Shown one piece after another: positions 1-64,000 of a stretch of 64,000 bases of DNA (the first letter of the stretch is position 1; each line of letters opens with the position of its first letter). The notes below the pieces were generated by a model that was given only the letters and a program-made list of their open reading frames with translations, made no database searches and was not told the origin of the DNA. Origin of the DNA: Entomospira culicis (lineage in GTDB: Bacteria; Spirochaetota; Spirochaetia; WRBN01); contig NZ_CP118181.1 of NCBI RefSeq assembly GCF_028748145.1, forward strand, positions 1,116,211-1,180,210. Reading direction: 5' to 3'. Both the position numbers and the translations under genes were made by a program.

Positions 1-1147
1 CATGTTTGAGATCGATTAAGGCACTCTCCTGCGAGGTTTCGCGGGTGAGATCTAACATGGCGTTGTCGTAGGCCATGCGGATAAGACGAAGATCTTGCTC
101 CTCGATAGGGGCGCTCACCTTGAGGCGTATGGCGCTCTCCTCTTGGAAGTAACGGCTCAAATCGAGGGCATTGGGCGGACTGTCCAAGTAGACAATGTCT
201 GTTTCGCGATTCTCTTCACTCTCATAAAATTGAATTAAAAATTGCTCGAGCACTTCATGATCCTCTCCGATCTCCTCGAGGCGGAAGGTCGCCTTGTCGA
301 GCATTTTTCCCTCACGCATGCGTAACACGACAAAGTGATAAAGACCATCATTACCAGCCATACCCACATAATCACGGCGCACATCGTTACGATCTTCTAC
401 CCCTTGTTGCTGGCTCATCGCTTGCACAGCTTTGAGCGCATCACGTAAGGTGGCGGCACGCTCGTACTCCATGGCGTTTGAGGCCTGTGCCATCTGTTGC
501 ATCAGGTACTTAGAGAATTGGACGATCTTGCCCGAGAGAAGCTCTTCCACACGGGCGATCTGCTCTTGATAGGCTGATTCGGTCGTTAAGCCCTCGACGC
601 AAGGACCAAGACATTGCTTCATGTGGTAGTAGAGGCAGGGGGTTTTGCGCATCTTGAGTGGGACAGGCTTACAGGGGCGAAGCGCAAAAGTTTTGTTGAT
701 GATCTCTAGGTAAGTATCAAGCTTTTGGATACCCGGATAAGGGCCATAATAGCGACTACCATCCTTCACAATGGTGCGCGTACGCATCACACGCGGAAAA
801 GGTTCGTTGGTAATGCGGATCATCGGGTAGGTTTTTTGGTCACGTAGGGCGATATTATAAGGCGGTTGATAGCGCTTAATAAGGTTGTTCTCCAAGACAA
901 GCGCTTCGTACTCGGTGGAGACAACCGTGAATTCAACGTTATGCGCCTTAGAAAGCAGGTGTTGGGTCTTCATCGATTTGTCGTTGAAATAACTTTTAAG
1001 ACGATTCTTTAAGTGTTTGGCTTTGCCCACGTAGAGCACTTCGTGTTGCGCGCCACGCCAAAGATAGACCCCCGGATCTAAAGGAGCGGAGCTCACTAAA
1101 AAGCGTAAGTGAGCTAAGCGCGCTTGTTTTGGCGAATCCTGATGCAT
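1..1147 (-). CDS. uvrC: UvrABC system protein C (excinuclease subunit C), C-terminus outside window
   Basis: UvrC makes the two incisions around a bulky DNA lesion in nucleotide excision repair, working with UvrA and UvrB. I translated the reverse strand from the ATG at 1147-1145. It stays open for about 382 codons to the window edge, so the C-terminal endonuclease and HhH domains are missing here. Seen: a GIY-YIG nuclease start with GVY at residues 26-28, YVGKAKHLKNRL around 39-50 and the catalytic-type Arg49. A Cys-containing QCLGPC stretch follows, then a UVR-like segment. The start is preceded by AAGGGAGAG. It is divergent from htpG. Family assignment is firm; only the missing end limits it. 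Confidence 0.93.
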   Translation of the reverse strand, partial: MHQDSPKQARLAHLRFLVSSAPLDPGVYLWRGAQHEVLYVGKAKHLKNRLKSYFNDKSMKTQHLLSKAHNVEFTVVSTEYEALVLENNLIKRYQPPYNIALRDQKTYPMIRITNEPFPRVMRTRTIVKDGSRYYGPYPGIQKLDTYLEIINKTFALRPCKPVPLKMRKTPCLYYHMKQCLGPCVEGLTTESAYQEQIARVEELLSGKIVQFSKYLMQQMAQASNAMEYERAATLRDALKAVQAMSQQQGVEDRNDVRRDYVGMAGNDGLYHFVVLRMREGKMLDKATFRLEEIGEDHEVLEQFLIQFYESEENRETDIVYLDSPPNALDLSRYFQEESAIRLKVSAPIEEQDLRLIRMAYDNAMLDLTRETSQESALIDLKH

Positions 1148-1182
1148 AAACTCTCCCTTAACAAATCTCTGATGCCACACTA

Positions 1183-1188
1183 AGTATA
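1183..1188 (-). promoter_or_regulatory. Candidate -10 element for uvrC
   Basis: On the minus strand TATACT lies about 35 bases before the uvrC ATG. The hexamer 17 bases upstream (TTACTT) matches the -35 consensus poorly, so this is only a plausible -10 in the uvrC/htpG divergent gap. Confidence 0.35.
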
Positions 1189-1236
1189 GCCGATTTTACG
1201 AAAAAAAGTAAGAGTCTAGATTTTCGGCAAAAAACC

Positions 1237-1267
1237 TTGACGAAATCGATCTTTTTTGAGATATTAT
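1237..1267 (+). promoter_or_regulatory. Candidate promoter of htpG
   Basis: TTGACG at 1237-1242 is followed by GATATT after 17 bases, or by TATTAT after 19 bases. The leader of about 45 bases ends in AGAAGG just before the htpG ATG. No heat-shock CIRCE element is seen. Confidence 0.5.
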
Positions 1268-1317
1268 AAAGGAAATCAAAACATATCTACATTCCAAAGA
1301 AGAAAGAAGGATACAAC

Positions 1318-3180
1318 ATGGCAAAAAAAGAGTTTAAAGCCGAAGTTGATAAGCTATTAAAGCTAATCATTCACTCCCTTTATTCACACAACGAGATCTT
1401 TTTGCGAGAGCTCATCTCCAATGCAGGCGATGCCCTCGATAAGATGAAGTTTCTCAACCTTACTGATGAAGCGTTTAAACATGAACAATTTGAAGGACGC
1501 ATCGACATCTATCTTAACGAAAAAGAGAAGAGCCTCATCATCAGCGACAACGGTATCGGTATGGATGAGAACGATCTCAATGAAAATTTAGGCAAGATCG
1601 CCCACTCTGGTACCAAGCTCTTTGCCGAGAAGCTCACCGGTGATGCGCAGAAAGATTCCAACCTGATTGGTCAATTTGGTGTGGGCTTTTATAGCGTCTT
1701 TATGGTGGCACACAACGTAGAGGTTATCAGCCGAAAAGCCGGAAGCGACAAGGCCTTCAAATGGACAAGCGATGGTCAGAGTGGCTACACCGTAGAAGAT
1801 GCCCAGCGTGATGCACACGGAACGACAATCATTTGTCATCTCAATGATGAACATGTCGAGTATGCCCAGCAATATCGGGTTACCTCTCTTATCGAGAAAT
1901 ACTCCAACTTTATCGCCTTCCCCATCTTCCTCCACTACGAAGAGCAAGAGTATACGCCCGAAGGCGAAGAGCCCAAACCTGCTACCATGGTAGAAAAACA
2001 AGCTAATAGCGCAAAAGCCATCTGGAAACGTAGCAAGAGCGAGCTGAGCCAAGAGGAGTACAACGACTTCTACCAGACCCTTAGTGGCGAGAGCGAAGAG
2101 CCTCTTTTCCATATGCACACACAGGCTGAAGGCTCGTTGGAGTACACCACCTTATTCTATATTCCTGCCAAAGCTCCGTACGATCTCTATCGCGCCGATT
2201 ATCGCCCTGGGGTGAAGCTTTATGTCAAGCGTGTCTTCATCACCGATGATGACAAAGAGTTACTACCTATCTACTTACGCTTTATTCGTGGTGTAATCGA
2301 TAGCGAAGATCTTCCGCTCAATGTGAGCCGTGAGATCCTCCAGCAGAATCGCATTCTCACCAACATCAAGGGCGCAAGCGTCAAGAAGATCCTCACCGAG
2401 ATTAAAAAGCTTGCCAGCGACAACCCCACCAAATTCGAGCAATTTGTCGAGCACTACAACCGCCCCATGAAGGAAGGTCTCTACTCCGACTTTGTCAACA
2501 AAGCCGACCTCCTCGAGATCGTACGCTTTAAGAGCACCAACGACGAAAGCGCGTGGACAAGTCTTGCCCAATACAAAGAGCGCATGAATAGCGAGCAGAA
2601 GAGCATCTACTATCTATGTGGTGATAATGCCGAAGCGGTGCGTCATAATCCACTAGTACAGGCGTACAAGAAACGTGGCTTTGAAGTGTTGCTATTAAGC
2701 GATGAGATGGATCAAATGGTGATGCCAATGGTGCAAGATTATCAAGGCATCGCACTCAAGGCGATTAATAAGGCCGATGCCGACGACGGTATCTTTGACG
2801 ATGCCAAAGACGAAGAGGCCATACAAGCCGTAGAAGGCGTTGCCGAGAAGCTCAAAGAGGCGTTGGGCGACCGTGTAAAAGAGGTGCGTTTGAGCGCGCG
2901 TCTTGATGATGCACCCTCTGCCGTGGTCTCTAGCGATGACGATATGAGTTTACAAATGAGTCGCATGTTCCAGATGATGGGGCAGGAGGCGCCCGAGGTA
3001 CAACCGATCTTAGAGATTAACCCCAAACACGCGCTCGTGCAGAGTGTGGCTAAGAGCGAGGACAAAGAGCTCATCGCCGACTACGCCATTCTCCTGCTTG
3101 ACGGCGCCTATCTCGCCGAGGGTGCGCCCCTCAAAGAGCCCGCGCGCTTTAGTCAACTGATGTTCAAGTACATCAAGTAG
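1318..3180 (+). CDS. htpG: Molecular chaperone HtpG (bacterial Hsp90)
   Basis: This is the ATP-dependent homodimeric cytosolic chaperone of the Hsp90 family. At 620 residues it has the usual bacterial length. The N-terminal GHKL ATPase domain shows FLRELISNAGDALDK near residues 28-42, with Glu31 and Asn35 in the ATP site, then SDNGIGM at 76-82. A glycine-rich lid (IGQFGVGFYS) follows. The middle domain contains the LNVSREILQQNRIL segment, and the C-terminal dimerisation domain ends without the eukaryotic MEEVD tail, as expected. The start is backed by AGAAGG 7 bases upstream. The gene stands alone, divergent from uvrC and closed by a hairpin terminator at 3231. Confidence 0.97.
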   Translation: MAKKEFKAEVDKLLKLIIHSLYSHNEIFLRELISNAGDALDKMKFLNLTDEAFKHEQFEGRIDIYLNEKEKSLIISDNGIGMDENDLNENLGKIAHSGTKLFAEKLTGDAQKDSNLIGQFGVGFYSVFMVAHNVEVISRKAGSDKAFKWTSDGQSGYTVEDAQRDAHGTTIICHLNDEHVEYAQQYRVTSLIEKYSNFIAFPIFLHYEEQEYTPEGEEPKPATMVEKQANSAKAIWKRSKSELSQEEYNDFYQTLSGESEEPLFHMHTQAEGSLEYTTLFYIPAKAPYDLYRADYRPGVKLYVKRVFITDDDKELLPIYLRFIRGVIDSEDLPLNVSREILQQNRILTNIKGASVKKILTEIKKLASDNPTKFEQFVEHYNRPMKEGLYSDFVNKADLLEIVRFKSTNDESAWTSLAQYKERMNSEQKSIYYLCGDNAEAVRHNPLVQAYKKRGFEVLLLSDEMDQMVMPMVQDYQGIALKAINKADADDGIFDDAKDEEAIQAVEGVAEKLKEALGDRVKEVRLSARLDDAPSAVVSSDDDMSLQMSRMFQMMGQEAPEVQPILEINPKHALVQSVAKSEDKELIADYAILLLDGAYLAEGAPLKEPARFSQLMFKYIK

Positions 3181-3230
3181 GGTTAAAAAAAGCATTACTC
3201 TATAGTATCATATTATAGGTAACAAAAGGC

Positions 3231-3282
3231 CAAGACCCAGAGCCTAACCACAATATTTTTGCTTTGGGTCTTGCTTTTTTTT
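3231..3282 (+). terminator. Rho-independent terminator after htpG
   Basis: A 13-base stem (CAAGACCCAGAGC pairing with GCTTTGGGTCTTG, one G-T wobble) with a 17-base loop is followed directly by eight T residues. It separates htpG from the V-ATPase operon. Confidence 0.88.
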
Positions 3283-3510
3283 GGAAAATTATGTATATTA
3301 CTAGATATTTACAGTGGGTAACTAAGTTCTCTTCACCACTTTGTCAAGACAAACAACACGTTACAAACGTTACCAATAAACGCAAATTTCTGCAATTCAA
3401 AGAGTAAATAGATCAAAAGGTACGCGCATCAGCGCCTATCACGATCTCCGATCCTTGGATTTTGAAGAATGATGATAATAGGATTTTATATTTAAGGAGT
3501 GCTAATAACG
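3283..3510. other. Non-coding gap upstream of the V-ATPase operon
   Basis: About 230 AT-rich bases between the htpG terminator and atpE. I see no gene and no convincing -35/-10 pair, although the operon promoter should lie here. A short inverted repeat TTGTC-AA-GACAA occurs near 3341-3352. The atpE ribosome site AAGGAG is at 3494-3499. Confidence 0.5.
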
Positions 3511-4119
3511 ATGGAAGTACAACTACAAGAGCTGATCAATAAGATCAAAGCCGACGGCGTAAAAGCTGGTGAAAGTGAAAAGAGTCGCATTATCGCCGAT
3601 GCCCAAAAAAAGGCGGAGGAGATCATTAAAACGGCCGAGCATCGCGCCAAAGAGCTAGAGGAGAGCGCCAAAAAAGAGGCCGCTCTAAGTGAGGCGCGTA
3701 ATCGTGAGGCGCTACAACTTGCTTCGCGCGACTTACTCCTCAACCTCTCCACCAAAATTACCGATCTCTTCAACCACATCCTTGTTAAAGAGGTGGCAAC
3801 ATCGCTCACCAAGGAGAAGGTTAGTCAATTGGCAAGCACGGCCATCAGTAATTTAGGCAAAGATGGCAAGTACGAAATCAGTCTAAGCCCTGCCGATGTC
3901 GATGCCTTTGGTGAGGCGCTCAAGAGTGAACTGAGTACGCTTGCTAAGGGTGGCATCACCATTAAGCCATCCAAAAATGTGGATGCAGGTTTTCGCATTA
4001 CCAGCGTAGAGGATGCAATCTCTTACGACTTTACCAACACGATCATCGCCGAAAATTTGGCCTCCTATGTCAACCCAAAACTCGCAGAGGATATCAAAAA
4101 GTCCGTAGGTCTCTCTTAG
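3511..4119 (+). CDS. atpE: V-type ATP synthase subunit E
   Basis: Subunit E forms the peripheral stalk linking the catalytic head to the membrane sector of V/A-type ATPases. The 202-residue protein begins with a long charged helix rich in Lys, Glu and Ala (roughly residues 1-80), typical of stalk coiled coils, followed by a globular C-terminal part. I use ATG 3511, not the GTG at 3499, because AAGGAG (3494-3499) overlaps that GTG and sits 11 bases before the ATG. It is the first gene of the operon, 24 bases before the next. Identification rests on the helix pattern and operon position. Confidence 0.9.
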   Translation: MEVQLQELINKIKADGVKAGESEKSRIIADAQKKAEEIIKTAEHRAKELEESAKKEAALSEARNREALQLASRDLLLNLSTKITDLFNHILVKEVATSLTKEKVSQLASTAISNLGKDGKYEISLSPADVDAFGEALKSELSTLAKGGITIKPSKNVDAGFRITSVEDAISYDFTNTIIAENLASYVNPKLAEDIKKSVGLS

Positions 4120-4143
4120 GATAAGCGATAAAGGAGCGAATTT

Positions 4144-4719
4144 ATGGCAAATTTATACTTTTTGATGGCGAGCCTGCCCACCCTCTCGGTGAACGACGAT
4201 GCGCCACGTATGCCCTATCCTGAATTTCTCAAACAAGCCCATGGCGGTCTTGGCGAACAAGAGTATCGACGTTTACTCTCGTTCGATCTCCAAAATATCC
4301 CGACAGATCTTAAGGGATTAGGCAATGTGGAGAAGAAATTTTGGCACTGGGAAATCGCCGTACGCAATGAGCTTGTCAAGTTGCGCGCCAAAGCCTTCAA
4401 CATGAAAGAGGAGGAATTCTTGCACACCGGCGTGGATATCGACAGTGCGGATATTAGACAGACCGCACTCAATGCCTTTGAGGAGTCTGACCCCTTGAAA
4501 GTGGAGATCGAACTAAATAAGGCACGCTGGGCGCTCCTAGAATCGGAGCGCACGCTTGAGTACTTTAGCATGGAGTCTCTACTCATTTACAGCATGCAAT
4601 TGCAATTAATTACCCGTCGCAGTCTCTTTACCAAAGAGCTTGGCGAGGCAAATTATCAAAAAGAGTACGAGCTGATTTTAGGCGAAGCAAAAACTGTATT
4701 GATGGAGAATATTAGATGA
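4144..4719 (+). CDS. DUF2764-like V-ATPase operon protein
   Basis: A 191-residue soluble, largely helical protein starting MANLYFLMASLPTLS. A protein of this type sits between the E and A subunit genes in spirochaete V-ATPase operons (DUF2764 family). Its biochemical role is not established to my knowledge. Since the operon lacks obvious C, F and G genes, this protein may supply a C-like central function; that is inference from position and size only. AAGGAGCGAATTT precedes the ATG. The last four bases overlap the atpA start (ATGA), implying translational coupling. Confidence 0.75.
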   Translation: MANLYFLMASLPTLSVNDDAPRMPYPEFLKQAHGGLGEQEYRRLLSFDLQNIPTDLKGLGNVEKKFWHWEIAVRNELVKLRAKAFNMKEEEFLHTGVDIDSADIRQTALNAFEESDPLKVEIELNKARWALLESERTLEYFSMESLLIYSMQLQLITRRSLFTKELGEANYQKEYELILGEAKTVLMENIR

Positions 4720-6491
4720 GTAAGACAAAAGGCGTCGTTATCGGCGTAAATGGAAATATGGCCACCATCGAAGTTGACGGTGCTGTGGCAATGAATGAGG
4801 TGGGATACATTGTCCTACCCGAGAGTAAAACTCGCTTGAAGAGTGAGATTATTCGTATCCGTGGTAATCAGTGCCAGATGCAGGTCTTTGAGTCGACCCG
4901 CGATGTAGCCAACGGAAATGAAGTTGAATTTACGGGCGAACTCTTAGTTGCCGAGCTAGGACCTGGTTTGCTTGGACAGATCTATGACGGTCTACAAAAC
5001 CCCCTCCCACAACTCGCCGAAGAGGCTGGCTACTTTTTGCAACGTGGTATCTACCTACAACCCCTCGACATCACGCGTAAGTGGGACTTTACCGCCAGCG
5101 TAAAAGCAGGCGATACCGTTAGCGGTGGCGACTACATCGGTAGCGTACCCGAAAATTCCTTCGACCACAAAATTATGATTCCCTTCAACATGACAGGAAC
5201 TTACACCGTCAAAAGTATTAAGGAGAATGGATCGTTCACCATCCGTGAGACCATCGCCGAGATTACCGACGAACGTGGCGAGAGCTACCCCCTCACCTTG
5301 AGCTTCTACTGGCCGGTTAAACGCGCTATCGACTGCTACAGCGAAAAAATGAAACCTACCGAGCCGATGATCACCAAGATTCGTATTATCGACACCTTCC
5401 TTCCTGTCTCTAAAGGTGGAACGTTCTGTACTCCTGGTCCTTTTGGTGCGGGTAAGACCGTTCTTCAACAGCAGATGAGCCGTAACTCCGATGTGGATGT
5501 TGTCATCATCGCGGCTTGTGGCGAGCGCGCCGGTGAGGTTGTAGAGACGCTTAAAGAGTTCCCTGAGCTTATCGACCCCAAGACAGGGCGTAGCTTAATG
5601 GAGCGTACGATTATTATTTGTAACACCTCCTCGATGCCCGTTGCCTCGCGTGAAGCATCGGTTTATACTGCCGTTACCTTGGCCGAGTATTATCGTCAGA
5701 TGGGCTTAGACGTGCTCATGCTTGCCGACTCTACCAGCCGTTGGGCGCAGGCGATGCGTGAGATGTCTGGTCGTTTGGAGGAGATTCCTGGTGAAGAGGC
5801 CTTCCCAGCCTACCTTGAGTCCACCATTGCCGGCTTCTATGAGCGCGCGGGTGCCGTTCGTCTTAAGAATGGAAAGATGGGTACGGTTACCATTGGTGGT
5901 TCGGTCTCTCCTGCGGGTGGAAACTTTGAAGAGCCTGTTACCCAAGCTACACTTAAAGTTGTGGGTAACTTCTTAGGTCTCTCCCGTGAGCGTTCGGATG
6001 CACGTAAGTATCCTGCCATTCACCCGATAGACTCTTGGAGTAAATATATCGGTGTGATCGACCCTAAAGCTGTGGCCTTTGCCCGCAAGGTGCTTTTTCG
6101 TGGTATCGAGGTAGAGCAGATGATGAAGGTTGTTGGCGAAGAAGGGACGAGTGAGGATGACTATCTTCTCTACCTTAAAGGCGAATTCTTTGATGCGGTT
6201 TATCTTCAACAAAATGGCTTTGACCCTGCCGATGCAAGCGTTACGCCTGAGCGCCAAGCCCACGTCTTTACCTACGTGATGGATGTTCTTGCGCGTGGCA
6301 TGAAGTTCACGGATAAGACCGAGGCACGCAATAAATTTAACGTATTAAGAATGAAGTTCCTCGACTGGAACGGCACGATGTGGCAGACCCCTGAGTTCCA
6401 AAAAATGGAAAAAGAGGTCGATACAATGATTAAAGAGATGGCAGATGGTAGCTACCTTGCTGGATCTGAGTTTTTAAAGAGAGGTAACTAA
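4716..6491 (+). CDS. atpA: V-type ATP synthase catalytic subunit A
   Basis: This is the catalytic, nucleotide-binding subunit of the rotary V/A-type ATPase. The Walker A P-loop GPFGAGKT is at residues 241-248, and the catalytic GERAGE-type motif (CGERAGEV) follows. [25 protein letters not shown] marks the Walker B/arginine region. The 591-residue length and the large non-homologous insertion before the P-loop (about residues 110-200) distinguish the V-type A subunit from F-type beta. The start overlaps the preceding gene by four bases and the stop overlaps the atpB ATG by one base, a tightly coupled operon. Confidence 0.97.
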
Positions 6492-7795
6492 TGACAAAGG
6501 TTTACAATCGTATTGAAAATATTTCTGGTAGCGTGATTACAGTGCGTGCTACGGGAGTCAAAAACGAAGAGCTTGCTGTAGTCAACACACGCTTTGGTAA
6601 GTCGCTTGCGCAAGTTAGCCGTATCGATGGCGATCGCATCTCTTTACAGGTCTTTGCGGGTGGTCGTGGTGTTGCCACCGACGATGAAGTGCGCTTTTTG
6701 GGTCGTACCATGCGCGTTGCCGCTAGCGATAGCATGCTTGGCCGTATCTTCAACGGTTCAGGTGATCCACGTGATGCTGGTCCTGTCATCGAGGAGAATC
6801 TTGTTCCCATCGGCGGACCCTCCTTTAATCCTGCCAAGCGTATCATTCCCAAAAACATGATCCGCACCGGTATCCCAATGATTGACCTCTTCAACACGCT
6901 CGTGGTGAGCCAAAAGCTCCCCATTTTCTCCAGCTCTGGTGAGCCTTACAATGAGCTTCTTGCGCGTATTGCGATGCAAGCAGAAGTTGATATCATTGTT
7001 TTAGGTGGAATGGGTCTTAAATACGACGACTATCTATACTTTAAAGAGACACTAGAAAATGGTGGTGCGCTCACGCGTACGGTTATGTTTGTGCACACCG
7101 CATCTGACCCAACGGTTGAGTGTTTGATGGTGCCCGATATGTCTTTGGCTGTCGCCGAGGAGTACGCGATGAAGGGCAAAAATGTCTTGGTACTGCTCAC
7201 CGATATGACCAACTTTGCCGACGCGATGAAAGAGCTTGCCATCACCCAAGAGCAAGTTCCCTCAAACCGCGGTTATCCTGGCGATCTCTATAGTCAGTTG
7301 GCGGCGCGCTATGAAAAGGCGGTTGATATTGAAGGCGAAAATGGCGGATCGATCACGATTCTTGCCGTTACCACCATGCCCGGTGATGACGTTACCCACC
7401 CTGTGCCTGACAATACCGGCTATATTACCGAGGGTCAGTTCTACCTTAAAGGTGGACGTATCGAGCCATTTGGTTCGCTCTCTCGTCTAAAGCAACAGGT
7501 TAATGGAAGCACCCGAAAGGATCACCGAACCATTATGGACGCGATGATCAAACTCTATGCAGCCTATAAAGATACCTCCGAAAAAAAATCGATGGGTTTC
7601 AACATGAGCGCATGGGATGAGAAGCTTCTTAAATATGGCGCACTCTTCGAAAAAGAGATGATGGACTTGAACATCAACATCTCTTTAGAAAATGCATTAG
7701 ACAAAGGTTGGGAGATTATGGCTACCTGTTTTGCCAAGGAAGAGACGGGTATCAAGACCGATTTAATTGCCGAGTTCTGGCCTAAGGGTATGTAA
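6491..7795 (+). CDS. atpB: V-type ATP synthase regulatory subunit B
   Basis: This is the non-catalytic nucleotide-site subunit that alternates with A in the hexameric head. The 434-residue protein opens with [12 protein letters not shown] and has [28 protein letters not shown] and [16 protein letters not shown], all standard for the B family. It has no Walker A motif, as expected for B. The position 3' of atpA with a one-base TAATG overlap agrees. No truncation or frameshift is visible. Confidence 0.97.
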
Positions 7796-7797
7796 CC

Positions 7798-8406
7798 ATG
7801 GCAAAAATTAAACTGACAAAAAATGAGCTTAAGAAGCAAAAGGACGCGCTTAAAATGTTTAAGCGCTACCTACCCACGCTTACGCTCAAGAAACAGCAGT
7901 TGCAAGCCGAAATCCGCTCTGCCCAGGCCGAGCGCGATAACGCAAGAGACCAACACGCCCGCATTACCGAAGAATTTATGCGTTGGGTGGCGGTCTTTAG
8001 TGAGGAGGTGCCTCAAGTGGAGAGCTTCTTTACCCTAGAGAGCTTGCAAATTAAACGTGGCAACATCGCTGGTGTCGACATTCCTATCTTTGAGAGTGCC
8101 AGCTTCAAGCCATCTACGTACAACCTCTTTACTACCCCACTGTGGGTAGACAAGGCGGCCAAGCAGATGATGATGGCGATGGAGTGGGACATTCGTAGAC
8201 AGGTGTACGACAAAAAGGTCGAGCTCTTAGAACAAGAGCTACGTACCACTAGCCAGCGGGTTAATCTCTTTGAAAAGGTCAAAATCCCCGAAACACAGCA
8301 GAACATCAAGAAGATTAACATCTTTTTGGGTGATGAGCAGACCGCAACTGTGGTGCGTGGAAAGATTAGCAAAAAGAAATTGAGCGAACACCAGGAGGGA
8401 GCGTAG
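7798..8406 (+). CDS. atpD: V-type ATP synthase subunit D
   Basis: Subunit D is the central rotor shaft of the V/A-type ATPase. The 202-residue protein starts MAKIKLTKNELKKQKDALK, the classical D-subunit beginning, with long N- and C-terminal helices suited to the antiparallel coiled coil of the shaft. It starts two bases after atpB. The gene ends one base before atpI. Confidence 0.93.
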   Translation: MAKIKLTKNELKKQKDALKMFKRYLPTLTLKKQQLQAEIRSAQAERDNARDQHARITEEFMRWVAVFSEEVPQVESFFTLESLQIKRGNIAGVDIPIFESASFKPSTYNLFTTPLWVDKAAKQMMMAMEWDIRRQVYDKKVELLEQELRTTSQRVNLFEKVKIPETQQNIKKINIFLGDEQTATVVRGKISKKKLSEHQEGA

Positions 8407-8407
8407 A

Positions 8408-10246
8408 ATGATTTTAGAAATGTCTCGAGTCTCTTTGATTATGGCTAAGAGCGCGCAGGCAAAGGCATTGGATGCCCTAGCAACTGCCAATCTCTTTCAT
8501 GTCAACGCGCAGGAAAACTACAACGACTCCATCGCTAAGCTTCACCATCAGCTATCGCGTGCAGAAATAATGCTACGCTATCTGCCTGATCTACCTGGGG
8601 AACCGATCACCACGCGCACCGTAGATATCACCAAGTTGCAAGACGATATTGAGCGTATGTATCAACAGCGTGAAGAGTTAGACAAACAGCAGAAGCATTA
8701 TCTTCAACAAATTGAGCAGTACGCCATTTGGGGTGATTTCTCGGTAGAAGATCTGCACGATCTCCAAGCACGTGGCTATTTCATTCGCCTTTACAAGGTG
8801 GATGCGCGTACTTATCAAAGCCTTTCTAGTCAAGAGAATACTAATCTATTCCTCTGTAAGGTGCTTAAAGGTATCCACTATATCGCTCTCTATAGTGAGA
8901 GCGAGGAGCATTTTCCCGCGCTGGAATCCTTAGAGCTACCGCCAATGAGTGTGGGCAAGATGCGCAATGCGGTGCATGATATTGCAAAGAGTATCCAAGA
9001 TCGCAATAATGATCTCATTAACCTCAACAAAGATCGTACTTACTTAGAGCAACACATTAGCCGTTTGGAGGAGTCTATTCGCTTTGAGAAGACCGTCGCC
9101 AACGTGGAAGATTATGAAGAGCTTGCCGTTTTACATGGCTTTGTTCCCACTGAGGATCTCTTGGTACTTAAGGATTACGCAAAAAAACATGGCTGGGCGT
9201 TGCACATTCAAGAGGCGATTACCGGCGATGAAGATGCGGATGCAGAAATTCCCACCAAAATCAAACCCGGATTCTTTGGCAAATTTAGCCAACCTATCCT
9301 TGATGCGCTCGAATTTACCCCAGGGTATCAAGAGATCGACATTAGTAATGTGATGACCTTCTTCTTTGCCATCTTCTTCTCGATGATCGTCGGTGATGCT
9401 GCCTATGGTTCTATCTTCCTCCTGCTCTCACTCTTTGGCATCACCAAGCTGAAAATGGCTAACAAACCCGTAACCCCACTGCTCCCTTATGTAGCGTTTA
9501 TGTCTGCACTTACCGTTATGTGGGGTATTCTTACCGACAGTTGGTTTGGCTTTAGTCTTGCCCAACATGTCCCGCTCTTTGCCTCGCTAAAAAATGATTG
9601 GCTGGGAGAAGATAGTAATCTTCAGCTCCTCTCATTTACCATTGGTATCACCCACTTAACCATCGCACACCTTTGGGCTCTGGGTATCAAACTTAAGAGC
9701 AATATTAAAGCGGTGCCGTCGGAGATTGGGCAATTGATGATGCTCTTTGGTTTCTTTATTCTTATTGTCAATATGTTGATTGGCCCAAATACGTTTGTAG
9801 GCGCGGTTCCTAGCTGGAATGTGCAAATGATTATTATTGGATTAGTTCTTCGACTACTCTTTGGTGAGCAACAAGCAAATGTCAACTTAGGCGCAGGTTT
9901 TGTCAATGGTCTTAAGGGAGCTTTTGCCAATGTCTTGGGTGCGGTGGGTAATTTCTCCGATACACTAAGCTATATCCGTCTTTATGCGGTGGGCTTGGCA
10001 GGGTTTAGCATTGCCTCCAGCTTTAATGAGCTAGCGTTAAGCTCTCCGGTCTTTATGACGCCTCTTATTCTCATTTTTGCGCACACATTGAACCTTGTTT
10101 TGGGTATCTTGGGCGTCTTGGTACATGCTGTGCGTCTCAACAGTCTCGAATTTAGTGGACACATCGGCTTAGTATGGTCTGGTGTGCCCTACGAGCCTTT
10201 TAAGGCAAAAAATGCTTTTGTGGAAAGTGATAGAACAACAAAATAA
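8408..10246 (+). CDS. atpI: V-type ATP synthase subunit I (membrane subunit a)
   Basis: Subunit I couples ion movement to rotation. Of 612 residues, about 1-320 are cytosolic and coiled-coil-like, followed by about seven hydrophobic segments from residue 310 on. The signature DTLSYIRLYAVGLAGF carries the conserved Arg524 expected to face the rotor-ring carboxylate. The ATG follows an AGGAGG-like site inside the end of atpD, one base from its stop. The 24-base gap to atpK holds AAGGAG. Confidence 0.95.
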   Translation: MILEMSRVSLIMAKSAQAKALDALATANLFHVNAQENYNDSIAKLHHQLSRAEIMLRYLPDLPGEPITTRTVDITKLQDDIERMYQQREELDKQQKHYLQQIEQYAIWGDFSVEDLHDLQARGYFIRLYKVDARTYQSLSSQENTNLFLCKVLKGIHYIALYSESEEHFPALESLELPPMSVGKMRNAVHDIAKSIQDRNNDLINLNKDRTYLEQHISRLEESIRFEKTVANVEDYEELAVLHGFVPTEDLLVLKDYAKKHGWALHIQEAITGDEDADAEIPTKIKPGFFGKFSQPILDALEFTPGYQEIDISNVMTFFFAIFFSMIVGDAAYGSIFLLLSLFGITKLKMANKPVTPLLPYVAFMSALTVMWGILTDSWFGFSLAQHVPLFASLKNDWLGEDSNLQLLSFTIGITHLTIAHLWALGIKLKSNIKAVPSEIGQLMMLFGFFILIVNMLIGPNTFVGAVPSWNVQMIIIGLVLRLLFGEQQANVNLGAGFVNGLKGAFANVLGAVGNFSDTLSYIRLYAVGLAGFSIASSFNELALSSPVFMTPLILIFAHTLNLVLGILGVLVHAVRLNSLEFSGHIGLVWSGVPYEPFKAKNAFVESDRTTK

Positions 10247-10270
10247 AAATTATTTTTAAGGAGTTTTCAA

Positions 10271-10714
10271 ATGAACGATTTACTTTTTTCGGGTTTCTAT
10301 TTAGCCTTCGCTATCGCCTCTATTGGTAGTGGTATTGGTATCGGTATTGCAGCACAAGGTGCTGTTGGTGCATGGAAGAAAGCTTTGCTCTCGGGCAAAC
10401 GCGCTAACGCTGCCATGTTGATTTTGGTGAGTTTTCCTCTCTCTCAGACCTTCTATGGTATGGTTGTCATGAACGATCTTAGTGCTAATGTAGCCCCTCA
10501 TGCGCCGGCGTTGGCTGGAACTATTGGTCTTTTTGGTGGTTTAGCAATTGCCATTGCTGGTATTTTGCAAGGAAAAGTTGCAGCTTATGCTTGTGATGCT
10601 TTAGGTGAAACAGGTAAAGGTTTTGGTTCTTATGTTATCGTACTGGGTATTATTGAAACCGTTGCTCTCTTTGCCATGGTCTTCTCTCTTGGCTTTGGTA
10701 AACTCTTTAGCTAA
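10271..10714 (+). CDS. atpK: V-type ATP synthase proteolipid subunit K
   Basis: This is the membrane rotor-ring subunit. Its 147 residues form four hydrophobic helices arranged as two hairpins. The ion-binding carboxylate is Glu129 in GIIETVALF of helix 4. Ser58-Gln59 in helix 2 and Gln100 in helix 3 sit at positions that correspond to the Thr64-Gln65, Gln110 and Glu139 sodium ligands described for Enterococcus hirae NtpK, so sodium coupling is plausible. That is inference from alignment by eye. Last gene of the operon, followed by a hairpin terminator. Confidence 0.94.
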   Translation: MNDLLFSGFYLAFAIASIGSGIGIGIAAQGAVGAWKKALLSGKRANAAMLILVSFPLSQTFYGMVVMNDLSANVAPHAPALAGTIGLFGGLAIAIAGILQGKVAAYACDALGETGKGFGSYVIVLGIIETVALFAMVFSLGFGKLFS

Positions 10715-10735
10715 GAAAAGCTTATATTGTATTAC

Positions 10736-10769
10736 AAAAAAGACAGGTTCAACCTGTCTTTTTATTTTC
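10736..10769. terminator. Bidirectional terminator between atpK and feoB
   Basis: A symmetric hairpin with arms AGACAGGT/ACCTGTCT and a three-base loop is flanked by A residues on the left and T residues on the right. It can terminate both the plus-strand V-ATPase operon and the minus-strand feoB transcript. Confidence 0.85.
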
Positions 10770-10784
10770 TATATTCTTTCGCTT

Positions 10785-13283
10785 TTACTTAACGATATAT
10801 TTCTCCAATAACTTACTTCCTAGGAAAAAGAAGAAAGCTACCAGACCTGCTAAAATAACCAAAGAGACACTCATCCATAACATGGATCCCCCGATGACCA
10901 CTTGATAAAAGAGTACTGCCACCGCCCAAGCTAATACCGTTAAGTAGGTAATCATAATCATCCCAAGTAATGAACCCAGTTCACGATAAGCCGTTGCGAT
11001 TACTGCAACACAGGGAACATAAATCAACACAAAAAGCAGGTAGGCATACACTTGCCACTTACCTAAGTTGAATGCAGATAATAAATTACGTGTTAAACGA
11101 GCCTCAGAATCCTCATCTTCACCAGAGTCGGCTGATAGTAACTCTAAGCTAAAGATCCCCAAAATATTCTCCCAAGTCGTAACCACAGCTTCACTCAAGC
11201 CACCCACCAGCGTCTGCCAAACCGAAGCATCTTCCTCCGCATCGCCCTCTTCGTCCTTTTGGAGAAATTCGTTATGGCTATAAATTGCAGAGATTGTCCC
11301 AATCACCGCCTCTTTAGCAACAATCCCCGTCAATAAGCCAACCGATGCGGGCCAATTCTCCTGCTCCACGCCAAAAGGCATAAAAACTGGTGTAACGGCT
11401 TTCCCTAAAAAGGCGGTAATGGAGTCATTAGGGTCTTCCACAATCTCTCCACGCAAATTAATCGTGTTAAATACCCCGATAATTGTTACCGCAATCACCA
11501 AGTATTTACCGGCTTTAAAGACAAATCCTTTGGTGCGCATCCACGTGTGCTTCAACAAAAGACGTATTTGTGGGCGGTGATAAGGGGGAAGTTCCATGAC
11601 AAAATACTGCTCATGTTTGTTGAACGGCAAGGAACGATGGAGCACTAACCCAATCAAAAGTGCAATAATAATACCGATAATATAAAGCGAAAAGATCATC
11701 AGCGCCGACTGCTCAGGAAAAAAGATTGCGCCAAAAAGGGCATACACCGGAAGACGTGCACTACAACTCATCATCGGTGCCATAAACATGGTAATCATTC
11801 GATCGCGCTTACTGGAGAGCGTACGGGTGGCCATCATCGCAGGAACCGTGCATCCAAAACCGACAATCAAGGGCACAAACGCTTTTCCCGGTAAGCCTAT
11901 TTTACGTAATGACTTATCCATTAAAAAGGCGGCTCTCGCCATATAGCCCAAATCCTCCAACAAAGAGATGCCTAAAAACATCACAAAGACAATCGGCACA
12001 AAGGTAGAGACCGCCTGCAACCCTGCACCCACGCCGTGCGCAAGCAATGCAATCAGCCAGTCGGGCACGCCAAGACGACTCATCACAAGATCCGGAATCT
12101 CCACAAAAATCGTACCAAAAGCGATATCAAAAAAATCTTGAAAGGCTGCTCCCACCTTCATCACGAACCAAAAGAGCAGATACATCATAGCCATAAAGAT
12201 AGGAATACCCAAAAATCGATGTAAAACCACGTCATCAATCTTATCCGTACGCGTGCGTTTTTCCTTATTAGGTAGTCGCGTTACGCGCTCAATGATGCCA
12301 TGCACCACCCCATAACGCCCCTCGATAATCGCCGTACGCGCCGTCATTCGCAAATTTTCTTTAATCACATTACGTTTAAGCTCTAAAACTTCCCGCGTAA
12401 CTTCGCCTTGGCTGAGTGCCTCTTTCAAGACAATATGATCACCTTCAAGTAATTTTATCGCCACATAACGACGACTAATGCGCAAGGCTTCCGCTGTCTT
12501 ACCCACGTTTACCTGTAACCGAGCAATCTCTTCCTCAAGGATAGGCGCATAAGGAATCGTCATTGCCGATATCTTTCTACTCTCTAAAGAGTTAGCTATC
12601 ACTTCACGAAGCTTCTCCCCACTGCCCTTCTGCACCGCACTCATCGCTAAAAGAGGCGCTCCCAAGTGCTGTTCTAACAATCTTCCGTCAATTTTTCCAG
12701 AAGGATGATCCGCAAGGTGTCCATCAATATAAGTGGCTACTAAATCATCGTCAATGTGGTACTGTTTAAGACCACTCACCAAATCTTCTAGGTCGAGATC
12801 GTGCTCTTTAAGGTGCGATACAGAGATCTCCCCCTTACTAATATGACTCTCTAAATGGGAGGCCAGTTGTTCACTTAAGAGATCCACGTCGACAAAGATG
12901 CCTAAGTCTTGCGCCACGTCTATCATATTCAAGACAAAAATCATCGGCTTACGCATCTCAATCAACTGCGTGGTTAGATACAAGTTGCGTTCAAGATTAC
13001 TTGCATCTAACACATTAATAATTAAATCGTAGTCTAAGGAGAAGAGCGCTTGGCAAGCAACCTCCTCATCCTCACTCTCGGCATTAACGCTATAAATTCC
13101 GGGGAGATCCACCACTTGGTAACTCTTACCCTCATAGGTAAAAATCCCCTCCTTCATCTCCACCGTCACCCCCGCCCAGTTACCCAGACGCTGATGACTA
13201 CCAGTAAGTGCATTAAAAATTGCACTCTTCCCACAATTAGGATTACCCACCAATAAGGCTCGGTACTGATACTCCTTGTTCAT
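10785..13283 (-). CDS. feoB: Ferrous iron transport protein B
   Basis: FeoB is the inner-membrane Fe(II) importer with an N-terminal G-domain. G1 is GNPNCGKS at residues 13-20, G3 is DLPG at 59-62, and G4 is NMID at 119-122. A helical spacer follows, then two Gate-type membrane blocks, including GFGCTVPAMMATRTL and SCSARLPVYALF with the conserved Cys. The 832 residues are normal for the longer FeoB class. No feoA is adjacent on either side, and no obvious FeoA domain is fused. The ATG is preceded by GTGAGGGTTGT. Confidence 0.96.
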   Translation of the reverse strand: MNKEYQYRALLVGNPNCGKSAIFNALTGSHQRLGNWAGVTVEMKEGIFTYEGKSYQVVDLPGIYSVNAESEDEEVACQALFSLDYDLIINVLDASNLERNLYLTTQLIEMRKPMIFVLNMIDVAQDLGIFVDVDLLSEQLASHLESHISKGEISVSHLKEHDLDLEDLVSGLKQYHIDDDLVATYIDGHLADHPSGKIDGRLLEQHLGAPLLAMSAVQKGSGEKLREVIANSLESRKISAMTIPYAPILEEEIARLQVNVGKTAEALRISRRYVAIKLLEGDHIVLKEALSQGEVTREVLELKRNVIKENLRMTARTAIIEGRYGVVHGIIERVTRLPNKEKRTRTDKIDDVVLHRFLGIPIFMAMMYLLFWFVMKVGAAFQDFFDIAFGTIFVEIPDLVMSRLGVPDWLIALLAHGVGAGLQAVSTFVPIVFVMFLGISLLEDLGYMARAAFLMDKSLRKIGLPGKAFVPLIVGFGCTVPAMMATRTLSSKRDRMITMFMAPMMSCSARLPVYALFGAIFFPEQSALMIFSLYIIGIIIALLIGLVLHRSLPFNKHEQYFVMELPPYHRPQIRLLLKHTWMRTKGFVFKAGKYLVIAVTIIGVFNTINLRGEIVEDPNDSITAFLGKAVTPVFMPFGVEQENWPASVGLLTGIVAKEAVIGTISAIYSHNEFLQKDEEGDAEEDASVWQTLVGGLSEAVVTTWENILGIFSLELLSADSGEDEDSEARLTRNLLSAFNLGKWQVYAYLLFVLIYVPCVAVIATAYRELGSLLGMIMITYLTVLAWAVAVLFYQVVIGGSMLWMSVSLVILAGLVAFFFFLGSKLLEKYIVK

Positions 13284-13326
13284 ACAACCCTCACTTTCTT
13301 CCCTTGCTATGTTGATTACAACTGCT

Positions 13327-13371
13327 ATTTTAACATAAGTGAGGGGATGATTCTAGTACTTTTTTGTACTT
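13327..13371 (-). promoter_or_regulatory. Candidate feoB promoter with overlapping dyad
   Basis: Read on the minus strand, TAAAAT (13332-13327) could be a -10, with TAGAAT 17 bases upstream as a weak -35. An inverted repeat AGTAC-six bases-GTACT (13355-13370) overlaps that -35. The position would suit a metal-responsive repressor, but the core does not match the Fur box well. It could also be a weak hairpin after the PASTA gene. Confidence 0.35.
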
Positions 13372-13396
13372 AATCATATTTTTTTACAATAATTTT

Positions 13397-14371
13397 CTAA
13401 TTGATCTCGATACGCCCCTGCTCTTGTCCATTAACTCGAACAATAATTTGCGTGCCAGCTGGTTGATAGTAAGCAAAAATTAAGGAGACTCCCTGCTGAT
13501 ACGTCGTCAATAAGAGCTCTTCCTTCTCCTCACGTAAGGCGACGATCTCCAATTTGATCGGAGTAGCATGTTCAGGCACAATCACTTCACGTGTACCCAA
13601 AATCATACCATTAGGGTTACTGCTAGGCTGAAGATAGAAACGCACCACCTCACCGCTCTCAAGCTCACTACCAGCAGGAGGTTCTTGTCGGACAATCACA
13701 GGATGGCCATCCGTTGGTTCTCCTTCAATAATAAAATGAAACGGTAAATTGTTCTGTCCAGCTTGAATAAGGACGCGTTCTACAGCCAGCCCCTCATACG
13801 CAGTAAGCATGGGGTTGTTTGCAACCATCCCTCGGCTTACCAAAAAGGATACCGCCACCGGCCCGCTCAATGGTTCCCCAGCCTTGGGATCTTGCCCAAT
13901 AATCGTACCCAAAGGCTCTTGACTGCTCAAATAAATTAACGGTTCTTTAATCGTAATTAACCCATTGTAACGAGAGACAATCGCCGTACGGACATCCTCC
14001 ATGCGCATGCCAATGAAATCTTCTAAAGTGGTAATCGCTAAACCAGCACTCACCGTCAACTCTACCGGCTCCCCATTCACACGACGATAGGATCCCGCCA
14101 AAGGACGTTGCTCTAAAACCAATCCGGCTGCAAATTGTTCATCTTCTACAAAGCGCGTCGTAATATTGGCTTTAAGATCGCTGTTTTGTAAAAGCAACAT
14201 CGCCTCGCTCAAGGAGATACCCACCACCCGTGGAACAATCGTCTCATCCTTAGGTTTAGAGGTAGATAAAATTGTAACTCCAGATAAAACCAACATCGCT
14301 AACACAGAAATCAATGCACTCATCACCACCAAACGCGCGCTCTTATTTATCTCTTCTCTCTGCTCTGCCAC
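13397..14371 (-). CDS. PASTA-domain membrane protein
   Basis: A 324-residue protein with a GTG start behind GAGGTG. One transmembrane helix lies at about residues 13-35, then an extracytoplasmic part with repeated PASTA-type units: VPRVVGISLSEAMLLLQ, FIGMRMEDVRTAIV, and a third around AYEGLAVERVLIQ. Each is followed by a G...V...QP/PPAG-type strand (EQRPLAGS, QDPKAGEP, RQEPPAGSE). PASTA domains bind cell-wall fragments in kinases and penicillin-binding proteins; here there is no kinase or transpeptidase domain. A wall-sensing or scaffold role is inference. It follows fmt and def on the same strand. Confidence 0.8.
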   Translation of the reverse strand: MAEQREEINKSARLVVMSALISVLAMLVLSGVTILSTSKPKDETIVPRVVGISLSEAMLLLQNSDLKANITTRFVEDEQFAAGLVLEQRPLAGSYRRVNGEPVELTVSAGLAITTLEDFIGMRMEDVRTAIVSRYNGLITIKEPLIYLSSQEPLGTIIGQDPKAGEPLSGPVAVSFLVSRGMVANNPMLTAYEGLAVERVLIQAGQNNLPFHFIIEGEPTDGHPVIVRQEPPAGSELESGEVVRFYLQPSSNPNGMILGTREVIVPEHATPIKLEIVALREEKEELLLTTYQQGVSLIFAYYQPAGTQIIVRVNGQEQGRIEIN

Positions 14372-14400
14372 CGGCTACACCTCACTTATCTTGTAAAACT

Positions 14401-15336
14401 TTACTGCAAAATCTGCCCTATTATAGCACGATTACCATGAAAAAAACTAGCACTATCCATCTCACGCTTACCCTGAAGCTTTAAAAGCGTAACCCAAAGC
14501 ATGCCATCAGATAAAGCGATGCCTAATCCCTTATTCTTCTCAAAGGCAACCACCTCTCCTACCGTTCCAGGTGAAATGTCTTGCGTAAATGTTGCCTGAT
14601 AAAGAAATAATTTCTTATCCTGCCAAAGACAAAACGCACCAGGATAGTAGGTATACGCACGAATTTTATGCACAATAGCCAATCCTGATTCAGAGGAAAA
14701 ATCAATTTTACCCACACTGGGCTGTAACATCGCACAGTAGGTAGCTTGCGCCTCCTCTTGCACACGCGCCTTGATGCTCCCGTCTACGAGAGCAGGAAAT
14801 ATGTCGGATAGAAGCTCCGCAGCCTCTCTAGCCACGTACGCCTGCACCGCATCGGCATGGGGAAAATCACTCAAGGAAACGTGCTTTACCCCAAGAATAT
14901 CCCCCGCATCCATCCGCAATCCTAAACGCTGAATCGTAATACCACTCTCGCTATCACCAGCCAAAAGCGCCGCCTGAATTGGCGTAGGCCCTCGATACTT
15001 GGGCAAAAGGCTTGGATGAATATTAATACCACCTTGCGCAAAGAGCGCCAAAAAGGTCGCTTTAAAAATCTTCCCATACGCAAAACAGACCAACAAATCA
15101 CACCGCAACGCCTCGATCTGCTCCTCAAATGCACCATCTAAACGCTGGGGAGTATAGACAGGAATATTCTTCTGCAAGGCATAACGCTTGATAGGGGTAG
15201 GTTGCGGTTCTTTCGAACGCCCAACCGGTGCATCGGGGTTCGTTAAGACGCCAACCACCTCTGCTCCCTTCAGTGTAAGAAGACGCTCCAGCGTAGGTAA
15301 GGCAATTTCTGGAGTACCAGCAAATAAGATACGCAT
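14401..15336 (-). CDS. fmt: Methionyl-tRNA formyltransferase
   Basis: It formylates initiator Met-tRNA using 10-formyl-tetrahydrofolate. Of 311 residues, the N-terminal Rossmann-type domain has MRILFAGTPEIALP and the folate-binding motif HPSLLPKYRGPTPIQ, carrying the catalytic His and the conserved SLLP loop. A C-terminal OB-like domain follows from about residue 205. It overlaps def by one base (TAATG), so the two enzymes that add and remove the formyl group are translated together, a common bacterial pairing. Confidence 0.96.
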   Translation of the reverse strand: MRILFAGTPEIALPTLERLLTLKGAEVVGVLTNPDAPVGRSKEPQPTPIKRYALQKNIPVYTPQRLDGAFEEQIEALRCDLLVCFAYGKIFKATFLALFAQGGINIHPSLLPKYRGPTPIQAALLAGDSESGITIQRLGLRMDAGDILGVKHVSLSDFPHADAVQAYVAREAAELLSDIFPALVDGSIKARVQEEAQATYCAMLQPSVGKIDFSSESGLAIVHKIRAYTYYPGAFCLWQDKKLFLYQATFTQDISPGTVGEVVAFEKNKGLGIALSDGMLWVTLLKLQGKREMDSASFFHGNRAIIGQILQ

Positions 15337-15854
15337 TAGCGTCCTCGCCGATGAGCAGACTTCTGCTTGCGAAGATAACGCTCCAGCAGTTGGTTTTTCA
15401 ACACAGAGTCTGCAACTTTATCCACATGAAGCACACCATTAAGATGATCATACTCATGCTGAATACACATCGCCATTAAGCCCGTGGCTTTCAACTGAAA
15501 ACGCTTGCGATCTCTGCCCTCCGCCTGCACCGTAATCTCTCGATAACGTGGCACCTCAGCATAGAGACCAGGCAAACTCAAGCAACCCTCCTCAGAAGTT
15601 ACCATCTGGGGAGATGTTTCTACAATTTCTGGATTAATAAAGACATAGGGCGTACCCTTGTCGATCTCAATAATAAAAAAACGCTGTGAAATTCCCACCT
15701 GCGGGGCAGCTAAACCAATGCCATTATGCTGATGCATCAAGGCAAACATTGCATTTAATGCATCCAAAGATACCTCTTCATCATCACCAACCGCCACACA
15801 AGGACGATGCAACGTCTCTAGCTCTGATGGATTTTCATAACGATAAATATGCAT
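15336..15854 (-). CDS. def: Peptide deformylase
   Basis: A metalloenzyme that removes the N-formyl group from nascent proteins. All three signature motifs are present: GIGLAAPQVG at 45-54, EEGCLSLPG with metal ligand Cys91, and QHEYDH with His133, catalytic Glu134 and His137. The 172-residue length is normal. AGGAGA lies five bases before the ATG. Directly followed by fmt. Confidence 0.96.
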   Translation of the reverse strand: MHIYRYENPSELETLHRPCVAVGDDEEVSLDALNAMFALMHQHNGIGLAAPQVGISQRFFIIEIDKGTPYVFINPEIVETSPQMVTSEEGCLSLPGLYAEVPRYREITVQAEGRDRKRFQLKATGLMAMCIQHEYDHLNGVLHVDKVADSVLKNQLLERYLRKQKSAHRRGR

Positions 15855-15886
15855 GCGCTCTCCTGTACAATCGTTGATTTAAAGGG

Positions 15887-16270
15887 TTACCTAGGATCTT
15901 TGGCATCATCCACAATGATCACCTTCGTTGCCTCGTCTTCCTCATGGATTTTTTGTAGATCATTACGAATCGCCCAAACCGAGAGCATTCGACTCAACTG
16001 TGCGGTAAAAATAAGCAACAAGACAAAAAGAATCAACCCCGTTACAAGCATCATGGTGATAATAGGAAAGGTATCCATCCCTATGCGATCGCCAACCATG
16101 CCACTAATAGATGATCCGACCATTACCATGCCTAAGCGTAACAATCCGGCAGCTTCATTCGCCATCTCCTCCGTATAATCTTTTACCTTAAAGAATAAGA
16201 CTAATCTCACGGTAAATAAGGTAACCCCAGAAACCAGAAAGATAGTACTTGTGATTAACATAATATTCAT
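15887..16270 (-). CDS. Small membrane protein of unknown function
   Basis: A 127-residue protein with strongly hydrophobic segments at about residues 4-27 and 68-92, a middle stretch with several Gly and Met residues, and a charged C-terminal tail ending in Asp/Glu/Lys-rich residues. I do not recognise a family. It lies between the PocR/AraC regulator and def on the same strand, with GAGGAG about 11 bases before its ATG. Confidence 0.65.
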   Translation of the reverse strand: MNIMLITSTIFLVSGVTLFTVRLVLFFKVKDYTEEMANEAAGLLRLGMVMVGSSISGMVGDRIGMDTFPIITMMLVTGLILFVLLLIFTAQLSRMLSVWAIRNDLQKIHEEDEATKVIIVDDAKDPR

Positions 16271-16300
16271 TAATTGATGCTCTCCTCTTCGTGTCGCATA

Positions 16301-17584
16301 TTATATTGATCCATCATTTTTTTGGGACTGACGGTAGCGCCCTGGACTAATACCCTCAGCTCGTTTGAAAATTTTAGTAAAATAACTTTGATCCGAAAAC
16401 CCACAAATATTCGCAATTTCAAAGAGAGTAAGGTTAGTAAATTTAAGCTTACGTTTGCTTTCGTTAATACGAATACGATTGAGATACTCGGTAAAACTTA
16501 AGCCCATCTCGGTTTTAAAGAGACGGCTGAAGTATGAAGGGCTAAGTTTTGCAATCTTAGAGACCTCTTCTAAAGTGATGTTCTTGGAAAAATTTTGATG
16601 CATATAACGTACCGCGTGTACAAGTAAATGGCCATACTTAAGCTGACTCACGCGCGTTGGAATCGAGCTCACCATCTCAATCACAGAAAGAAGCCATTCA
16701 CGAAGATCTTCTGTTGTCATAATCATTTGAAGATCTCTTAAAAATTGCACGTTAAGCGAAAAATCACCACTACCTTGCACGTTGGTAGCATTCGTTAAAA
16801 AGATAGCAAGATCTAAAATTTGCTCTTTAAGGCGAAAGAAATCGCTCTCCATCGCCTCATCGATTTTTTGGAAAATGGTAACAGCAAGATCCTTTGCCTC
16901 ATGCGTACTGCCACTCTCTACCAAAACCAACAACTCTTCATACATCTTAAATTCAGCATTAAAAACCAAATCACGATCCTGCGTACGCCCTGCCCCACGA
17001 AACATCATGTGCGAGTGCTTTTGCGAAAGTGCACTACAGCTCAGGTGTAAAATCTCCGCAAGCGCCACCACCCGCGTTTCGGAGGTACTCTCTACCTGCT
17101 CTAGTAGTTGAACCCCCAACGTGTCAACCAGCCGACCTTGATGGTACTTAGGCGCGCGTTTAATAAACTCTTCACGATTCATGAGCATCGTGCTTCCAGC
17201 CACTACACTGGCTAAAAATCGCCCGTTAATGATGATAGGACTCGACCAAAAGGTAAAGCCCGATCGGCACTGGTAGACATAATGCCCACTCAATTGACGC
17301 GAACGAACCGCCCCAAAAACATGTGTGGTGGCACAATGCTCCTTAGGTTGATACTCCGCACTACTCTTTTGCTGCACCCCAAGGCGCATATGCTGACAAA
17401 ATTGACATCCCCACGAAGGGTGATCAACACGATAAATTTCATGGACCTCATTGTCAAATACCCGCACCGATACCCCCGTGGCCGGATGATATTGTCTTGC
17501 CAAGGAGATAATAGGATCATAAACCCTAGACTCCTGCTTATCTGGTGCTACTGCTTCTCTAATTCTTTCAATATTACTAGCCAT
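16301..17584 (-). CDS. PocR-domain AraC family transcriptional regulator
   Basis: A 427-residue one-component regulator. The N-terminal half (about residues 20-165) resembles the PocR sensor domain: TGVSVRVFD, a Cys-rich GCQFCQHMR, KEHCATTH and a later YQCRSGFTFWSSPI. The C-terminal 100 residues form a two-helix-turn-helix AraC domain, with ITLEEVSKIAKLSPSYFSRLF and EIANICGFSDQSYFTKIFK. PocR domains are known from propanediol and related regulators as small-molecule sensors; the ligand here is unknown. It starts 16 bases after the preceding gene and is probably cotranscribed with it from the promoter at 18481-18509. Confidence 0.88.
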   Translation of the reverse strand: MASNIERIREAVAPDKQESRVYDPIISLARQYHPATGVSVRVFDNEVHEIYRVDHPSWGCQFCQHMRLGVQQKSSAEYQPKEHCATTHVFGAVRSRQLSGHYVYQCRSGFTFWSSPIIINGRFLASVVAGSTMLMNREEFIKRAPKYHQGRLVDTLGVQLLEQVESTSETRVVALAEILHLSCSALSQKHSHMMFRGAGRTQDRDLVFNAEFKMYEELLVLVESGSTHEAKDLAVTIFQKIDEAMESDFFRLKEQILDLAIFLTNATNVQGSGDFSLNVQFLRDLQMIMTTEDLREWLLSVIEMVSSIPTRVSQLKYGHLLVHAVRYMHQNFSKNITLEEVSKIAKLSPSYFSRLFKTEMGLSFTEYLNRIRINESKRKLKFTNLTLFEIANICGFSDQSYFTKIFKRAEGISPGRYRQSQKNDGSI

Positions 17585-17600
17585 TCTCGATTCCTATATG

Positions 17601-18410
17601 CTATTCGCGATCTTCACTGTCCCGTAACTTATCTAAAAACAAATAATATCCAATCGGTGGTTTATCGATGAAGTGCGCCGAACAGACCACCAAACCGTCG
17701 CCTTTCTCCTCTATCGCGTGGATCTCTACTGCCACTCTAATGGAGAGATGATGTTCTAAAATAACCATCACTAAGGTAGCTGTCGCCTCACGGCTAACGC
17801 TATCTTCTTTTAGCAAAAAGGTTAATCCCTGCTTATGAAAACTGACAGGGAAAAAGCGCATCCCTAAATCATCTTGATTAAGATAGAGCGCGCAGTGAGG
17901 TAAGCTGAAAAGGTCCGAACGTAAATGCGCATCCCTAAGGACAAGCGTTGGATCCTGATCCGCTTGGGGCTCATGCATCACCCGAATAATAGGAGTAAGC
18001 ACACGTTGGATGAGCGATAACGATGTATCATCGAGGGTAAAAAGCACCTCGACAAGGAGGTGAGTCTCTCCATCTTTTTCGATATGACGTTCATCCACGC
18101 TTACTAGCATACCACCGATGGTTACACTCTCTTGATCGGCGGCGAACTCTTTATTGTGTGCGTAGATATGCAGACGAACCTCACGCTCGCTGGTGCTAGA
18201 GACCGTTTTTTGGAAAAAATTTCCTGCCTCGATAATCACGCGCATCTGGTCGTGCTGGATACTATAAAGTTGCACAGGAAAGTCATAGACATGATAGCGC
18301 AGGATAACGTCACCCTCAATACCCAAAGCTTGGATAACTTCTTGGGTAAAGTAGACCTTTGTTTGACTCGCTAATTGCTGATGTTCTGTTTCGATAAAAT
18401 CCATTCCCAT
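17601..18410 (-). CDS. Unknown protein, possibly PilZ/YcgR-like
   Basis: A 269-residue soluble protein with alternating hydrophobic residues suggesting beta-sheet and no signal peptide. The length and two-part strand-rich layout recall two-domain PilZ/YcgR-type c-di-GMP effectors of spirochaetes. I do not see the RxxxR and D/NxSxxG binding motifs, so this is only a weak suggestion. An ATG at 18404 is an alternative start. A good promoter lies at 18481-18509. The AraC-type regulator follows immediately. Confidence 0.6.
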   Translation of the reverse strand: MGMDFIETEHQQLASQTKVYFTQEVIQALGIEGDVILRYHVYDFPVQLYSIQHDQMRVIIEAGNFFQKTVSSTSEREVRLHIYAHNKEFAADQESVTIGGMLVSVDERHIEKDGETHLLVEVLFTLDDTSLSLIQRVLTPIIRVMHEPQADQDPTLVLRDAHLRSDLFSLPHCALYLNQDDLGMRFFPVSFHKQGLTFLLKEDSVSREATATLVMVILEHHLSIRVAVEIHAIEEKGDGLVVCSAHFIDKPPIGYYLFLDKLRDSEDRE

Positions 18411-18480
18411 CCAGTCCTAAAGAGATAATTAGTTCGATAATAAACATAAATGTAAAAAAGATCAATAACCCTGCGCCTCA

Positions 18481-18509
18481 ATCATAGCAAATTTTTAGCT
18501 TGTTGTCCA
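18481..18509 (-). promoter_or_regulatory. Promoter of the 18410 gene and following regulator
   Basis: On the minus strand TGGACA (18509-18504) and TATGAT (18486-18481) are separated by exactly 17 bases, with TGC before the -10 (extended -10). The layout resembles the tRNA-Ser promoter at 19503. Confidence 0.75.
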
Positions 18510-18555
18510 TACTTCTTGTAAATTTCTTCTCACTTATTATAAAGGAAAGAGAAAA

Positions 18556-19422
18556 TTAGCGAAAGTAGAGGATGTCGGCGTGTGCATGCGCGTAGCCTTG
18601 GGCGTGGAGGGCTTGTAAATTTTCTTCTACTTGGGAGCGCTTGATGGGGAAGATGTCGAAATCTAGCTGATACTCGCGGACGTAGCGGTAGTTGAGGAGG
18701 ATGAAGCCGTCGTAGTCTTGCTCATGGCTAAAAGATTGTGCAACCTCCAGCGCAACCGAGTAAGGAGAGCGCCGTTGTTGGTCATTAAGTGCGCTATCCC
18801 AGACGACCAAGCTGTAAATTCCGTCATTTACATGATGACTTGCCAAGGTGATGGGATTGCTCCAACGTCGACGTAAAGAGGCATTCTCCCCCGCCCTAAT
18901 CTCCAAAGAGGCAACCTCCCACTGCGGATAGGCGCTCTCCAAATAGTGCAACACCTCAAGATCCATCTCATTAAAGAAGTAGTACAAGCCCCAAAATCCC
19001 TTACGCTCCGCTCTCCCCTCCAATGGGCGCGTCGCGAAGTCTTGGGCAATCACCTCGGTTGCAATCGACCAGCCAGCCAAAAAATCCTCGCTAAAAGCCA
19101 CCTCTTCTCGACTCTCCAACAAGATCACATCACGATAGCCCAATTGCTTAGCCACCCGCGTTGCCAGCTCTTCATTCTTCTTCTTGTCATTGAGCCACAG
19201 CGGAGCATCACTAACCACGGCATAGATTTGGGGATAGGGCTGATGGATCGGATCGCTCTCCATATACGCATACCGCACCAGCGCGTGAGGTAACCACCCC
19301 AAGACCAGCGCCGTCAGCAACAGGATGAGACCACCCCCACCTACCAGCCACCTACGTCTGCGCTGTACACCGCGCTTAGCCCGATTATCCATAAAACGTC
19401 TTGCCCTACGATCTCTAGCCAT
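18556..19422 (-). CDS. Single-pass membrane protein of unknown function
   Basis: 288 residues from the ATG at 19422, chosen because GGGAGGGCGT lies directly before it; an in-frame ATG at 19467 has no such site. The N-terminus is extremely Arg-rich (about residues 1-26), then one transmembrane helix (about 27-45), then an outside domain of about 240 residues. That leaves a basic cytoplasmic tail and an extracytoplasmic or periplasmic C-terminal domain. No family recognised. It precedes the tRNA-Ser promoter divergently. Confidence 0.68.
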   Translation of the reverse strand: MARDRRARRFMDNRAKRGVQRRRRWLVGGGGLILLLTALVLGWLPHALVRYAYMESDPIHQPYPQIYAVVSDAPLWLNDKKKNEELATRVAKQLGYRDVILLESREEVAFSEDFLAGWSIATEVIAQDFATRPLEGRAERKGFWGLYYFFNEMDLEVLHYLESAYPQWEVASLEIRAGENASLRRRWSNPITLASHHVNDGIYSLVVWDSALNDQQRRSPYSVALEVAQSFSHEQDYDGFILLNYRYVREYQLDFDIFPIKRSQVEENLQALHAQGYAHAHADILYFR

Positions 19423-19502
19423 ACGCCCTCCCTTTCTAATTTTAGCAAATTTAGAACTTTTTCGCAATCAGTTTTTACAAAAAATAAAATCTCTTTACCC
19501 AC

Positions 19503-19531
19503 TTGATCTTTTTTTGGCTTTCTGCTATGAT
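19503..19531 (+). promoter_or_regulatory. Promoter of the tRNA-Ser/SRP RNA unit
   Basis: TTGATC (19503-19508), a 17-base spacer and TATGAT (19526-19531), with TGC before the -10. The predicted transcript starts near 19538, inside a large inverted repeat. Confidence 0.8.
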
Positions 19532-19556
19532 ACATAACTGATAGTAGTTATGTATC
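19529..19556 (+). repeat. 11-bp perfect inverted repeat over the tRNA promoter start
   Basis: GATACATAACT (19529-19539) and AGTTATGTATC (19546-19556) are perfectly complementary with a six-base spacer. The left arm begins inside the -10 hexamer and the dyad covers the probable start site. GATACAT recurs at 19559-19565. It could be a protein operator or a 5' hairpin of the precursor. Confidence 0.8.
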
Positions 19557-19576
19557 TTGATACATGGGTTACTCTC

Positions 19577-19663
19577 GGAGAGATGCGAGAGTGGTTGAAT
19601 CGGGCAGACTCGAAATCTGTTGAGTTCGTGAGGATTCCGAGGGTTCGAATCCCTCTCTCTCCG
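19577..19663 (+). tRNA. tRNA-Ser (anticodon CGA)
   Basis: An 87-base class II tRNA. Acceptor arms GGAGAGA and TCTCTCC with discriminator G, anticodon stem GCAGA/TCTGT and loop CTCGAAA giving CGA (reads UCG), a long variable arm, and the T-loop GGTTCGAATCC. CCA is not encoded. Confidence 0.95.
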
Positions 19664-19701
19664 ATTTTACATACCATCAAACCCACTCTGCTTACAATTT
19701 T

Positions 19702-19786
19702 GGAGAGATGTCCGAGTGGTCGATGGTGCAACCTTGGAAAGGTTGTGTACCGAAAGGTACCGGGGGTTCGAATCCCCCTCTCTCCG
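19702..19786 (+). tRNA. tRNA-Ser (anticodon GGA)
   Basis: An 85-base class II tRNA with acceptor arms GGAGAGA/TCTCTCC. Anticodon stem CAACC/GGTTG has loop TTGGAAA, giving GGA (reads UCC/UCU). The variable arm is GTACC-GAAA-GGTAC, followed by the T-loop TTCGAAT. CCA is not encoded. It lies 38 bases after tRNA-Ser(CGA), with nearly the same acceptor stem. Confidence 0.95.
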
Positions 19787-19800
19787 ATAGAGAAAATAAT

Positions 19801-19909
19801 CCCTTGGTGCTAGGCTCCGTGCGGTTATTTATTATCAAACCCCGCCAGGTTCGGAAGAAAGCAACGGTAGATAGTGAATGATGCGATGCGGGTGGCTTAT
19901 CATCAGGGG
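19801..19909 (+). ncRNA. ffs: Signal recognition particle RNA (small bacterial 4.5S type)
   Basis: The Ffh-binding core GCCAGGTTCGGAAGAAAGCAA and the AACGGTA segment are clear. The ends pair over nine positions, CCCTTGGTG with CATCAGGGG, defining a 109-base RNA. Seven T residues follow at once, so the closing helix also serves as terminator. Probably cotranscribed with the two serine tRNAs. Confidence 0.93.
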
Positions 19910-20013
19910 TTTTTTATCCCCTAAAAAATATACGACTATCACTATACGAAATGCTTGACTTTCGCCTCTTTTTGATTCTCTATATAGCCTATATCATATG
20001 GATACATATTCCA

Positions 20014-20037
20014 TAAAAAAGGGAGGCTAAGCCTCCC
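20014..20037 (-). terminator. Terminator of the lipoprotein gene
   Basis: On the minus strand, GGGAGGC-TTA-GCCTCCC is followed by six T residues, about 30 bases after the stop of the gene ending at 20065. Confidence 0.9.
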
Positions 20038-20064
20038 CAACATGCTCTACAAAAAAAGCAATAA

Positions 20065-21039
20065 CTAACGCAAGTATTTAAATCTTGTAAATTTACGATC
20101 AATACCACTAGTAAGATAGACAACATGCCGAAGTGAATTTCCCTGCGGATCTCTATCATTAACGACTGCCATAAGCACATAAGTATATGTGATGTTGTTA
20201 GGATAATTAGCTAACACATAGCTTCCAAATCCAGAGTGTTCAAACCCTACAATGCTTAGCCATACACGAGGGAAAGAAAGAAGATTAGGATAACTCTTTT
20301 TTCGAAGATTCCACTCATATGATCCTATCGTTAATAGATCCGTTTTTGCATTGTAAATCATCGGAGTATTAGGGGCGTATGTGAGGGCTGGAATATATAA
20401 AAACCGGTATTGGGGAAAGTCTTTTAGTTTTGCATCAAATTCAGTACGTGTATAAGTACCTGCTGGTAAGATACTCTCTTGCCAGGCTTCATGACTTAAT
20501 GAAAGGTAGCCATGAAGCGACATGTCTATGTTAGGTGTATTAACCGTGACACCTTCATCTAGTCTAAATTCTTCCACTAAATTATCGCCATCACGCACGG
20601 TAATCCTTATAGAAAATCTATAATATAATGACTCATTAGCTTTACCACTATAAAGACTATTATATAGGCTAAAATTACTCTCAAAACCAGAAGTACTTGT
20701 CACTTCTCGTCCTTTTATCGTCGATGACCAACCATTCTTTTCTATTCTATAGAAGGAATTGTCATTAGGTACAGGAACTCCTTCTATCGCGACAATATCA
20801 GCAATTTTACGAAATTCTGGATCGGTGGGAATATTATCGTTATCAAACGGCTCCCCTTTCCAATACCACTGCAGTGGTGCGTAGTCATCTCGAATAACCT
20901 CAATCGTTTCCACAAGTGTCAGATAGGTGAAGGGATCTACAGACGTATCATCGTCTATATTCAAATCAGGTTCGTGGGGCTTACAGGCGAGTAAACCTAC
21001 GCCCAAAAGTAGTATCAATAGGATAATTTTTTTTTGCAT
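20065..21039 (-). CDS. Putative lipoprotein of unknown function
   Basis: 324 residues with a lipoprotein signal peptide: Lys-rich start, hydrophobic core and lipobox LLAC with Cys19. The mature part is polar, with many Tyr and Asp residues, and shows no family I recognise. It is a single-gene unit with its own promoter (21109-21137), AAGGAG before the ATG and a strong terminator at 20014. The protein is expected at the outer face of a membrane. Confidence 0.8.
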   Translation of the reverse strand: MQKKIILLILLLGVGLLACKPHEPDLNIDDDTSVDPFTYLTLVETIEVIRDDYAPLQWYWKGEPFDNDNIPTDPEFRKIADIVAIEGVPVPNDNSFYRIEKNGWSSTIKGREVTSTSGFESNFSLYNSLYSGKANESLYYRFSIRITVRDGDNLVEEFRLDEGVTVNTPNIDMSLHGYLSLSHEAWQESILPAGTYTRTEFDAKLKDFPQYRFLYIPALTYAPNTPMIYNAKTDLLTIGSYEWNLRKKSYPNLLSFPRVWLSIVGFEHSGFGSYVLANYPNNITYTYVLMAVVNDRDPQGNSLRHVVYLTSGIDRKFTRFKYLR

Positions 21040-21108
21040 TGAGTAAAACTCCTTATAACAGTATCCACCATCATGCGCTGTATTACTAAAACATAATGAT
21101 TTCCTTAA

Positions 21109-21137
21109 AGTTTACCATATGTACAAAAAAATATCAA
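21109..21137 (-). promoter_or_regulatory. Promoter of the 20065-21039 lipoprotein gene
   Basis: On the minus strand TTGATA (21137-21132), 17 bases, TAAACT (21114-21109). The leader is about 65 bases and ends in AAGGAG. Confidence 0.65.
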
Positions 21138-21163
21138 TAGTAAGCCAAGAATTTATTCTATAG

Positions 21164-22126
21164 TTACAACTGTCGCTGAATTTGCTCAAGCAGGTACTCT
21201 TTAAGATCGGCTAGGGGATGCTCTTGGCTCTTCACCGTACAGCCTGAGGCGCGCGCGTGTCCGCCTCCGCCCAACGACTGGGCAATAGTACCTACATCCA
21301 CATAATCTTTACTACGTAAACCTACCGTCGTCTGCTCCTCATCCATTCGTAAGACAATCACCACCTCCGTTGCCTCGGCAGAGAGCAAGAGGCGATAGAG
21401 CGTATCGCTATCACGGCTCGGTGCGCCCTCTTCCTTTACCGTTTGCACATGATCTTCTACAATAATCACTTTATCATCAAAAAATGATTGACTAGAGGCT
21501 AATAGCCGACCCAAATATTGCCGATCGCGCAAACAATAACCACCCTCCAACAGCGCGAAGGTCTCAGCAGGCGAAGCGCCAAGATCGATCAGCTTAGAGG
21601 CTTGACGCACATGCTCCCCACTATACGCGCGCAAGTGGCGAAAAAATCCCGTATCCGTGGTAAAGCCCAAGAAGAGCCAATGTGCCTCTTCCTCACTCAT
21701 GCCCAAGGTAAAAGCCTCGATCACCCGTTGCACCAAGAGCGTCGCCGAGGGACTCGTTGCATCGATAAGCCCCGATACCGCGCCCGCCTCTACGCTCGCA
21801 TGGTGATCGATGCTCCTTGCTTCCACCCCAAAAGGCGCAAACCCGGTACGTTCAAACGTTGCACAATCAACAATAAAGACGGCGGCATCCGCCCACTCTT
21901 CGGTAATCTCGCGCATAAAAAGCCCCTCGTGCGCCTTCACTTCATTCTTATTAAAGGGACCCACGGAGGCAACCTCTGCCTGCTTACCCAATCGGCGCAA
22001 AAAGAGCATTAATGCCAATTGAGAACCAATACAATCTCCATCCGGAGCCACATGACCTAATACCAAAAAACGGTCATACTTTTCAATAAAAGCTACAATA
22101 TTCAGGAGATCTTGATGATTATGCAT
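21164..22126 (-). CDS. nrnA: DHH-family phosphoesterase, NrnA-like (oligoribonuclease / pAp phosphatase)
   Basis: 320 residues. The DHH domain shows GHVAPDGDCIGSQ at 24-36, Asp87 in IVDC and the DHH triad at 107-109 (SIDHHAS). The C-terminal DHHA1 domain ends with GGGGHARASG. NrnA degrades short RNA fragments and pAp in bacteria lacking Orn; the substrate here is inferred from family and length. The ATG overlaps the stop of the SPFH gene (TAATG), so it is the last gene of an NfeD-SPFH-NrnA operon. Confidence 0.88.
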   Translation of the reverse strand: MHNHQDLLNIVAFIEKYDRFLVLGHVAPDGDCIGSQLALMLFLRRLGKQAEVASVGPFNKNEVKAHEGLFMREITEEWADAAVFIVDCATFERTGFAPFGVEARSIDHHASVEAGAVSGLIDATSPSATLLVQRVIEAFTLGMSEEEAHWLFLGFTTDTGFFRHLRAYSGEHVRQASKLIDLGASPAETFALLEGGYCLRDRQYLGRLLASSQSFFDDKVIIVEDHVQTVKEEGAPSRDSDTLYRLLLSAEATEVVIVLRMDEEQTTVGLRSKDYVDVGTIAQSLGGGGHARASGCTVKSQEHPLADLKEYLLEQIQRQL

Positions 22127-23058
22127 TAATTATCCTTTTTTACCAACTCAGAGATAGCACTGGTGAGACCAGCAAGATTTTGAATTTCTGAAGGAATGAT
22201 GATCTTCGTTGCCTGCCCATCTGCGACCTTCTCAAGGGCTTCAAACGCACGCAATTTGAGCGCCTCGGCAGTAGGATGAGACTCATTGATCATGCGCAGA
22301 CCATCTGCCGTTGCTTGCTTGACTTTGAGAATTGCTTCAGCTTCGCCTTCCGCCTCTCGAATGGACGCCTCACGTTGCGCTTCGGCAGCCAAAATCACCG
22401 CAGCCTTATCCGCCTCTGCTTCGAGAATTTTCTTCTGCTTCTGCCCTTCCGCCGTTAAAATCGCACTCACTTTTTCGCCTTCGCTACGTAAGATAGCTTC
22501 TCGCTTTTCACGCTCGGCACGCATCTGCTTCTCCATCGCATCTTGAATGCCCTTAGGTGGCTTAATATCTTTTAGCTCAACACGATTAATTTTAATCCCC
22601 CAAGGATCAGTTGCCTCATCAAGCACCGCACGGATGCGCGTATTAATCACATCTCGACTGGTCAAACTCTCATCTAATTCAAGATCTCCAATCACGTTAC
22701 GCAACGTAGTCGCGGTTAAATTTTCGATGGCGCTCAAAGGGTTCTGTACACCGTAGGTAAATGCTTTGGGATCAGTAATTTGAAAAAAGACCACCGTATC
22801 CACCTGAATCGTAACGTTATCGCGCGTAATAACTGCCTGCGGATCGAAATCCACCAGTTGCTCTTTAAGCGAGACCACACGCGCCACACTATCGATAAGA
22901 GGAATCTTAAAGTGAATGCCTACGCCCCACGTCGCCAAATATCCCCCCAAACGCTCCACGACAAACGCATGCGCCTGTGGTACAATCCGAATGCTCGAAA
23001 CAATCACCATCACGATAATACCCAATACAACCAATAGGGCTATGATACCTATCTCCAT
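22126..23058 (-). CDS. SPFH/stomatin-like membrane protein (QmcA-type)
   Basis: 310 residues with an N-terminal membrane anchor (about 4-25), an SPFH/Band 7 domain (IRIVPQAHAFVVERLGGY, then WGIKINRVELKDIKPP), and a long Ala/Glu-rich coiled coil (about 190-270). Such proteins form large membrane-associated rings that organise microdomains and influence proteases. I take ATG 23058 because AGGAGG lies eight bases upstream; an in-frame start at 23082 would lie inside the nfeD-like gene. It starts one base after that gene's stop, and NfeD-SPFH pairing is well known. Confidence 0.92.
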   Translation of the reverse strand: MEIGIIALLVVLGIIVMVIVSSIRIVPQAHAFVVERLGGYLATWGVGIHFKIPLIDSVARVVSLKEQLVDFDPQAVITRDNVTIQVDTVVFFQITDPKAFTYGVQNPLSAIENLTATTLRNVIGDLELDESLTSRDVINTRIRAVLDEATDPWGIKINRVELKDIKPPKGIQDAMEKQMRAEREKREAILRSEGEKVSAILTAEGQKQKKILEAEADKAAVILAAEAQREASIREAEGEAEAILKVKQATADGLRMINESHPTAEALKLRAFEALEKVADGQATKIIIPSEIQNLAGLTSAISELVKKDN

Positions 23059-23059
23059 C

Positions 23060-23506
23060 CTACGCCTCCTCTTGATGCTCAATAACCAGCTTCACGCCTT
23101 CGATGGCGAGCACCTTAACCACCGTTCCTACTGCTATGTTAGAGGCATGCGGATTTTTGCTCTTTACGCTCCACTCCTTGCCATCTACTTTTACTTGACC
23201 CTTGCCCATCGCAGGATCGATCTCTTCAATGACTACCGCCTCTTTCCCGATCACGCGTTCGCTATTGGTGTCGGCTTTGGGGCGATAGATGCGACGCGAG
23301 AGCGGGTAGAAGAGTCCAAAAAATCCCCCCGATAAAATCAAAAAGATAAAGCTCTGTATCGCCAAACTCTCCACCATAAAGGAGAGAAAGAACGTCGTCA
23401 ATGCTGCGGCAGCGAACCACACCGCAATCAATTGAAAGCTTACGACCTCGATGATCAGAAAAAAGACCAGTAACCCAATCCAAATAATCATACTATTCCA
23501 AGGCAT
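23060..23506 (-). CDS. NfeD-like membrane protein
   Basis: 148 residues from ATG 23506, supported by GGAGGGCAG before it and by a promoter whose -35 lies at 23549-23554. The longer frame from 23554 would start within that promoter and is rejected. Two to three hydrophobic segments (about 5-75) are followed by an OB-fold-like C-terminal domain with VIGKEAVVIEEIDPAMGKGQVKVDG. This is the short NfeD class without the serine protease domain. It is the partner of the SPFH protein encoded next. Confidence 0.9.
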   Translation of the reverse strand: MPWNSMIIWIGLLVFFLIIEVVSFQLIAVWFAAAALTTFFLSFMVESLAIQSFIFLILSGGFFGLFYPLSRRIYRPKADTNSERVIGKEAVVIEEIDPAMGKGQVKVDGKEWSVKSKNPHASNIAVGTVVKVLAIEGVKLVIEHQEEA

Positions 23507-23525
23507 TCTGCCCTCCGTCATTCTT

Positions 23526-23554
23526 AATGTAGCATATTTACCCAGCGCTGTCAA
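23526..23554 (-). promoter_or_regulatory. Promoter of the nfeD-SPFH-nrnA operon
   Basis: On the minus strand a perfect TTGACA (23554-23549), 17 bases, TACATT (23531-23526) with TGC before it. The start site near 23519 gives a short leader with the GGAGGG site of the 23506 ATG. Confidence 0.8.
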
Positions 23555-23559
23555 GCCAA

Positions 23560-26500
23560 CTAACGCCCGATTGCTTGCGTAAATTCAACGTATAAATAAT
23601 GACTCTGCTCGCGTTTACTCTGCCAACGTTTTGCCTGTTGAATGAGGTTTAGTTTAGAGCGATAGCCATAAAGTTTGCCCGTCATGTTCTGCTCAAAATA
23701 GAGCACCGACCAGATCAAATGGAGCGCTAAATTCAACGATTCATCGTGAAAATAGAGCACATCATCGTAACTATTCACCCCCACGCTCTGCATAAAGTGG
23801 CGATTATTACATAGCTCTTGCCACCAATCGTCCAGCTCCTCTCGCGTAAGAATCATCGCCCGATGGTTTTGCACCAAGCCCAATGCCAAGTGATGCATCT
23901 GGCTAAAGCTCTCCCATGAAGATTCCTGCCACCAACTTCGCAAACTCTCGCGTACCACCTCATTCTCCAAAATGTCGCTTGACACACCCACGTCATAGAG
24001 CGTTTTGAGCCAGAAATAGTAATGTACAAAGCGCAAGTATCGCTCATCTAAGAGATAGCTATCTTTTGCGGTTTTGGTGATAAATTTCTCCATCTGTAAT
24101 AAATAGCGATACTCCTGTTGTACTTTAGTCCAATATGCATCACCCACGAGCGAAGCATCCTCGCCATTACTCTCCACAATCTTCGCAATGCGCGTTAAAT
24201 AGAGACGCTCCTGCTTAAGATCCAACGCCTGTAATTCCTTATCAGAGAGGGGGGCGCTCTTCACAACCTGATCTTCTCCAAGCGGATAAAATCCCACCAT
24301 ACTCTGCTCAATCATCGGGGTAAGCTGATGGGTCAACCCGATGATCTCACTCTCGAGGGCAAACGAAGTTGGATGCGTGCTCAATAGGTCATAACGTGAT
24401 CCAGCCCCATGCAGTCGCTGACACAAGTGATAGTAATGCCCGTATGGATCGGTAACCTCACGAATATTCCAAAAAACCTGCGACTCATAGCCCCTCAACA
24501 AGATATGAAAGCCCTCGCGATGCACCGATACACTCGATCGGATATACCACAAGCCACTGCGTTGCTCCTGAAAAATCACATAATAGCCATCGGCATCATG
24601 CAGGTGTAAGGCGTCGGCAATCGACTGACTCACCAGTTGCTTATGCTCATTTTTGTAAGAACAAGACCAGTGAACATTCCCCTGCACCGCGGGGAAACGA
24701 TTATTATATACCACCAAGCCAACATCATCGCCCATCGCATTACTGTAGGCAAAGACGCTCTCCTCTACCGCTCCCTCATGCATAAAGTCGTAGAGACGAA
24801 AGTGGCGCGACTGGCTAAAGAGCCCACGACGATGCAACAGCGGAAAAATATCACTACGATGGCGCGCTAATAATCCCTCATCCACCTCTTCGTCATAATA
24901 CGCCCGCGTATACTCCATGCCATACTTCTCGCTAAATCCCTCCAGCTGACCATGCGCAAACATCGGTAAGCCCGGCAACGTCGACATCAACGTAGCCACC
25001 CCAATATACTTATCGCCTCGTCCAAATTGCTCCACCGCCGTCTTCTCATCCGGGTTACTCATAAAGTTGACAAACCGCTTGAGGATACCCAAATCAAAGG
25101 TAATCGTCTTCTTGATAAATGCACGATACTCCGCATTATCCTCCTGCATCAACATGTGCATAAAGGCGCTATTGTAGACACGATGCATCCCCAGCGATCG
25201 CACAAAGTAGCCCTCCAGCATCCAAAATGCCTCGGCAATCAGGAGCGTCTGCGGGCGCTCTTTTGCCACCCGATCCACCACTTCGCGCCAAAATTCTACC
25301 GGCATCAGGCGCTCAAATTCCTCATCACTCATCGCGTACTCCCCACGAGAGGCAATATAATCCCCCGCCCCATGATGAATGGATGGATACCACAACCGCT
25401 GAATATGCTTCTTCACCAAGACCATCGCCGCGTCTAAGCGAATCACCGAAAAGTTATGCGCCATCTTCAAAATCTCTTGAATCACCGCCTCTCTTGCCTG
25501 CGGATTTAAAAAATCGATCTGCGCTGTATCATTCCAAGGCATCATCGTGCCGTCGTTGCCATGATAAATATAACGCACCTCCCCGCTATGCGAATCGACA
25601 CGCTTAAAGACCACCGCAGCATCACTCTTACGATAATAGCCGTCCTCCAAGTAGAGCTCGATGCCATGGCGTTGGGTTAAATTCTCGCCCGTAAAGTGAT
25701 AGTCATAAGGTAGATCACGGCGTTGTAAAAAGTAATCAGGATGTTCAGCCACCCAGCGACTATCCATGCCTGTATGGTTAGGCACCATGTCGCTCGCCAG
25801 TTGCACACCAAATTGATGCGCACGCTCACGTAACTCCACCAATGCCTGCCAACCACCCAGTTCAGGAGCAATCACATTATCCTCCAAGCTATAAGCACTG
25901 GCAGCCGCCTCGATATTACCCATAATCTGCTTGATACGCTTACTCGCGTAGCTACGTTGCCAAATGCCAATCAGCCACAACGTATTAATGCCCGACTGCG
26001 CCAGATGAATCAGCTCCTCATTGGGAATATCATTAAGATGCTCAATAGGATAGCCATATTTTTTGCTCAATTGACCCAGCCACACCAAGGCATTCTTAGC
26101 AATCATGACGACATTGGGCATCCACGCATGATCATCAGTAAAGGCCTCAGGTTCGTGCGCACTCAAACGATAACGCGGAAGATGTACCTCACGACGCCCA
26201 TCGCCATGCCCATCCGCACCAAAGGCATATTTGGGTGCAAAACCCTGCTCCTTAATCAACAATAAACTCTTAACCAATTTATGCGCAAAAATCGCCTCCA
26301 AATGAAAATGCTTCGCCCAATAACGTTGCATATACTCTAGCTGTTGCTGTAGGCTATGCGGAAAGAGCTTAGCTGGTTTTTCCAACAACTCAAAAAGTGT
26401 CTCGCCTTCAGGGCCAAAGGCAAAGCCCGACTGTAGATAGTGGCGCAACGTGGCAATCGCAGGGATATAAATGCTCTGACTACGCAACGGCTCATCAACA

Positions 26501-27045
26501 AACAGCTCACCATAAGGCGCAAACGCAGGATTATTATTGGCTAAAAAGAGCATCCAACTCTCCTCCATCTCCACCTCCCAGCGATTTTCAGAGGCTTGAG
26601 GATCGGATAAGTAGTGCGCTAAGGTTACTTTTTCCTGATAAACATCCCGTGGAGAAAAGAGCGCTCCAAAGAGTTCAATCATCTTTTTACGCTTATTCTT
26701 CCCATAAGACAAATCAATCTGAGAAAAGAAATTAGACCACATCTTTCCATCGTGTTTTTCTCGATACAACCTAACCAGATAATGATTAATTTCATCAATA
26801 AGCGCCATGGCATTCACCTCGTGCGCCTGCCAAGCTTCCGATTTTTCCTTGCTCAGATTTACCTTAATACAAAAGTTACGCACTGCCTGCACATCAGCAA
26901 AAATGACATTACCAGAGAGCTCATACAATGCCTCGTCAAATTGATACTTTCTGCGCACCTCATTAGCAATATGAAACGCACGCTCTCCAGATATGTTCTG
27001 CTGTGCATCTTGGCGTTGAACCTTAAGCCATACTCCCTTTTCCAT
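23560..27045 (-). CDS. Very large GH13-family (alpha-amylase superfamily) enzyme
   Basis: 1161 residues, more than twice a usual amylase. The TIM-barrel core lies in the middle. Region I is DMVPNHTG near residue 417, region II VIRLDAAMVL with the nucleophile Asp near 538, region III LLIAEAFW with the acid Glu near 603, and region IV has NPD instead of the usual NHD near 664. About 300 residues precede the barrel and about 450 follow it, both without a family I recognise. There is no signal peptide, so it should be cytosolic. Activity on glycogen-type alpha-glucan or maltosyl transfer is inference. It has its own strong promoter at 27159. Confidence 0.85.
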   Translation of the reverse strand: MEKGVWLKVQRQDAQQNISGERAFHIANEVRRKYQFDEALYELSGNVIFADVQAVRNFCIKVNLSKEKSEAWQAHEVNAMALIDEINHYLVRLYREKHDGKMWSNFFSQIDLSYGKNKRKKMIELFGALFSPRDVYQEKVTLAHYLSDPQASENRWEVEMEESWMLFLANNNPAFAPYGELFVDEPLRSQSIYIPAIATLRHYLQSGFAFGPEGETLFELLEKPAKLFPHSLQQQLEYMQRYWAKHFHLEAIFAHKLVKSLLLIKEQGFAPKYAFGADGHGDGRREVHLPRYRLSAHEPEAFTDDHAWMPNVVMIAKNALVWLGQLSKKYGYPIEHLNDIPNEELIHLAQSGINTLWLIGIWQRSYASKRIKQIMGNIEAAASAYSLEDNVIAPELGGWQALVELRERAHQFGVQLASDMVPNHTGMDSRWVAEHPDYFLQRRDLPYDYHFTGENLTQRHGIELYLEDGYYRKSDAAVVFKRVDSHSGEVRYIYHGNDGTMMPWNDTAQIDFLNPQAREAVIQEILKMAHNFSVIRLDAAMVLVKKHIQRLWYPSIHHGAGDYIASRGEYAMSDEEFERLMPVEFWREVVDRVAKERPQTLLIAEAFWMLEGYFVRSLGMHRVYNSAFMHMLMQEDNAEYRAFIKKTITFDLGILKRFVNFMSNPDEKTAVEQFGRGDKYIGVATLMSTLPGLPMFAHGQLEGFSEKYGMEYTRAYYDEEVDEGLLARHRSDIFPLLHRRGLFSQSRHFRLYDFMHEGAVEESVFAYSNAMGDDVGLVVYNNRFPAVQGNVHWSCSYKNEHKQLVSQSIADALHLHDADGYYVIFQEQRSGLWYIRSSVSVHREGFHILLRGYESQVFWNIREVTDPYGHYYHLCQRLHGAGSRYDLLSTHPTSFALESEIIGLTHQLTPMIEQSMVGFYPLGEDQVVKSAPLSDKELQALDLKQERLYLTRIAKIVESNGEDASLVGDAYWTKVQQEYRYLLQMEKFITKTAKDSYLLDERYLRFVHYYFWLKTLYDVGVSSDILENEVVRESLRSWWQESSWESFSQMHHLALGLVQNHRAMILTREELDDWWQELCNNRHFMQSVGVNSYDDVLYFHDESLNLALHLIWSVLYFEQNMTGKLYGYRSKLNLIQQAKRWQSKREQSHYLYVEFTQAIGR

Positions 27046-27158
27046 GGTAACTCCCCTTATCTTCTCTCTAAATAGCCAGACTGCGAGGATGGAAAGAGTA
27101 TCTATGACACTGTTGTTAGGCGTGTTAATACGTGGTAACTCACCACCCTCTGATTGAA

Positions 27159-27187
27159 ATTATAACACGGTTTAGGCAAAAAGACAA
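27159..27187 (-). promoter_or_regulatory. Promoter of the large GH13 gene
   Basis: On the minus strand TTGTCT (27187-27182), exactly 17 bases, consensus TATAAT (27164-27159). The leader is about 105 bases. Just after the start site is a dyad GTGGT-five bases-ACCAC (27132-27146), a possible sugar-repressor operator. Confidence 0.85.
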
Positions 27188-27250
27188 GTCTATTTTATGC
27201 TCAATGTTAAATATTATTAGAATCTTCCATAATAGGATAATAAAATGTGC

Positions 27251-28129
27251 CTAAACCCCTTCCATCTCCTCTCTAGGAAGCCACATCAGAAGATCGTAGC
27301 GCCAGCTAGGGCTAAAGGGCACATTGACCACCCGCCAATAACGAAGAGATTCAAAGAGTGCAGGCGATAAAAAGGGCGTAATCTCATCATTATGAAGCAT
27401 CTGTTCCCGTGCACGATCGCTCAATTGCCACTTATTTAGTAAAGCAGGCTCTTGTTGATAGGCACTTAGCGATACGCGATAGTCGTGAATGATATGTGTC
27501 AACTCCGTATGACTGCGAGAATCAGTACTAAGGAGCATATTCAAGGGCAGTGGCTCCTCAATCGTCTGATAAAGCCACATAAACTCCCCACTAGCAAGCA
27601 AAGGTTGCGCATAATAAGACGAAAGCACCATCGCATCCAACTCCCCACTCTGCATCAAGTTAGCTCCTTGCGCTTGGTCACGCACCTGAATGCGCGAAAA
27701 TCCACCATTCTCTAACCAGTAATCGAGGGCGTAATCGCTTAACGTGCCCACTGTCATCCCCACGCGCCAAGTAGCCATACTATTAACATCCAGAGATTTT
27801 CGTACGACCAACCCCGCGTCAATGGCACTGGAGAGAATCACCTGATGCTTGGCAAACTCACTCTCCCCCTCAAACATATTATAATATGTAAAAAAGTCGA
27901 CAAAGTAAAAGTCTACCTCATGCCGCTCCAGACGCTCTTCTAGCGTACCCTCCCCATCCACCACCACCTGCCAATCATAATATTGAAGACTCTTATCTTT
28001 AGGCAACGAAAAAGGAATACCCTCCATCTCCGATCCGACTAAAATTGTATAGCGACGATCCTCTGCTTCTCTCTTTTGACACCCCAAAAACGAAAGTACA
28101 CCTAATACGATAATAAGAATTCTTCGCAT
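27251..28129 (-). CDS. Substrate-binding-like lipoprotein
   Basis: 292 residues with a signal peptide and lipobox FLGC (Cys17). The mature part resembles periplasmic binding proteins of the NMT1/SsuA-like fold: YTILVGSEMEGIPF strand, DFYFVDFFTYYNM, WRVGMTVGTLSDYAL and GELDAMVLSSYYAQPLL, where a bound small molecule is expected between two lobes. The ligand is unknown and no permease or ATPase gene is adjacent. It is 21 bases downstream of tkt and probably in the same operon. Confidence 0.75.
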   Translation of the reverse strand: MRRILIIVLGVLSFLGCQKREAEDRRYTILVGSEMEGIPFSLPKDKSLQYYDWQVVVDGEGTLEERLERHEVDFYFVDFFTYYNMFEGESEFAKHQVILSSAIDAGLVVRKSLDVNSMATWRVGMTVGTLSDYALDYWLENGGFSRIQVRDQAQGANLMQSGELDAMVLSSYYAQPLLASGEFMWLYQTIEEPLPLNMLLSTDSRSHTELTHIIHDYRVSLSAYQQEPALLNKWQLSDRAREQMLHNDEITPFLSPALFESLRYWRVVNVPFSPSWRYDLLMWLPREEMEGV

Positions 28130-28150
28130 ATCTAATTCAATATCTCCTAA

Positions 28151-30136
28151 TTATTTAGCAACTTCTTGAATCAACGTCATCAGTGCATCGGCGGTTAATC
28201 CGACATCTACTGCCACCTCTCCAGCCTTACCACTCGCGCCAAAACGTTCAATAGAGATAGCACCCGCATGCGCTAGCGACGCCCAGCCACCACGTACCCC
28301 CGCCTCCACACTGATTACAGGTAACCCATCACCCACCAAGTGCCGATAGTGAGGAACATTCTGCTCTAATAATCGACGAGAAGATACGGATACAACCCGC
28401 ACCCCAATCGACATCTTTTCTGCCACCGCAACCGCCAAGCTCACCTCCGAACCCGTCGCTAACACCACCACTTGGGGATGAACCTTCGGCTCAAAAGCAA
28501 CATATCCACCCTTAGCCATCCCCTCTTGCCAACCATGAGGCTTAGGAAGCACCGGTAAATCTTGACGGCTCAACGCCAAGACCACAGGCCTCTCTTTTTG
28601 CGTCAATGCCCACTGCCAAGCCCAAGCACTCTCTTGCGCATCGGCAGGACGCAACACCTCCATGTTCGGGATAAGGCGTAACGACTCTATCTGCTCGATA
28701 GGTTGATGGGTTGGGCCATCTTCTCCCACATAGATACTATCATGTGTTAAGACATAAACCACAGGTAAATGCATCAACGCCGCTAAGCGCATCGCCGCCC
28801 GCATGTAGTCAGAGAAGACTAAAAAGGTCGCGCAAAAAACTTTAAATCCACCATGTAGCGCCAACCCATTCGTAATGCTCGCCATCGCATGCTCACGAAC
28901 ACCAAAGTGCAACATCTTTGCCTCGCGATGGTCGGCACTAAATCCCACCGGCCAATCAGCAATCGCCGTATTGTTCGATGGCGCTAAATCGGCACTCCCG
29001 CCCATCAACGCAGGCACACGCCTAGCCACCTCTTGCAAAATGCGCCCACTTGCCACGCGCGTAGCAACCTTGTCGCCCTCGTTGAAGAGTTGCTCCCAAT
29101 GCTCTGATGCTAAATAACTATAAGATTCGGTGTGAATCGCCTCCCACGCTTTATTTAAATCTGGGTGTTGACGTTGCCAATGCAATAGCTGATTTTGATA
29201 TGCACCGCGTAGATGATCGATCGCGTTACGACGCGCTTGCATCCATTGAATCGCACGTGGATCGACATAAAAATCGACCCCTTCGGGCACACCTAACGCC
29301 TTGCGCGTGGCGATAATCTCCTCTTGCCCCAACGGCGCCCCGTGAATCTTATGCGACCCTGCCTTCGTGGCTGCACCCTTGCCGATAATCGTTTTAGCAA
29401 TAATAAGCAAAGGCTTATCACCATCTTGCTGTGTGTTAGCCTGCGCAAACGCACCATCAATCGCGTCATAATCATGCCCGTCTATCTCGATAACCTGCCA
29501 GCCATAACTCGCAAAACGCATAGCCACATTTTCACTAAAGGCTAAATCGGTCTTGCCCTCGATGGTGATTTGGTTGCTATCATAAATAGCGATAAGTTTC
29601 CCCAGTTTGAGATGCCCTGCCAGCGATGCAGCTTCGCCACTAAGCCCCTCCATCATACAGCCGTCACCCATCACCACATAGGTTTTATGGTCGACAATAC
29701 GCTCTTCGCCTTGATTAAAACGCTTGGCAAGATTGGCTTCGGCAATCGCCATGCCCACCGCCGTAGCAAAACCCGCAGCCAAAGGCCCAGTCGTCGTCTC
29801 CACCCCCACCGTATGTCCGTATTCAGGATGCCCCGCAGTAGCCGAATGAAGTTGGCGAAAGCGACGCAACTCACTAAGGGGAAGATCGTAACCACTGAGG
29901 TGTAAAAGGGCGTAAAGCAAAGACGATCCATGTCCTGCCGAAAGCACAAATCGATCGCGGTCGCACCATTTGGGATCGCTTGGATCATGTTTAAGATACT
30001 TACCATAAAGCACCGCCATCACATCCGCCATGCCCATAGGCAACCCAGGGTGTCCTGAGTTGGCACTCTGCACCATATCCATGCTTAAACAGCGTAACGA
30101 CGTTGCAATTGCGGTAAATGCCTCTTGATTCTCCAT
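28151..30136 (-). CDS. tkt: Transketolase
   Basis: A thiamine-diphosphate enzyme that moves two-carbon ketol units in the pentose phosphate pathway. 661 residues, standard length. Seen: SANSGHPGLPMGMADV near the start, GHGSSLLYALLHLSGYD, the ThDP motif GDGCMMEG with the matching DSNQI about 30 residues later, the pyrimidine domain with FGVREHAM (catalytic Glu) and the phosphate-binding HDSIYVGEDGPTHQP. It lies between a glycosidase (25 bases upstream) and a binding lipoprotein, suggesting a carbon-use operon. Confidence 0.97.
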   Translation of the reverse strand: MENQEAFTAIATSLRCLSMDMVQSANSGHPGLPMGMADVMAVLYGKYLKHDPSDPKWCDRDRFVLSAGHGSSLLYALLHLSGYDLPLSELRRFRQLHSATAGHPEYGHTVGVETTTGPLAAGFATAVGMAIAEANLAKRFNQGEERIVDHKTYVVMGDGCMMEGLSGEAASLAGHLKLGKLIAIYDSNQITIEGKTDLAFSENVAMRFASYGWQVIEIDGHDYDAIDGAFAQANTQQDGDKPLLIIAKTIIGKGAATKAGSHKIHGAPLGQEEIIATRKALGVPEGVDFYVDPRAIQWMQARRNAIDHLRGAYQNQLLHWQRQHPDLNKAWEAIHTESYSYLASEHWEQLFNEGDKVATRVASGRILQEVARRVPALMGGSADLAPSNNTAIADWPVGFSADHREAKMLHFGVREHAMASITNGLALHGGFKVFCATFLVFSDYMRAAMRLAALMHLPVVYVLTHDSIYVGEDGPTHQPIEQIESLRLIPNMEVLRPADAQESAWAWQWALTQKERPVVLALSRQDLPVLPKPHGWQEGMAKGGYVAFEPKVHPQVVVLATGSEVSLAVAVAEKMSIGVRVVSVSSRRLLEQNVPHYRHLVGDGLPVISVEAGVRGGWASLAHAGAISIERFGASGKAGEVAVDVGLTADALMTLIQEVAK

Positions 30137-30161
30137 GCTTATTTCTCCTTTTTTCTCACCC

Positions 30162-31601
30162 TTAAAGCTTCTCGATGAGCATTGAACATTGCCCAGAAGG
30201 AATGGGAAGCGTCTTCTTTTTTATGTTGACAAGATTGACCGTAAAGTAGTAAAGCTTCTCGCTCTTGAGGCGAATTTCCCAGCTTTGACGATGATTTTTC
30301 ACACATAAAATGCTAATAATATTACGTTTTAGACTCAAATTTTCAATACCCATAAGCTCCAGTGTCGGCACAATCCAGTCGACCGTTTTGCGTGGCAGAC
30401 TAATAATCAGCCCCACAATATTCTCAATCATGAGCGTAATTGTGGCAAGACAAACCATCGTTAAGATATCTTTTTGGTTGGCATTCTCCTTGCCATCCCC
30501 CACCCAAGCAATGCCGTCGCTAAGGGGTTGATAGCTCTGCCAAAAATGTCCCACACCATCGCCATCGGGATGCATCCGATCGAGGATAAAGTAAATGTGC
30601 TTGGCCGCAGCCTCGCGCGCAAATTCAAATTTTTTAAACTTCTCCAAGCCCTTAATCACGATATAAGTAAGTTCGGGATAGACCCCGCCATTAAAGCCAT
30701 CACCCTTAGCATTGAAATCGCTCTCGTTTACCGCGATGCTAGGGAAAGGGTTGGGCGTAGCAAAACCATCGGGATCGTGTAAATGAGCAATCAGGCGATC
30801 GGCATTCTCCTCGGTGGGAAGTTCGGCTAAAAGCGCCCAGTAAGCGGCAAGCGTACGCGCCTTAATTTGATTGCCACTCTCATCTAAATCAAAGTAAAAT
30901 CCAGCATCTTCTGACCACATCAGCGCATTGATTTTTGTCTTGAGCATAAAGTAGCGCTTTTTATAACGAAACGAGAGCTCCTTGTCATTCATAATGTCAG
31001 CAAGATACGACATATAGAGCGCATTAAGCGCCTGTTGGCAATTAAAATCGATAAGATAGAGCGCATCTTTTCGCGGTTTACAATCCACCATAATCGAGGC
31101 AGATAATGGCGCATGATAGAGACCAAGCGTCTCATCAAAGGCCACTTGATCGAGCCAGTTAAAGTAATCGCCAAGGATCGGTAGCACATCTTTAACCCGC
31201 TTTTTAATACCAATTTTATGATAAATATCAAACTCTACCCACGCAAAAATTGGCGGGGCTAACCCTAAAGGATTATTCTCAGCAAGAATCGCTTCGCCAG
31301 TGGTAAAGTTGTAGTGGCTACGGATCGCTCCGGATAGTTCCTGTTTGGCGTAAATAGCATCAAGGGTGGCAAACGCGGAGTAAACCTTGTTAGAGTACAC
31401 CAGATAAAAAGAGGAGAAACAGGCATCGGTTACCGAGATATCTACTTTATCTTTCTGGTGAAACATCGACCCCTCAAACCCGCTCGCTTTGGTGCCGCGT
31501 GCCCATTGGGCATCGATCAAGTTCCAACTTCGCACGTATAAGTCGACAAAGTCTTGGTTGTAGTAATGGATACGTGGCACACCTTTTTTTAGTGCAATCA
31601 T
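30162..31601 (-). CDS. (alpha/alpha)6-barrel glycoside hydrolase (MGH1/trehalase-like)
   Basis: 479 residues, no signal peptide. Helical-barrel glycosidase features in order: GSMFHQKDKVDISVTDAC, PLGLAPPIFAWVEFDIY, WSEDAGFYFDLD (a motif typical of GH63/GH37-like enzymes), DGFNGGVYPELTYIVIKGL and a final HFWQSYQPLSDGIAW. Such enzymes cleave small alpha-glucosides; trehalose, sucrose or mannosylglycerate-type substrates cannot be told apart here. The last about 70 residues are strand-rich and may form a small extra domain. It is the first gene of the tkt operon and divergent from rsmH. Confidence 0.78.
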   Translation of the reverse strand: MIALKKGVPRIHYYNQDFVDLYVRSWNLIDAQWARGTKASGFEGSMFHQKDKVDISVTDACFSSFYLVYSNKVYSAFATLDAIYAKQELSGAIRSHYNFTTGEAILAENNPLGLAPPIFAWVEFDIYHKIGIKKRVKDVLPILGDYFNWLDQVAFDETLGLYHAPLSASIMVDCKPRKDALYLIDFNCQQALNALYMSYLADIMNDKELSFRYKKRYFMLKTKINALMWSEDAGFYFDLDESGNQIKARTLAAYWALLAELPTEENADRLIAHLHDPDGFATPNPFPSIAVNESDFNAKGDGFNGGVYPELTYIVIKGLEKFKKFEFAREAAAKHIYFILDRMHPDGDGVGHFWQSYQPLSDGIAWVGDGKENANQKDILTMVCLATITLMIENIVGLIISLPRKTVDWIVPTLELMGIENLSLKRNIISILCVKNHRQSWEIRLKSEKLYYFTVNLVNIKKKTLPIPSGQCSMLIEKL

Positions 31602-31803
31602 GCAAATTCCTCTATCAGTTTGGCCTTTAGAATAAATAACATTGAAAAATCACAGCTCAATATCACTACCCTTATCGGCAAATAGCCGGCATATCGTAAT
31701 CCTCTAGCCTTACTTTTCCCCGATCTTTTCGCGAATTTCTGTACAAACCGACAAAATTTCCTCGATTATTCCATCTTTTCCCTAATCATTTGGGATAAAG
31801 TGA

Positions 31804-31832
31804 TTGATTTTTCATGATAAATTGGCTAGAAT
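31804..31832 (+). promoter_or_regulatory. Promoter of the division/cell-wall cluster (rsmH)
   Basis: TTGATT (31804-31809), 17 bases, TAGAAT (31827-31832). The only nearby in-frame ATG (31831) lies inside this -10, so transcripts from here start after it. Confidence 0.7.
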
Positions 31833-32823
31833 GCTAGCAATACTATTGCGGACAAAGAGGAAGCGCCCTATCAGCAAGAATTCCTATCAAGGACACTATT
31901 CGGTACTAAAAGAAGAGTCGATTGTTACTCTACAACCTACTTCGGCTTCAGGTATCTGGATTGATGGTACCCTCGGCGAGGCAGGGCACGCAAGCTATGC
32001 GCTAAGCTCCTATCCAAGCATCAGCCTGATTGGGCTAGATGCCGACCCACAGATGCTCCAACGCGCCCATACCAACCTCATACCTTATGCAGGGCGCTAT
32101 CAATTGGTCAATCAATTTTTTGACGACTACTTCGCCCACTATCCACCCAACCAAGCTCCCCCCAGCACGATACTTTTAGATCTAGGTATTAGTATGTTCC
32201 ACTACAAAGGCGCAGCGCGTGGCTTCTCCTACGACGACGAATCCTCCCTCGACATGCGCCTAAACCCCAGTGGAGAGAGCGCCTACGATCTCCTCCTCAC
32301 CAAAAGCGAAAGCGATCTTGCTTCTATCTTCTGGCGCTACGGCGAAGAGAAAGAGAGCAGACGCATCGCCAAAGCCATCGTACACCAACGCAAAAGCGCC
32401 CCCATCACCAGCGCCAAAGAGCTAAGCAATCTCATCAAGTCCGTCATCAAACCCAAACCAACGCAATACCTTCACCCCGCCGCCAAGGTCTTTCAGGCGT
32501 TGCGCATCGCGGTCAATCACGAGCTCTCTCGCCTCGAACGCATGCTGCCCCTTGCCTTCTCTCGCCTAGAGACCAATGGCAAATTAGGCATCATCACCTT
32601 CCACAGCCTCGAAGATCGTATCGTCAAACACTTCTTCAAAGAGCTCACAAAATCATGCCAATGTCCCGATAATCAACTTAGATGCACCTGCCTTGGCGCC
32701 TATGCCAAGCAGATAAGCCCTAAAGGCATCACTGCCACGCCTCAAGAGATAGCAGAAAATCCTGCCTCGCGAAGCGCTCGCCTGCGCGTTATCCAAAAAA
32801 TTCGCCCCTACCCTAAGGAGTAA
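31831..32823 (+). CDS. rsmH: 16S rRNA (cytosine1402-N4)-methyltransferase RsmH
   Basis: A SAM-dependent methyltransferase of 16S rRNA, usually the first gene of the dcw cluster. The SAM loop WIDGTLGEAGHA, then LLDLGISMFHYKGAARGFSYD (RsmH-specific), QALRIAVNHEL and TFHSLEDRIVKHFF are all present. The start is uncertain: ATG 31831 is given as the only ATG, but it lies in the -10 of a good promoter and lacks a ribosome site. AGAGGA at 31856-31861 points instead to an AUC codon at 31870, which would give the N-terminus length expected for the family. Promoter reading and start choice are inference. Confidence 0.93.
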   Translation: MLAILLRTKRKRPISKNSYQGHYSVLKEESIVTLQPTSASGIWIDGTLGEAGHASYALSSYPSISLIGLDADPQMLQRAHTNLIPYAGRYQLVNQFFDDYFAHYPPNQAPPSTILLDLGISMFHYKGAARGFSYDDESSLDMRLNPSGESAYDLLLTKSESDLASIFWRYGEEKESRRIAKAIVHQRKSAPITSAKELSNLIKSVIKPKPTQYLHPAAKVFQALRIAVNHELSRLERMLPLAFSRLETNGKLGIITFHSLEDRIVKHFFKELTKSCQCPDNQLRCTCLGAYAKQISPKGITATPQEIAENPASRSARLRVIQKIRPYPKE

Positions 32824-32831
32824 TCCAATCC

Positions 32832-33061
32832 ATGTTCTACAAACACCTTACCCACACTCCTCAAATCTCATACTTAGCATCTCCACTCGCGTTGGCTTCT
32901 GTATTATCCAGAAGATGCCCCGCTATCCTAAGGAGTAACCCAATCCATGTTCTGCAAACACCTTACTTACACTCCTCAAATCTCATATTCAGCATCTCCA
33001 CACGCGCTGGCTTCTGTATTATCCAGAAGATGTCCCGCTATCCTAAGGAGTGCCTAAACCC
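32832..33061 (+). repeat. Two tandem 115-bp copies of the rsmH-end/ftsL-start junction
   Basis: Copies 32832-32946 and 32947-33061 are the same length with about 13 differences by my count. Each begins ATGTTCT.CAAACACCTTAC, resembling the first 25 codons of ftsL (M..KH.T...LAS.AL). Each ends with a relic of the rsmH tail, including CCTAAGGAGT and, in frame, a copy of the C-terminal residues (IIQKM.RYPKE). The series is thus genuine rsmH tail, ftsL-head copy, rsmH-tail copy, ftsL-head copy, rsmH-tail copy, genuine ftsL. A 77-codon frame from 32832 and a 36-codon frame from 32947 exist but look like by-products. Confidence 0.9.
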
Positions 33062-33343
33062 ATGACATGGAAACACTTTACCTACTCCCTGCTCCTACTC
33101 CTTCTCGCATCGGTTGCGCTCTTGCAAGTGTGGAGTGCGTGGCAATTTCAAATCAATGCCTATCAGCTTCGCTCCCTTGAGCGCCGACAAGAGCTTACCC
33201 TTGAACAAAATCGACGCCTTCAAGCCAACATTACCGCGCTCTCTGCTCCCGAGCGTTTACTCATTTTAATTGAACAAAATCCACAATGGCAACTGCGTCG
33301 CCTTGCAGGCGAAGATATCACGATTATTGACATTAAGGAGTAG
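33062..33343 (+). CDS. ftsL: FtsL-like cell division protein
   Basis: 93 residues: a short basic start (MTWKHFTYS), one hydrophobic helix (about 9-30), then a heptad-like coiled-coil region rich in Gln, Arg and Leu (about 35-75). Size, topology and position between rsmH and murF fit FtsL, a bitopic divisome protein that works with FtsQ and FtsB; sequence conservation in this family is low. The ATG lies after AAGGAGTGCCTAAACCC, the same layout as in the two upstream repeat copies. Confidence 0.75.
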   Translation: MTWKHFTYSLLLLLLASVALLQVWSAWQFQINAYQLRSLERRQELTLEQNRRLQANITALSAPERLLILIEQNPQWQLRRLAGEDITIIDIKE

Positions 33344-33347
33344 TGCG

Positions 33348-34772
33348 ATGATTCTTAGTATCCAAGAAATTAGCAAGTTATTGCATGTAAACAACTTGGC
33401 AGCTGCGGGTACGGCAAGCATTACCTCCGTAGAGATTGATAGCCGTCGCATTGAACCTGGGGCGCTCTTCATTGCATTGTCGGGTGCGCATCAAGATGGG
33501 CGTATCTATGTGGAGGAGAGCTTTAAGAAGGGCGCGAAGGCTGCCATCATTGGTAGCAGCGACGATGGCTTTGAACTCTTAGCCCAAAAAGAGCATGCTA
33601 CTAAATATGGATGCGCGCTCTTTGTCGTCGACGATCCGCTCAAAGCGCTTCACATTCTTGCCAAGTGGCACTTACAAAAATTCCCTAACCTCAAAAAAAT
33701 TGCTATCACGGGGAGCTCGGGTAAAACCACCGTCAAAAATCTGCTCTATAGCATCTTCTCGCAAGCCTTCCACACGCATGCTACGGCGGGAAATTTCAAT
33801 AGCGAGACGGGGCTACCTCTCTCTATCTTTCATATTGAAGGCAGTCATCAAGTTACCATTTTAGAGATGGGCATGAACCACGCCGGAGAGATTGCCGATT
33901 TAGCCCAAATTGTCGAGCCCGATATCGCAATCATTACCAATATTGGCAAAGCGCATATCGGCTTTTTGGAGAGTGTCGAAGCGATTGCGCTAGAAAAAAA
34001 GGCAATTTTTAGTCGCTTTGACGGCAATCAGCTGGCCTTTATCCCCCAAAAAGATGCCTATGCCTCACTTCTTGCCCAAAATGTCCAAGGCAATGTGATT
34101 TTTTACGATCCGGCCACGATCAAACGCTTAGAAAATATCACCTCGCTTGGGCTGGATGGTTGGCGCTTTAGCCTCGGCGCAGAAGAGATTCACTTTCGCC
34201 TCCCGGGTATCCACAACTTTGAAAACGCCGCCCTTGCTATCTACGTGGCAAAAGAGATGGGCATCAAGCACACACAAATCAAACAGGGTCTGCAGGCTAT
34301 CCGTGCAGGAGAACATCGCAATGAGGTCATAAAAGGCACCATCACCGTAATGAAGGATTGCTACAATGCCAATCCCGAAAGCATGAAGGCTGCCATCGAG
34401 CTGATTACTGCGCTCAAGTATAGCCGAAAGGTGCTCTTTTTGGCCGAGATGAAAGAGCTTGGCGCCATGAGTGCCAGTGGGCATAAGGAGCTTGCCCAGC
34501 CCATTATGCATGCCGATGTTACGGCGATTTTTCTTTTAGGTAAAGAGATGCTCTTTTTAGAACGCGAGCTTAAAGTACGCAATTTTACGGGAATGATCTT
34601 CTGTGATAGCAACTTTGATACCCTCAAAGCGCACCTCAAGCTCTACCTTAAAGCTAGTGATCTTCTGCTCATTAAGGGGAGTCGGGCACATCGATTAGAG
34701 CGTCTCGTTACCTTTTTAGAAGAAGAAAAATTTTTACCAAAAGAAGAGCCATCAATCCACGAAAAAAAATAA
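33348..34772 (+). CDS. murF: UDP-N-acetylmuramoyl-tripeptide--D-alanyl-D-alanine ligase
   Basis: MurF adds D-Ala-D-Ala to the UDP-MurNAc-tripeptide in the cytosol. 474 residues from ATG 33348, chosen because AAGGAG (33335-33340) lies before it and overlaps the ftsL stop; the longer frame from 33270 lies inside ftsL. The ATP-binding loop ITGSSGKTTVKN, the region NFNSETGLPLSIF, LEMGMNHAGEI and the domain-3 segment DCYNANPESMKAAIE identify the family. Only murF of the Mur ligases is in this cluster. Confidence 0.95.
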   Translation: MILSIQEISKLLHVNNLAAAGTASITSVEIDSRRIEPGALFIALSGAHQDGRIYVEESFKKGAKAAIIGSSDDGFELLAQKEHATKYGCALFVVDDPLKALHILAKWHLQKFPNLKKIAITGSSGKTTVKNLLYSIFSQAFHTHATAGNFNSETGLPLSIFHIEGSHQVTILEMGMNHAGEIADLAQIVEPDIAIITNIGKAHIGFLESVEAIALEKKAIFSRFDGNQLAFIPQKDAYASLLAQNVQGNVIFYDPATIKRLENITSLGLDGWRFSLGAEEIHFRLPGIHNFENAALAIYVAKEMGIKHTQIKQGLQAIRAGEHRNEVIKGTITVMKDCYNANPESMKAAIELITALKYSRKVLFLAEMKELGAMSASGHKELAQPIMHADVTAIFLLGKEMLFLERELKVRNFTGMIFCDSNFDTLKAHLKLYLKASDLLLIKGSRAHRLERLVTFLEEEKFLPKEEPSIHEKK

Positions 34773-34791
34773 ACCCAAGGAGTTCATCACT

Positions 34792-35952
34792 ATGCTATTT
34801 TGGCTAGGAGAGCAATTTTTACAAGATTTTCCCCCCTTACGCGTACTTAGTTACATCTCGTTTCGCGGGATTTTTGCCGCCATCACCGCGCTACTGATCA
34901 GTTTTATTGTTAGCCCCAGCATTATTCGCGCGCTAAAACGCTTCAAATTAGGCCAATCCGTACGCACCGATGGTCCACAAGATCACCTCATTAAGAGTGG
35001 TACGCCCACGATGGGTGGGGTTATCATGATTGTTAGCATCCTCATCGCGACGCTCCTGTGGCAACGCTTCGATAGTTTCTATACGTGGATTATTCTCCTT
35101 TCTCTTCTTGGATTTGGCGCGCTGGGGTTTGTCGATGACTACCTCAAGATCAAATTGAAAAATTCTGACGGTGTCTCGGCAAAAATGAAGATCATTGTGC
35201 AAGTAGGCCTCTCATTACTCATCGTTGCACTGATCAAAGCCCACGTGATGGCGCACATGCACGACGACGTGCCTAGCTTGGGCGAGAATTTTTCGCTACT
35301 CTATCTTCCCTTCTTCAAAGAGGCAGTGATCGATTTAGGCTGGGTCTACTTTCCTTTCGTGATGGTCATCTTGATCGGCACAAGCAATGCCACCAACCTT
35401 ACCGATGGCTTGGACGGACTCCTCACTGGTCTCTTGATCTTTGCCTTTGGTGCCTTTATGGTCATCGCCTACATCTCTGGACGTGCCGACTTCTCCAGCT
35501 ATCTGAACATCCCACATATTCAAGGAAGCAGTGAGTTGGTCATCCCTGCGATGGCGATTATCGGGGCGTGTATTGGCTTTTTATGGTACAACTCACACCC
35601 TGCCGAGATCTTTATGGGTGATGTGGGATCACTTGCCTTTGGTGCAACTTTGGGCATCTTCTCGATTATCCTTAAAAAAGAGATCTTACTGATTATTATT
35701 GGTGGGGTCTTTGTGATGGAAGCGCTCTCGGTGATGATTCAAGTTGGCTACTTTCGCTACACCAAAAAACGTTATGGTACGGGCAGACGTATCTTACGTA
35801 TGGCGCCCTTGCATCATCACTTTGAAATTACGTGGAAAGAGGCGCGTAGTGATCAAAGCAAACCTTGGAGCGAGACCAAAGTGGTGATTCGCTTCTGGAT
35901 TTTGGGGATTCTCTTTACGCTATTTGCCTTGGCGACACTCAAGTTGCAGTAG
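34792..35952 (+). CDS. mraY: Phospho-N-acetylmuramoyl-pentapeptide transferase
   Basis: MraY transfers phospho-MurNAc-pentapeptide to undecaprenyl phosphate, making lipid I in the inner membrane. 386 residues with about ten membrane helices. Catalytic signatures seen: GTPTMGGV, FVDDYLKI with the Asp pair, NLTDGLDGL, EIFMGDVGSLA and the His-rich MAPLHHHFE loop. AAGGAG precedes the ATG by nine bases. It lies between murF and ftsW, the standard order. Confidence 0.97.
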   Translation: MLFWLGEQFLQDFPPLRVLSYISFRGIFAAITALLISFIVSPSIIRALKRFKLGQSVRTDGPQDHLIKSGTPTMGGVIMIVSILIATLLWQRFDSFYTWIILLSLLGFGALGFVDDYLKIKLKNSDGVSAKMKIIVQVGLSLLIVALIKAHVMAHMHDDVPSLGENFSLLYLPFFKEAVIDLGWVYFPFVMVILIGTSNATNLTDGLDGLLTGLLIFAFGAFMVIAYISGRADFSSYLNIPHIQGSSELVIPAMAIIGACIGFLWYNSHPAEIFMGDVGSLAFGATLGIFSIILKKEILLIIIGGVFVMEALSVMIQVGYFRYTKKRYGTGRRILRMAPLHHHFEITWKEARSDQSKPWSETKVVIRFWILGILFTLFALATLKLQ

Positions 35953-35959
35953 GTAGGCG

Positions 35960-37168
35960 ATGTCGGCGCTCTTTGACAAGCAGAGAAGTAAAATACAAAT
36001 TCGCATCAAAGCCAAGCGAACGCTTCCTCGCTGGCTTAGTGAGCATCGCTGGATCGATCTCCAACGCGGTGCAGTCGATCTCGAACTGCTTTTAGTCATT
36101 CTCGCGCTGATTCTCTTTGGTTTTGTCATTACCTTCTCGGGCTACTTCTACTTTTCATGGCAACAGTATAGTCAAAAAGGCACGCCCTTACTCTACTTTA
36201 TCTCTCGGCAAGCGATATGGCTGATGCTTGGCTTTATCTCGATGATCTTTCTTAGTTTGATCTCTCCTCGTGCTATCCACAAAGCCACGCCTATCTTTTT
36301 TATTTTGGTGCTTTTGCTCAACTTGATGCCAGTTTTTGGGATTTTGGGACAAGAGATTCGAGGCGGTAGACGCTGGATTTTCCTCGGAGGCTTCTCCTTT
36401 CAACCTAGTGAGCTGGCCAAATTAGCCCTCGTGCTCTACTTGGCGCGCATCGTTAATGGGCATCGCGAGCGCCTCGCCACAAGCTTTGCCGGAGCGTTAC
36501 GGCCAATGTTGATGGTAACCTTGCTTGGCTTGAGCGTCTTCTTTCAAAACGACCTCTCCACCTCGGTCTTTCTCTTTGGGATTGCCATTTTGATCCTCTT
36601 TATGGGCGGGATAAGTTTGCGCTATCTGGTGATCCAATTAGCAATGATGCTGGGGATGAGCATTTTGGCGATTATCTCCACACCCTTTCGTATACAACGC
36701 GTCTTACTCTGGTTGAGCGGTGATGGTGACCTCACCAAAAATGGCCGGCAAGCGATCCTCGCATTACGTGCCATTGAGAATAGTGGCATCGGTGGAACGG
36801 GCTTGGGCGCGGGAGAGTATAAGCTCGGGCGTATCAGTTTGGTGCAGTCGGACTATATCTTTGCTGCGGTAGTTGAGGAGCTTGGCTTTTTAGGCATTAT
36901 GAGCGTGATTGGGCTCTTTTTGCTTCTCTTGGTCAAGGCCTATGACATCGGACAGAAGACAAAAAAGCACTACACCTCCTTTTTAGCCATCGCGCTGGCA
37001 ACCACACTCGCGGGGCAAGCCTTTCTCAATATGGCGGTGGTGGTGGGCATCTTTCCGGTTACCGGATTACCCCTACCCTTCTTCTCGGCAGGAGGCAGTA
37101 ACCTCTTGGTCTCGATGATGATGTGCGGGATTCTGCTCAATCTCTCGCGTAAAGAGGGGCGAACGTGA
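35960..37168 (+). CDS. ftsW: Peptidoglycan glycosyltransferase FtsW
   Basis: SEDS-family septal peptidoglycan polymerase. 402 residues with about ten helices after a basic N-terminus of about 45 residues. Signatures: GGRRWIFLGGFSFQPSELAKLALVLYLAR, FQNDLSTSVFLFGI with the conserved acidic residue, GGTGLGAGEYKLG, and a C-terminal TGLPLPFFSAGGSNLL. The dcw position marks it as FtsW, not RodA. It starts seven bases after mraY and its stop overlaps the next gene's GTG. Confidence 0.95.
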   Translation: MSALFDKQRSKIQIRIKAKRTLPRWLSEHRWIDLQRGAVDLELLLVILALILFGFVITFSGYFYFSWQQYSQKGTPLLYFISRQAIWLMLGFISMIFLSLISPRAIHKATPIFFILVLLLNLMPVFGILGQEIRGGRRWIFLGGFSFQPSELAKLALVLYLARIVNGHRERLATSFAGALRPMLMVTLLGLSVFFQNDLSTSVFLFGIAILILFMGGISLRYLVIQLAMMLGMSILAIISTPFRIQRVLLWLSGDGDLTKNGRQAILALRAIENSGIGGTGLGAGEYKLGRISLVQSDYIFAAVVEELGFLGIMSVIGLFLLLLVKAYDIGQKTKKHYTSFLAIALATTLAGQAFLNMAVVVGIFPVTGLPLPFFSAGGSNLLVSMMMCGILLNLSRKEGRT

Positions 37169-37899
37169 GTAGCATTAAAGGCAGAGTGCTTCTCTTTTTG
37201 ATCGTCATTCTTGTGCTAGAAGTGATCTATTTTGGCGTTATTTTACCCAGAACCTTGCTCAAAACCATCTTGATTGATGCCAACTTTGACGTGCTAGAGA
37301 GCGATATCTATGAACTTGGTGATCTGGATTATGGCATGCGTATCATGGAGGTAGACCCCAAAGCCCTTGTCCAACTCCTAGAAGCACAGAGCATGATTCA
37401 AGAGGCACACGTGCAACGCGGACACTTTGGCAGACTCTATATCCAGATGAAAGGCTATAATCCTAGCGTGGCGCTCATCACTGCCGAGGGAGGCATTCTC
37501 TTTTTGGATCATGGTGGCTATCTCTTTAGTAGTAACAAAAAGACAGGCATCTTTCCGCCACTATTACATGGCGCACAATTTGAACAGGAGGAGAGTGGTC
37601 TTCGGCTACACAAGAGCATGCGTCCTTTGCTCACCGCGCTACAACGCCTACGCGAACACCATCCCACCACCCACAGCTCCATCGCCGGTATCAAAGCCAT
37701 CAGCAAGGCCGATAATTTACTATACTGGCAGGTGAGCTTTATTGGCCTACGCGCGAAAGCCAAACTTGCGAGCTACCTCAAGGCCGAAGATATCGAGCGG
37801 GCATTTGTCGTTCTCCTTAGCTTGGAGAGTCAAGGACGCTTTTTGGGCGAAGTAGATTTTCGCACCAACGAAATTGTCTACACGCAAGAAAAACCATAA
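37165..37899 (+). CDS. ftsQ: FtsQ/DivIB-like division protein
   Basis: 244 residues, GTG start overlapping the ftsW stop. One membrane helix (about 8-28), then a short POTRA-like region (GLRIMEVDPKALVQLL-like turn at about 55-75, with VQRGHFGRLYIQMKGYNPSVAL). A strand-rich C-terminal domain follows, with ILFLDHGGYLFSS. This topology and the place between ftsW and ftsA fit FtsQ/DivIB. Sequence similarity in this family is weak, so the call rests mostly on context. Confidence 0.72.
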   Translation: MSSIKGRVLLFLIVILVLEVIYFGVILPRTLLKTILIDANFDVLESDIYELGDLDYGMRIMEVDPKALVQLLEAQSMIQEAHVQRGHFGRLYIQMKGYNPSVALITAEGGILFLDHGGYLFSSNKKTGIFPPLLHGAQFEQEESGLRLHKSMRPLLTALQRLREHHPTTHSSIAGIKAISKADNLLYWQVSFIGLRAKAKLASYLKAEDIERAFVVLLSLESQGRFLGEVDFRTNEIVYTQEKP

Positions 37900-37938
37900 G
37901 CATCGACACAAACGACGACCAACTTTTCCAATATTTAT

Positions 37939-38180
37939 AAGATAAAGTCTAACCTCCGCCCAAGATATCTCCCCTAAAAGTCGATGATCTGCTATACTCA
38001 TAAAGGAAAGGGCATCTATCTACAAAATAAAGCCCAATCTCCTGCCAAGATATCTCCCCTAAAAGTCAATAATCTGCTACACTCATCAGAGAAAAGTCAT
38101 CTATCTACAAAATAAAACGCAACACCTAGCAAGATATCTACCCCAAAGGTCGATAATCTGTTATACTAACCCAAGCAGAC
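37939..38180 (+). repeat. Three 85-bp tandem repeats with promoter-like -10 elements upstream of ftsA
   Basis: Copies begin at 37939, 38024 and 38109 (period 85; the third is partial and degenerates after about 38175). Shared core: AAGATATCTCCCCTAAAAGTC, then GAT.ATCTG. Each copy carries an extended -10: TGCTATACT (37990-37998), TGCTACACT (38075-38083) and TGTTATACT (38159-38167). No good -35 is seen. This fills the 327-base gap between the ftsQ-like gene and ftsA, and could give ftsA-ftsZ up to three start sites. Confidence 0.85.
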
Positions 38181-38226
38181 GTGGTAGGCTATCCATATCT
38201 TTTTATCGATAAAGAGAGAGTACGCA

Positions 38227-39570
38227 GTGAGTGAATATAGCAAAAATCAAGATGTCTATGTGGCCATCGATTTAGGCTCGGCCACCATGAAGGCGGTAGC
38301 TGCATTCTATGACGAATTTCAGCGCCCCACCAAGGTTGCGGTAGTGCGTCGTGATACCGCGGGCATTCGTAAGGGGGCTATTCTCAATTTAGAGGCGAGC
38401 GTGCATGCCATTGAAGATCTCTTGAGTCAATTGGAAGCAGAGTCTGGATCAGAAATCCATCACTGCTTTGTTGGCTTCTCTGGCGAACATATTCAAGCCC
38501 AAAATTCCGATGGCGTTGCCAATGTCGGTCTACGTGGTAAACCTCGATCTATCTCGGTAGAAGATGTAGAGAAGGTCATGGACTCTGCCCAAGCCGTCCC
38601 CTTAGCCGACAATCGCGAGATAGCCGCGATTATTCCGCTCAATTATCGCATCGACAACCACCTCATTACCCGAGAGCCACTCAACATTCAAGCCGTACGG
38701 TTAGAGGCGCGTATCCACATCATCACCGCTCCCGGTAGCTTGCTGAATAATCTAGAACAAGCCGTGCGATCGGCAGGGCGAAGCGTGCAAGCGCTCATCT
38801 ATTCGCCCTTGGCCTGCGCCTATGCGGTGCTCTCTAAAGTGGAGCGCACGGAAGGAGTTATTCTCATTGAGATGGGGGCGAGTACCACCAAAATCGCTTT
38901 TTTTATCGACGAACAACCTCACTACAACAGCGTACTACCTATCGGTGCATCCTCGCTCACCAGAGATCTTGCCGAAGTGGAGAAGATCCCCCTTGCTCTT
39001 GCCGAACAACTCAAAATTGAACATGGGATCTGCTATCGTGGATTGTTGGGCAATGAAATTCGCCAAATTCCCATCCCACCCTTCGGCGGCCGTGGGGCAG
39101 AGATGATGCTAGAGAGCAAAATGTGCGATATCCTCCAAGCCAGAATGACCGACATCGCGAATGCAACGAAACGTCGATTGGAAAAGAGCGGTTGGCTCTA
39201 CAAAGCCAAGTCGATTGTGATTGCCGGCGGAGGAAGCCAACTGCCCGGTGCAAGCGAACTCTTTGCGCGCATCTTCGATCTCTCGGCACGATCCGCCTAT
39301 GTGATGGGCGTGGAAGGCCTTGATGACGAAGAGAGCCTTGCCCAATACGGCACCGTCTGGGGGCTACTCAAACAACCAGAATATCTCCAAAAAGAGATTC
39401 AACGCCAAAACTTCTCCGACGAAGCACCCGCCCAACCCGATCTCCCCCACTCGCTCTATCCCGAAGAGAATTTCTTTGAAGAAGAGCGCCTATCGGCAAA
39501 AAAACGCAAAAAAGAGAGTAAGCCCAAGAAAAAAAGTACGCTAAATTGGATAAAAGAGAACTTTTTTTAA
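38227..39570 (+). CDS. ftsA: Cell division protein FtsA
   Basis: Actin-like membrane tether of FtsZ. 447 residues, GTG start. The ATPase phosphate-1 loop VYVAIDLGSATMKAV is near residues 11-25, a 1C subdomain follows at about 85-165, and IEMGASTTKIAFF and SIVIAGGGSQLPGA mark the later actin-fold motifs. The C-terminus (about 390-447) is acidic then Lys-rich and ends LNWIKENFF, a plausible amphipathic membrane helix. It is the first gene after the triplicated promoter repeat and 73 bases ahead of ftsZ. Confidence 0.95.
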   Translation: MSEYSKNQDVYVAIDLGSATMKAVAAFYDEFQRPTKVAVVRRDTAGIRKGAILNLEASVHAIEDLLSQLEAESGSEIHHCFVGFSGEHIQAQNSDGVANVGLRGKPRSISVEDVEKVMDSAQAVPLADNREIAAIIPLNYRIDNHLITREPLNIQAVRLEARIHIITAPGSLLNNLEQAVRSAGRSVQALIYSPLACAYAVLSKVERTEGVILIEMGASTTKIAFFIDEQPHYNSVLPIGASSLTRDLAEVEKIPLALAEQLKIEHGICYRGLLGNEIRQIPIPPFGGRGAEMMLESKMCDILQARMTDIANATKRRLEKSGWLYKAKSIVIAGGGSQLPGASELFARIFDLSARSAYVMGVEGLDDEESLAQYGTVWGLLKQPEYLQKEIQRQNFSDEAPAQPDLPHSLYPEENFFEEERLSAKKRKKESKPKKKSTLNWIKENFF

Positions 39571-39643
39571 AAAAATACTAGACACAATGGCTAAAAATAG
39601 AGAATAATAAGATAAGGAACATGGAAATAAAACGAGGTCGCTT

Positions 39644-40963
39644 ATGAATCGCCTAAACATGACTGTGGTGGAGAGTTCGACTACCCCCAGCCAATCTAAC
39701 GATGAAACCCTAGGTACCACGCGTATCAAGGTTATTGGTGCCGGTGGCGGTGGGTGTAATGCCATCGATCACATGATTCGCACCCATATCGAAGGGGTTG
39801 ATTTTGTCGCCATTAACACCGACATGCAAGCCCTTTCGCGGTGTCTTGCCCCACAAAAGATCGCGCTTGGACAAAAATTAACCGGCGGATTAGGTGCCGG
39901 TGGTAATCCTGATGTAGGAAGCCGTGCCGCCCAAGAGGATAAAGAGGCGATCCGGCAAGTCATCGATGGCGCGCATATGGTCTTTTTAACCACCGGTCTT
40001 GGGGGGGGAACGGGCACCGGTAGTCTCCCGATCGTCGCATCACTGGCGAAGGAGTCGGGGGCGTTGACCGTCGCCATTGTTACCCTGCCCTTTAGCTTTG
40101 AAGGCGCAAGAAAGATGAACATTGCCCGCGAGGGTCTTGAGGAGCTACGTAAAAATAGCGATGCACTTATCGTTGTCCCCAATCAAAAATTATTAGAAGT
40201 CTCCGACCACAAAGCCACCTTCAAAGAGGCGTTTGCGAAGGTCGACAACTTGCTATGTATCGGAGTTAAGGGCGTGGTCGATCTTATTACCAACACAGGT
40301 TATCTCAATGTCGATTTTGCCGACGTGCGAAAAATGCTCTCCTTTAAAGGCGAAGCGCTCATGGGGATGGGTATCGGCAAGGGCGATAATCGCGCCATCG
40401 ATGCCCTAAAAGCAGCGCTCAATTCGCCTTTGGTAGAAAACAACGATATTTCAGGCGCACACGGGCTACTAGTCAATATTACGGCAGGAACTGATTTTGG
40501 TATCTACGAAGGTGATGAGTTGATGAGCGCATTGAGCGAGCGTATCAGTGAGAACACCGAACGCAAAATGGGCTTGGTTATCGACGAGAATCTCATCGAC
40601 GAAGTACACGTAACCATCATTGCCACAGGATTTAACCGCGAAGAACCACGGGTCATTGAGCGAGGTAATCGTACCTTTACCACCGTCGGCGGGCAAAAAC
40701 CCAAGCCCGTTGCGCCACTTGAACCAGAAATTACCGATCTCGATACCGCGCCTCATCGCGCTATGCAATCGCGCCCTGCGCCTGTTCACAGCGAAACATT
40801 TGCCCCCGAACCCGAACGCACGCCTTCGGCGCGAAAAGCCAATGTCATCGATAGCAACGAGTGGGAGAGCATTACCAAGGGCAGACGTCAAAAAAATGAG
40901 GAGAAGATCGAGCTTGATGAGAGCGTACCTAGCTACTTACGGCACCTAGGCGAAGGGTTCTAA
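39644..40963 (+). CDS. ftsZ: Cell division protein FtsZ
   Basis: Tubulin-like GTPase forming the division ring. 439 residues. VIGAGGGGCNAIDHM is near 30-44, the tubulin signature GLGGGTGTG is at 118-126, and the T7 catalytic loop lies in the NVDFADVRKML stretch. A long disordered linker rich in Pro, Arg and Glu (about 345-415) ends in the conserved tail VPSYLRHLG, which binds FtsA. GAGG precedes the ATG by about seven bases. The next gene begins six bases after the stop. Confidence 0.98.
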   Translation: MNRLNMTVVESSTTPSQSNDETLGTTRIKVIGAGGGGCNAIDHMIRTHIEGVDFVAINTDMQALSRCLAPQKIALGQKLTGGLGAGGNPDVGSRAAQEDKEAIRQVIDGAHMVFLTTGLGGGTGTGSLPIVASLAKESGALTVAIVTLPFSFEGARKMNIAREGLEELRKNSDALIVVPNQKLLEVSDHKATFKEAFAKVDNLLCIGVKGVVDLITNTGYLNVDFADVRKMLSFKGEALMGMGIGKGDNRAIDALKAALNSPLVENNDISGAHGLLVNITAGTDFGIYEGDELMSALSERISENTERKMGLVIDENLIDEVHVTIIATGFNREEPRVIERGNRTFTTVGGQKPKPVAPLEPEITDLDTAPHRAMQSRPAPVHSETFAPEPERTPSARKANVIDSNEWESITKGRRQKNEEKIELDESVPSYLRHLGEGF

Positions 40964-40969
40964 CCACCC

Positions 40970-41902
40970 ATGACCCACCAACTCGACCAACTCTCGAAAA
41001 AGGAGATTCTCCAGCTCTTTGAGGCAGAAATATGTCTCAAAGAGCGTCGTAGTCTCGCCACTGCTGATGTCTACCTACGTGAGGTGAGCTTCTTTCTCGA
41101 TTACATGGAGCGCAAACAACTCAGCTGGGATGCCCTTACGCCACCAATTATCGAGGCATACCTCCTTACGCGTGAACTCTCTTCGGTATCGGTTGCCAAG
41201 GCGATGAGCGCCTTACGTAAGTTTATGCAATTTCTGCTCTATTATGATCTTGTCGAACATAACCCAATGGCGCTTATCAAACGACCACGTATTCGCCGAA
41301 AGAATCCCGAAGTCGTCTCCGAAGCACAAATCGATCAACTCTTATCGGCCTGCGACATTACCACTGTACTGGGCTTACGCGATCGCACCCTCTACGAATT
41401 GATGTATAGCTGTGGCTTGCGTATCAGCGAAGCAGTCGATCTCGATGTGAAGAACCTCTCTCTCAAGGAGGGTATTATTCGCGTGGTTGGTAAGGGAAAC
41501 AAAGAGCGCATCATTCCCCTTGGCGAAGAAGCAATCTACTGGCTAGAGCGCTACCTTAAAGAGAGTCGGCGCGCCATTTTAAGAATACGTAAAGGAACGC
41601 CTTATCAACGTCGTAGTGAAGACGCGCTCTTTCTCAACTTTCGTGGCTATCGCATCAGCCGGAAAGGTATCTGGTTGAACCTCAAAAAGTGGGCGACACA
41701 AGAGGGTATCGAGCTAAAGACCCACACGCTACGCCACTCCTTTGCCACGCACCTGCTCAAAAATGGCGCAGATTTACGCGTAGTGCAAGAACTCTTAGGG
41801 CATGTGGATATTGGCACCACCGAGATTTATACCCATGTCGATCGGCAAGATTTAGCCCTTGCGCATCACAAATTTCACCCGCGATCCCGAAATAATTTAT
41901 AA
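40970..41902 (+). CDS. xerD: Tyrosine recombinase XerC/XerD-type
   Basis: Site-specific recombinase that resolves chromosome dimers. 310 residues. The N-terminal SAM-like DNA-binding domain spans about 12-100. Catalytic residues are all present: Arg151 (CGLRISE), Lys175 (VGKGNKER region), His252 and Arg255 (HTLRHSFATHLL), His278 (LLGHVD) and Tyr287 (EIYTHVD). Position six bases after ftsZ and the lack of mobile-element context argue for a housekeeping Xer enzyme. XerC and XerD cannot be told apart from one gene. Confidence 0.9.
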   Translation: MTHQLDQLSKKEILQLFEAEICLKERRSLATADVYLREVSFFLDYMERKQLSWDALTPPIIEAYLLTRELSSVSVAKAMSALRKFMQFLLYYDLVEHNPMALIKRPRIRRKNPEVVSEAQIDQLLSACDITTVLGLRDRTLYELMYSCGLRISEAVDLDVKNLSLKEGIIRVVGKGNKERIIPLGEEAIYWLERYLKESRRAILRIRKGTPYQRRSEDALFLNFRGYRISRKGIWLNLKKWATQEGIELKTHTLRHSFATHLLKNGADLRVVQELLGHVDIGTTEIYTHVDRQDLALAHHKFHPRSRNNL

Positions 41903-41967
41903 CAAAGGCTATTGTCTCTCCTCTTTTTTGCCGATAAGAATGATGCTAAGCAAGGAGTAACCTCACC

Positions 41968-42726
41968 GTGAAAAGATTGATTTTATTGACTCTTCCCCTT
42001 CTCATCGTTACCAGCTGTGGACGTAGCTTACGTAGCGAGTGGATTGATAGCGCCAAAAATATCAAAGATGTGCAGAAAGTCAACCCCAAGCAAGAGAGTG
42101 AAGAAGAACTTGCCAAGAGATTACGCGAATTTGATCAATCCTTGAGTGTTCAAGAGGCAAGGCGAATGATTAAACGCCAAGAGAAACAACTCCAAAAAGC
42201 CCTCATTGCGCTATACGATAAATCCTTAGCTTATGAGATGTTAGGAACGCTTTATCTCAATCAAAAATTCTACCAAGCAGCGCTCGAACAATTTGAACTT
42301 GCCCTCGAGATTCGCCCTGCAAGCGCCACCTTGCACTACTACGCCGGCGTAAGTAGTGGTTGGGTCAGTACTCTTTCTATTGATCCCATCAAACAGGCAA
42401 CCTATCAGGAAAAAGCCCTTGCCCACTTGCTTAAATCATACGAAATTGACCCAAACCATGCGCCCACCTCTCTAGCACTGGCAAGCATCTACGTCCAAGA
42501 TACCTCTATGCTAGGGCAGGCGAAAATGTATGTGAAACGTTACCAGAGCCTCCATCCACAGAGCCAAGAGGCACAACTCTTACTCGCGCATATCACCCTT
42601 AAAGAGGGCAATTATCTGCAGGCGCGCAATCTCTATCAACAAATTATTGATGAAGCCAACCGAAACCCTGATCTTCACAAATACTATATTGATCAAGCTA
42701 ATGCTGGTTTAGCGCTCATTCCTTAA
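41968..42726 (+). CDS. TPR-repeat lipoprotein
   Basis: 252 residues, GTG start behind AAGGAG. Lipoprotein signal with lipobox VTSC (Cys17). The mature part is mainly TPR-like helix pairs (AYEMLGTLYLNQKFYQAALEQFELALEIRP and later similar units, about residues 85-240), which serve as protein-binding scaffolds. It lies between xerD and dprA and is probably in the same transcript. No specific function can be given. Confidence 0.82.
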   Translation: MKRLILLTLPLLIVTSCGRSLRSEWIDSAKNIKDVQKVNPKQESEEELAKRLREFDQSLSVQEARRMIKRQEKQLQKALIALYDKSLAYEMLGTLYLNQKFYQAALEQFELALEIRPASATLHYYAGVSSGWVSTLSIDPIKQATYQEKALAHLLKSYEIDPNHAPTSLALASIYVQDTSMLGQAKMYVKRYQSLHPQSQEAQLLLAHITLKEGNYLQARNLYQQIIDEANRNPDLHKYYIDQANAGLALIP

Positions 42727-42735
42727 GAGAAAATT

Positions 42736-43776
42736 ATGGCATATATCCTCTCTTTAGCTATCGACATGATACCCTTTTTACCGGCAAGAAGTCGCGCGCT
42801 TTTAGCAAAAAAGTATACCAATGAGCACGATTTTTCCACGCTCCATGGACAAGAGCTTATGGTGGAATTTAGCGACCTACGCCTCACGAAATATCGACAA
42901 GAAGCGTGGCAATGCTGGCACGGGAAACAGGCATTAATCGATGCGGAAAAACTCTATGAACAGCTTCAAAAACGCCATATTGGTATCATCGATATGGCAG
43001 ATGCTAGCTACCCCAGCTTGCTCAAAGAGATTCATGATCCCCCATTTCTCCTCTATTATCGCGGAACATTTCCTTCTTTTCATTTACCCCAACTTGCCAT
43101 TGTCGGCACACGTCGCCCCTCGGTAAGCGCCAAGGAAGAGACCAGTATCTTTACCAAAGAGATCGCTCCTCATGTAGGTTCGATCGTTTCGGGGTTGGCT
43201 TTAGGGGTAGATGGACAAGCGCACCGCGCCGCACTGGCCGTGCACGGACACACCACCGCCATCTTGGGTGGAGGCTTCGATCACCTCTACCCCAACTCGC
43301 ACAAAAGCCTAGCTGCCCGCATTATCGATGAAGGGGGACTGATACTAAGCGAATATGCGCCGTCGGTGAGCCCCACCAACTACACCTTTCCTGCCCGTAA
43401 CCGCATCATCGCGGGGATGTGCCAAGGCACCGTCATCATCGAAGCGCCCCATAAATCGGGGTCGCTGATTACCGGACAATTTGCCCTCGATCAAGGGCGC
43501 GATCTCTTTGTACACGCCATTGGTATCGCGAACCCTGACTCTGGCACGGGGCAACTCTATGAGCAAGGCGCAATTGCACTACGTCGAGGCGAAGATCTCT
43601 TGAGCGCATGGGGAATTCTTCCCAGTAGAGAGAATTCAAATGGGGTAGCCGAAGCCAATGAGTCTGGCCCAAACAAGCTCGCCAATGAGTCATTCGACCG
43701 CTATGACATTGGTGCGGCCATTGCCAAAAATCTCTGGCAGGAGCTAAGCGACGAAGATCTCGATGATCTCTTTTAG
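42736..43776 (+). CDS. dprA: DNA processing protein DprA (Smf)
   Basis: Loads RecA on incoming single-stranded DNA in natural transformation and is widely kept also in non-transformable bacteria. 346 residues. Rossmann-type core with YPSLLKEIHDPPFLLYYRG, LAIVGTRRPS, IVSGLALGVDGQAHRAAL, GGGFDHLYPNSHKSLA, FPARNRIIAGM and EAPHKSGSLITGQFALDQGR, all standard. The C-terminal tail (about 310-346) may be a small winged-helix remnant. Directly after the TPR lipoprotein gene. Confidence 0.95.
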   Translation: MAYILSLAIDMIPFLPARSRALLAKKYTNEHDFSTLHGQELMVEFSDLRLTKYRQEAWQCWHGKQALIDAEKLYEQLQKRHIGIIDMADASYPSLLKEIHDPPFLLYYRGTFPSFHLPQLAIVGTRRPSVSAKEETSIFTKEIAPHVGSIVSGLALGVDGQAHRAALAVHGHTTAILGGGFDHLYPNSHKSLAARIIDEGGLILSEYAPSVSPTNYTFPARNRIIAGMCQGTVIIEAPHKSGSLITGQFALDQGRDLFVHAIGIANPDSGTGQLYEQGAIALRRGEDLLSAWGILPSRENSNGVAEANESGPNKLANESFDRYDIGAAIAKNLWQELSDEDLDDLF

Positions 43777-43856
43777 TTGTATCTTTTAGCTTTAGACTCA
43801 TTTGATGCGTTATTTAAGTCGCGCGTATCTTATGCTTCCCCCCATCTATTTTTGCG

Positions 43857-44153
43857 TTATCCCTCTTGAGATTTTTTCATATTATCCCGAATAAGAGGTA
43901 TGGCATAAATGGAGCGTACTAAAATCACTCCCCACGTTCCCAGCACGATAATGACCAAGGCAAGCGCAACGAATCTTGTAAGAAATACCCCAATCACTGG
44001 GTAAGCAGTCTCGATATTCACCAAAATAGCTCTTGCTTTTGGTACTAAATAGAGTAACATAAAGAGAGGAAACGTAATAAGATACCATAATAAGGGTTGA
44101 TATGCAAGACACCATTGCCAAAATTTACCTAGGCTACTGCTTCTTTTAGACAT
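43857..44153 (-). CDS. Small two-helix membrane protein
   Basis: 98 residues with two hydrophobic segments (about 17-38 and 50-82) and a charged C-terminus. AGAGGATAA precedes the ATG. No family recognised. It is the last member of a minus-strand row of small membrane proteins running from 48.9 kb. Confidence 0.62.
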   Translation of the reverse strand: MSKRSSSLGKFWQWCLAYQPLLWYLITFPLFMLLYLVPKARAILVNIETAYPVIGVFLTRFVALALVIIVLGTWGVILVRSIYAIPLIRDNMKKSQEG

Positions 44154-44211
44154 AAAATTATCCTCTCTTCAGATGTAGCATTGCGTAAAGAAAGCCCCTT
44201 TCTAAGAGCAT

Positions 44212-44325
44212 CTACTCTTCTGCTTGCAACGCCTGAATCTTACGTGCTTGTTCGGTACTCCTCTCAAGCGATGGTTTCGTGCAACTCGTTAAGATGAGCA
44301 TCGCCAATACGATCTTTTTCATCAT
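44212..44325 (-). CDS. Very small lipoprotein (37 residues)
   Basis: An ATG at 44325, with AGGAG a few bases upstream, opens a 37-codon frame. It has a Lys-containing start, a hydrophobic core and a lipobox LTSC (Cys15), then a short Lys/Glu/Gln-rich tail ending LQAEE. The gene is below common length limits but has all marks of an entericidin-sized lipoprotein. Function unknown. Same strand and row as its neighbours. Confidence 0.68.
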   Translation of the reverse strand: MMKKIVLAMLILTSCTKPSLERSTEQARKIQALQAEE

Positions 44326-44387
44326 ACATCGCTCCTATTCGTCCACAATAATACTTATTCATTTTTCGGCATGGTTATCAACTTCCC

Positions 44388-44732
44388 TCAAAGCATCTCC
44401 ATAATAAACACAGGCAGCATCGCTAAAAACATAACACCCGAAACTATCAGAATGCCTGAGATTGCTCTGCGCTGCATGTCATGCATTCGCTCTAACCACA
44501 TCTGCAGTTCCGCATCAAATTCTGGGTTCTCCCTTCGTAAGGTTTTGACAGGCTTACTATGCAACCAGAACCACATATTCTCATAAATCATAACAAACGG
44601 TTCGGGAAATCCCCACTTCATTAAAAATAGTCGCCACTCGGTATCGTCCACCTCCATTCTTTTCATCATGGGGATGGCAATGATTTTCGTTGCTAACGTA
44701 ATAAAGAGTATTATTAAAAAGAGATGATACAT
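44388..44732 (-). CDS. Small membrane protein, paralogue of the 44760-45098 product
   Basis: 114 residues from ATG 44732 (TTGGAG six bases upstream; the TTG codon at 44744 is part of that site). Hydrophobic N-terminus (about 1-20) and C-terminus (about 92-114) flank a charged middle that shares W..FL.KWGF, SKPV.TL..E.PEF..E.Q.W..R.H with the adjacent gene. The two are tandem paralogues. No family recognised. Confidence 0.68.
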   Translation of the reverse strand: MYHLFLIILFITLATKIIAIPMMKRMEVDDTEWRLFLMKWGFPEPFVMIYENMWFWLHSKPVKTLRRENPEFDAELQMWLERMHDMQRRAISGILIVSGVMFLAMLPVFIMEML

Positions 44733-44759
44733 GCGATTCTCCAAGAAAAAAAGTATGCA

Positions 44760-45098
44760 CTACAAGATAAGCATCGGCAACCCGGTAACCAGCATAATAG
44801 CCAACAGCGTAAAGAGTCGCCTACCATTACGCTCTTGTACTTCATGGAGTCGCACAAACCATTGCTGTACCTCGCGCGAAAATTCTGGATGCTCTGCCTC
44901 CAACGTTCTCACCGGCTTACTGTAAAACCAAATCATCCCCCCTTTGAAAAAATAGGGATTAGGCACATCATCAAAGCCCCACTTCTCTAAAAATTGTTGC
45001 CACGCGACCGCATCTTCTCTGGCATCCTTGATACTAGGAATCATGAGCATCTTTACCAAAAGGAAGATAAAGAGCACTATCCAAAAGAAGATATACAT
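44760..45098 (-). CDS. Small membrane protein, paralogue of the 44388-44732 product
   Basis: 112 residues, AGGAG before the ATG. Same plan as the next gene downstream: helix at about 1-20, soluble middle with WQQFLEKWGFDD, WFYSKPVRTLEAEHPEFSREVQQW, and helix at about 94-112. The pair probably arose by tandem gene duplication and then diverged. Function unknown. Confidence 0.68.
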   Translation of the reverse strand: MYIFFWIVLFIFLLVKMLMIPSIKDAREDAVAWQQFLEKWGFDDVPNPYFFKGGMIWFYSKPVRTLEAEHPEFSREVQQWFVRLHEVQERNGRRLFTLLAIMLVTGLPMLIL

Positions 45099-45166
45099 CG
45101 TCTACTCCTATCCTTTCTCATCCTAACTTTTTCGTGAGATAACCCCACTTACTTTGCATAGACGCA

Positions 45167-45622
45167 TCAATAAGGGATGGCTACAATCGTGATACGGTTG
45201 AGCATAAAGAATAGAAGTAAGTATGTCATGCCCCCGATAAAGAGAAAGTAGAGTAACGAAAATCTACTTCGCCTGCGGTCTGCACCGTGATGAAACCTTT
45301 TTATCTGCGTCCACAGAAGGAGGGTAAACCCTAGCGCAAGTAGCGTCTGTTTAAGAATGAGCATCAAGAAATCTCTATCATACTCCGCTTGATGCGCACC
45401 TAGCTTAAAGAGGCTCTCTAGGTAAGCACTCTTTTCTGGGGAGAGCAAGCCCGCCTCACCCTCCAGCGCATGCGTAAGTTGCTGGTATGCCTTCTGGATA
45501 CGTGCAATATGCATTAGTTTCTCCTGTAATAACGCTCTATCTGCGCGAAAAAGCATGTGCAAACCCAGAACAATAAGAAAAAACAATAACATAAAGAAAA
45601 GATCTCTTCTGCGCGCAATCAT
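45167..45622 (-). CDS. Membrane protein of unknown function (intact copy)
   Basis: 151 residues: helix at about 8-25, a soluble helical middle with many Gln, Leu and Glu (about 26-85), and two further helices (about 88-106 and 122-148). Its first about 52 codons (45465-45622) lie in a 262-bp direct repeat whose second copy, at 46733-46994, holds a broken twin. The ATG overlaps the stop of the upstream fragment (ATGA). Confidence 0.68.
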   Translation of the reverse strand: MIARRRDLFFMLLFFLIVLGLHMLFRADRALLQEKLMHIARIQKAYQQLTHALEGEAGLLSPEKSAYLESLFKLGAHQAEYDRDFLMLILKQTLLALGFTLLLWTQIKRFHHGADRRRSRFSLLYFLFIGGMTYLLLFFMLNRITIVAIPY

Positions 45623-45726
45623 GGCGTATTCTCCTGCCTTTCCTTTTCTCTATTTTCAATAGTTTGATCTATCGTAGCTAATGCATTTTGATATACTTCT
45701 ATATTTCCCTCATTGGGATGCTTTTA
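45465..45726. repeat. Left copy of a 262-bp direct repeat
   Basis: This stretch recurs at 46733-46994 (offset 1268) with few differences. It spans the 3' end of one small gene and the 5' end of the next. Between the copies lies about 1 kb of unrelated AT-rich DNA. Confidence 0.93.
45619..45726 (-). pseudogene. 3' fragment of the 46887-47186 gene (left copy)
   Basis: Only the last about 35 codons remain, reading in frame to the same ENTP end and the ATGA overlap with the 45622 gene. The upstream part is replaced by the IS1-type transposase fragment on the other strand. Confidence 0.8.
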
Positions 45727-45985
45727 AGGAAGTTTTACCCAAAGAACGTCATATTGTAGGTAAACAAGGGACTTATACGATCAAACAAGATAACAGTAAC
45801 CCGCGGCATCACTTGGCACGATTTACAAGGCGAACAAAAGTTGTTTCTAAAACCCCAGAAATGATTAATTTAAGCTTAAAATTGTCGATAGGATTAATGA
45901 GAGTAAACCAGTTTAAAAGAATGCAAGACATTGCTCTTGATATCTTTAGGTAAACACTCTCAAGCATACTAATGTAAGTGATACC
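45713..45985 (+). mobile_element. IS1-family element remnant (3' end of transposase)
   Basis: The frame ending at 45953 encodes EVLPKERHIVGK, then N.RHHLARFTRR and KTPEMINLSLKL. This matches the C-terminal part of IS1 InsB-type transposases (..[23 protein letters not shown]). The N-terminal catalytic part is absent, so it is dead. The frame runs back into the left direct repeat, where TGGGATG may be a microhomology junction. The complement of 45964-45985 (GGTATCACTTACATTAGTATGC) looks like an IS1-type terminal repeat; its partner is missing. Confidence 0.72.
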
Positions 45986-46108
45986 CCGTATGCAAATTTC
46001 ATTGAAGATCATATTGTGTGCTTATGTATCCATCCATTAATAACAGAATTTGAAAATCAATATATTTTGGAAGGGTTTATAGATATAGCAAATTTAATTA
46101 ATAAGTAA
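45986..46108 (+). pseudogene. C-terminal fragment of an unknown gene next to the IS remnant
   Basis: An open frame without a start reads through PYANFIEDHIVCLCIHPLI to a stop at 46106-46108. It begins where the IS-like end stops, so it is probably the surviving 3' end of a gene cut by the element. The residues are too few for a family. Strongly AT-rich. Confidence 0.4.
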
Positions 46109-46134
46109 TTTTATAGTAGAAAGGATTTATCATT

Positions 46135-46611
46135 ATGGCAAGAGCACCTTATAACGTATTAGTATTACCCTACAAGATGGAAAAGTCTACTGTGCAGTAT
46201 TGCATCTTCAAGCGTGAAGATATGAGTGTCTGGCAATTTATTGCCGGCGGAGGAGAAGACGATGAACTACCTTTAATTGCTGCACAACGAGAAACACTTG
46301 AAGAAGCAGGAATAAGATCCGATGAATTATTATCGCTGACTTCAATGTGCCATGTTGCAGCAAATCTGTTTTCTGAGAAATCACAAAAAAACTGGGGGGA
46401 TAAAGTGATTGTTATTCCTGTATATTCCTTTGCGGTTCTATGTGATGTCAATATGAAGATCTCAATATCGGATGAGCATTTAGAATACCAATGGTCTTAT
46501 TACGATGAAGCGATAAAGCTTTTGCACTTTGATTTGGATAAAACAGCTTTATATGAATTAAATGAGAGGATTAATCGAAATAATGTTGGAAGAAATCAAA
46601 AGCAGGATTGA
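46135..46611 (+). CDS. Nudix hydrolase (dihydroneopterin-triphosphate/dATP-type size)
   Basis: 158 residues. A perfect Nudix box: Gly38-x5-Glu44-x7-Arg52-Glu53-x2-Glu56-Glu57-x-Gly59-Ile60, preceded by MSVWQFIAGGGE. Nudix enzymes hydrolyse nucleoside-diphosphate-linked compounds; the substrate is unknown, though size and FIAGGGE resemble NudB-like enzymes. GAAAGGA precedes the ATG. It is the only intact gene of the inserted segment, on the opposite strand to the surrounding row and AT-richer than it, consistent with horizontal arrival. Confidence 0.88.
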   Translation: MARAPYNVLVLPYKMEKSTVQYCIFKREDMSVWQFIAGGGEDDELPLIAAQRETLEEAGIRSDELLSLTSMCHVAANLFSEKSQKNWGDKVIVIPVYSFAVLCDVNMKISISDEHLEYQWSYYDEAIKLLHFDLDKTALYELNERINRNNVGRNQKQD

Positions 46612-46720
46612 AAAAGTCTTTAAACATAAAATCTTTTATTATCAAAAACTGAGTACTGGATATGTAAATAGTTTGTATATAGTAAGAATTCTTCAAGATA
46701 GGTACATTATAAATTTATAA
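46583..46720 (+). pseudogene. N-terminal fragment of a possible kinase-like gene
   Basis: A 45-codon frame overlaps the end of the Nudix gene. It reads MLEEIKSRIEKVFK and STGYVNSLYIVRILQDRYI, reminiscent of the first strands of aminoglycoside-phosphotransferase/choline-kinase-like proteins (glycine loop, then VR). It stops just before the right direct repeat, so it looks truncated by the rearrangement. The family hint is weak. Confidence 0.4.
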
Positions 46721-46722
46721 TA

Positions 46723-46890
46723 TCATGGGAATAGCGCATGCGTAAGTTGCTGGTATGCCTTCTGGATACGTGCAATATGGATTAATTTATGCTGTAATAA
46801 CGCTCTATCTGCGCGAAAAAGCAGGTGCAAACCCAGAACAATGAGAAAAAACGATAACATAAAGAAAAGATCTCTTCTGCGCGCAATCAT
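46723..46890 (-). pseudogene. Truncated twin of the 45167-45622 gene
   Basis: The first about 52 codons copy the start of the 151-residue protein (MIARRRDLFFML.FFLIVLG). After the repeat ends, the frame runs into a stop at 46725-46723, giving 55 residues, about a third of the original. The ATG overlaps the stop of the 46887 gene (ATGA). It could still be translated as a one-helix peptide. Confidence 0.8.
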
Positions 46891-46994
46891 GGCGTATTCT
46901 CCTGCCTTTCCTTTTCTCTATTTTCAAGAGCTTGATCTATCGTAGCTAGTGCATTTTGATATACTTCTATATTTCCCTCATTGGGATGTTTTTT
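46733..46994. repeat. Right copy of the 262-bp direct repeat
   Basis: Second copy of 45465-45726. Differences are scattered single bases (for example CATTAGTTTCTCC against GATTAATTTATGC), so the duplication is not brand new, or the copies came from different sources. Confidence 0.93.
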
Positions 46995-47186
46995 AGCTAA
47001 CTCTTTATCCAACTTTCTTTGTACTTGCCGACGAAACTTCTTAACGGAAACTAACGGATCCTCACTCTCTGATGTAAATTGTGCTATACTCACACTTTCT
47101 ACCACCCTCTTTACCATATTACCAGTAACAATAATCATGGCTAAAAGCAACATGATGAACCATACTCTATCCTTGAGACTGCGCAT
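46887..47186 (-). CDS. Small membrane-anchored protein
   Basis: 99 residues: one hydrophobic helix (about 9-28), then a charged soluble helix-rich region (VSVKKFRRQVQRKLDKELAKK) to the C-terminus. Intact copy; a 3' fragment of the same gene lies at 45619-45726. No family recognised. The stop overlaps the ATG of the truncated twin at 46890. Confidence 0.62.
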   Translation of the reverse strand: MRSLKDRVWFIMLLLAMIIVTGNMVKRVVESVSIAQFTSESEDPLVSVKKFRRQVQRKLDKELAKKHPNEGNIEVYQNALATIDQALENREKERQENTP

Positions 47187-47229
47187 CTTCTTCTCTCCCT
47201 TTATTCTAAAATAAGCGCTAACTGGCGCA

Positions 47230-47610
47230 TTACAAATCGACAGACAGCGGTACTTTCACGACCGAATAAATCGCCTCAATATCGCCTGCTAGCCTACGCC
47301 GAATAAATTCTGCCCTATCACGTAGCATCTGTGCCTCACTCCTTAAACCTTGAATAGTTTCACTATCAGGATCATTTCCCTTTTCTATTAATCCATCAAT
47401 ATTTTGGTCTATAGAATCCGCACGCTCCTCGTAAAAAAGCACAAGCGACGCTATCTCATAAAAATGCGAAACGGAGTCTGCCGAGAAGCGCTTATCAGCA
47501 CTCTTGGACCCTATCTTAGTATCAATATAATACACGGCTATCCAAGCCACCATAATAAAGAGGTAGGTCAGTATGCTTATACCCACGACTTGTAATACTA
47601 ATTTTTTCAT
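47230..47610 (-). CDS. Membrane-anchored protein of unknown function
   Basis: 126 residues: one helix (about 7-29) and a polar, helix-prone remainder (DSIDQNIDGLIEKG, RDRAEFIRRRL). AGGAGG lies before the ATG, and the preceding gene's stop codon is directly before that ATG. Probably cotranscribed. No family recognised. Confidence 0.62.
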   Translation of the reverse strand: MKKLVLQVVGISILTYLFIMVAWIAVYYIDTKIGSKSADKRFSADSVSHFYEIASLVLFYEERADSIDQNIDGLIEKGNDPDSETIQGLRSEAQMLRDRAEFIRRRLAGDIEAIYSVVKVPLSVDL

Positions 47611-48003
47611 TTACTTTCCTCCTGACAACAGCGTGAAAAAGAGATAGCCAAACAAGCTAGCAAGCGCAATCACCAAGGTAAGAACAAAGAGCATCTTGGT
47701 AATACCTAAGGCCGGCTCTTTCTCTACCTCCGTATCATTAGTGGCTTGCTGTGGCGTAAGATAGCCTCGCTTTAAACCCCATCTGCGATATAGGATGATT
47801 ATCGCCATCGCCAGATACCCCAAACCAAACACAATGCCACTAGGTATGCGCCTTACTGGTATAGAAGAGTCTATCAAGTGATGCCCCATCCGCACCACCA
47901 TAATCAATAGCGGTAAAGATAAGAAAAAACTCAAGATATTAACAAGGATCTTAGCTCTCTTATACCTTTTTTGCTTAACCATAAACGTCTCGTCTAACCC
48001 CAT
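47611..48003 (-). CDS. Three-helix membrane protein of unknown function
   Basis: 130 residues with hydrophobic segments at about 19-40, 55-72 and 100-122 and a cytoplasmic-type basic N-terminus (KQKRYKRAK). AAGGAGG stands seven bases before the ATG. It ends exactly where the next gene begins. No family recognised. Confidence 0.62.
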   Translation of the reverse strand: MGLDETFMVKQKRYKRAKILVNILSFFLSLPLLIMVVRMGHHLIDSSIPVRRIPSGIVFGLGYLAMAIIILYRRWGLKRGYLTPQQATNDTEVEKEPALGITKMLFVLTLVIALASLFGYLFFTLLSGGK

Positions 48004-48015
48004 TCTATTGCCTCC

Positions 48016-48306
48016 TTACCACCATCTCCCCTCAATAATCAGCACGAGATTGTATATAATCCCAATAATAACATGGATTGCTCCAAAAATTTGTAGCCAA
48101 CGATGATGTCGATTTTGTTTAAATGCAAACACCAGCGCGTAGAGTATCAGCACCAGCAATAAGGGCAAGATTATCACGGCGACGATAGCCAGCAGATAGC
48201 CAAGCGTGCCATACTCTTCCCTTTTTATAAAAAATATTAAGATAATACTCACTACTAATGTAATAAGAAATAAGATTCTTTGGTATTTTTTGAGTTTTTT
48301 ATACAT
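48016..48306 (-). CDS. Three-helix membrane protein of unknown function
   Basis: 96 residues, almost wholly hydrophobic apart from a Lys-rich start and short His/Arg loops. Helices at about 11-28, 34-60 and 74-92. A GGAGGGG site precedes the ATG. It lies 12 bases before the following gene in the row. No family recognised. Confidence 0.62.
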   Translation of the reverse strand: MYKKLKKYQRILFLITLVVSIILIFFIKREEYGTLGYLLAIVAVIILPLLLVLILYALVFAFKQNRHHRWLQIFGAIHVIIGIIYNLVLIIEGRWW

Positions 48307-48332
48307 TTATACCCCTCCGCTTCTACAAAAAG

Positions 48333-48890
48333 TTAGAAGAGATCTTCGTCGTCCTCATCCTCCATAGATTCATCTTTGGGATCAAAGATGCGCATATCTT
48401 CGCCCAAGTCTGCCTCGTCCACCAAGGGCAAGTGCGAAGGTTGTTTACTCTTGACGTTCTGGCGGAATCGCCCCTCTTTATCCATCAACTTTTCGGCTTG
48501 CATGGCTTGAATAAATTCATCTAAGAGCAGTTGCATCTTCTCACCACCTAGCTCCACCGCCATCAGATAATCATTGTGTGCCTCGGGGTACTCCTCCATC
48601 TCCCAGTGCACATCCGCACGATTGGCATAGGCCTTGGCATTCTCGGGCTCTAACTCCAGCACCTTATCAAAATAGGTAATCGCAAGATCATACTGCGCAT
48701 GGACATACGCACGCGTACCCAACAAAAACCAATCACTTGCCTTACGCTGTTTCGCCTCTAACTCCGCATCGTCCTCATCACCATTCAACACCAAAAAATC
48801 ATCCAAGCCCAGCGTTGCCTCACGCTCACATCCAATCTCACACCCATCCGCATCCTCAAAAGGCGTATTTCCCGCACCATTATCGCTCAT
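48333..48890 (-). CDS. TPR-repeat acidic protein heading the small-membrane-protein row
   Basis: 185 residues, cytosolic. Two TPR units at about 52-120 (ASDWFLLGTRAYVHAQYDLA, then AKAYANRADVHWEMEEYPEA). Both ends are very acidic; the C-terminus is an Asp/Glu run ending in Leu-Phe. Such a scaffold could gather the membrane proteins encoded behind it, which is inference. It has its own promoter at 48920-48949 and is divergent from rpsF. Confidence 0.75.
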   Translation of the reverse strand: MSDNGAGNTPFEDADGCEIGCEREATLGLDDFLVLNGDEDDAELEAKQRKASDWFLLGTRAYVHAQYDLAITYFDKVLELEPENAKAYANRADVHWEMEEYPEAHNDYLMAVELGGEKMQLLLDEFIQAMQAEKLMDKEGRFRQNVKSKQPSHLPLVDEADLGEDMRIFDPKDESMEDEDDEDLF

Positions 48891-48919
48891 CTATCGCTCC
48901 TGTAAAACTTTAGTAAATC

Positions 48920-48949
48920 ATTTTATCACTTATCGCTAAAAAATGTCAA
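48920..48949 (-). promoter_or_regulatory. Promoter of the TPR/membrane-protein row
   Basis: On the minus strand a perfect TTGACA (48949-48944), 18 bases, TAAAAT (48925-48920). Confidence 0.75.
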
Positions 48950-48963
48950 GATAGATACCCCCC

Positions 48964-48992
48964 TTGAAGAAAATGGATATATCGGGTATAAT
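48964..48992 (+). promoter_or_regulatory. Promoter of rpsF operon
   Basis: TTGAAG (48964-48969), exactly 17 bases, consensus TATAAT (48987-48992). The start site near 48999 gives a leader of about 70 bases before rpsF. Confidence 0.85.
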
Positions 48993-49014
48993 AAAAGGAT
49001 AACGAGTCCTCTTT

Positions 49015-49036
49015 ACCCGTTGCATCGTCGATGGGT
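49015..49036 (+). promoter_or_regulatory. Candidate S6:S18 autoregulatory hairpin in the rpsF leader
   Basis: ACCC...GGGT closes a hairpin with inner pairs CATC/GATG around GTC and a bulge at about CGTTG. rpsF leaders in many bacteria carry a bulged hairpin with a CCG element bound by the S6:S18 complex; CCCG is present here, but I cannot fold it quantitatively. Confidence 0.4.
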
Positions 49037-49069
49037 CAATAATAGAGAAAGACCACAAGGAGGAATAGC

Positions 49070-49438
49070 GTGAACAACTATGAGTTAGTTTGCATATTCA
49101 ATGTAAAAGAAAATTTCCACACCGAGGGTGTCGATGCCATTCGTACCATCCTCAAGAACCAAGGTGCTACCATTGTCAAAGAAGAAGACATGGGCGCACG
49201 CAATCTTGCCTATGAAATCAACAAAGAGAATCGTGGACACTACCACCTCTACCTCTTTGAGCGCGAAGGCGAAATGACCAAAATTGATGAGCTCCTTAAG
49301 CTCCAAAAAGGTCTCATTCGCCACCTCTTCATCAAGCTAGAGAAGCCTCGCAAACAACGCATCCGCGTGCGAAAACCTCTCCATACTAACCAATCTAACC
49401 CAGTTGAGAGTCCTACACCCAAGGCTGAGGAAGAGTAG
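49070..49438 (+). CDS. rpsF: 30S ribosomal protein S6
   Basis: 122 residues, GTG start behind a full AAGGAGG. NNYELVCIFNVK start, GARNLAYEINKENRGHYHLYLF and LIRHLFIKLE are standard S6. The C-terminal tail beyond residue 98 is Arg/Lys- then Pro/Glu-rich and disordered. S6 binds S18 on the small subunit, and the S18 gene lies two genes downstream. First gene of rpsF-ssb-rpsR-rplI. Confidence 0.95.
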   Translation: MNNYELVCIFNVKENFHTEGVDAIRTILKNQGATIVKEEDMGARNLAYEINKENRGHYHLYLFEREGEMTKIDELLKLQKGLIRHLFIKLEKPRKQRIRVRKPLHTNQSNPVESPTPKAEEE

Positions 49439-49440
49439 TC

Positions 49441-49908
49441 ATGGCCGATATCAATCGTGTTGTTCTTGTTGGTAGACTCACCAAAGACGCGGAACTCAAA
49501 TACACCTCCAACACCAATATGCCCGTCTCTCGCCTCGCTATCGCCGTAAATGCCAGACGTAAACAAGGCGATCAATGGGTCGATGAAGCTCACTTCTTTG
49601 ACGTGACTCTCTTTGGTAAACAAGGAGAAGCGCTCAATAATTACCTCACCAAAGGTAAGCAGGTGGGCATCGAGGGGCAACTTCGTCAAGATCGTTGGGA
49701 ACAAGACGGTCAGCAACGCAGTCGGGTTACCATTCTAGCGGATAACATCATGCTATTAGGTGGCACAAACGACTCCGAGCGCGCCTCATCCCCAAGTCAA
49801 TCTTCGCGCCCAAATCCCCCCACCGGCAGACCCAAAGCCAATCCATCCCCTTCAACAAACACCAACATGGCACCTCCGGTTGATTTTGAGGATGACATCC
49901 CTTTTTAA
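49441..49908 (+). CDS. ssb: Single-stranded DNA-binding protein
   Basis: 155 residues. OB-fold (about 1-105) with INRVVLVGRLTKDAELKYT and EAHFFDVTLFGKQGEALNNYL. A disordered Ser/Pro/Asn linker follows, then the conserved acidic tip DFEDDIPF, which binds replication and repair partners. It sits two bases after rpsF, the usual ribosomal-operon location. Confidence 0.96.
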   Translation: MADINRVVLVGRLTKDAELKYTSNTNMPVSRLAIAVNARRKQGDQWVDEAHFFDVTLFGKQGEALNNYLTKGKQVGIEGQLRQDRWEQDGQQRSRVTILADNIMLLGGTNDSERASSPSQSSRPNPPTGRPKANPSPSTNTNMAPPVDFEDDIPF

Positions 49909-49961
49909 TCACAAGTATGTGATGCAATTTATCTTAGTATAATATGGAGATTTAGACTATC

Positions 49962-50240
49962 ATGGCAGATTCAAGAGATAATAACTTTGACAACTTTTCA
50001 GGCGACGACAAAGAACGCAGAGGCAAACGCAGTTTTCATAAAAAGAAAGTCTGTCGCTTTTGCAACAACACCAAAGGCATCGACTACAAAGATGTAGAGA
50101 CCCTCAAGCGCTGTGTTACCGAACGTGGTAAAATTCTTCCTGCACGCATCACCGGTTCGTGTGCTCGTCATCAACGTGAGCTCACCCAAGCCATCAAGCG
50201 CGCCCGCATTATTGCTCTATTGCCGTTTGTAAGCAATTAA
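49962..50240 (+). CDS. rpsR: 30S ribosomal protein S18
   Basis: 92 residues. A charged N-terminal extension (Asp/Lys/Arg-rich, about 1-28) leads into [32 protein letters not shown] and [23 protein letters not shown], the S18 core. The Cys-x2-Cys and later Cys residues suggest the zinc-type variant (seen: CRFC, RCV, CARH). Between ssb and rplI. Confidence 0.95.
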
Positions 50241-50250
50241 CCATTCGACA

Positions 50251-50296
50251 ATTTTACCCGATCTGTTATCTTTTTATGAGATAAAATTGGGTAAAA
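50251..50296 (+). repeat. Two-part inverted repeat between rpsR and rplI
   Basis: Outer arms ATTTTACCC (50251-50259) and GGGTAAAAT (50288-50296) enclose inner arms TTATCT (50266-50271) and AGATAA (50278-50283). There is no T tract, so it is not a simple terminator. It could be a processing site, an attenuator, or a binding site for a ribosomal protein. Confidence 0.65.
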
Positions 50297-50339
50297 TGCT
50301 CACCCTAAGTATTTTAATCGATAAACGAGGTTATTTTAT

Positions 50340-50825
50340 ATGAAAATGAAAGTTATTTTGAAGCAAGACTACGCTTCACTAGGCGAAGAGGGCGACATCA
50401 AAGAGGTAGCTGCGGGGTATGCGCGCAACTATCTTATCCCAAATGGGATTGTTGCTAACTACAGCGCCCATGCCGTTAATGAGCTTACCAAGCGCCAGCA
50501 TATTATCGCCCGTAAGAAGGCCGAAAAAGCCAAAGAAGCGCGATCGCACAAAGAAAAACTCGAAGCAGAAGCGTTGGTTTTTCACTTTGCTAGTGGCGAG
50601 AAGGGTCGTCTTTTTGGTGCGGTTACTCCTGCAACTATCGCCGAAGAGCTTGCGAAAAAGGGCATGTCTATCGAGAAGAAATTCATCGATATTCCTAACC
50701 ACAGCATCAAAGAGGTAGGCGAGTTTGAGGTGAAAGTGCGTCTTTATGCAGGTGAGGTTGCCAACCTCAAAATCAATGTACAGAGCAACAATCCAGTACA
50801 GGAGAGCGCAGAAGCTAACAACTAA
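50340..50825 (+). CDS. rplI: 50S ribosomal protein L9
   Basis: 161 residues. The N-terminal domain MKVILKQDYASLGEEGDIKEVAAGYARNYLIPNG is textbook L9. A long helix (about 45-78) links to a C-terminal domain with FGAVTPATIAEEL. A short tail of about ten residues ends in Ala/Glu/Asn. The first ATG is used; MKMK allows an alternative at the second Met. Followed after 24 bases by dnaB. Confidence 0.96.
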   Translation: MKMKVILKQDYASLGEEGDIKEVAAGYARNYLIPNGIVANYSAHAVNELTKRQHIIARKKAEKAKEARSHKEKLEAEALVFHFASGEKGRLFGAVTPATIAEELAKKGMSIEKKFIDIPNHSIKEVGEFEVKVRLYAGEVANLKINVQSNNPVQESAEANN

Positions 50826-50849
50826 TTCTCTGCCAATCCTAGAAATACT

Positions 50850-52178
50850 ATGGAAGAACGTGCTAATCTTTTTGATCTTGCAGCCGAGCGTGCACTTATT
50901 GGCACGTTACTTTCCAACTTTAAAGTTGCCACTTTGGACAAGATTGAGGAGCTTATTGCTCCCCAATCATTCTTTAATTCGGCGCATCAGGTGCTCTTTG
51001 AGGCCATTCGCTTTCAGGTGGAGCATGGTCAACCCGTAGATGTCGTCTCGTTGACCCATGCATTGCGTAGTCGCGACCTCTTGGAGAAAGCAGGCGGTAC
51101 TGCCTATCTCACCGAGCTTACCGCGACGGCACCACTCACGAGTACCCCTCTACATTATGCCAATATTGTGCGCGAATTTGCTATTCGTCGATCGCTTAAG
51201 GAGATGGGCATCGACATTGCCGAGGAATCCACCAATCTAGCCCAACCTACCGAGACATTAATTGAACACACACAACAAAAGATCTTGGATCTTGATTATG
51301 GTAGTAAAATTAGCGCCTATTACGATGCGCGTCAGCTAGTTAAAAATACCTTAGAGATTTTGGAAGAGCGCTTCAAAAACAAGATCCGCTATACAGGCAT
51401 TGAGAGTAAATTTTCCGAACTCGACAATATGCTCTCTGGTTTTCAAGATGGCGAGATGATTGTTATCGGTGCGCGTCCGAGTATGGGTAAGACGGCTTTG
51501 GCGCTCTCCTTTGTGGAAAATTTAGCGATCAAACAGCAGATCGCTACGGGATTTTTTACGCTTGAAATGCCCGCCGAACAGCTAGTGATGCGCATGCTTG
51601 CCTCGGAATCACAAGTTAATAGCATTAAATTTCGTAGCCCATCCCTTATGCTTAGCGCCGAATTAAGCAAGATTAGCGATGCCGCCTCGCGCATTTACGA
51701 TGCGCCCCTCTACATCGATGATACACCTAACATCTCTTTGTCTGCACTAAAATTACAGGCAAGAAAGATGAAGATCGAAAAGAATATCAAAGTGCTCTTC
51801 ATCGACTATTTAGGACTTATCACCGTGAAAGAGAGTAATCTTGCCCGTCACGAACAGATGGCGCTCGTGAGCCGAAATATTAAAGCACTGGCGCGCGAGC
51901 TAAAAATTCCCGTCATCATCTTGAGCCAGTTACGGCGTGATGCGGAAGGCAAAGAGCCAAATCTCGCCGACCTGCGTGAGACGGGATCGATCGAGCAAGA
52001 TGCGGATGTTGTGATGTTTTTACATCGTACCCGTAAAACCGACAATGAGACGGCTGATGAAGGTCTCATCGAGACAAAGTTGATTATCGCCAAACAACGT
52101 AATGGTCCAATTGGTGTGGCCGAGCTCGTCTTTCACCCGCGTTTCACACGCTTTTATGAGAAGTCCAGGGAACATTAA
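50850..52178 (+). CDS. dnaB: Replicative DNA helicase DnaB
   Basis: Hexameric 5'-3' helicase of the replication fork. 442 residues. The N-terminal domain (about 8-110) has DLAAERALIGTLL. The RecA-like domain carries Walker A GARPSMGKTAL (about 205-215), FTLEMPAEQL, the Walker B region VLFIDYLGLI, and the DnaB signature LSQLRRDAEGKEP, DLRETGSIEQDADVVMFLHR. No intein is present. The rplI-dnaB pairing is common. Confidence 0.97.
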   Translation: MEERANLFDLAAERALIGTLLSNFKVATLDKIEELIAPQSFFNSAHQVLFEAIRFQVEHGQPVDVVSLTHALRSRDLLEKAGGTAYLTELTATAPLTSTPLHYANIVREFAIRRSLKEMGIDIAEESTNLAQPTETLIEHTQQKILDLDYGSKISAYYDARQLVKNTLEILEERFKNKIRYTGIESKFSELDNMLSGFQDGEMIVIGARPSMGKTALALSFVENLAIKQQIATGFFTLEMPAEQLVMRMLASESQVNSIKFRSPSLMLSAELSKISDAASRIYDAPLYIDDTPNISLSALKLQARKMKIEKNIKVLFIDYLGLITVKESNLARHEQMALVSRNIKALARELKIPVIILSQLRRDAEGKEPNLADLRETGSIEQDADVVMFLHRTRKTDNETADEGLIETKLIIAKQRNGPIGVAELVFHPRFTRFYEKSREH

Positions 52179-52203
52179 CTTATTATTAAGTAAAGGATTA
52201 GTT

Positions 52204-52665
52204 ATGTTTAAGCGAAAAGCACATTCATCCCCTACGCCATCTTTAGCACCGATATTTGTCGTTAAGTCAAATATGATTTACCGTATTGCTTATTTTACTC
52301 CGCTTATCGGTTTTCTCTTGGCGTGGCCGGCGATGCCTCTGATTGCTAGCCCGATTGATTGGCAAATTTATATTTTCTCGTTACTTTTTGTCGCTATCTT
52401 CTCGTTGAATGCGGGCAATCGTCCACTATTACGCATTGAAGAGCTCCATATCACCTTTTTCCATACGATGACAGGACGCATCAATTTTTGTTATATCAAT
52501 GACATAAGATATATTGAATTGCATAAAAATCACTTTGTTATTCACACAAGAATGGGTGATTCGCTTTACAGCCCCTACCTTACACAACGGAATATTAAAG
52601 ATGTTTTGACGGAGCTAGCGCCCCACCATATCTTTACGATAGAGCATGCATCTCTAAAGAAGTAG
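52204..52665 (+). CDS. Two-helix membrane protein of unknown function
   Basis: 153 residues from ATG 52204. A longer frame from 52102 overlaps dnaB and is rejected. Two hydrophobic helices (about 25-48 and 54-72) are followed by a soluble strand-rich domain with RIEELHITFFHTMTGRINFCYINDIRYIEL, similar in pattern to small PH-like bacterial domains. The function is not recognised. 25 bases after dnaB. Confidence 0.65.
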   Translation: MFKRKAHSSPTPSLAPIFVVKSNMIYRIAYFTPLIGFLLAWPAMPLIASPIDWQIYIFSLLFVAIFSLNAGNRPLLRIEELHITFFHTMTGRINFCYINDIRYIELHKNHFVIHTRMGDSLYSPYLTQRNIKDVLTELAPHHIFTIEHASLKK

Positions 52666-52936
52666 CATCGATATCTTCCTTATGCAAAGAAAGTTAGAAA
52701 TACCCTTGGCGATAGGAATTTTTTTCAGTATCCTTAATATACAAATTGATAAGCCAAAAGTAGAAAAAAATGATACCACGGTATTTGATTCTATCTATCA
52801 GTATTAGGGAGATCTTTTAGATCTGGCTATCAGTTATAAAATTGTGATTATTTTATAAATAATGGGTATATTTTCTTTGGTAAACTTAGTTTAATCGAGA
52901 CTAAGGACGATGAGTTCATCATAAGGAGACACATTT
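52666..52936. other. AT-rich gap with a 41-codon frame
   Basis: 271 bases with only one open frame, 52682-52807, encoding a 41-residue peptide with a short hydrophobic start but no ribosome site. A palindrome AGATCT-TTT-AGATCT sits at 52810-52824. It may be a decayed gene or a leader; the promoter for the next gene is presumably near 52850-52900 but I see no clean hexamer pair. Confidence 0.4.
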
Positions 52937-53512
52937 ATGCTAGCAGATGGGCAAACCATGATTCACTTTTTTAGCGATCATTACGAAGAAGAGATTGCAC
53001 AACACTTATACCCATTTTGGTATCGATATTACCATTATTTAAGCCAACATTATGCGCAGATGGATCGCTACATTATTCAAACGCATCAGTGGATGCAACA
53101 AGTGATCACACTCTCCAACACCTGTAGCAATCGCTTCTTTTTTTACTCAAAGTTACCTGCACTTAACAACGAGGAAAAGGAAGCCTTTTTGGCAAGTATT
53201 CATCAGCGCTTAGAAGATAGCGTTGCCTTGGGGGTCTGCCTACCCCATCGCATTAGTCAGGACCAACAAGTGCTAGGCTTATGGGAGAATACCATTGGCG
53301 ATCATATGCGCTTACATGTACGCAAGCATGATATTCAGTTTGGTTTTGTGCTGGTGGATGATGAGCTCTTTTTTGAGCGACCTGCCCAAGCCGATGACAC
53401 CAAACGTCATATTTACCACGTAACAGGCATTCAAGAGGAGACGATTTCTCACCTGCTGAATAATCCGCATTTGCAGACGCCAAAGGTGTTGCAAAACTAC
53501 TTCTTACGTTGA
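52937..53512 (+). CDS. Unknown soluble protein
   Basis: 191 residues, no signal or membrane helix, rich in His, Gln, Tyr and Phe in its first half (FFSDHYEEEIAQHLYPFWYRYYHYLSQHY). AAGGAG precedes the ATG. The second half has a strand-like pattern (ENTIGDHMRLHVRKHDIQFGFVLVDDELFF). No family recognised. Next gene starts 27 bases later, so the two may be coexpressed. Confidence 0.65.
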   Translation: MLADGQTMIHFFSDHYEEEIAQHLYPFWYRYYHYLSQHYAQMDRYIIQTHQWMQQVITLSNTCSNRFFFYSKLPALNNEEKEAFLASIHQRLEDSVALGVCLPHRISQDQQVLGLWENTIGDHMRLHVRKHDIQFGFVLVDDELFFERPAQADDTKRHIYHVTGIQEETISHLLNNPHLQTPKVLQNYFLR

Positions 53513-53539
53513 TAGCAAGGCAAAGGATCAGCTAACACC

Positions 53540-54286
53540 ATGGATAAAATTCTCTTGTACACTGCATCTTACATCGAAGAGCGGATTAAAAAGATTCAAT
53601 TTAATCCCTTTTCCCCTGAACAAAACTCCTTACTTAAGGTAGTTTCGGCTGAAAGTACAGAACACATTTCCCATATTCTCTTTTACTCTAGTCTAAAAAA
53701 ATCGTTTAAAACACTGATTAAGAGCATCGACGCTATGGACGAGGCGACGCTCTATGGATCGCTTCATATGTTGCACGCCAAACTCTATCCTATTGAACAA
53801 TTAAGGGAACAGGAATCCCTACTCCTCGTAAATAACCAATGTCAACCGACGACACTTAATACAAATATCAAAAAATATCACTATATCTTAAGTCAACTCA
53901 TTCACGATATCTATCATGAAACCAAAGAGGAGAGTATCATCGCCAAATACCGTAGCCAAGCACAAGGGGCAGAGGCTCTCGATAAGCTTACTGACAAACT
54001 TTATCGAGACGATCAGCTAGACTTAATGATGGTGGAGCGCTTAGCGAAAAAGATACCGCTATACGCTAAGCATAGTCATATTCCTGTAGAAAAAGATCTG
54101 GAACCGCATCTCATTTCACTCTACATGCACCACTACGTTGATACCAAAGATGAAATCTACTTACTGGTAGGTACAGAAAAGGGTACGTTTCCCATTCAAA
54201 ACGAGGCGTGGTACAATCTCAAAAAAATTCAGGCAACGCAGGAGAAAAATCTCTGGCAAGGGGTAGAATCGCAAAAAGACGATTGA
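53540..54286 (+). CDS. Unknown soluble protein
   Basis: 248 residues, helical throughout, no signal. An N-terminal region (about 1-125) precedes a charged middle (AQGAEALDKLTDKLYRDDQLD) and a C-terminal part with LYMHHYVDTKDEIYLLVGTEKG. I recognise no family. It sits just before the bactofilin gene, whose promoter overlaps its 3' end. Confidence 0.65.
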   Translation: MDKILLYTASYIEERIKKIQFNPFSPEQNSLLKVVSAESTEHISHILFYSSLKKSFKTLIKSIDAMDEATLYGSLHMLHAKLYPIEQLREQESLLLVNNQCQPTTLNTNIKKYHYILSQLIHDIYHETKEESIIAKYRSQAQGAEALDKLTDKLYRDDQLDLMMVERLAKKIPLYAKHSHIPVEKDLEPHLISLYMHHYVDTKDEIYLLVGTEKGTFPIQNEAWYNLKKIQATQEKNLWQGVESQKDD

Positions 54287-54314
54287 CAAAAGTAGCAAAA
54301 AATCGCAATATAAT
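54283..54314 (+). promoter_or_regulatory. Consensus hexamers before bactofilin
   Basis: Perfect TTGACA (54283-54288) and perfect TATAAT (54309-54314) but with a 20-base spacer. A start site about seven bases on would fall at the bactofilin ATG (54319), leaving no leader. Either the mRNA is leaderless or the match is chance. Confidence 0.45.
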
Positions 54315-54318
54315 TAGT

Positions 54319-54723
54319 ATGAAAGAAATTCACTATTCACCTAAAAAAGAGAGCGTCATTGGTAAGCACTCGCATATTGTTGGTAAGCTACGCTTTGCGC
54401 ACGGGATGCGCATTCAAGGACAATTCGATGGGGAGATCGTTGCAGGTGGCGATCTCATCATCGAAGAGTCTAGCCAAGTGAAGGCGAACATCAATCTCAA
54501 AAATCTCCAACTCGACGGCAAACTCACAGGAAATGCCATTGTCGATCAGAGCGTGCATATCAGTCAAGAAGCGCAACTCGAAGGCGATATTCTCACGCGC
54601 GCTATCAGCATCGCCCAAGGAGCTAAACTCAAAGGGAAAATTCACATGATGAGTAGCAATGAAGTTGTCGATATCTTTTCGGCCAAACCCGAACAACTCA
54701 AAAAATCGCTTCTCAAACAGTAA
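54319..54723 (+). CDS. Bactofilin-family cytoskeletal protein
   Basis: 134 residues from ATG 54319. The core (about 15-115) is a right-handed beta-helix pattern: SVIGKHSHIVGKLRFAHGMRIQGQFDGEI, then repeated short units such as LDGKLTGNAIVD, AQLEGDILT and AKLKGKIHM. Bactofilins polymerise without nucleotide and shape cells or organise wall enzymes. No ribosome site is seen before the ATG. Upstream in-frame codons from 54208 overlap the preceding gene and lack the family pattern. Confidence 0.88.
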   Translation: MKEIHYSPKKESVIGKHSHIVGKLRFAHGMRIQGQFDGEIVAGGDLIIEESSQVKANINLKNLQLDGKLTGNAIVDQSVHISQEAQLEGDILTRAISIAQGAKLKGKIHMMSSNEVVDIFSAKPEQLKKSLLKQ

Positions 54724-54763
54724 TCATTCTTATTTTCAGCCAAAACTAGACAAGGGGTCTGCC

Positions 54764-56263
54764 ATGAATATCCTAACCGACTTTGCTCGCTTTATCAACA
54801 GCGATCGCTATCAATACACCGAGAGCGAAGTCTATCTAGCCAACCAGATGCACCAACAGGCGAGCATCTTTAATTACTTTTTTCGTAAAACCGAAGATAG
54901 CAATTTTGCCGTAGTCGTTGGCACCGAAAGCGCCCTGTCGCTGGTTAATATGATTAATCACACGAAAAAAGACGTTAAGGCTGGATACTTTCAGAAGCTG
55001 GGCTTAAGCGCGGATCTCCAAGAGTATCTCATGGAGGCGCAGTTTAATGGTGATATCTACGCCATGCGTGAGGGCGAACTCTCCTTTGCTGGGGAGCCTG
55101 TTCTTACGCTATTGGGCGATCTGGTGTTGGCAAAAATCATCGAGACCCCGCTACTCAACAGCTTTAACTACCAGATGACCATCGCTAGTAAGGCTAGCCG
55201 TATCACCCGATCGGCTGGGGAGATTCCTGTCTTAGCCTTTGGCCCGCGTCGCGCGCATGGCTTTGATGCCTCGGTGTTGGGAACAAAAGCAGCACTCATT
55301 GGTGGCTGTGCCATGCACTCGGCGATGGCAACCGAATACTTTTACGGTGCGCCCTCTATCGGCTCGATGTCGCACTCGTATATCCAGAGTTTTGGCGTAG
55401 GCAAAGAGGCGGAGTATCTCGCCTTTAAAACCTTCGCCAATCAGATGCAACGTGTCGGCGCGCCGTCGATCTATTTTCTTATCGATACTTACGACACGCT
55501 TAAGTCAGGGTTAATGAATGCCATCAAAATTTTTCAAGAGATAGCAATAGAGCACAACGAAAAACTCACCTACGGCATTCGCCTAGACTCAGGCGACTTG
55601 GCCTACTTTAGCAAGATGTGCCGAAAGGAGCTCGATCTAGCAGGCTTACATCGAGCAAAAATCTTGCTTACCAATAGCCTTAATGAACACCTCATCAGCG
55701 AGCTAAAGCAACAAGGCGCGCCCTTTGACCTCATTGGCGTAGGCGATAGCATCGCAACCAGTAAGGATAATCCCTGCTTTGGTGGTGTCTACAAGCTGGT
55801 GGAGATGGAAGGAAAACCCGTTATCAAGCTCTCCAACGATAGCATTAAGATAAGCACACCCTATCACAAAGATGTCTATCGTATTTATCAGCAAGGCGAG
55901 GCAAAAGCCGATCTTATCACCATGGCAAACGGCGATAGCGATCGCGACCTCTTACTAGCTGGTAAGGAAATTACCATTATATCTGAAGAAGATCGCCTCA
56001 AGGCGACCACCTTTCTAGCCGGTAGTTATGAGGTTGAACGACTCACCCAGCCCATGATGATCAATGGCGAATTAACCGAACTAGGTAGACAACAGAGCAA
56101 CCTCACCGCAAGCCGAGCGTACTATCAACAACGCCTTACCACCTTTAGTAGCGAACGTAAGCGTCTAGTCAATCCGCATCACTATAAAGTCAACCTATCC
56201 ACACCGCTCTATGAAGAGAAGTATCGCCTGATTAGAGAACTTAACGAGGAGATTCACCGCTAA
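54764..56263 (+). CDS. pncB: Nicotinate phosphoribosyltransferase
   Basis: Makes nicotinate mononucleotide from nicotinate and PRPP in NAD salvage. 499 residues from ATG 54764, with AAGGGG seven bases before it. Core signs: TDFARFINSDRYQYTESEVY start, FNYFFRKTEDSNFAVVVG, SFNYQMTIASKASRI, FGPRRAHGFDA, IDTYDTLKSGLMNA, and the PRPP-site segment YGIRLDSGDLAYFSKMCRK. The C-terminal extension fits the longer PncB class. It overlaps the next gene by one base. Confidence 0.93.
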   Translation: MNILTDFARFINSDRYQYTESEVYLANQMHQQASIFNYFFRKTEDSNFAVVVGTESALSLVNMINHTKKDVKAGYFQKLGLSADLQEYLMEAQFNGDIYAMREGELSFAGEPVLTLLGDLVLAKIIETPLLNSFNYQMTIASKASRITRSAGEIPVLAFGPRRAHGFDASVLGTKAALIGGCAMHSAMATEYFYGAPSIGSMSHSYIQSFGVGKEAEYLAFKTFANQMQRVGAPSIYFLIDTYDTLKSGLMNAIKIFQEIAIEHNEKLTYGIRLDSGDLAYFSKMCRKELDLAGLHRAKILLTNSLNEHLISELKQQGAPFDLIGVGDSIATSKDNPCFGGVYKLVEMEGKPVIKLSNDSIKISTPYHKDVYRIYQQGEAKADLITMANGDSDRDLLLAGKEITIISEEDRLKATTFLAGSYEVERLTQPMMINGELTELGRQQSNLTASRAYYQQRLTTFSSERKRLVNPHHYKVNLSTPLYEEKYRLIRELNEEIHR

Positions 56264-56757
56264 TGCATCATCAAGAGAAGCCCCGCAAAAAACCCCGTAC
56301 CAATCTTATCGCATTCCTCATCCTCTTCGTGAGCATAGGTGCTATCGCCCTTGTCGTCTACTACAATCCCATCGACCGCACGCGTAGTAGTGGCATCACC
56401 ATTCTTGGCGAGTATGACTATATCCGAGAAGCACAAAATGGCGATCCCAACTACTACCAAGTCGAGATCCATCCCAGTGCCTTCGGCTACGCGCGCGCTA
56501 CCCGCACCAGCAAAGCCGCCACCGCCGATCTTGCCATCCGCCTAGGCTACACCGATGTGGCTATCCTCAAGATAAAACGTACCAAGAACCAAGATAAATC
56601 CCCGCGCATCATCGTACACACCTACCTCTACAATGCCCGCACCACACCCAATATCCCCAAAGCAAAACAGAAATTCTCCGCCTATCCCACACGAGAGAAA
56701 GAACCTCACCCCATCTTCCTCGAAAACCTCCTAGAGAATCGCGCCGATACGCCTTAG
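56263..56757 (+). CDS. Single-pass membrane protein of unknown function
   Basis: 164 residues. A Lys/Arg-rich start (KPRKKPRTN), one helix (about 15-35), then a soluble domain with GYARATRTSKAATADLAIRLGYTDVAILKIKR. The ATG overlaps the pncB stop, so translation is probably coupled. The layout (basic tail, helix, small outside domain) is like the unrelated-looking gene at 18556. No family recognised. Confidence 0.6.
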   Translation: MHHQEKPRKKPRTNLIAFLILFVSIGAIALVVYYNPIDRTRSSGITILGEYDYIREAQNGDPNYYQVEIHPSAFGYARATRTSKAATADLAIRLGYTDVAILKIKRTKNQDKSPRIIVHTYLYNARTTPNIPKAKQKFSAYPTREKEPHPIFLENLLENRADTP

Positions 56758-56760
56758 CTC

Positions 56761-56789
56761 TTGCACAAATTGTCAAAATTATGTAATAT
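56761..56789 (+). promoter_or_regulatory. Candidate promoter of gatB
   Basis: TTGCAC (56761-56766), 17 bases, TAATAT (56784-56789). AGGAG sits between this -10 and the gatB ATG at 56797, which would give almost no leader, so read-through from pncB may matter more. Confidence 0.45.
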
Positions 56790-56796
56790 AGGAGCT

Positions 56797-58302
56797 ATGG
56801 CAATTCCAATTTATCAAGATGAACAATCGCAACTAAAATACCAAATCATTATTGGTTTGGAGACCCACGTGCAAGTGTTAAGCAAGACCAAAGCATTTTG
56901 CGCTTGTGAAAATAGTTACGGCGGTATCCCCAATAGCCGTACCTGCCCCATCTGTCTGGCGCTACCTGGTGCCATGCCCGAGGTAAATCAGCGTCTCTTT
57001 GAGGCCGCCGCGCTTTGTGGGCTCACCTTTGGAAGCACTATCACCATGGAGAACACCTTCGCCCGTAAGAGTTACACCTATCCAGACCTTCCCAAAGGCT
57101 ATCAAATCACCCAAATCAACGCTATCTGTAAGGGCGGTTCTATCAAGATAAAACATCAAGGCGAGGTTAAAGAGATTGCCCTTGTTCAGCTCCATATGGA
57201 AGAAGACGTGGGGAAAAATCTACAAATTGCCGACGAACAGACCGATTATTACGATTATAATCGTGCGGGTACGCCATTACTCGAAATCGTCTCTACCCCC
57301 ACCATGCACAGTCCCGAGGAGGCAAGCACCTACCTCATGACCTTACGTGAAATCGTGCGCTTCTTGGGCATTAGCGACGGCGAAATGGAGAGTGGCTCTT
57401 TGCGCTGTGATGCCAATGTCAACCTTAAAATCGAGACCGACAAAGGCTGGATTGCCACACCGATCTCCGAAGTAAAAAATATGAATAGCTTTCGCGCCCT
57501 ACGCCGTGCCATCGAATTTGAAGCATCGCGCCAACTTGCCCTCTGGCAAACCGATGGCATTACCCTTAATGACCCCAAAGCGATCAAAACCACCCGTCGT
57601 TGGGATGATGCCTCGGGGACAACCATCTTTATGCGCAACAAGGGCGTTTTAGATGACTATCGCTTTAACCAAGAGCCAGACATTCCTACCGTGCTCCTTA
57701 ATGAGGCGTGGTTAGAACAATTACGCCAGAAGCTAGAGCCTACCCCCATGGAGTATCGTGAAGAGCTGATCCAAACATTTGGACTCACCGAAGAGGATGC
57801 CTACACCATCACCAGCTCTAAAGAACTTCTGCACTACTATCTTGAGGCAGCCAAAGGTGCGATTAGCCCCAAAAAGGTCGCCAATCGTCTCTTGAGCGAG
57901 CTACTGGCGGTGATCAAAGAGAAAAATATCTCGATTAGCCAGAGTCCTATCAAACCCAACCAGTTACGCGAGCTGTGTGATTTGGTGGAGCAGGCAACCA
58001 TCACCGGTAAGCAGAGTAAGAGCGTCTTTACCCAGATGCTTGCTACGGGCGAAGATGCCAAGGATCTCGTACAAAAGCTCGATCTCAAACAGCTTGACGA
58101 TCCCAATACCATCGCCCAATGGGTGCAAGAAGTGCTTGCTGAGTTCCCCAAAGCGGTAGAAGATTACCATCAAGGTACCGATCACGCGCTCAAGTTTATG
58201 CTCGGTCAACTCATGAAGAAGAGCGCAGGTAAAGCCAAAGCAGAGACCGCGCGCGAGCTCTTTTTGCAAGCATTGGGCCCTATCAAAAATCCTAGGAGAT
58301 AA
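56797..58302 (+). CDS. gatB: Asp-tRNA(Asn)/Glu-tRNA(Gln) amidotransferase subunit B
   Basis: GatB is the tRNA-binding kinase subunit of the GatCAB transamidase. 501 residues from ATG 56797 with GGAGCT before it. Seen: IIIGLETHVQVLSKTKAFC, zinc site CACENSYGGIPNSRTCPIC, ARKSYTYPDLPKGYQITQ, EEDVGKN, DYNRAGTPLLEIVS, SLRCDANV and EVKNMNSFRALRRAIEFE, all standard. The C-terminal YqeY-like tail (about 350-500) is present. gatA and gatC are not adjacent. Confidence 0.96.
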   Translation: MAIPIYQDEQSQLKYQIIIGLETHVQVLSKTKAFCACENSYGGIPNSRTCPICLALPGAMPEVNQRLFEAAALCGLTFGSTITMENTFARKSYTYPDLPKGYQITQINAICKGGSIKIKHQGEVKEIALVQLHMEEDVGKNLQIADEQTDYYDYNRAGTPLLEIVSTPTMHSPEEASTYLMTLREIVRFLGISDGEMESGSLRCDANVNLKIETDKGWIATPISEVKNMNSFRALRRAIEFEASRQLALWQTDGITLNDPKAIKTTRRWDDASGTTIFMRNKGVLDDYRFNQEPDIPTVLLNEAWLEQLRQKLEPTPMEYREELIQTFGLTEEDAYTITSSKELLHYYLEAAKGAISPKKVANRLLSELLAVIKEKNISISQSPIKPNQLRELCDLVEQATITGKQSKSVFTQMLATGEDAKDLVQKLDLKQLDDPNTIAQWVQEVLAEFPKAVEDYHQGTDHALKFMLGQLMKKSAGKAKAETARELFLQALGPIKNPRR

Positions 58303-58307
58303 TTTTT

Positions 58308-58598
58308 ATGCAACTTTCCCCCACCACCTTCCCCTACGTTATTGGCTACCACGGCGAGACGGCGATTATCGACAAGAAATTACGTCGCCTCTGTCATAAT
58401 AAAGATTTTGCCAAACTCGTTGCTGAGGGCTATCTTAAAGTTGCCTTCTGTCAGGCGCTCTTCCAAGGCGAAGAGGCACTTCAACAGGTTACGGATCTCT
58501 ACAATGCTACCAGTCATGCGCACTACGACATCGATGCGATGAAGCGTCTGCTGGGTGTCTTTGAAATCACGCAAGCCAAAAAGATTAGCTACATCTAA
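58308..58598 (+). CDS. Small unknown protein between gatB and leuS
   Basis: 96 residues. AGGAGA overlaps the end of gatB, five bases before. It is helical, with VIGYHGETAIIDKKLRRLCHNKDFAKLVAEG. It has GatC's length and place but not its sequence pattern, so I do not call it gatC. Possibly a small cytosolic accessory protein. Function unknown. Confidence 0.65.
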   Translation: MQLSPTTFPYVIGYHGETAIIDKKLRRLCHNKDFAKLVAEGYLKVAFCQALFQGEEALQQVTDLYNATSHAHYDIDAMKRLLGVFEITQAKKISYI

Positions 58599-58639
58599 TC
58601 GCCCAATATCTCTTAATCATGACTTAAAGTGAGGTTTTT

Positions 58640-61069
58640 ATGGCCTATTACCCCTTTGCTGACATCGAAAAGAAGTGGCAAGACCACTGGCAACGTAATC
58701 AGACCTTCAAGGTTACCGAAGATCCTGCCTACCCCAAAGAGAAGCGCGCCTATGTGCTGGATATGTTTCCCTATCCTAGTGGCAATGGTCTACACGTAGG
58801 GCATCCCGAGGGTTACACCGCGACCGATATTTATGTGCGTTTTTTGCGTGCCAAGGGATACAATGTCTTACACCCCATGGGCTTTGATAGCTTTGGCTTG
58901 CCCGCAGAGAATTATGCTATCAAGACTGGAACGCACCCCAAAACCACCACCGAAGCCAACATCGCAACCTTTCGTAAACAGATTGAGCGCCTTGGCTTTA
59001 GCTACGACTGGTCACGCGAGGTGCAAACACACGATGTCGATTACTATCGTTGGACGCAATGGATCTTCCTCCAACTCTACAAAAAAGGACTCGCCTACGA
59101 GGATTTCGCCCCCATCAACTGGTGTCCCTCCTGTCGCATTGGCTTGGCAAACGAAGAGGTAACCAACAACAATCGCTGTGATCGTTGTGATACGCCTGTG
59201 GTACGTAAGGATTTGCGTCAGTGGAAATTCAAAATCACTGCCTACGCCGAAGAGCTTCTTGCCGATCTCGATAGCCTTGATTGGCCCGAGGCCGTAAAAG
59301 CAATGCAACGCAACTGGATTGGCAAGAGCGATGGCGCGGAAATTCACCTACCTGTGGCAGGGCATCCCGAAAAAATCATCACGGTCTATACCACCCGCCC
59401 GGAGACCTTCTACGGCGCTACCTATGTTGTTCTTGCCCCAGAACACCCCCTAGTTGCCACTATCACCAGTGATGCGCAACGCTCTGCGGTACAAGCCTAT
59501 CAACTTGAGGCTGCCAGCAAGAGCGACCTAGAGCGTGCCGAACTTGCCAAGACCAAAAGCGGTGTCTTCACTGGTAGTTACGCGATCCACCCGCTCACCA
59601 AGGAGGAGATTCCGATCTGGATTGGTGATTATGTCTTAACCAGCTACGGAAGCGGTGCGGTGATGGCCGTGCCTGCCCACGATCAACGCGATTACGACTT
59701 TGCCAAGCTCTACAATCTCCCGATTAAGGCTGTTATCCAAGCAAAATCTGGCGAAGACACGCTCGACAAAGAGGCAATGGTCGGCGATGGCATCACCTTT
59801 GATAGCGGAGAGTGGTCGAATCTCGATGTCGCTGCTGCTAAAATCAAAGCCATCGAGGTGCTTGAGCAGAAAAAAGTTGCTAACCGTAAGGTCAACTATA
59901 AACTCCGCGACTGGATCTTCAGCCGTCAACGTTACTGGGGTGAACCGATGCCCATCGTTCACTGTCCAAGTTGTGGCATTGTCCCGCTAAGCGAAGACGA
60001 CCTTCCCCTAGAGTTGCCCAAAGTTGAGAGTTATCAGCCCAGCGACACCGGTGAATCGCCTCTTGCTACGATTACTGATTGGGTTGAAACCACTTGTCCC
60101 AAGTGTAAAGGCGATTCCAAGCGCGAGACTAATACCATGCCTCAATGGGCGGGAAGCTGTTGGTACTACCTTCGCTACATCGACCCCACGAACCCTAATG
60201 AGTTTGTCAGCAAGGATAAAGAGCAGTATTGGATGCCTGTCGACCTCTATGTTGGGGGAATGGAACATGCGGTACTCCACCTACTCTATGCGCGATTTTG
60301 GCATAAAGTCTTGTATGATCTAGGCTTAGTCTCCACCAAAGAGCCTTTCCAGCGCTTGGTTAACCAAGGCATGATTCTAGGTGAAAATAATGAAAAGATG
60401 AGCAAGAGCCGTGGGAATGTGGTTAATCCCGATGACATGATCGACCAATTTGGTGCCGACACCTTGCGCATCTACGAGATGTTTATGGGACCATTGCAAG
60501 CCACCAAACCGTGGAACACACAAGGGATGGTGGGCGTGCATCGCTTCTTGAGCAAAGTCTACGACTATGCACACTTTCCGCAAGACAACAACGAACCACC
60601 GCTCGCGTTGCAAAAAATTCTCCATAAAACCATCAAAAAGGTAACCGAAGATACCCAAAATCTCGAGTTTAACACCGCTGTGGCACAGATGATGGTCTTT
60701 ATGAACGAAGTAATGCCGACAAAAACCTGTTACCGTAAGCTATGGAAACCCTTCCTTCTCCTCCTCGCGCCATACGCCCCGCACCTTGCTGAAGAGTTGT
60801 ATCTGCCCTTTATCAACAACGCGAAGACACTAAGCTTTGAGCCTTGGCCTAGTTACATCGAGGCGCTTACCATTGACGACGAGGTAACCCTAGGGGTGCA
60901 AGTCAACGGGAAATTACGCGCCGAGATTACCGTTGCTAAAGATATCAACAAAGAAGAGCTTGAACAACGTGCCTTGGCGTTACCGCGCATTATCGAGCTC
61001 ACGCAAAATGCGACGATCAAAAAGGTTATCGCCATTCCGGGGAAAATTGTCAACATTATTCTTGGGTAG
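58640..61069 (+). CDS. leuS: Leucyl-tRNA synthetase
   Basis: Class I synthetase. 809 residues. The HIGH-type motif is HVGH (52-55), a zinc ribbon CPSC...CDRC lies at about 158-183, and the editing CP1 domain carries TTRPETFYGATY and AVPAHDQRDYDFA. The tryptophan-rich core has NTMPQWAGSCWYYLRYIDP, and the KMSKS loop is at 586-590. The anticodon and C-terminal domains follow. GTGAGG lies before the ATG. Followed by a hairpin terminator. Confidence 0.97.
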   Translation: MAYYPFADIEKKWQDHWQRNQTFKVTEDPAYPKEKRAYVLDMFPYPSGNGLHVGHPEGYTATDIYVRFLRAKGYNVLHPMGFDSFGLPAENYAIKTGTHPKTTTEANIATFRKQIERLGFSYDWSREVQTHDVDYYRWTQWIFLQLYKKGLAYEDFAPINWCPSCRIGLANEEVTNNNRCDRCDTPVVRKDLRQWKFKITAYAEELLADLDSLDWPEAVKAMQRNWIGKSDGAEIHLPVAGHPEKIITVYTTRPETFYGATYVVLAPEHPLVATITSDAQRSAVQAYQLEAASKSDLERAELAKTKSGVFTGSYAIHPLTKEEIPIWIGDYVLTSYGSGAVMAVPAHDQRDYDFAKLYNLPIKAVIQAKSGEDTLDKEAMVGDGITFDSGEWSNLDVAAAKIKAIEVLEQKKVANRKVNYKLRDWIFSRQRYWGEPMPIVHCPSCGIVPLSEDDLPLELPKVESYQPSDTGESPLATITDWVETTCPKCKGDSKRETNTMPQWAGSCWYYLRYIDPTNPNEFVSKDKEQYWMPVDLYVGGMEHAVLHLLYARFWHKVLYDLGLVSTKEPFQRLVNQGMILGENNEKMSKSRGNVVNPDDMIDQFGADTLRIYEMFMGPLQATKPWNTQGMVGVHRFLSKVYDYAHFPQDNNEPPLALQKILHKTIKKVTEDTQNLEFNTAVAQMMVFMNEVMPTKTCYRKLWKPFLLLLAPYAPHLAEELYLPFINNAKTLSFEPWPSYIEALTIDDEVTLGVQVNGKLRAEITVAKDINKEELEQRALALPRIIELTQNATIKKVIAIPGKIVNIILG

Positions 61070-61095
61070 AGAGATAAGCCTTGCAGTAAATAATC

Positions 61096-61118
61096 AGAGC
61101 GCCTATTGGCGCTCTTTT
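61096..61118. terminator. Terminator between leuS and the DJ-1 family gene
   Basis: AGAGCGCC-TATT-GGCGCTCT followed by TTT on the plus strand. The convergent gene ends at 61132, so it may serve both sides, although the minus-strand T tract is poor. Confidence 0.8.
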
Positions 61119-61131
61119 ACTTTATAAAATG

Positions 61132-61698
61132 CTAGCACTCTTCCAAATGAAAGAGCGCGCGGGTAAAGAGGGCATCAGCGATCTCTTTGCTCTTTAGCTC
61201 TTGAATAATCGCATGGGTAAAGTGCGCGGTGGTACCGGGGCCACGACTGGTGATGACCTTGCCATCGATGACCACGGGCGCTTCGATGTAGTACTTTTTA
61301 TCCGCCAAGAGATCGCGCTGGCTAGGCGTACAAGTAAAGGTTTTTTCGGCGAAAAAATTGGTTTTTGGCATCACGATAGCAGGACTAGCGCAGATTGCCC
61401 CAACGATTTTTCCTTGTGCGTGCGCGTCATTTAAAAGACGAATCACCGCTAAATTCTCCGCCAAATGCTTGGTGCCGGGCATACCCCCCGGAACAATCAC
61501 GCCCAAGAGATCGGCAACTTGCACCTCGCTAAGATGCATATCAGCTTGTACCGTAATATCGTGTGCACCCTTCACCAAGAGATCCTCACTGATACTCACC
61601 AACTTGGTAACAATCTCGGCCCGACGCAAAAAGTCGCATGGCAATAACGCCTCGACCTCTTCAAATCCTTCTGCTAATAAAATGGCAACATACTTCAT
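61132..61698 (-). CDS. DJ-1/PfpI family protein (YajL/ThiJ-like)
   Basis: 188 residues. The nucleophile elbow AICASPAIV holds Cys103. The N-terminal LLAEGFEEVEAL carries the partner Glu near residue 14, and GVIVPGGMPGTKHL is the glycine loop. A late SRGPGTTAHFTHAI motif completes the fold. Members act as protein-repair, glyoxalase or chaperone-like proteins, and the precise activity is unsettled. AGGAGA lies before the ATG; divergent from the 61796 gene. Confidence 0.9.
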   Translation of the reverse strand: MKYVAILLAEGFEEVEALLPCDFLRRAEIVTKLVSISEDLLVKGAHDITVQADMHLSEVQVADLLGVIVPGGMPGTKHLAENLAVIRLLNDAHAQGKIVGAICASPAIVMPKTNFFAEKTFTCTPSQRDLLADKKYYIEAPVVIDGKVITSRGPGTTAHFTHAIIQELKSKEIADALFTRALFHLEEC

Positions 61699-61738
61699 TA
61701 TTTTCTCCTAAGCATTGATTTTTTTTGCTTTCAAGATT

Positions 61739-61744
61739 ATTATA
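61739..61744 (-). promoter_or_regulatory. -10 element of the DJ-1 family gene
   Basis: On the minus strand TGTTATAAT, an extended -10 with consensus TATAAT, about 40 bases before the ATG. The -35 is weak (AGGATT). Confidence 0.6.
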
Positions 61745-61795
61745 ACATAGATTGCGAAAAAATCCTACTTTTTTCGCACCAAAGGAGTTTATTCT

Positions 61796-62575
61796 ATGAC
61801 CTATTGTCGACGTTGTCGGGTCGTTATTCAAGAAGAGAGTAAAGATCGTTGCCCCTTGTGCCACCAGCCATTGCTCCATCCCGAGGATAACGAGCGCCCC
61901 GAAGATGTCTTTAGCCATTGGCGAGAGCTAAACAAAGCCCACGAACACGCCTCCTTTTGGTACGTGCCTGCGCCGGTCTCTACGGCGAAAATCTTCAACT
62001 TTATCCTAGACTTCCTGATGCTTGCCCTCTTTAGCGCCATGATTATTGTCGCAACAGTCAGCGTCTATCAGCTCAATCGCTTTGGGGAGAGTCGCCTTGC
62101 CATCTACCTGCCTTCTATTGCGCTCTTTTACAGCATCATTATCTTACTCATTGTCCGTTTATATCGATTTAGTTTAGGCGCACAATGGCTTCTACTTATC
62201 AACACCACGCTCTTTCTCTTTGCCATCGACTTACGCGATGAGACTATCAAGTGGGCTTTTTCCCGTGGATTTGTGATTATTATGGGCGGGATTAGCCCCT
62301 TAATTTTACTACAAATGCTCTGGCGCTATCTACGCATTAAAGGCCTCAATATCATCGGTTTTAGCTTCTTTGCCATCTCTATCTCGTTGATAAGCCTAGA
62401 CATTGGCATTTCCGGTGGAGGCAGACCACAGGGGTGGTCGCTCTTTACCTTCAGTAGCCTGCTCTTTCTTGCGATGATCTTTATCTATCTCCATTACTTC
62501 GCGAAAATTCGCGTCAATTTCGATCCGATTATCAAAGCCCAGCGTAAACGCGAGGATCTGCATCATGAACGATAA
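61796..62575 (+). CDS. Zinc-ribbon polytopic membrane protein (DUF6320-like)
   Basis: 259 residues. The start is a zinc ribbon: CRRC at about 4-7 and CPLCHQPL at about 19-26. Six hydrophobic segments then run from about residue 60 to 240. Proteins of this plan occur next to condensation/alcohol-acetyltransferase-like enzymes in other bacteria, the arrangement seen here, and overlap in the last 11 bases agrees with coupling. AAGGAG precedes the ATG. A role in lipid or envelope acylation is inference. Confidence 0.72.
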   Translation: MTYCRRCRVVIQEESKDRCPLCHQPLLHPEDNERPEDVFSHWRELNKAHEHASFWYVPAPVSTAKIFNFILDFLMLALFSAMIIVATVSVYQLNRFGESRLAIYLPSIALFYSIIILLIVRLYRFSLGAQWLLLINTTLFLFAIDLRDETIKWAFSRGFVIIMGGISPLILLQMLWRYLRIKGLNIIGFSFFAISISLISLDIGISGGGRPQGWSLFTFSSLLFLAMIFIYLHYFAKIRVNFDPIIKAQRKREDLHHER

Positions 62576-63863
62576 ACGCCTCAACACCTACGAACTAGAC
62601 AACGTCGCTCTCATCTATCAAGCCCTCGTCTCCAAAAAAGAGAGCCACTTCTTCCGTCTCTCCCTCAACCTACAGAAGCCCGTTGTGATCGATATCCTGC
62701 AACAAGCGCTCCTCAATATTCTCCCACGCTTTCCCATCTTTCGTACCAGCCTAAAACGTGGTATCTTCTGGAATTATTTAGAAGAGAACTTTCACTACCC
62801 CACCATCATCCGCGACACCGAAATCGCCATGGGGCACGACATCACACAAGCACACGCCTATCCCTTTCGTGTACTCGTCTACCACCAACGCATCTCTTTA
62901 GAGACAACACATTTAATTGTTGACGGTAAAGCTGCCACCCAATTCTTGCAGTCGCTCTTCTGCGAATACGCCTATCTTTTAGGTGTAGAAATTCCCGATA
63001 ATGATGCGATTATTCGCCCCGAAACACCCTTGCAAAGCGAAGAGTTACATGATGCTTACAAAAATTTACTACTACAAAAAGCACTTCCCAAACCCAAAAA
63101 ACGCATGGGCGAAGCCTTTTACGAACCTCAACGCAATCGACGCCCCTTCGGCGTAGAGGTCGTGAGCTTTCGTCTCCCACTCGATCAAACCCTCCAACTA
63201 GCCAAGCAACATAAAGTAAGTCTAACCACGCTACTCACGGCATTTTACCTCACGGCGTATCAAGATCGGATGTTTTTACTCCCACCCAAACGTAAATTTC
63301 GTCGCCCGTTGCGCATCAATAATCCGGTTGATCTACGCCAATTCTTTCCCAGTAAAAGCTTGCGCAACTTCATCGGCTTCATCTCACACGAGATCGATCC
63401 ACGATTAGGGCTCTTCACTTTTGAAGAGATCCTCGCCCAAGTCCATCACACGATGAAAAAAGAGCTTCTGGATAAGCACTTTCAACCCTTTATTGGGCAA
63501 AATCTACGTAGCGAAAGCATTCCACTACTCGCCGTCATTCCGCTCTTCATGAAGCGAATGGTGCTCAAGCGCATTCACGCCCAAAATATGCGTCAAGAGA
63601 GCTCCGTACTCTCTAACCTAGGCGCATTCTCCCTCCCCGAAGAAGTTGCCTCGATGGTCAAAGATGTCGAATTCATTCCCGCGCCAAAGTATATCAATAA
63701 GCGCGACTGTTCCGTAATTAGCTTTAAAAATACCCTCATTCTCTCCATTAGCCGTACCTGCAAGCATAACCAGCTTGAACAATTTCTCTACGAAAGACTC
63801 ATTGAAGCGGGTCTCACCCCAAAATTGAGCACCTATCATGGGTATGAACAAGGGGAACATTGA
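62565..63863 (+). CDS. Condensation/alcohol-acetyltransferase-like acyltransferase
   Basis: 432 residues, soluble. Two-lobed chloramphenicol-acetyltransferase-type fold is suggested by LQQALLNILPRFPIFRTSL at the start and by TTHLIVDGKAATQFLQSL, which matches the HxxxDG active-site motif of this superfamily. A later RPLRINNPVDLRQFFPSKSLRNFIGFIS resembles the DFGWG-side loop. It overlaps the preceding membrane protein gene, and the two probably work together. Acyl donor and acceptor unknown. Its last 34 codons are duplicated directly downstream. Confidence 0.75.
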   Translation: MNDKRLNTYELDNVALIYQALVSKKESHFFRLSLNLQKPVVIDILQQALLNILPRFPIFRTSLKRGIFWNYLEENFHYPTIIRDTEIAMGHDITQAHAYPFRVLVYHQRISLETTHLIVDGKAATQFLQSLFCEYAYLLGVEIPDNDAIIRPETPLQSEELHDAYKNLLLQKALPKPKKRMGEAFYEPQRNRRPFGVEVVSFRLPLDQTLQLAKQHKVSLTTLLTAFYLTAYQDRMFLLPPKRKFRRPLRINNPVDLRQFFPSKSLRNFIGFISHEIDPRLGLFTFEEILAQVHHTMKKELLDKHFQPFIGQNLRSESIPLLAVIPLFMKRMVLKRIHAQNMRQESSVLSNLGAFSLPEEVASMVKDVEFIPAPKYINKRDCSVISFKNTLILSISRTCKHNQLEQFLYERLIEAGLTPKLSTYHGYEQGEH

Positions 63864-64000
63864 AACTAGAACGCAGTTCACAGCTAAGCATAACTGGCTT
63901 GAACAATTTCTCTACGAAAGACTCATTGAAGCGGGTCTCACCTCAAAATTGAGCACCTATCATGGGTATGAACAAGGGGAACATTGAAACTAGAACGCAG
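63762..64000 (+). repeat. Direct duplication of the 3' end of the acyltransferase gene
   Basis: 63762-63876 recurs at 63886-64000 (period 124, nine extra bases TTCACAGCT between). Only a few bases differ (CAG/TGG and CCC/CTC). The second copy keeps the C-terminal reading frame, KHNWLEQFLYERLIEAG... to QGEH and stop. Copies may continue beyond the window. Confidence 0.93.

What the first reader, a model, noticed from the sequence alone, without database searches (positions are those of the whole stretch)
32769..33130. Chimeric tandem copies of the rsmH-tail/ftsL-head junction
Between rsmH and ftsL lie two 115-bp units. Each carries a diverged ftsL start (M..KH.T...LAS.AL) joined to a diverged rsmH end (IIQKM.RYPKE and the CCTAAGGAGT ribosome site). 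Repeated slippage over the gene boundary would give exactly this order. Each unit still has a start codon and ribosome site, so ribosomes may begin small peptides before ftsL, which could tune FtsL level.
Basis: partly seen in the sequence, partly recalled or inferred. Interest (0 to 1): 0.72.

Follow-up and report, generated by a model that had tools for sequence, protein, structure and literature searches.

The report
Decayed duplicates of rsmH–ftsL gene junction
In a mosquito-associated spirochaete, the boundary between two neighbouring cell-division-cluster genes was copied in tandem twice, leaving two worn 115-base chimeric fragments between the genes that still carry ribosome-binding sites and start codons but show no sign of being working genes.

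Summary
Two 115-bp units (32832-32946, 32947-33061; 102/115 identical) sit between rsmH and ftsL. Each unit begins like ftsL (17-18 of the first 30 nt after ATG; none of 253 control gene starts reaches this). Each ends like rsmH (44/58 and 39/58 nt; best elsewhere in the window 31/58). In 58 other spirochaete genomes rsmH and ftsL abut or overlap (adjusted gap -25 to +49, median -4). Here the gap is 241, and removing the two units leaves 11. So the 230 bp is a lineage-specific tandem duplication of the gene junction, probably made in two steps. The DNA occurs nowhere else in the genome. Contig sizes identify the genome as Entomospira culicis BR151.

The proposed role (small peptides tuning FtsL) is not supported. 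The two ORFs (77 and 36 aa) lack gene-like codon usage, no third-position bias exists between the units, and the RsmH tail and FtsL hydrophobic head have decayed. The AAGGAG sites and ATGs are intact, and the 77-codon frame ends in an ATGA overlap with ftsL. A termination-reinitiation relay is therefore possible but weakly supported (naive neutral-decay chance 0.2-1%, post hoc). Closest species were not available, so selection cannot be tested.

The parts
31804..32823 (+). rsmH (mraW), 16S rRNA methyltransferase; left parent of the duplication
   Evidence: Pfam PF01795 E=1.2e-97; matches in 145 of 148 class genomes
32774..32831 (+). rsmH tail plus stop and ribosome site: parental rsmH end, junction 1
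   Evidence: 44/58 to unit 1 tail, 39/58 to unit 2 tail, background maximum 31/58
32832..32946 (+). unit 1: decayed ftsL head joined to decayed rsmH tail
32947..33061 (+). unit 2: decayed ftsL head joined to decayed rsmH tail
   Evidence: 102/115 identical to unit 1
32812..32821 (+). CCTAAGGAGT, ribosome site of junction 1 (AAGGAG ends 11 nt before ATG 32832)
   Evidence: sequence
32927..32936 (+). CCTAAGGAGT, ribosome site of junction 2 (before ATG 32947)
   Evidence: sequence
33042..33051 (+). CCTAAGGAGT, ribosome site of junction 3 (before the ftsL ATG 33062)
   Evidence: sequence
32832..33065 (+). ORF1, 77 codons, spans both units; its TGA overlaps the ftsL ATG (ATGA)
   Evidence: codon score -0.19 vs genes 0.18 +/- 0.07 and off-frame -0.35 +/- 0.14; no Pfam hit
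32947..33057 (+). ORF2, 36 codons, in unit 2, ends 4 nt before the ftsL ATG
   Evidence: codon score -0.38
33062..33343 (+). ftsL; right parent of the duplication
   Evidence: similar small genes directly after rsmH in spirochaetes; codon score 0.27
33116..33121 (+). GCGCTC in ftsL, also at 32774-32779 in rsmH: possible microhomology of the first duplication (weak)
   Evidence: sequence; related GCGTTG 32889 and GCGCTG 33004 in the units

Best explanation
The insert is a lineage-specific, two-step tandem duplication of the rsmH/ftsL junction, now decaying as non-coding spacer. Step 1 (older): a segment of about 112-115 bp from the end of rsmH through the start of ftsL was copied in tandem, giving one chimeric piece (ftsL head + rsmH tail) while both parent genes stayed whole. 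Step 2 (later): a 115-bp unit, in a register beginning near CCTAAGGAGT, was duplicated again, presumably by slippage or recombination between the repeats. ftsL is most likely translated from its own ribosome site at 33042-33051; ribosomes may still start in the units, probably to little effect. Shown: repeat structure, parentage, absence from 58 relatives, insert length, lack of coding signature. Inferred: the recombination route and neutrality.
For: Chimeric order and in-register similarity to both parents. Insert = 2 x 115 bp exactly; 58 spirochaete genomes have adjusted gaps of -25 to +49 nt against 241 here, 11 after removing 230; most junctions read directly overlap or abut, commonly ATGA. 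No other copy in the genome. Two divergence levels at the 115-bp offset: 13/38 mismatches over 32774-32811 against 9/115 over 32812-32926, Fisher p = 2e-4, which suggests the two steps. Decay: unit tails lack the SARLRV-type motif kept in rsmH and relatives, unit heads lack the FtsL hydrophobic run, ORF codon scores are outside the gene range, unit differences fall 4/6/3 over codon positions. Other long-unit tandem arrays of this genome also lie at a gene edge (63762-64000) or in an intergenic region (37960-38167).
Against: The SD sites and ATGs of both units are fully intact and ORF1 is open over 230 nt to an ATGA overlap with ftsL. In a naive neutral-decay simulation both survive in only 0.15-1% of runs, though this test was chosen post hoc. 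The middle of the units (about offset 30-57) resembles neither parent, so the original breakpoint is not resolved. Slower change in the real rsmH end (under selection) than in the units could mimic part of the two-step signal.
Confidence: 0.8

Rival explanations
1. Translation relay: the duplicated starts keep rsmH-ftsL translational coupling across the longer spacer. A ribosome ending rsmH at 32823 restarts at ATG 32832, translates ORF1 through both units, stops in the ATGA at 33062-33065 and restarts on ftsL; the peptide itself is irrelevant.
For: Intact AAGGAG and ATG in both units; ORF1 open to an ATGA overlap; relatives show tight rsmH-ftsL overlap that suggests coupling; survival of starts plus open frame is 0.15-1% under naive decay, frame alone 2.9% in shuffles.
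Against: A chimera built from today's parent sequences already reads open until close to the ftsL start, so most of the frame is inherited; the ORFs have no codon signature; SD sites of units 1 and 2 are predicted to pair with ACUCC downstream (-6.7 kcal/mol, shuffle z -2.7 and -1.2); ftsL has its own ribosome site.
Confidence: 0.12
2. The units act as regulatory RNA or leader (SD-sequestering hairpins, attenuator) that sets FtsL level.
For: Predicted SD hairpins in units 1 and 2; the whole stretch folds at z -1.8.
Against: No Rfam match above chance; no hairpin beyond chance at the ftsL ribosome site itself (z +0.4); no terminator in the insert on the coding strand; the C-rich coding strand makes SD pairing likely by chance.
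Confidence: 0.04
3. A conserved small gene (77 aa) lies between rsmH and ftsL.
For: Open frame with a good ribosome site.
Against: No Pfam match; codon score below all 253 genes; no room for such a gene in 58 relatives.
Confidence: 0.02
4. Insertion of a dispersed or mobile repeat.
For: None beyond being an insert.
Against: No second copy in the genome, plasmid records or viral contigs by motif; the sequence derives from the flanking genes.
Confidence: 0.01

Closest known systems
Short tandem duplications by slippage or microhomology in bacterial genomes
   Same: Head-to-tail copies with the parents left whole; copy number can grow once a repeat exists.
   Different: Here the unit spans a boundary between two genes of the division/cell-wall cluster, so each copy is a start-of-gene/end-of-gene chimera, old enough to have decayed.
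Overlapping rsmH-ftsL junction of spirochaete dcw clusters (ATGA type)
   Same: Same gene order; the ftsL ribosome site lies within the rsmH end or its copy.
   Different: Two extra decayed junctions are interposed; the relatives examined have none.
Upstream ORFs and leader peptides with termination-reinitiation
   Same: Small ORFs with SD and ATG that end at the next gene's start.
   Different: No evidence of translation, conservation or regulatory effect.

Membership tests
Tandem duplication of a gene junction | Adjacent head-to-tail copies with constant period | tested here: met
   period 115, TRF score 405-421
Tandem duplication of a gene junction | Copies homologous to the end of the left gene and the start of the right gene | tested here: met
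   tail 44/58 and 39/58; head 17-18/30, 0 of 253 controls
Tandem duplication of a gene junction | Absent in relatives, whose junction equals the locus minus whole units | tested here: met
   58 genomes, adjusted gap median -4; here 241 - 230 = 11. Nearest species of the genus not available
Tandem duplication of a gene junction | Microhomology at the breakpoint | tested here: inconclusive
   GCGCTC at 32774 and 33116, off by 3 nt from the 115-bp register; a shared 6-mer near this register is not rare
Regulatory uORF / reinitiation leader | Start codon with ribosome site upstream of the regulated gene | tested here: met
   AAGGAG 11 nt before ATG 32832 and 32947
Regulatory uORF / reinitiation leader | Coding signature or purifying selection | tested here: not met
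   codon scores at or near off-frame level; 4/6/3 differences by codon position
Regulatory uORF / reinitiation leader | Effect on expression of the downstream gene | not testable with these tools
   needs reporter or ribosome profiling

The most novel reading that the evidence does not exclude
A gene-boundary duplication that was retained because its chimeric copies form a chain of start sites and a 77-codon frame that carries ribosomes from rsmH to ftsL, keeping the two genes translationally coupled across a 230-bp insert with a peptide of no function of its own.
Probability: 0.1. Interest if true: 0.5.

Novelty: new member of a known kind. Interest (0 to 1): 0.22.

Why it matters
It is a clean, readable case of how spacer and spurious start sites arise between tightly packed operon genes: parents, duplication steps and decay can all be read from one sequence. 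If the start sites were under selection it would show how translational coupling survives an insertion. As it stands it mainly warns annotators not to call the 77- or 36-codon ORFs genes.

Tried and rejected
Looked for closer relatives: no other genome of the genus is held and only one other of the family, where rsmH is followed by tRNA genes rather than ftsL. The genome-contig scan gave only rsmH relatives of 47% identity or less. DNA searches of relatives, plasmids and viral contigs found no second copy. Rfam gave only a chance sub-threshold hit. No sigma-70-like promoter was found in the insert. A conserved small gene and a mobile repeat were considered and rejected. The first junction scripts missed loci on the minus strand and were redone. 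Enrichment of arrays in the dcw cluster (two within 5.4 kb) was considered, but four arrays are too few to claim it. Literature searches found no report of this junction duplication.

Full report
Observation. Tandem Repeats Finder gives a 115-bp period with 2.3-2.6 copies at 32789-33085. Written in register, rsmH ends at 32823, unit 1 is 32832-32946, unit 2 is 32947-33061 and ftsL starts at 33062. Units 1 and 2 share 102 of 115 bases. The last 58 bases of each unit match the end of rsmH at 44 and 39 positions, while the best ungapped match anywhere else in the 64-kb window, either strand, is 31. The similarity of the unit heads to ftsL is shorter: 17-18 of the 30 bases after the ATG, which no start of 253 other genes of this genome reaches (maximum 15-16), and it fades after about 30 bases. 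The middle of the unit (offset 30-57) resembles neither parent.

Identity of the genes and organism. The left gene is RsmH (PF01795, 1.2e-97). The right gene has no Pfam hit, but weak matches to it lie directly after rsmH in 58 spirochaete genomes, so it is FtsL by position and similarity. The genome has 1,769,585 bases in four contigs with a 1,639,587-base first contig. The remainder equals the sum of the three plasmids of 98,591, 28,402 and 3,005 bp listed for Entomospira culicis BR151 (PMC11636382), and the G+C content agrees (46%). The published assembly is a hybrid of short and long reads; the copies differ from each other and the unit is shorter than a read, so an assembly artefact is unlikely (inference).

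Comparison with relatives. For 58 spirochaete genomes with both genes on one contig, the distance between the rsmH end and the ftsL start, adjusted to the query ends, ranges from -25 to +49 with median -4. The window has 241, and subtracting two units leaves 11. Reading 31 junctions directly, about nine in ten have a plausible ftsL start within -8 to +3 bases of the rsmH stop, often ATGA (starts chosen by eye). The 230 bp is thus an insertion not seen in any other spirochaete examined. It is not a dispersed element: no second copy exists in the genome, and none was found in plasmid records or viral contigs. No other genome of the genus was available, and in the one other family member rsmH is followed by tRNA genes.

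History. Comparing each base with the one 115 further on gives two levels of divergence: 13 mismatches in 38 bases over 32774-32811, but 9 in 115 over 32812-32926 (Fisher p = 2e-4). The second level includes the ribosome site and spacer of junctions 1 and 2 (TAATCCAATCC, TAACCCAATCC), whereas junction 3, before the real ftsL, reads TGCCTAAACCC. The simplest reading is an older duplication of the junction that made one chimeric copy, followed by decay, then a younger duplication of a 115-bp unit whose edge lies near CCTAAGGAGT. A shared GCGCTC at 32774 and 33116 may mark the first breakpoint, but it is 3 bases out of register and such a match is not rare.

Function. The conserved RsmH ending (SARLRV type) is kept in rsmH and its relatives but lost in the units, as is the hydrophobic run of FtsL. 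The 77-codon ORF1 and 36-codon ORF2 score -0.19 and -0.38 on a codon log-odds measure, against 0.18 +/- 0.07 for genes and -0.35 +/- 0.14 for off-frame reading. Differences between the units fall 4, 6 and 3 on codon positions 1, 2 and 3 of the ATG frame. These argue against functional peptides. On the other side, AAGGAG and ATG are intact in both units, and ORF1 runs to an ATGA overlap with ftsL. A random frame stays open over this length in 2.9% of shuffles, and starts plus frame survive in 0.15-1% of naive decay runs. The test was chosen after seeing the data, and a chimera of today's parents is already open until shortly before the ftsL start, so this is a hint only. The SD sites of units 1 and 2 can pair with a downstream ACUCC (-6.7 kcal/mol, z -2.7 and -1.2), and the ftsL site shows no such excess.

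Context. In 470 kb examined, long-unit tandem arrays are rare: this one, an 85-bp array of 2.5 copies before ftsA (37960-38167), a 124-bp array at the 3' end of a gene convergent with recR (63762-64000 and beyond), and an in-frame 207-bp repeat in a proline-rich protein. All lie where an extra copy is likely to be tolerated, which fits ordinary duplication.

Verdict. Best explanation: a two-step, lineage-specific tandem duplication of a gene junction, now mostly neutral spacer.

Noticed in passing
window 37960-38167: 85-bp tandem array (2.5 copies) between ftsQ and ftsA; the first and third copies hold an extended -10-like TGNTATACT (TGCTATACT, TGTTATACT) and the second TGCTACACT, so possibly multiplied ftsA promoters. 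Single locus in the genome; the sigma-70 scan requiring a -35 box found nothing.
   Followed up: partly
window 63762-64000 (L158:1973-2220): 124-bp, 95-97% identical tandem duplication of the 3' end of a 432-aa gene, lying between it and convergent recR: another gene-edge duplication, recent.
   Followed up: partly
window 31804-31880: rsmH seems to have no ATG/GTG/TTG with a ribosome site where relatives start; the best-placed site (GAGGA 31858-31862) precedes an in-frame ATC at 31870, so a near-cognate start codon is possible.
   Followed up: no
L083: In the only other family member held, rsmH is followed by tRNA-like sequences and a glycosyltransferase-like gene rather than ftsL: the rsmH-ftsL adjacency is broken there.
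   Followed up: no
L138:17835-18273: In-frame 207-bp (69-codon) duplication inside a proline/threonine-rich protein of 581 aa.
   Followed up: no
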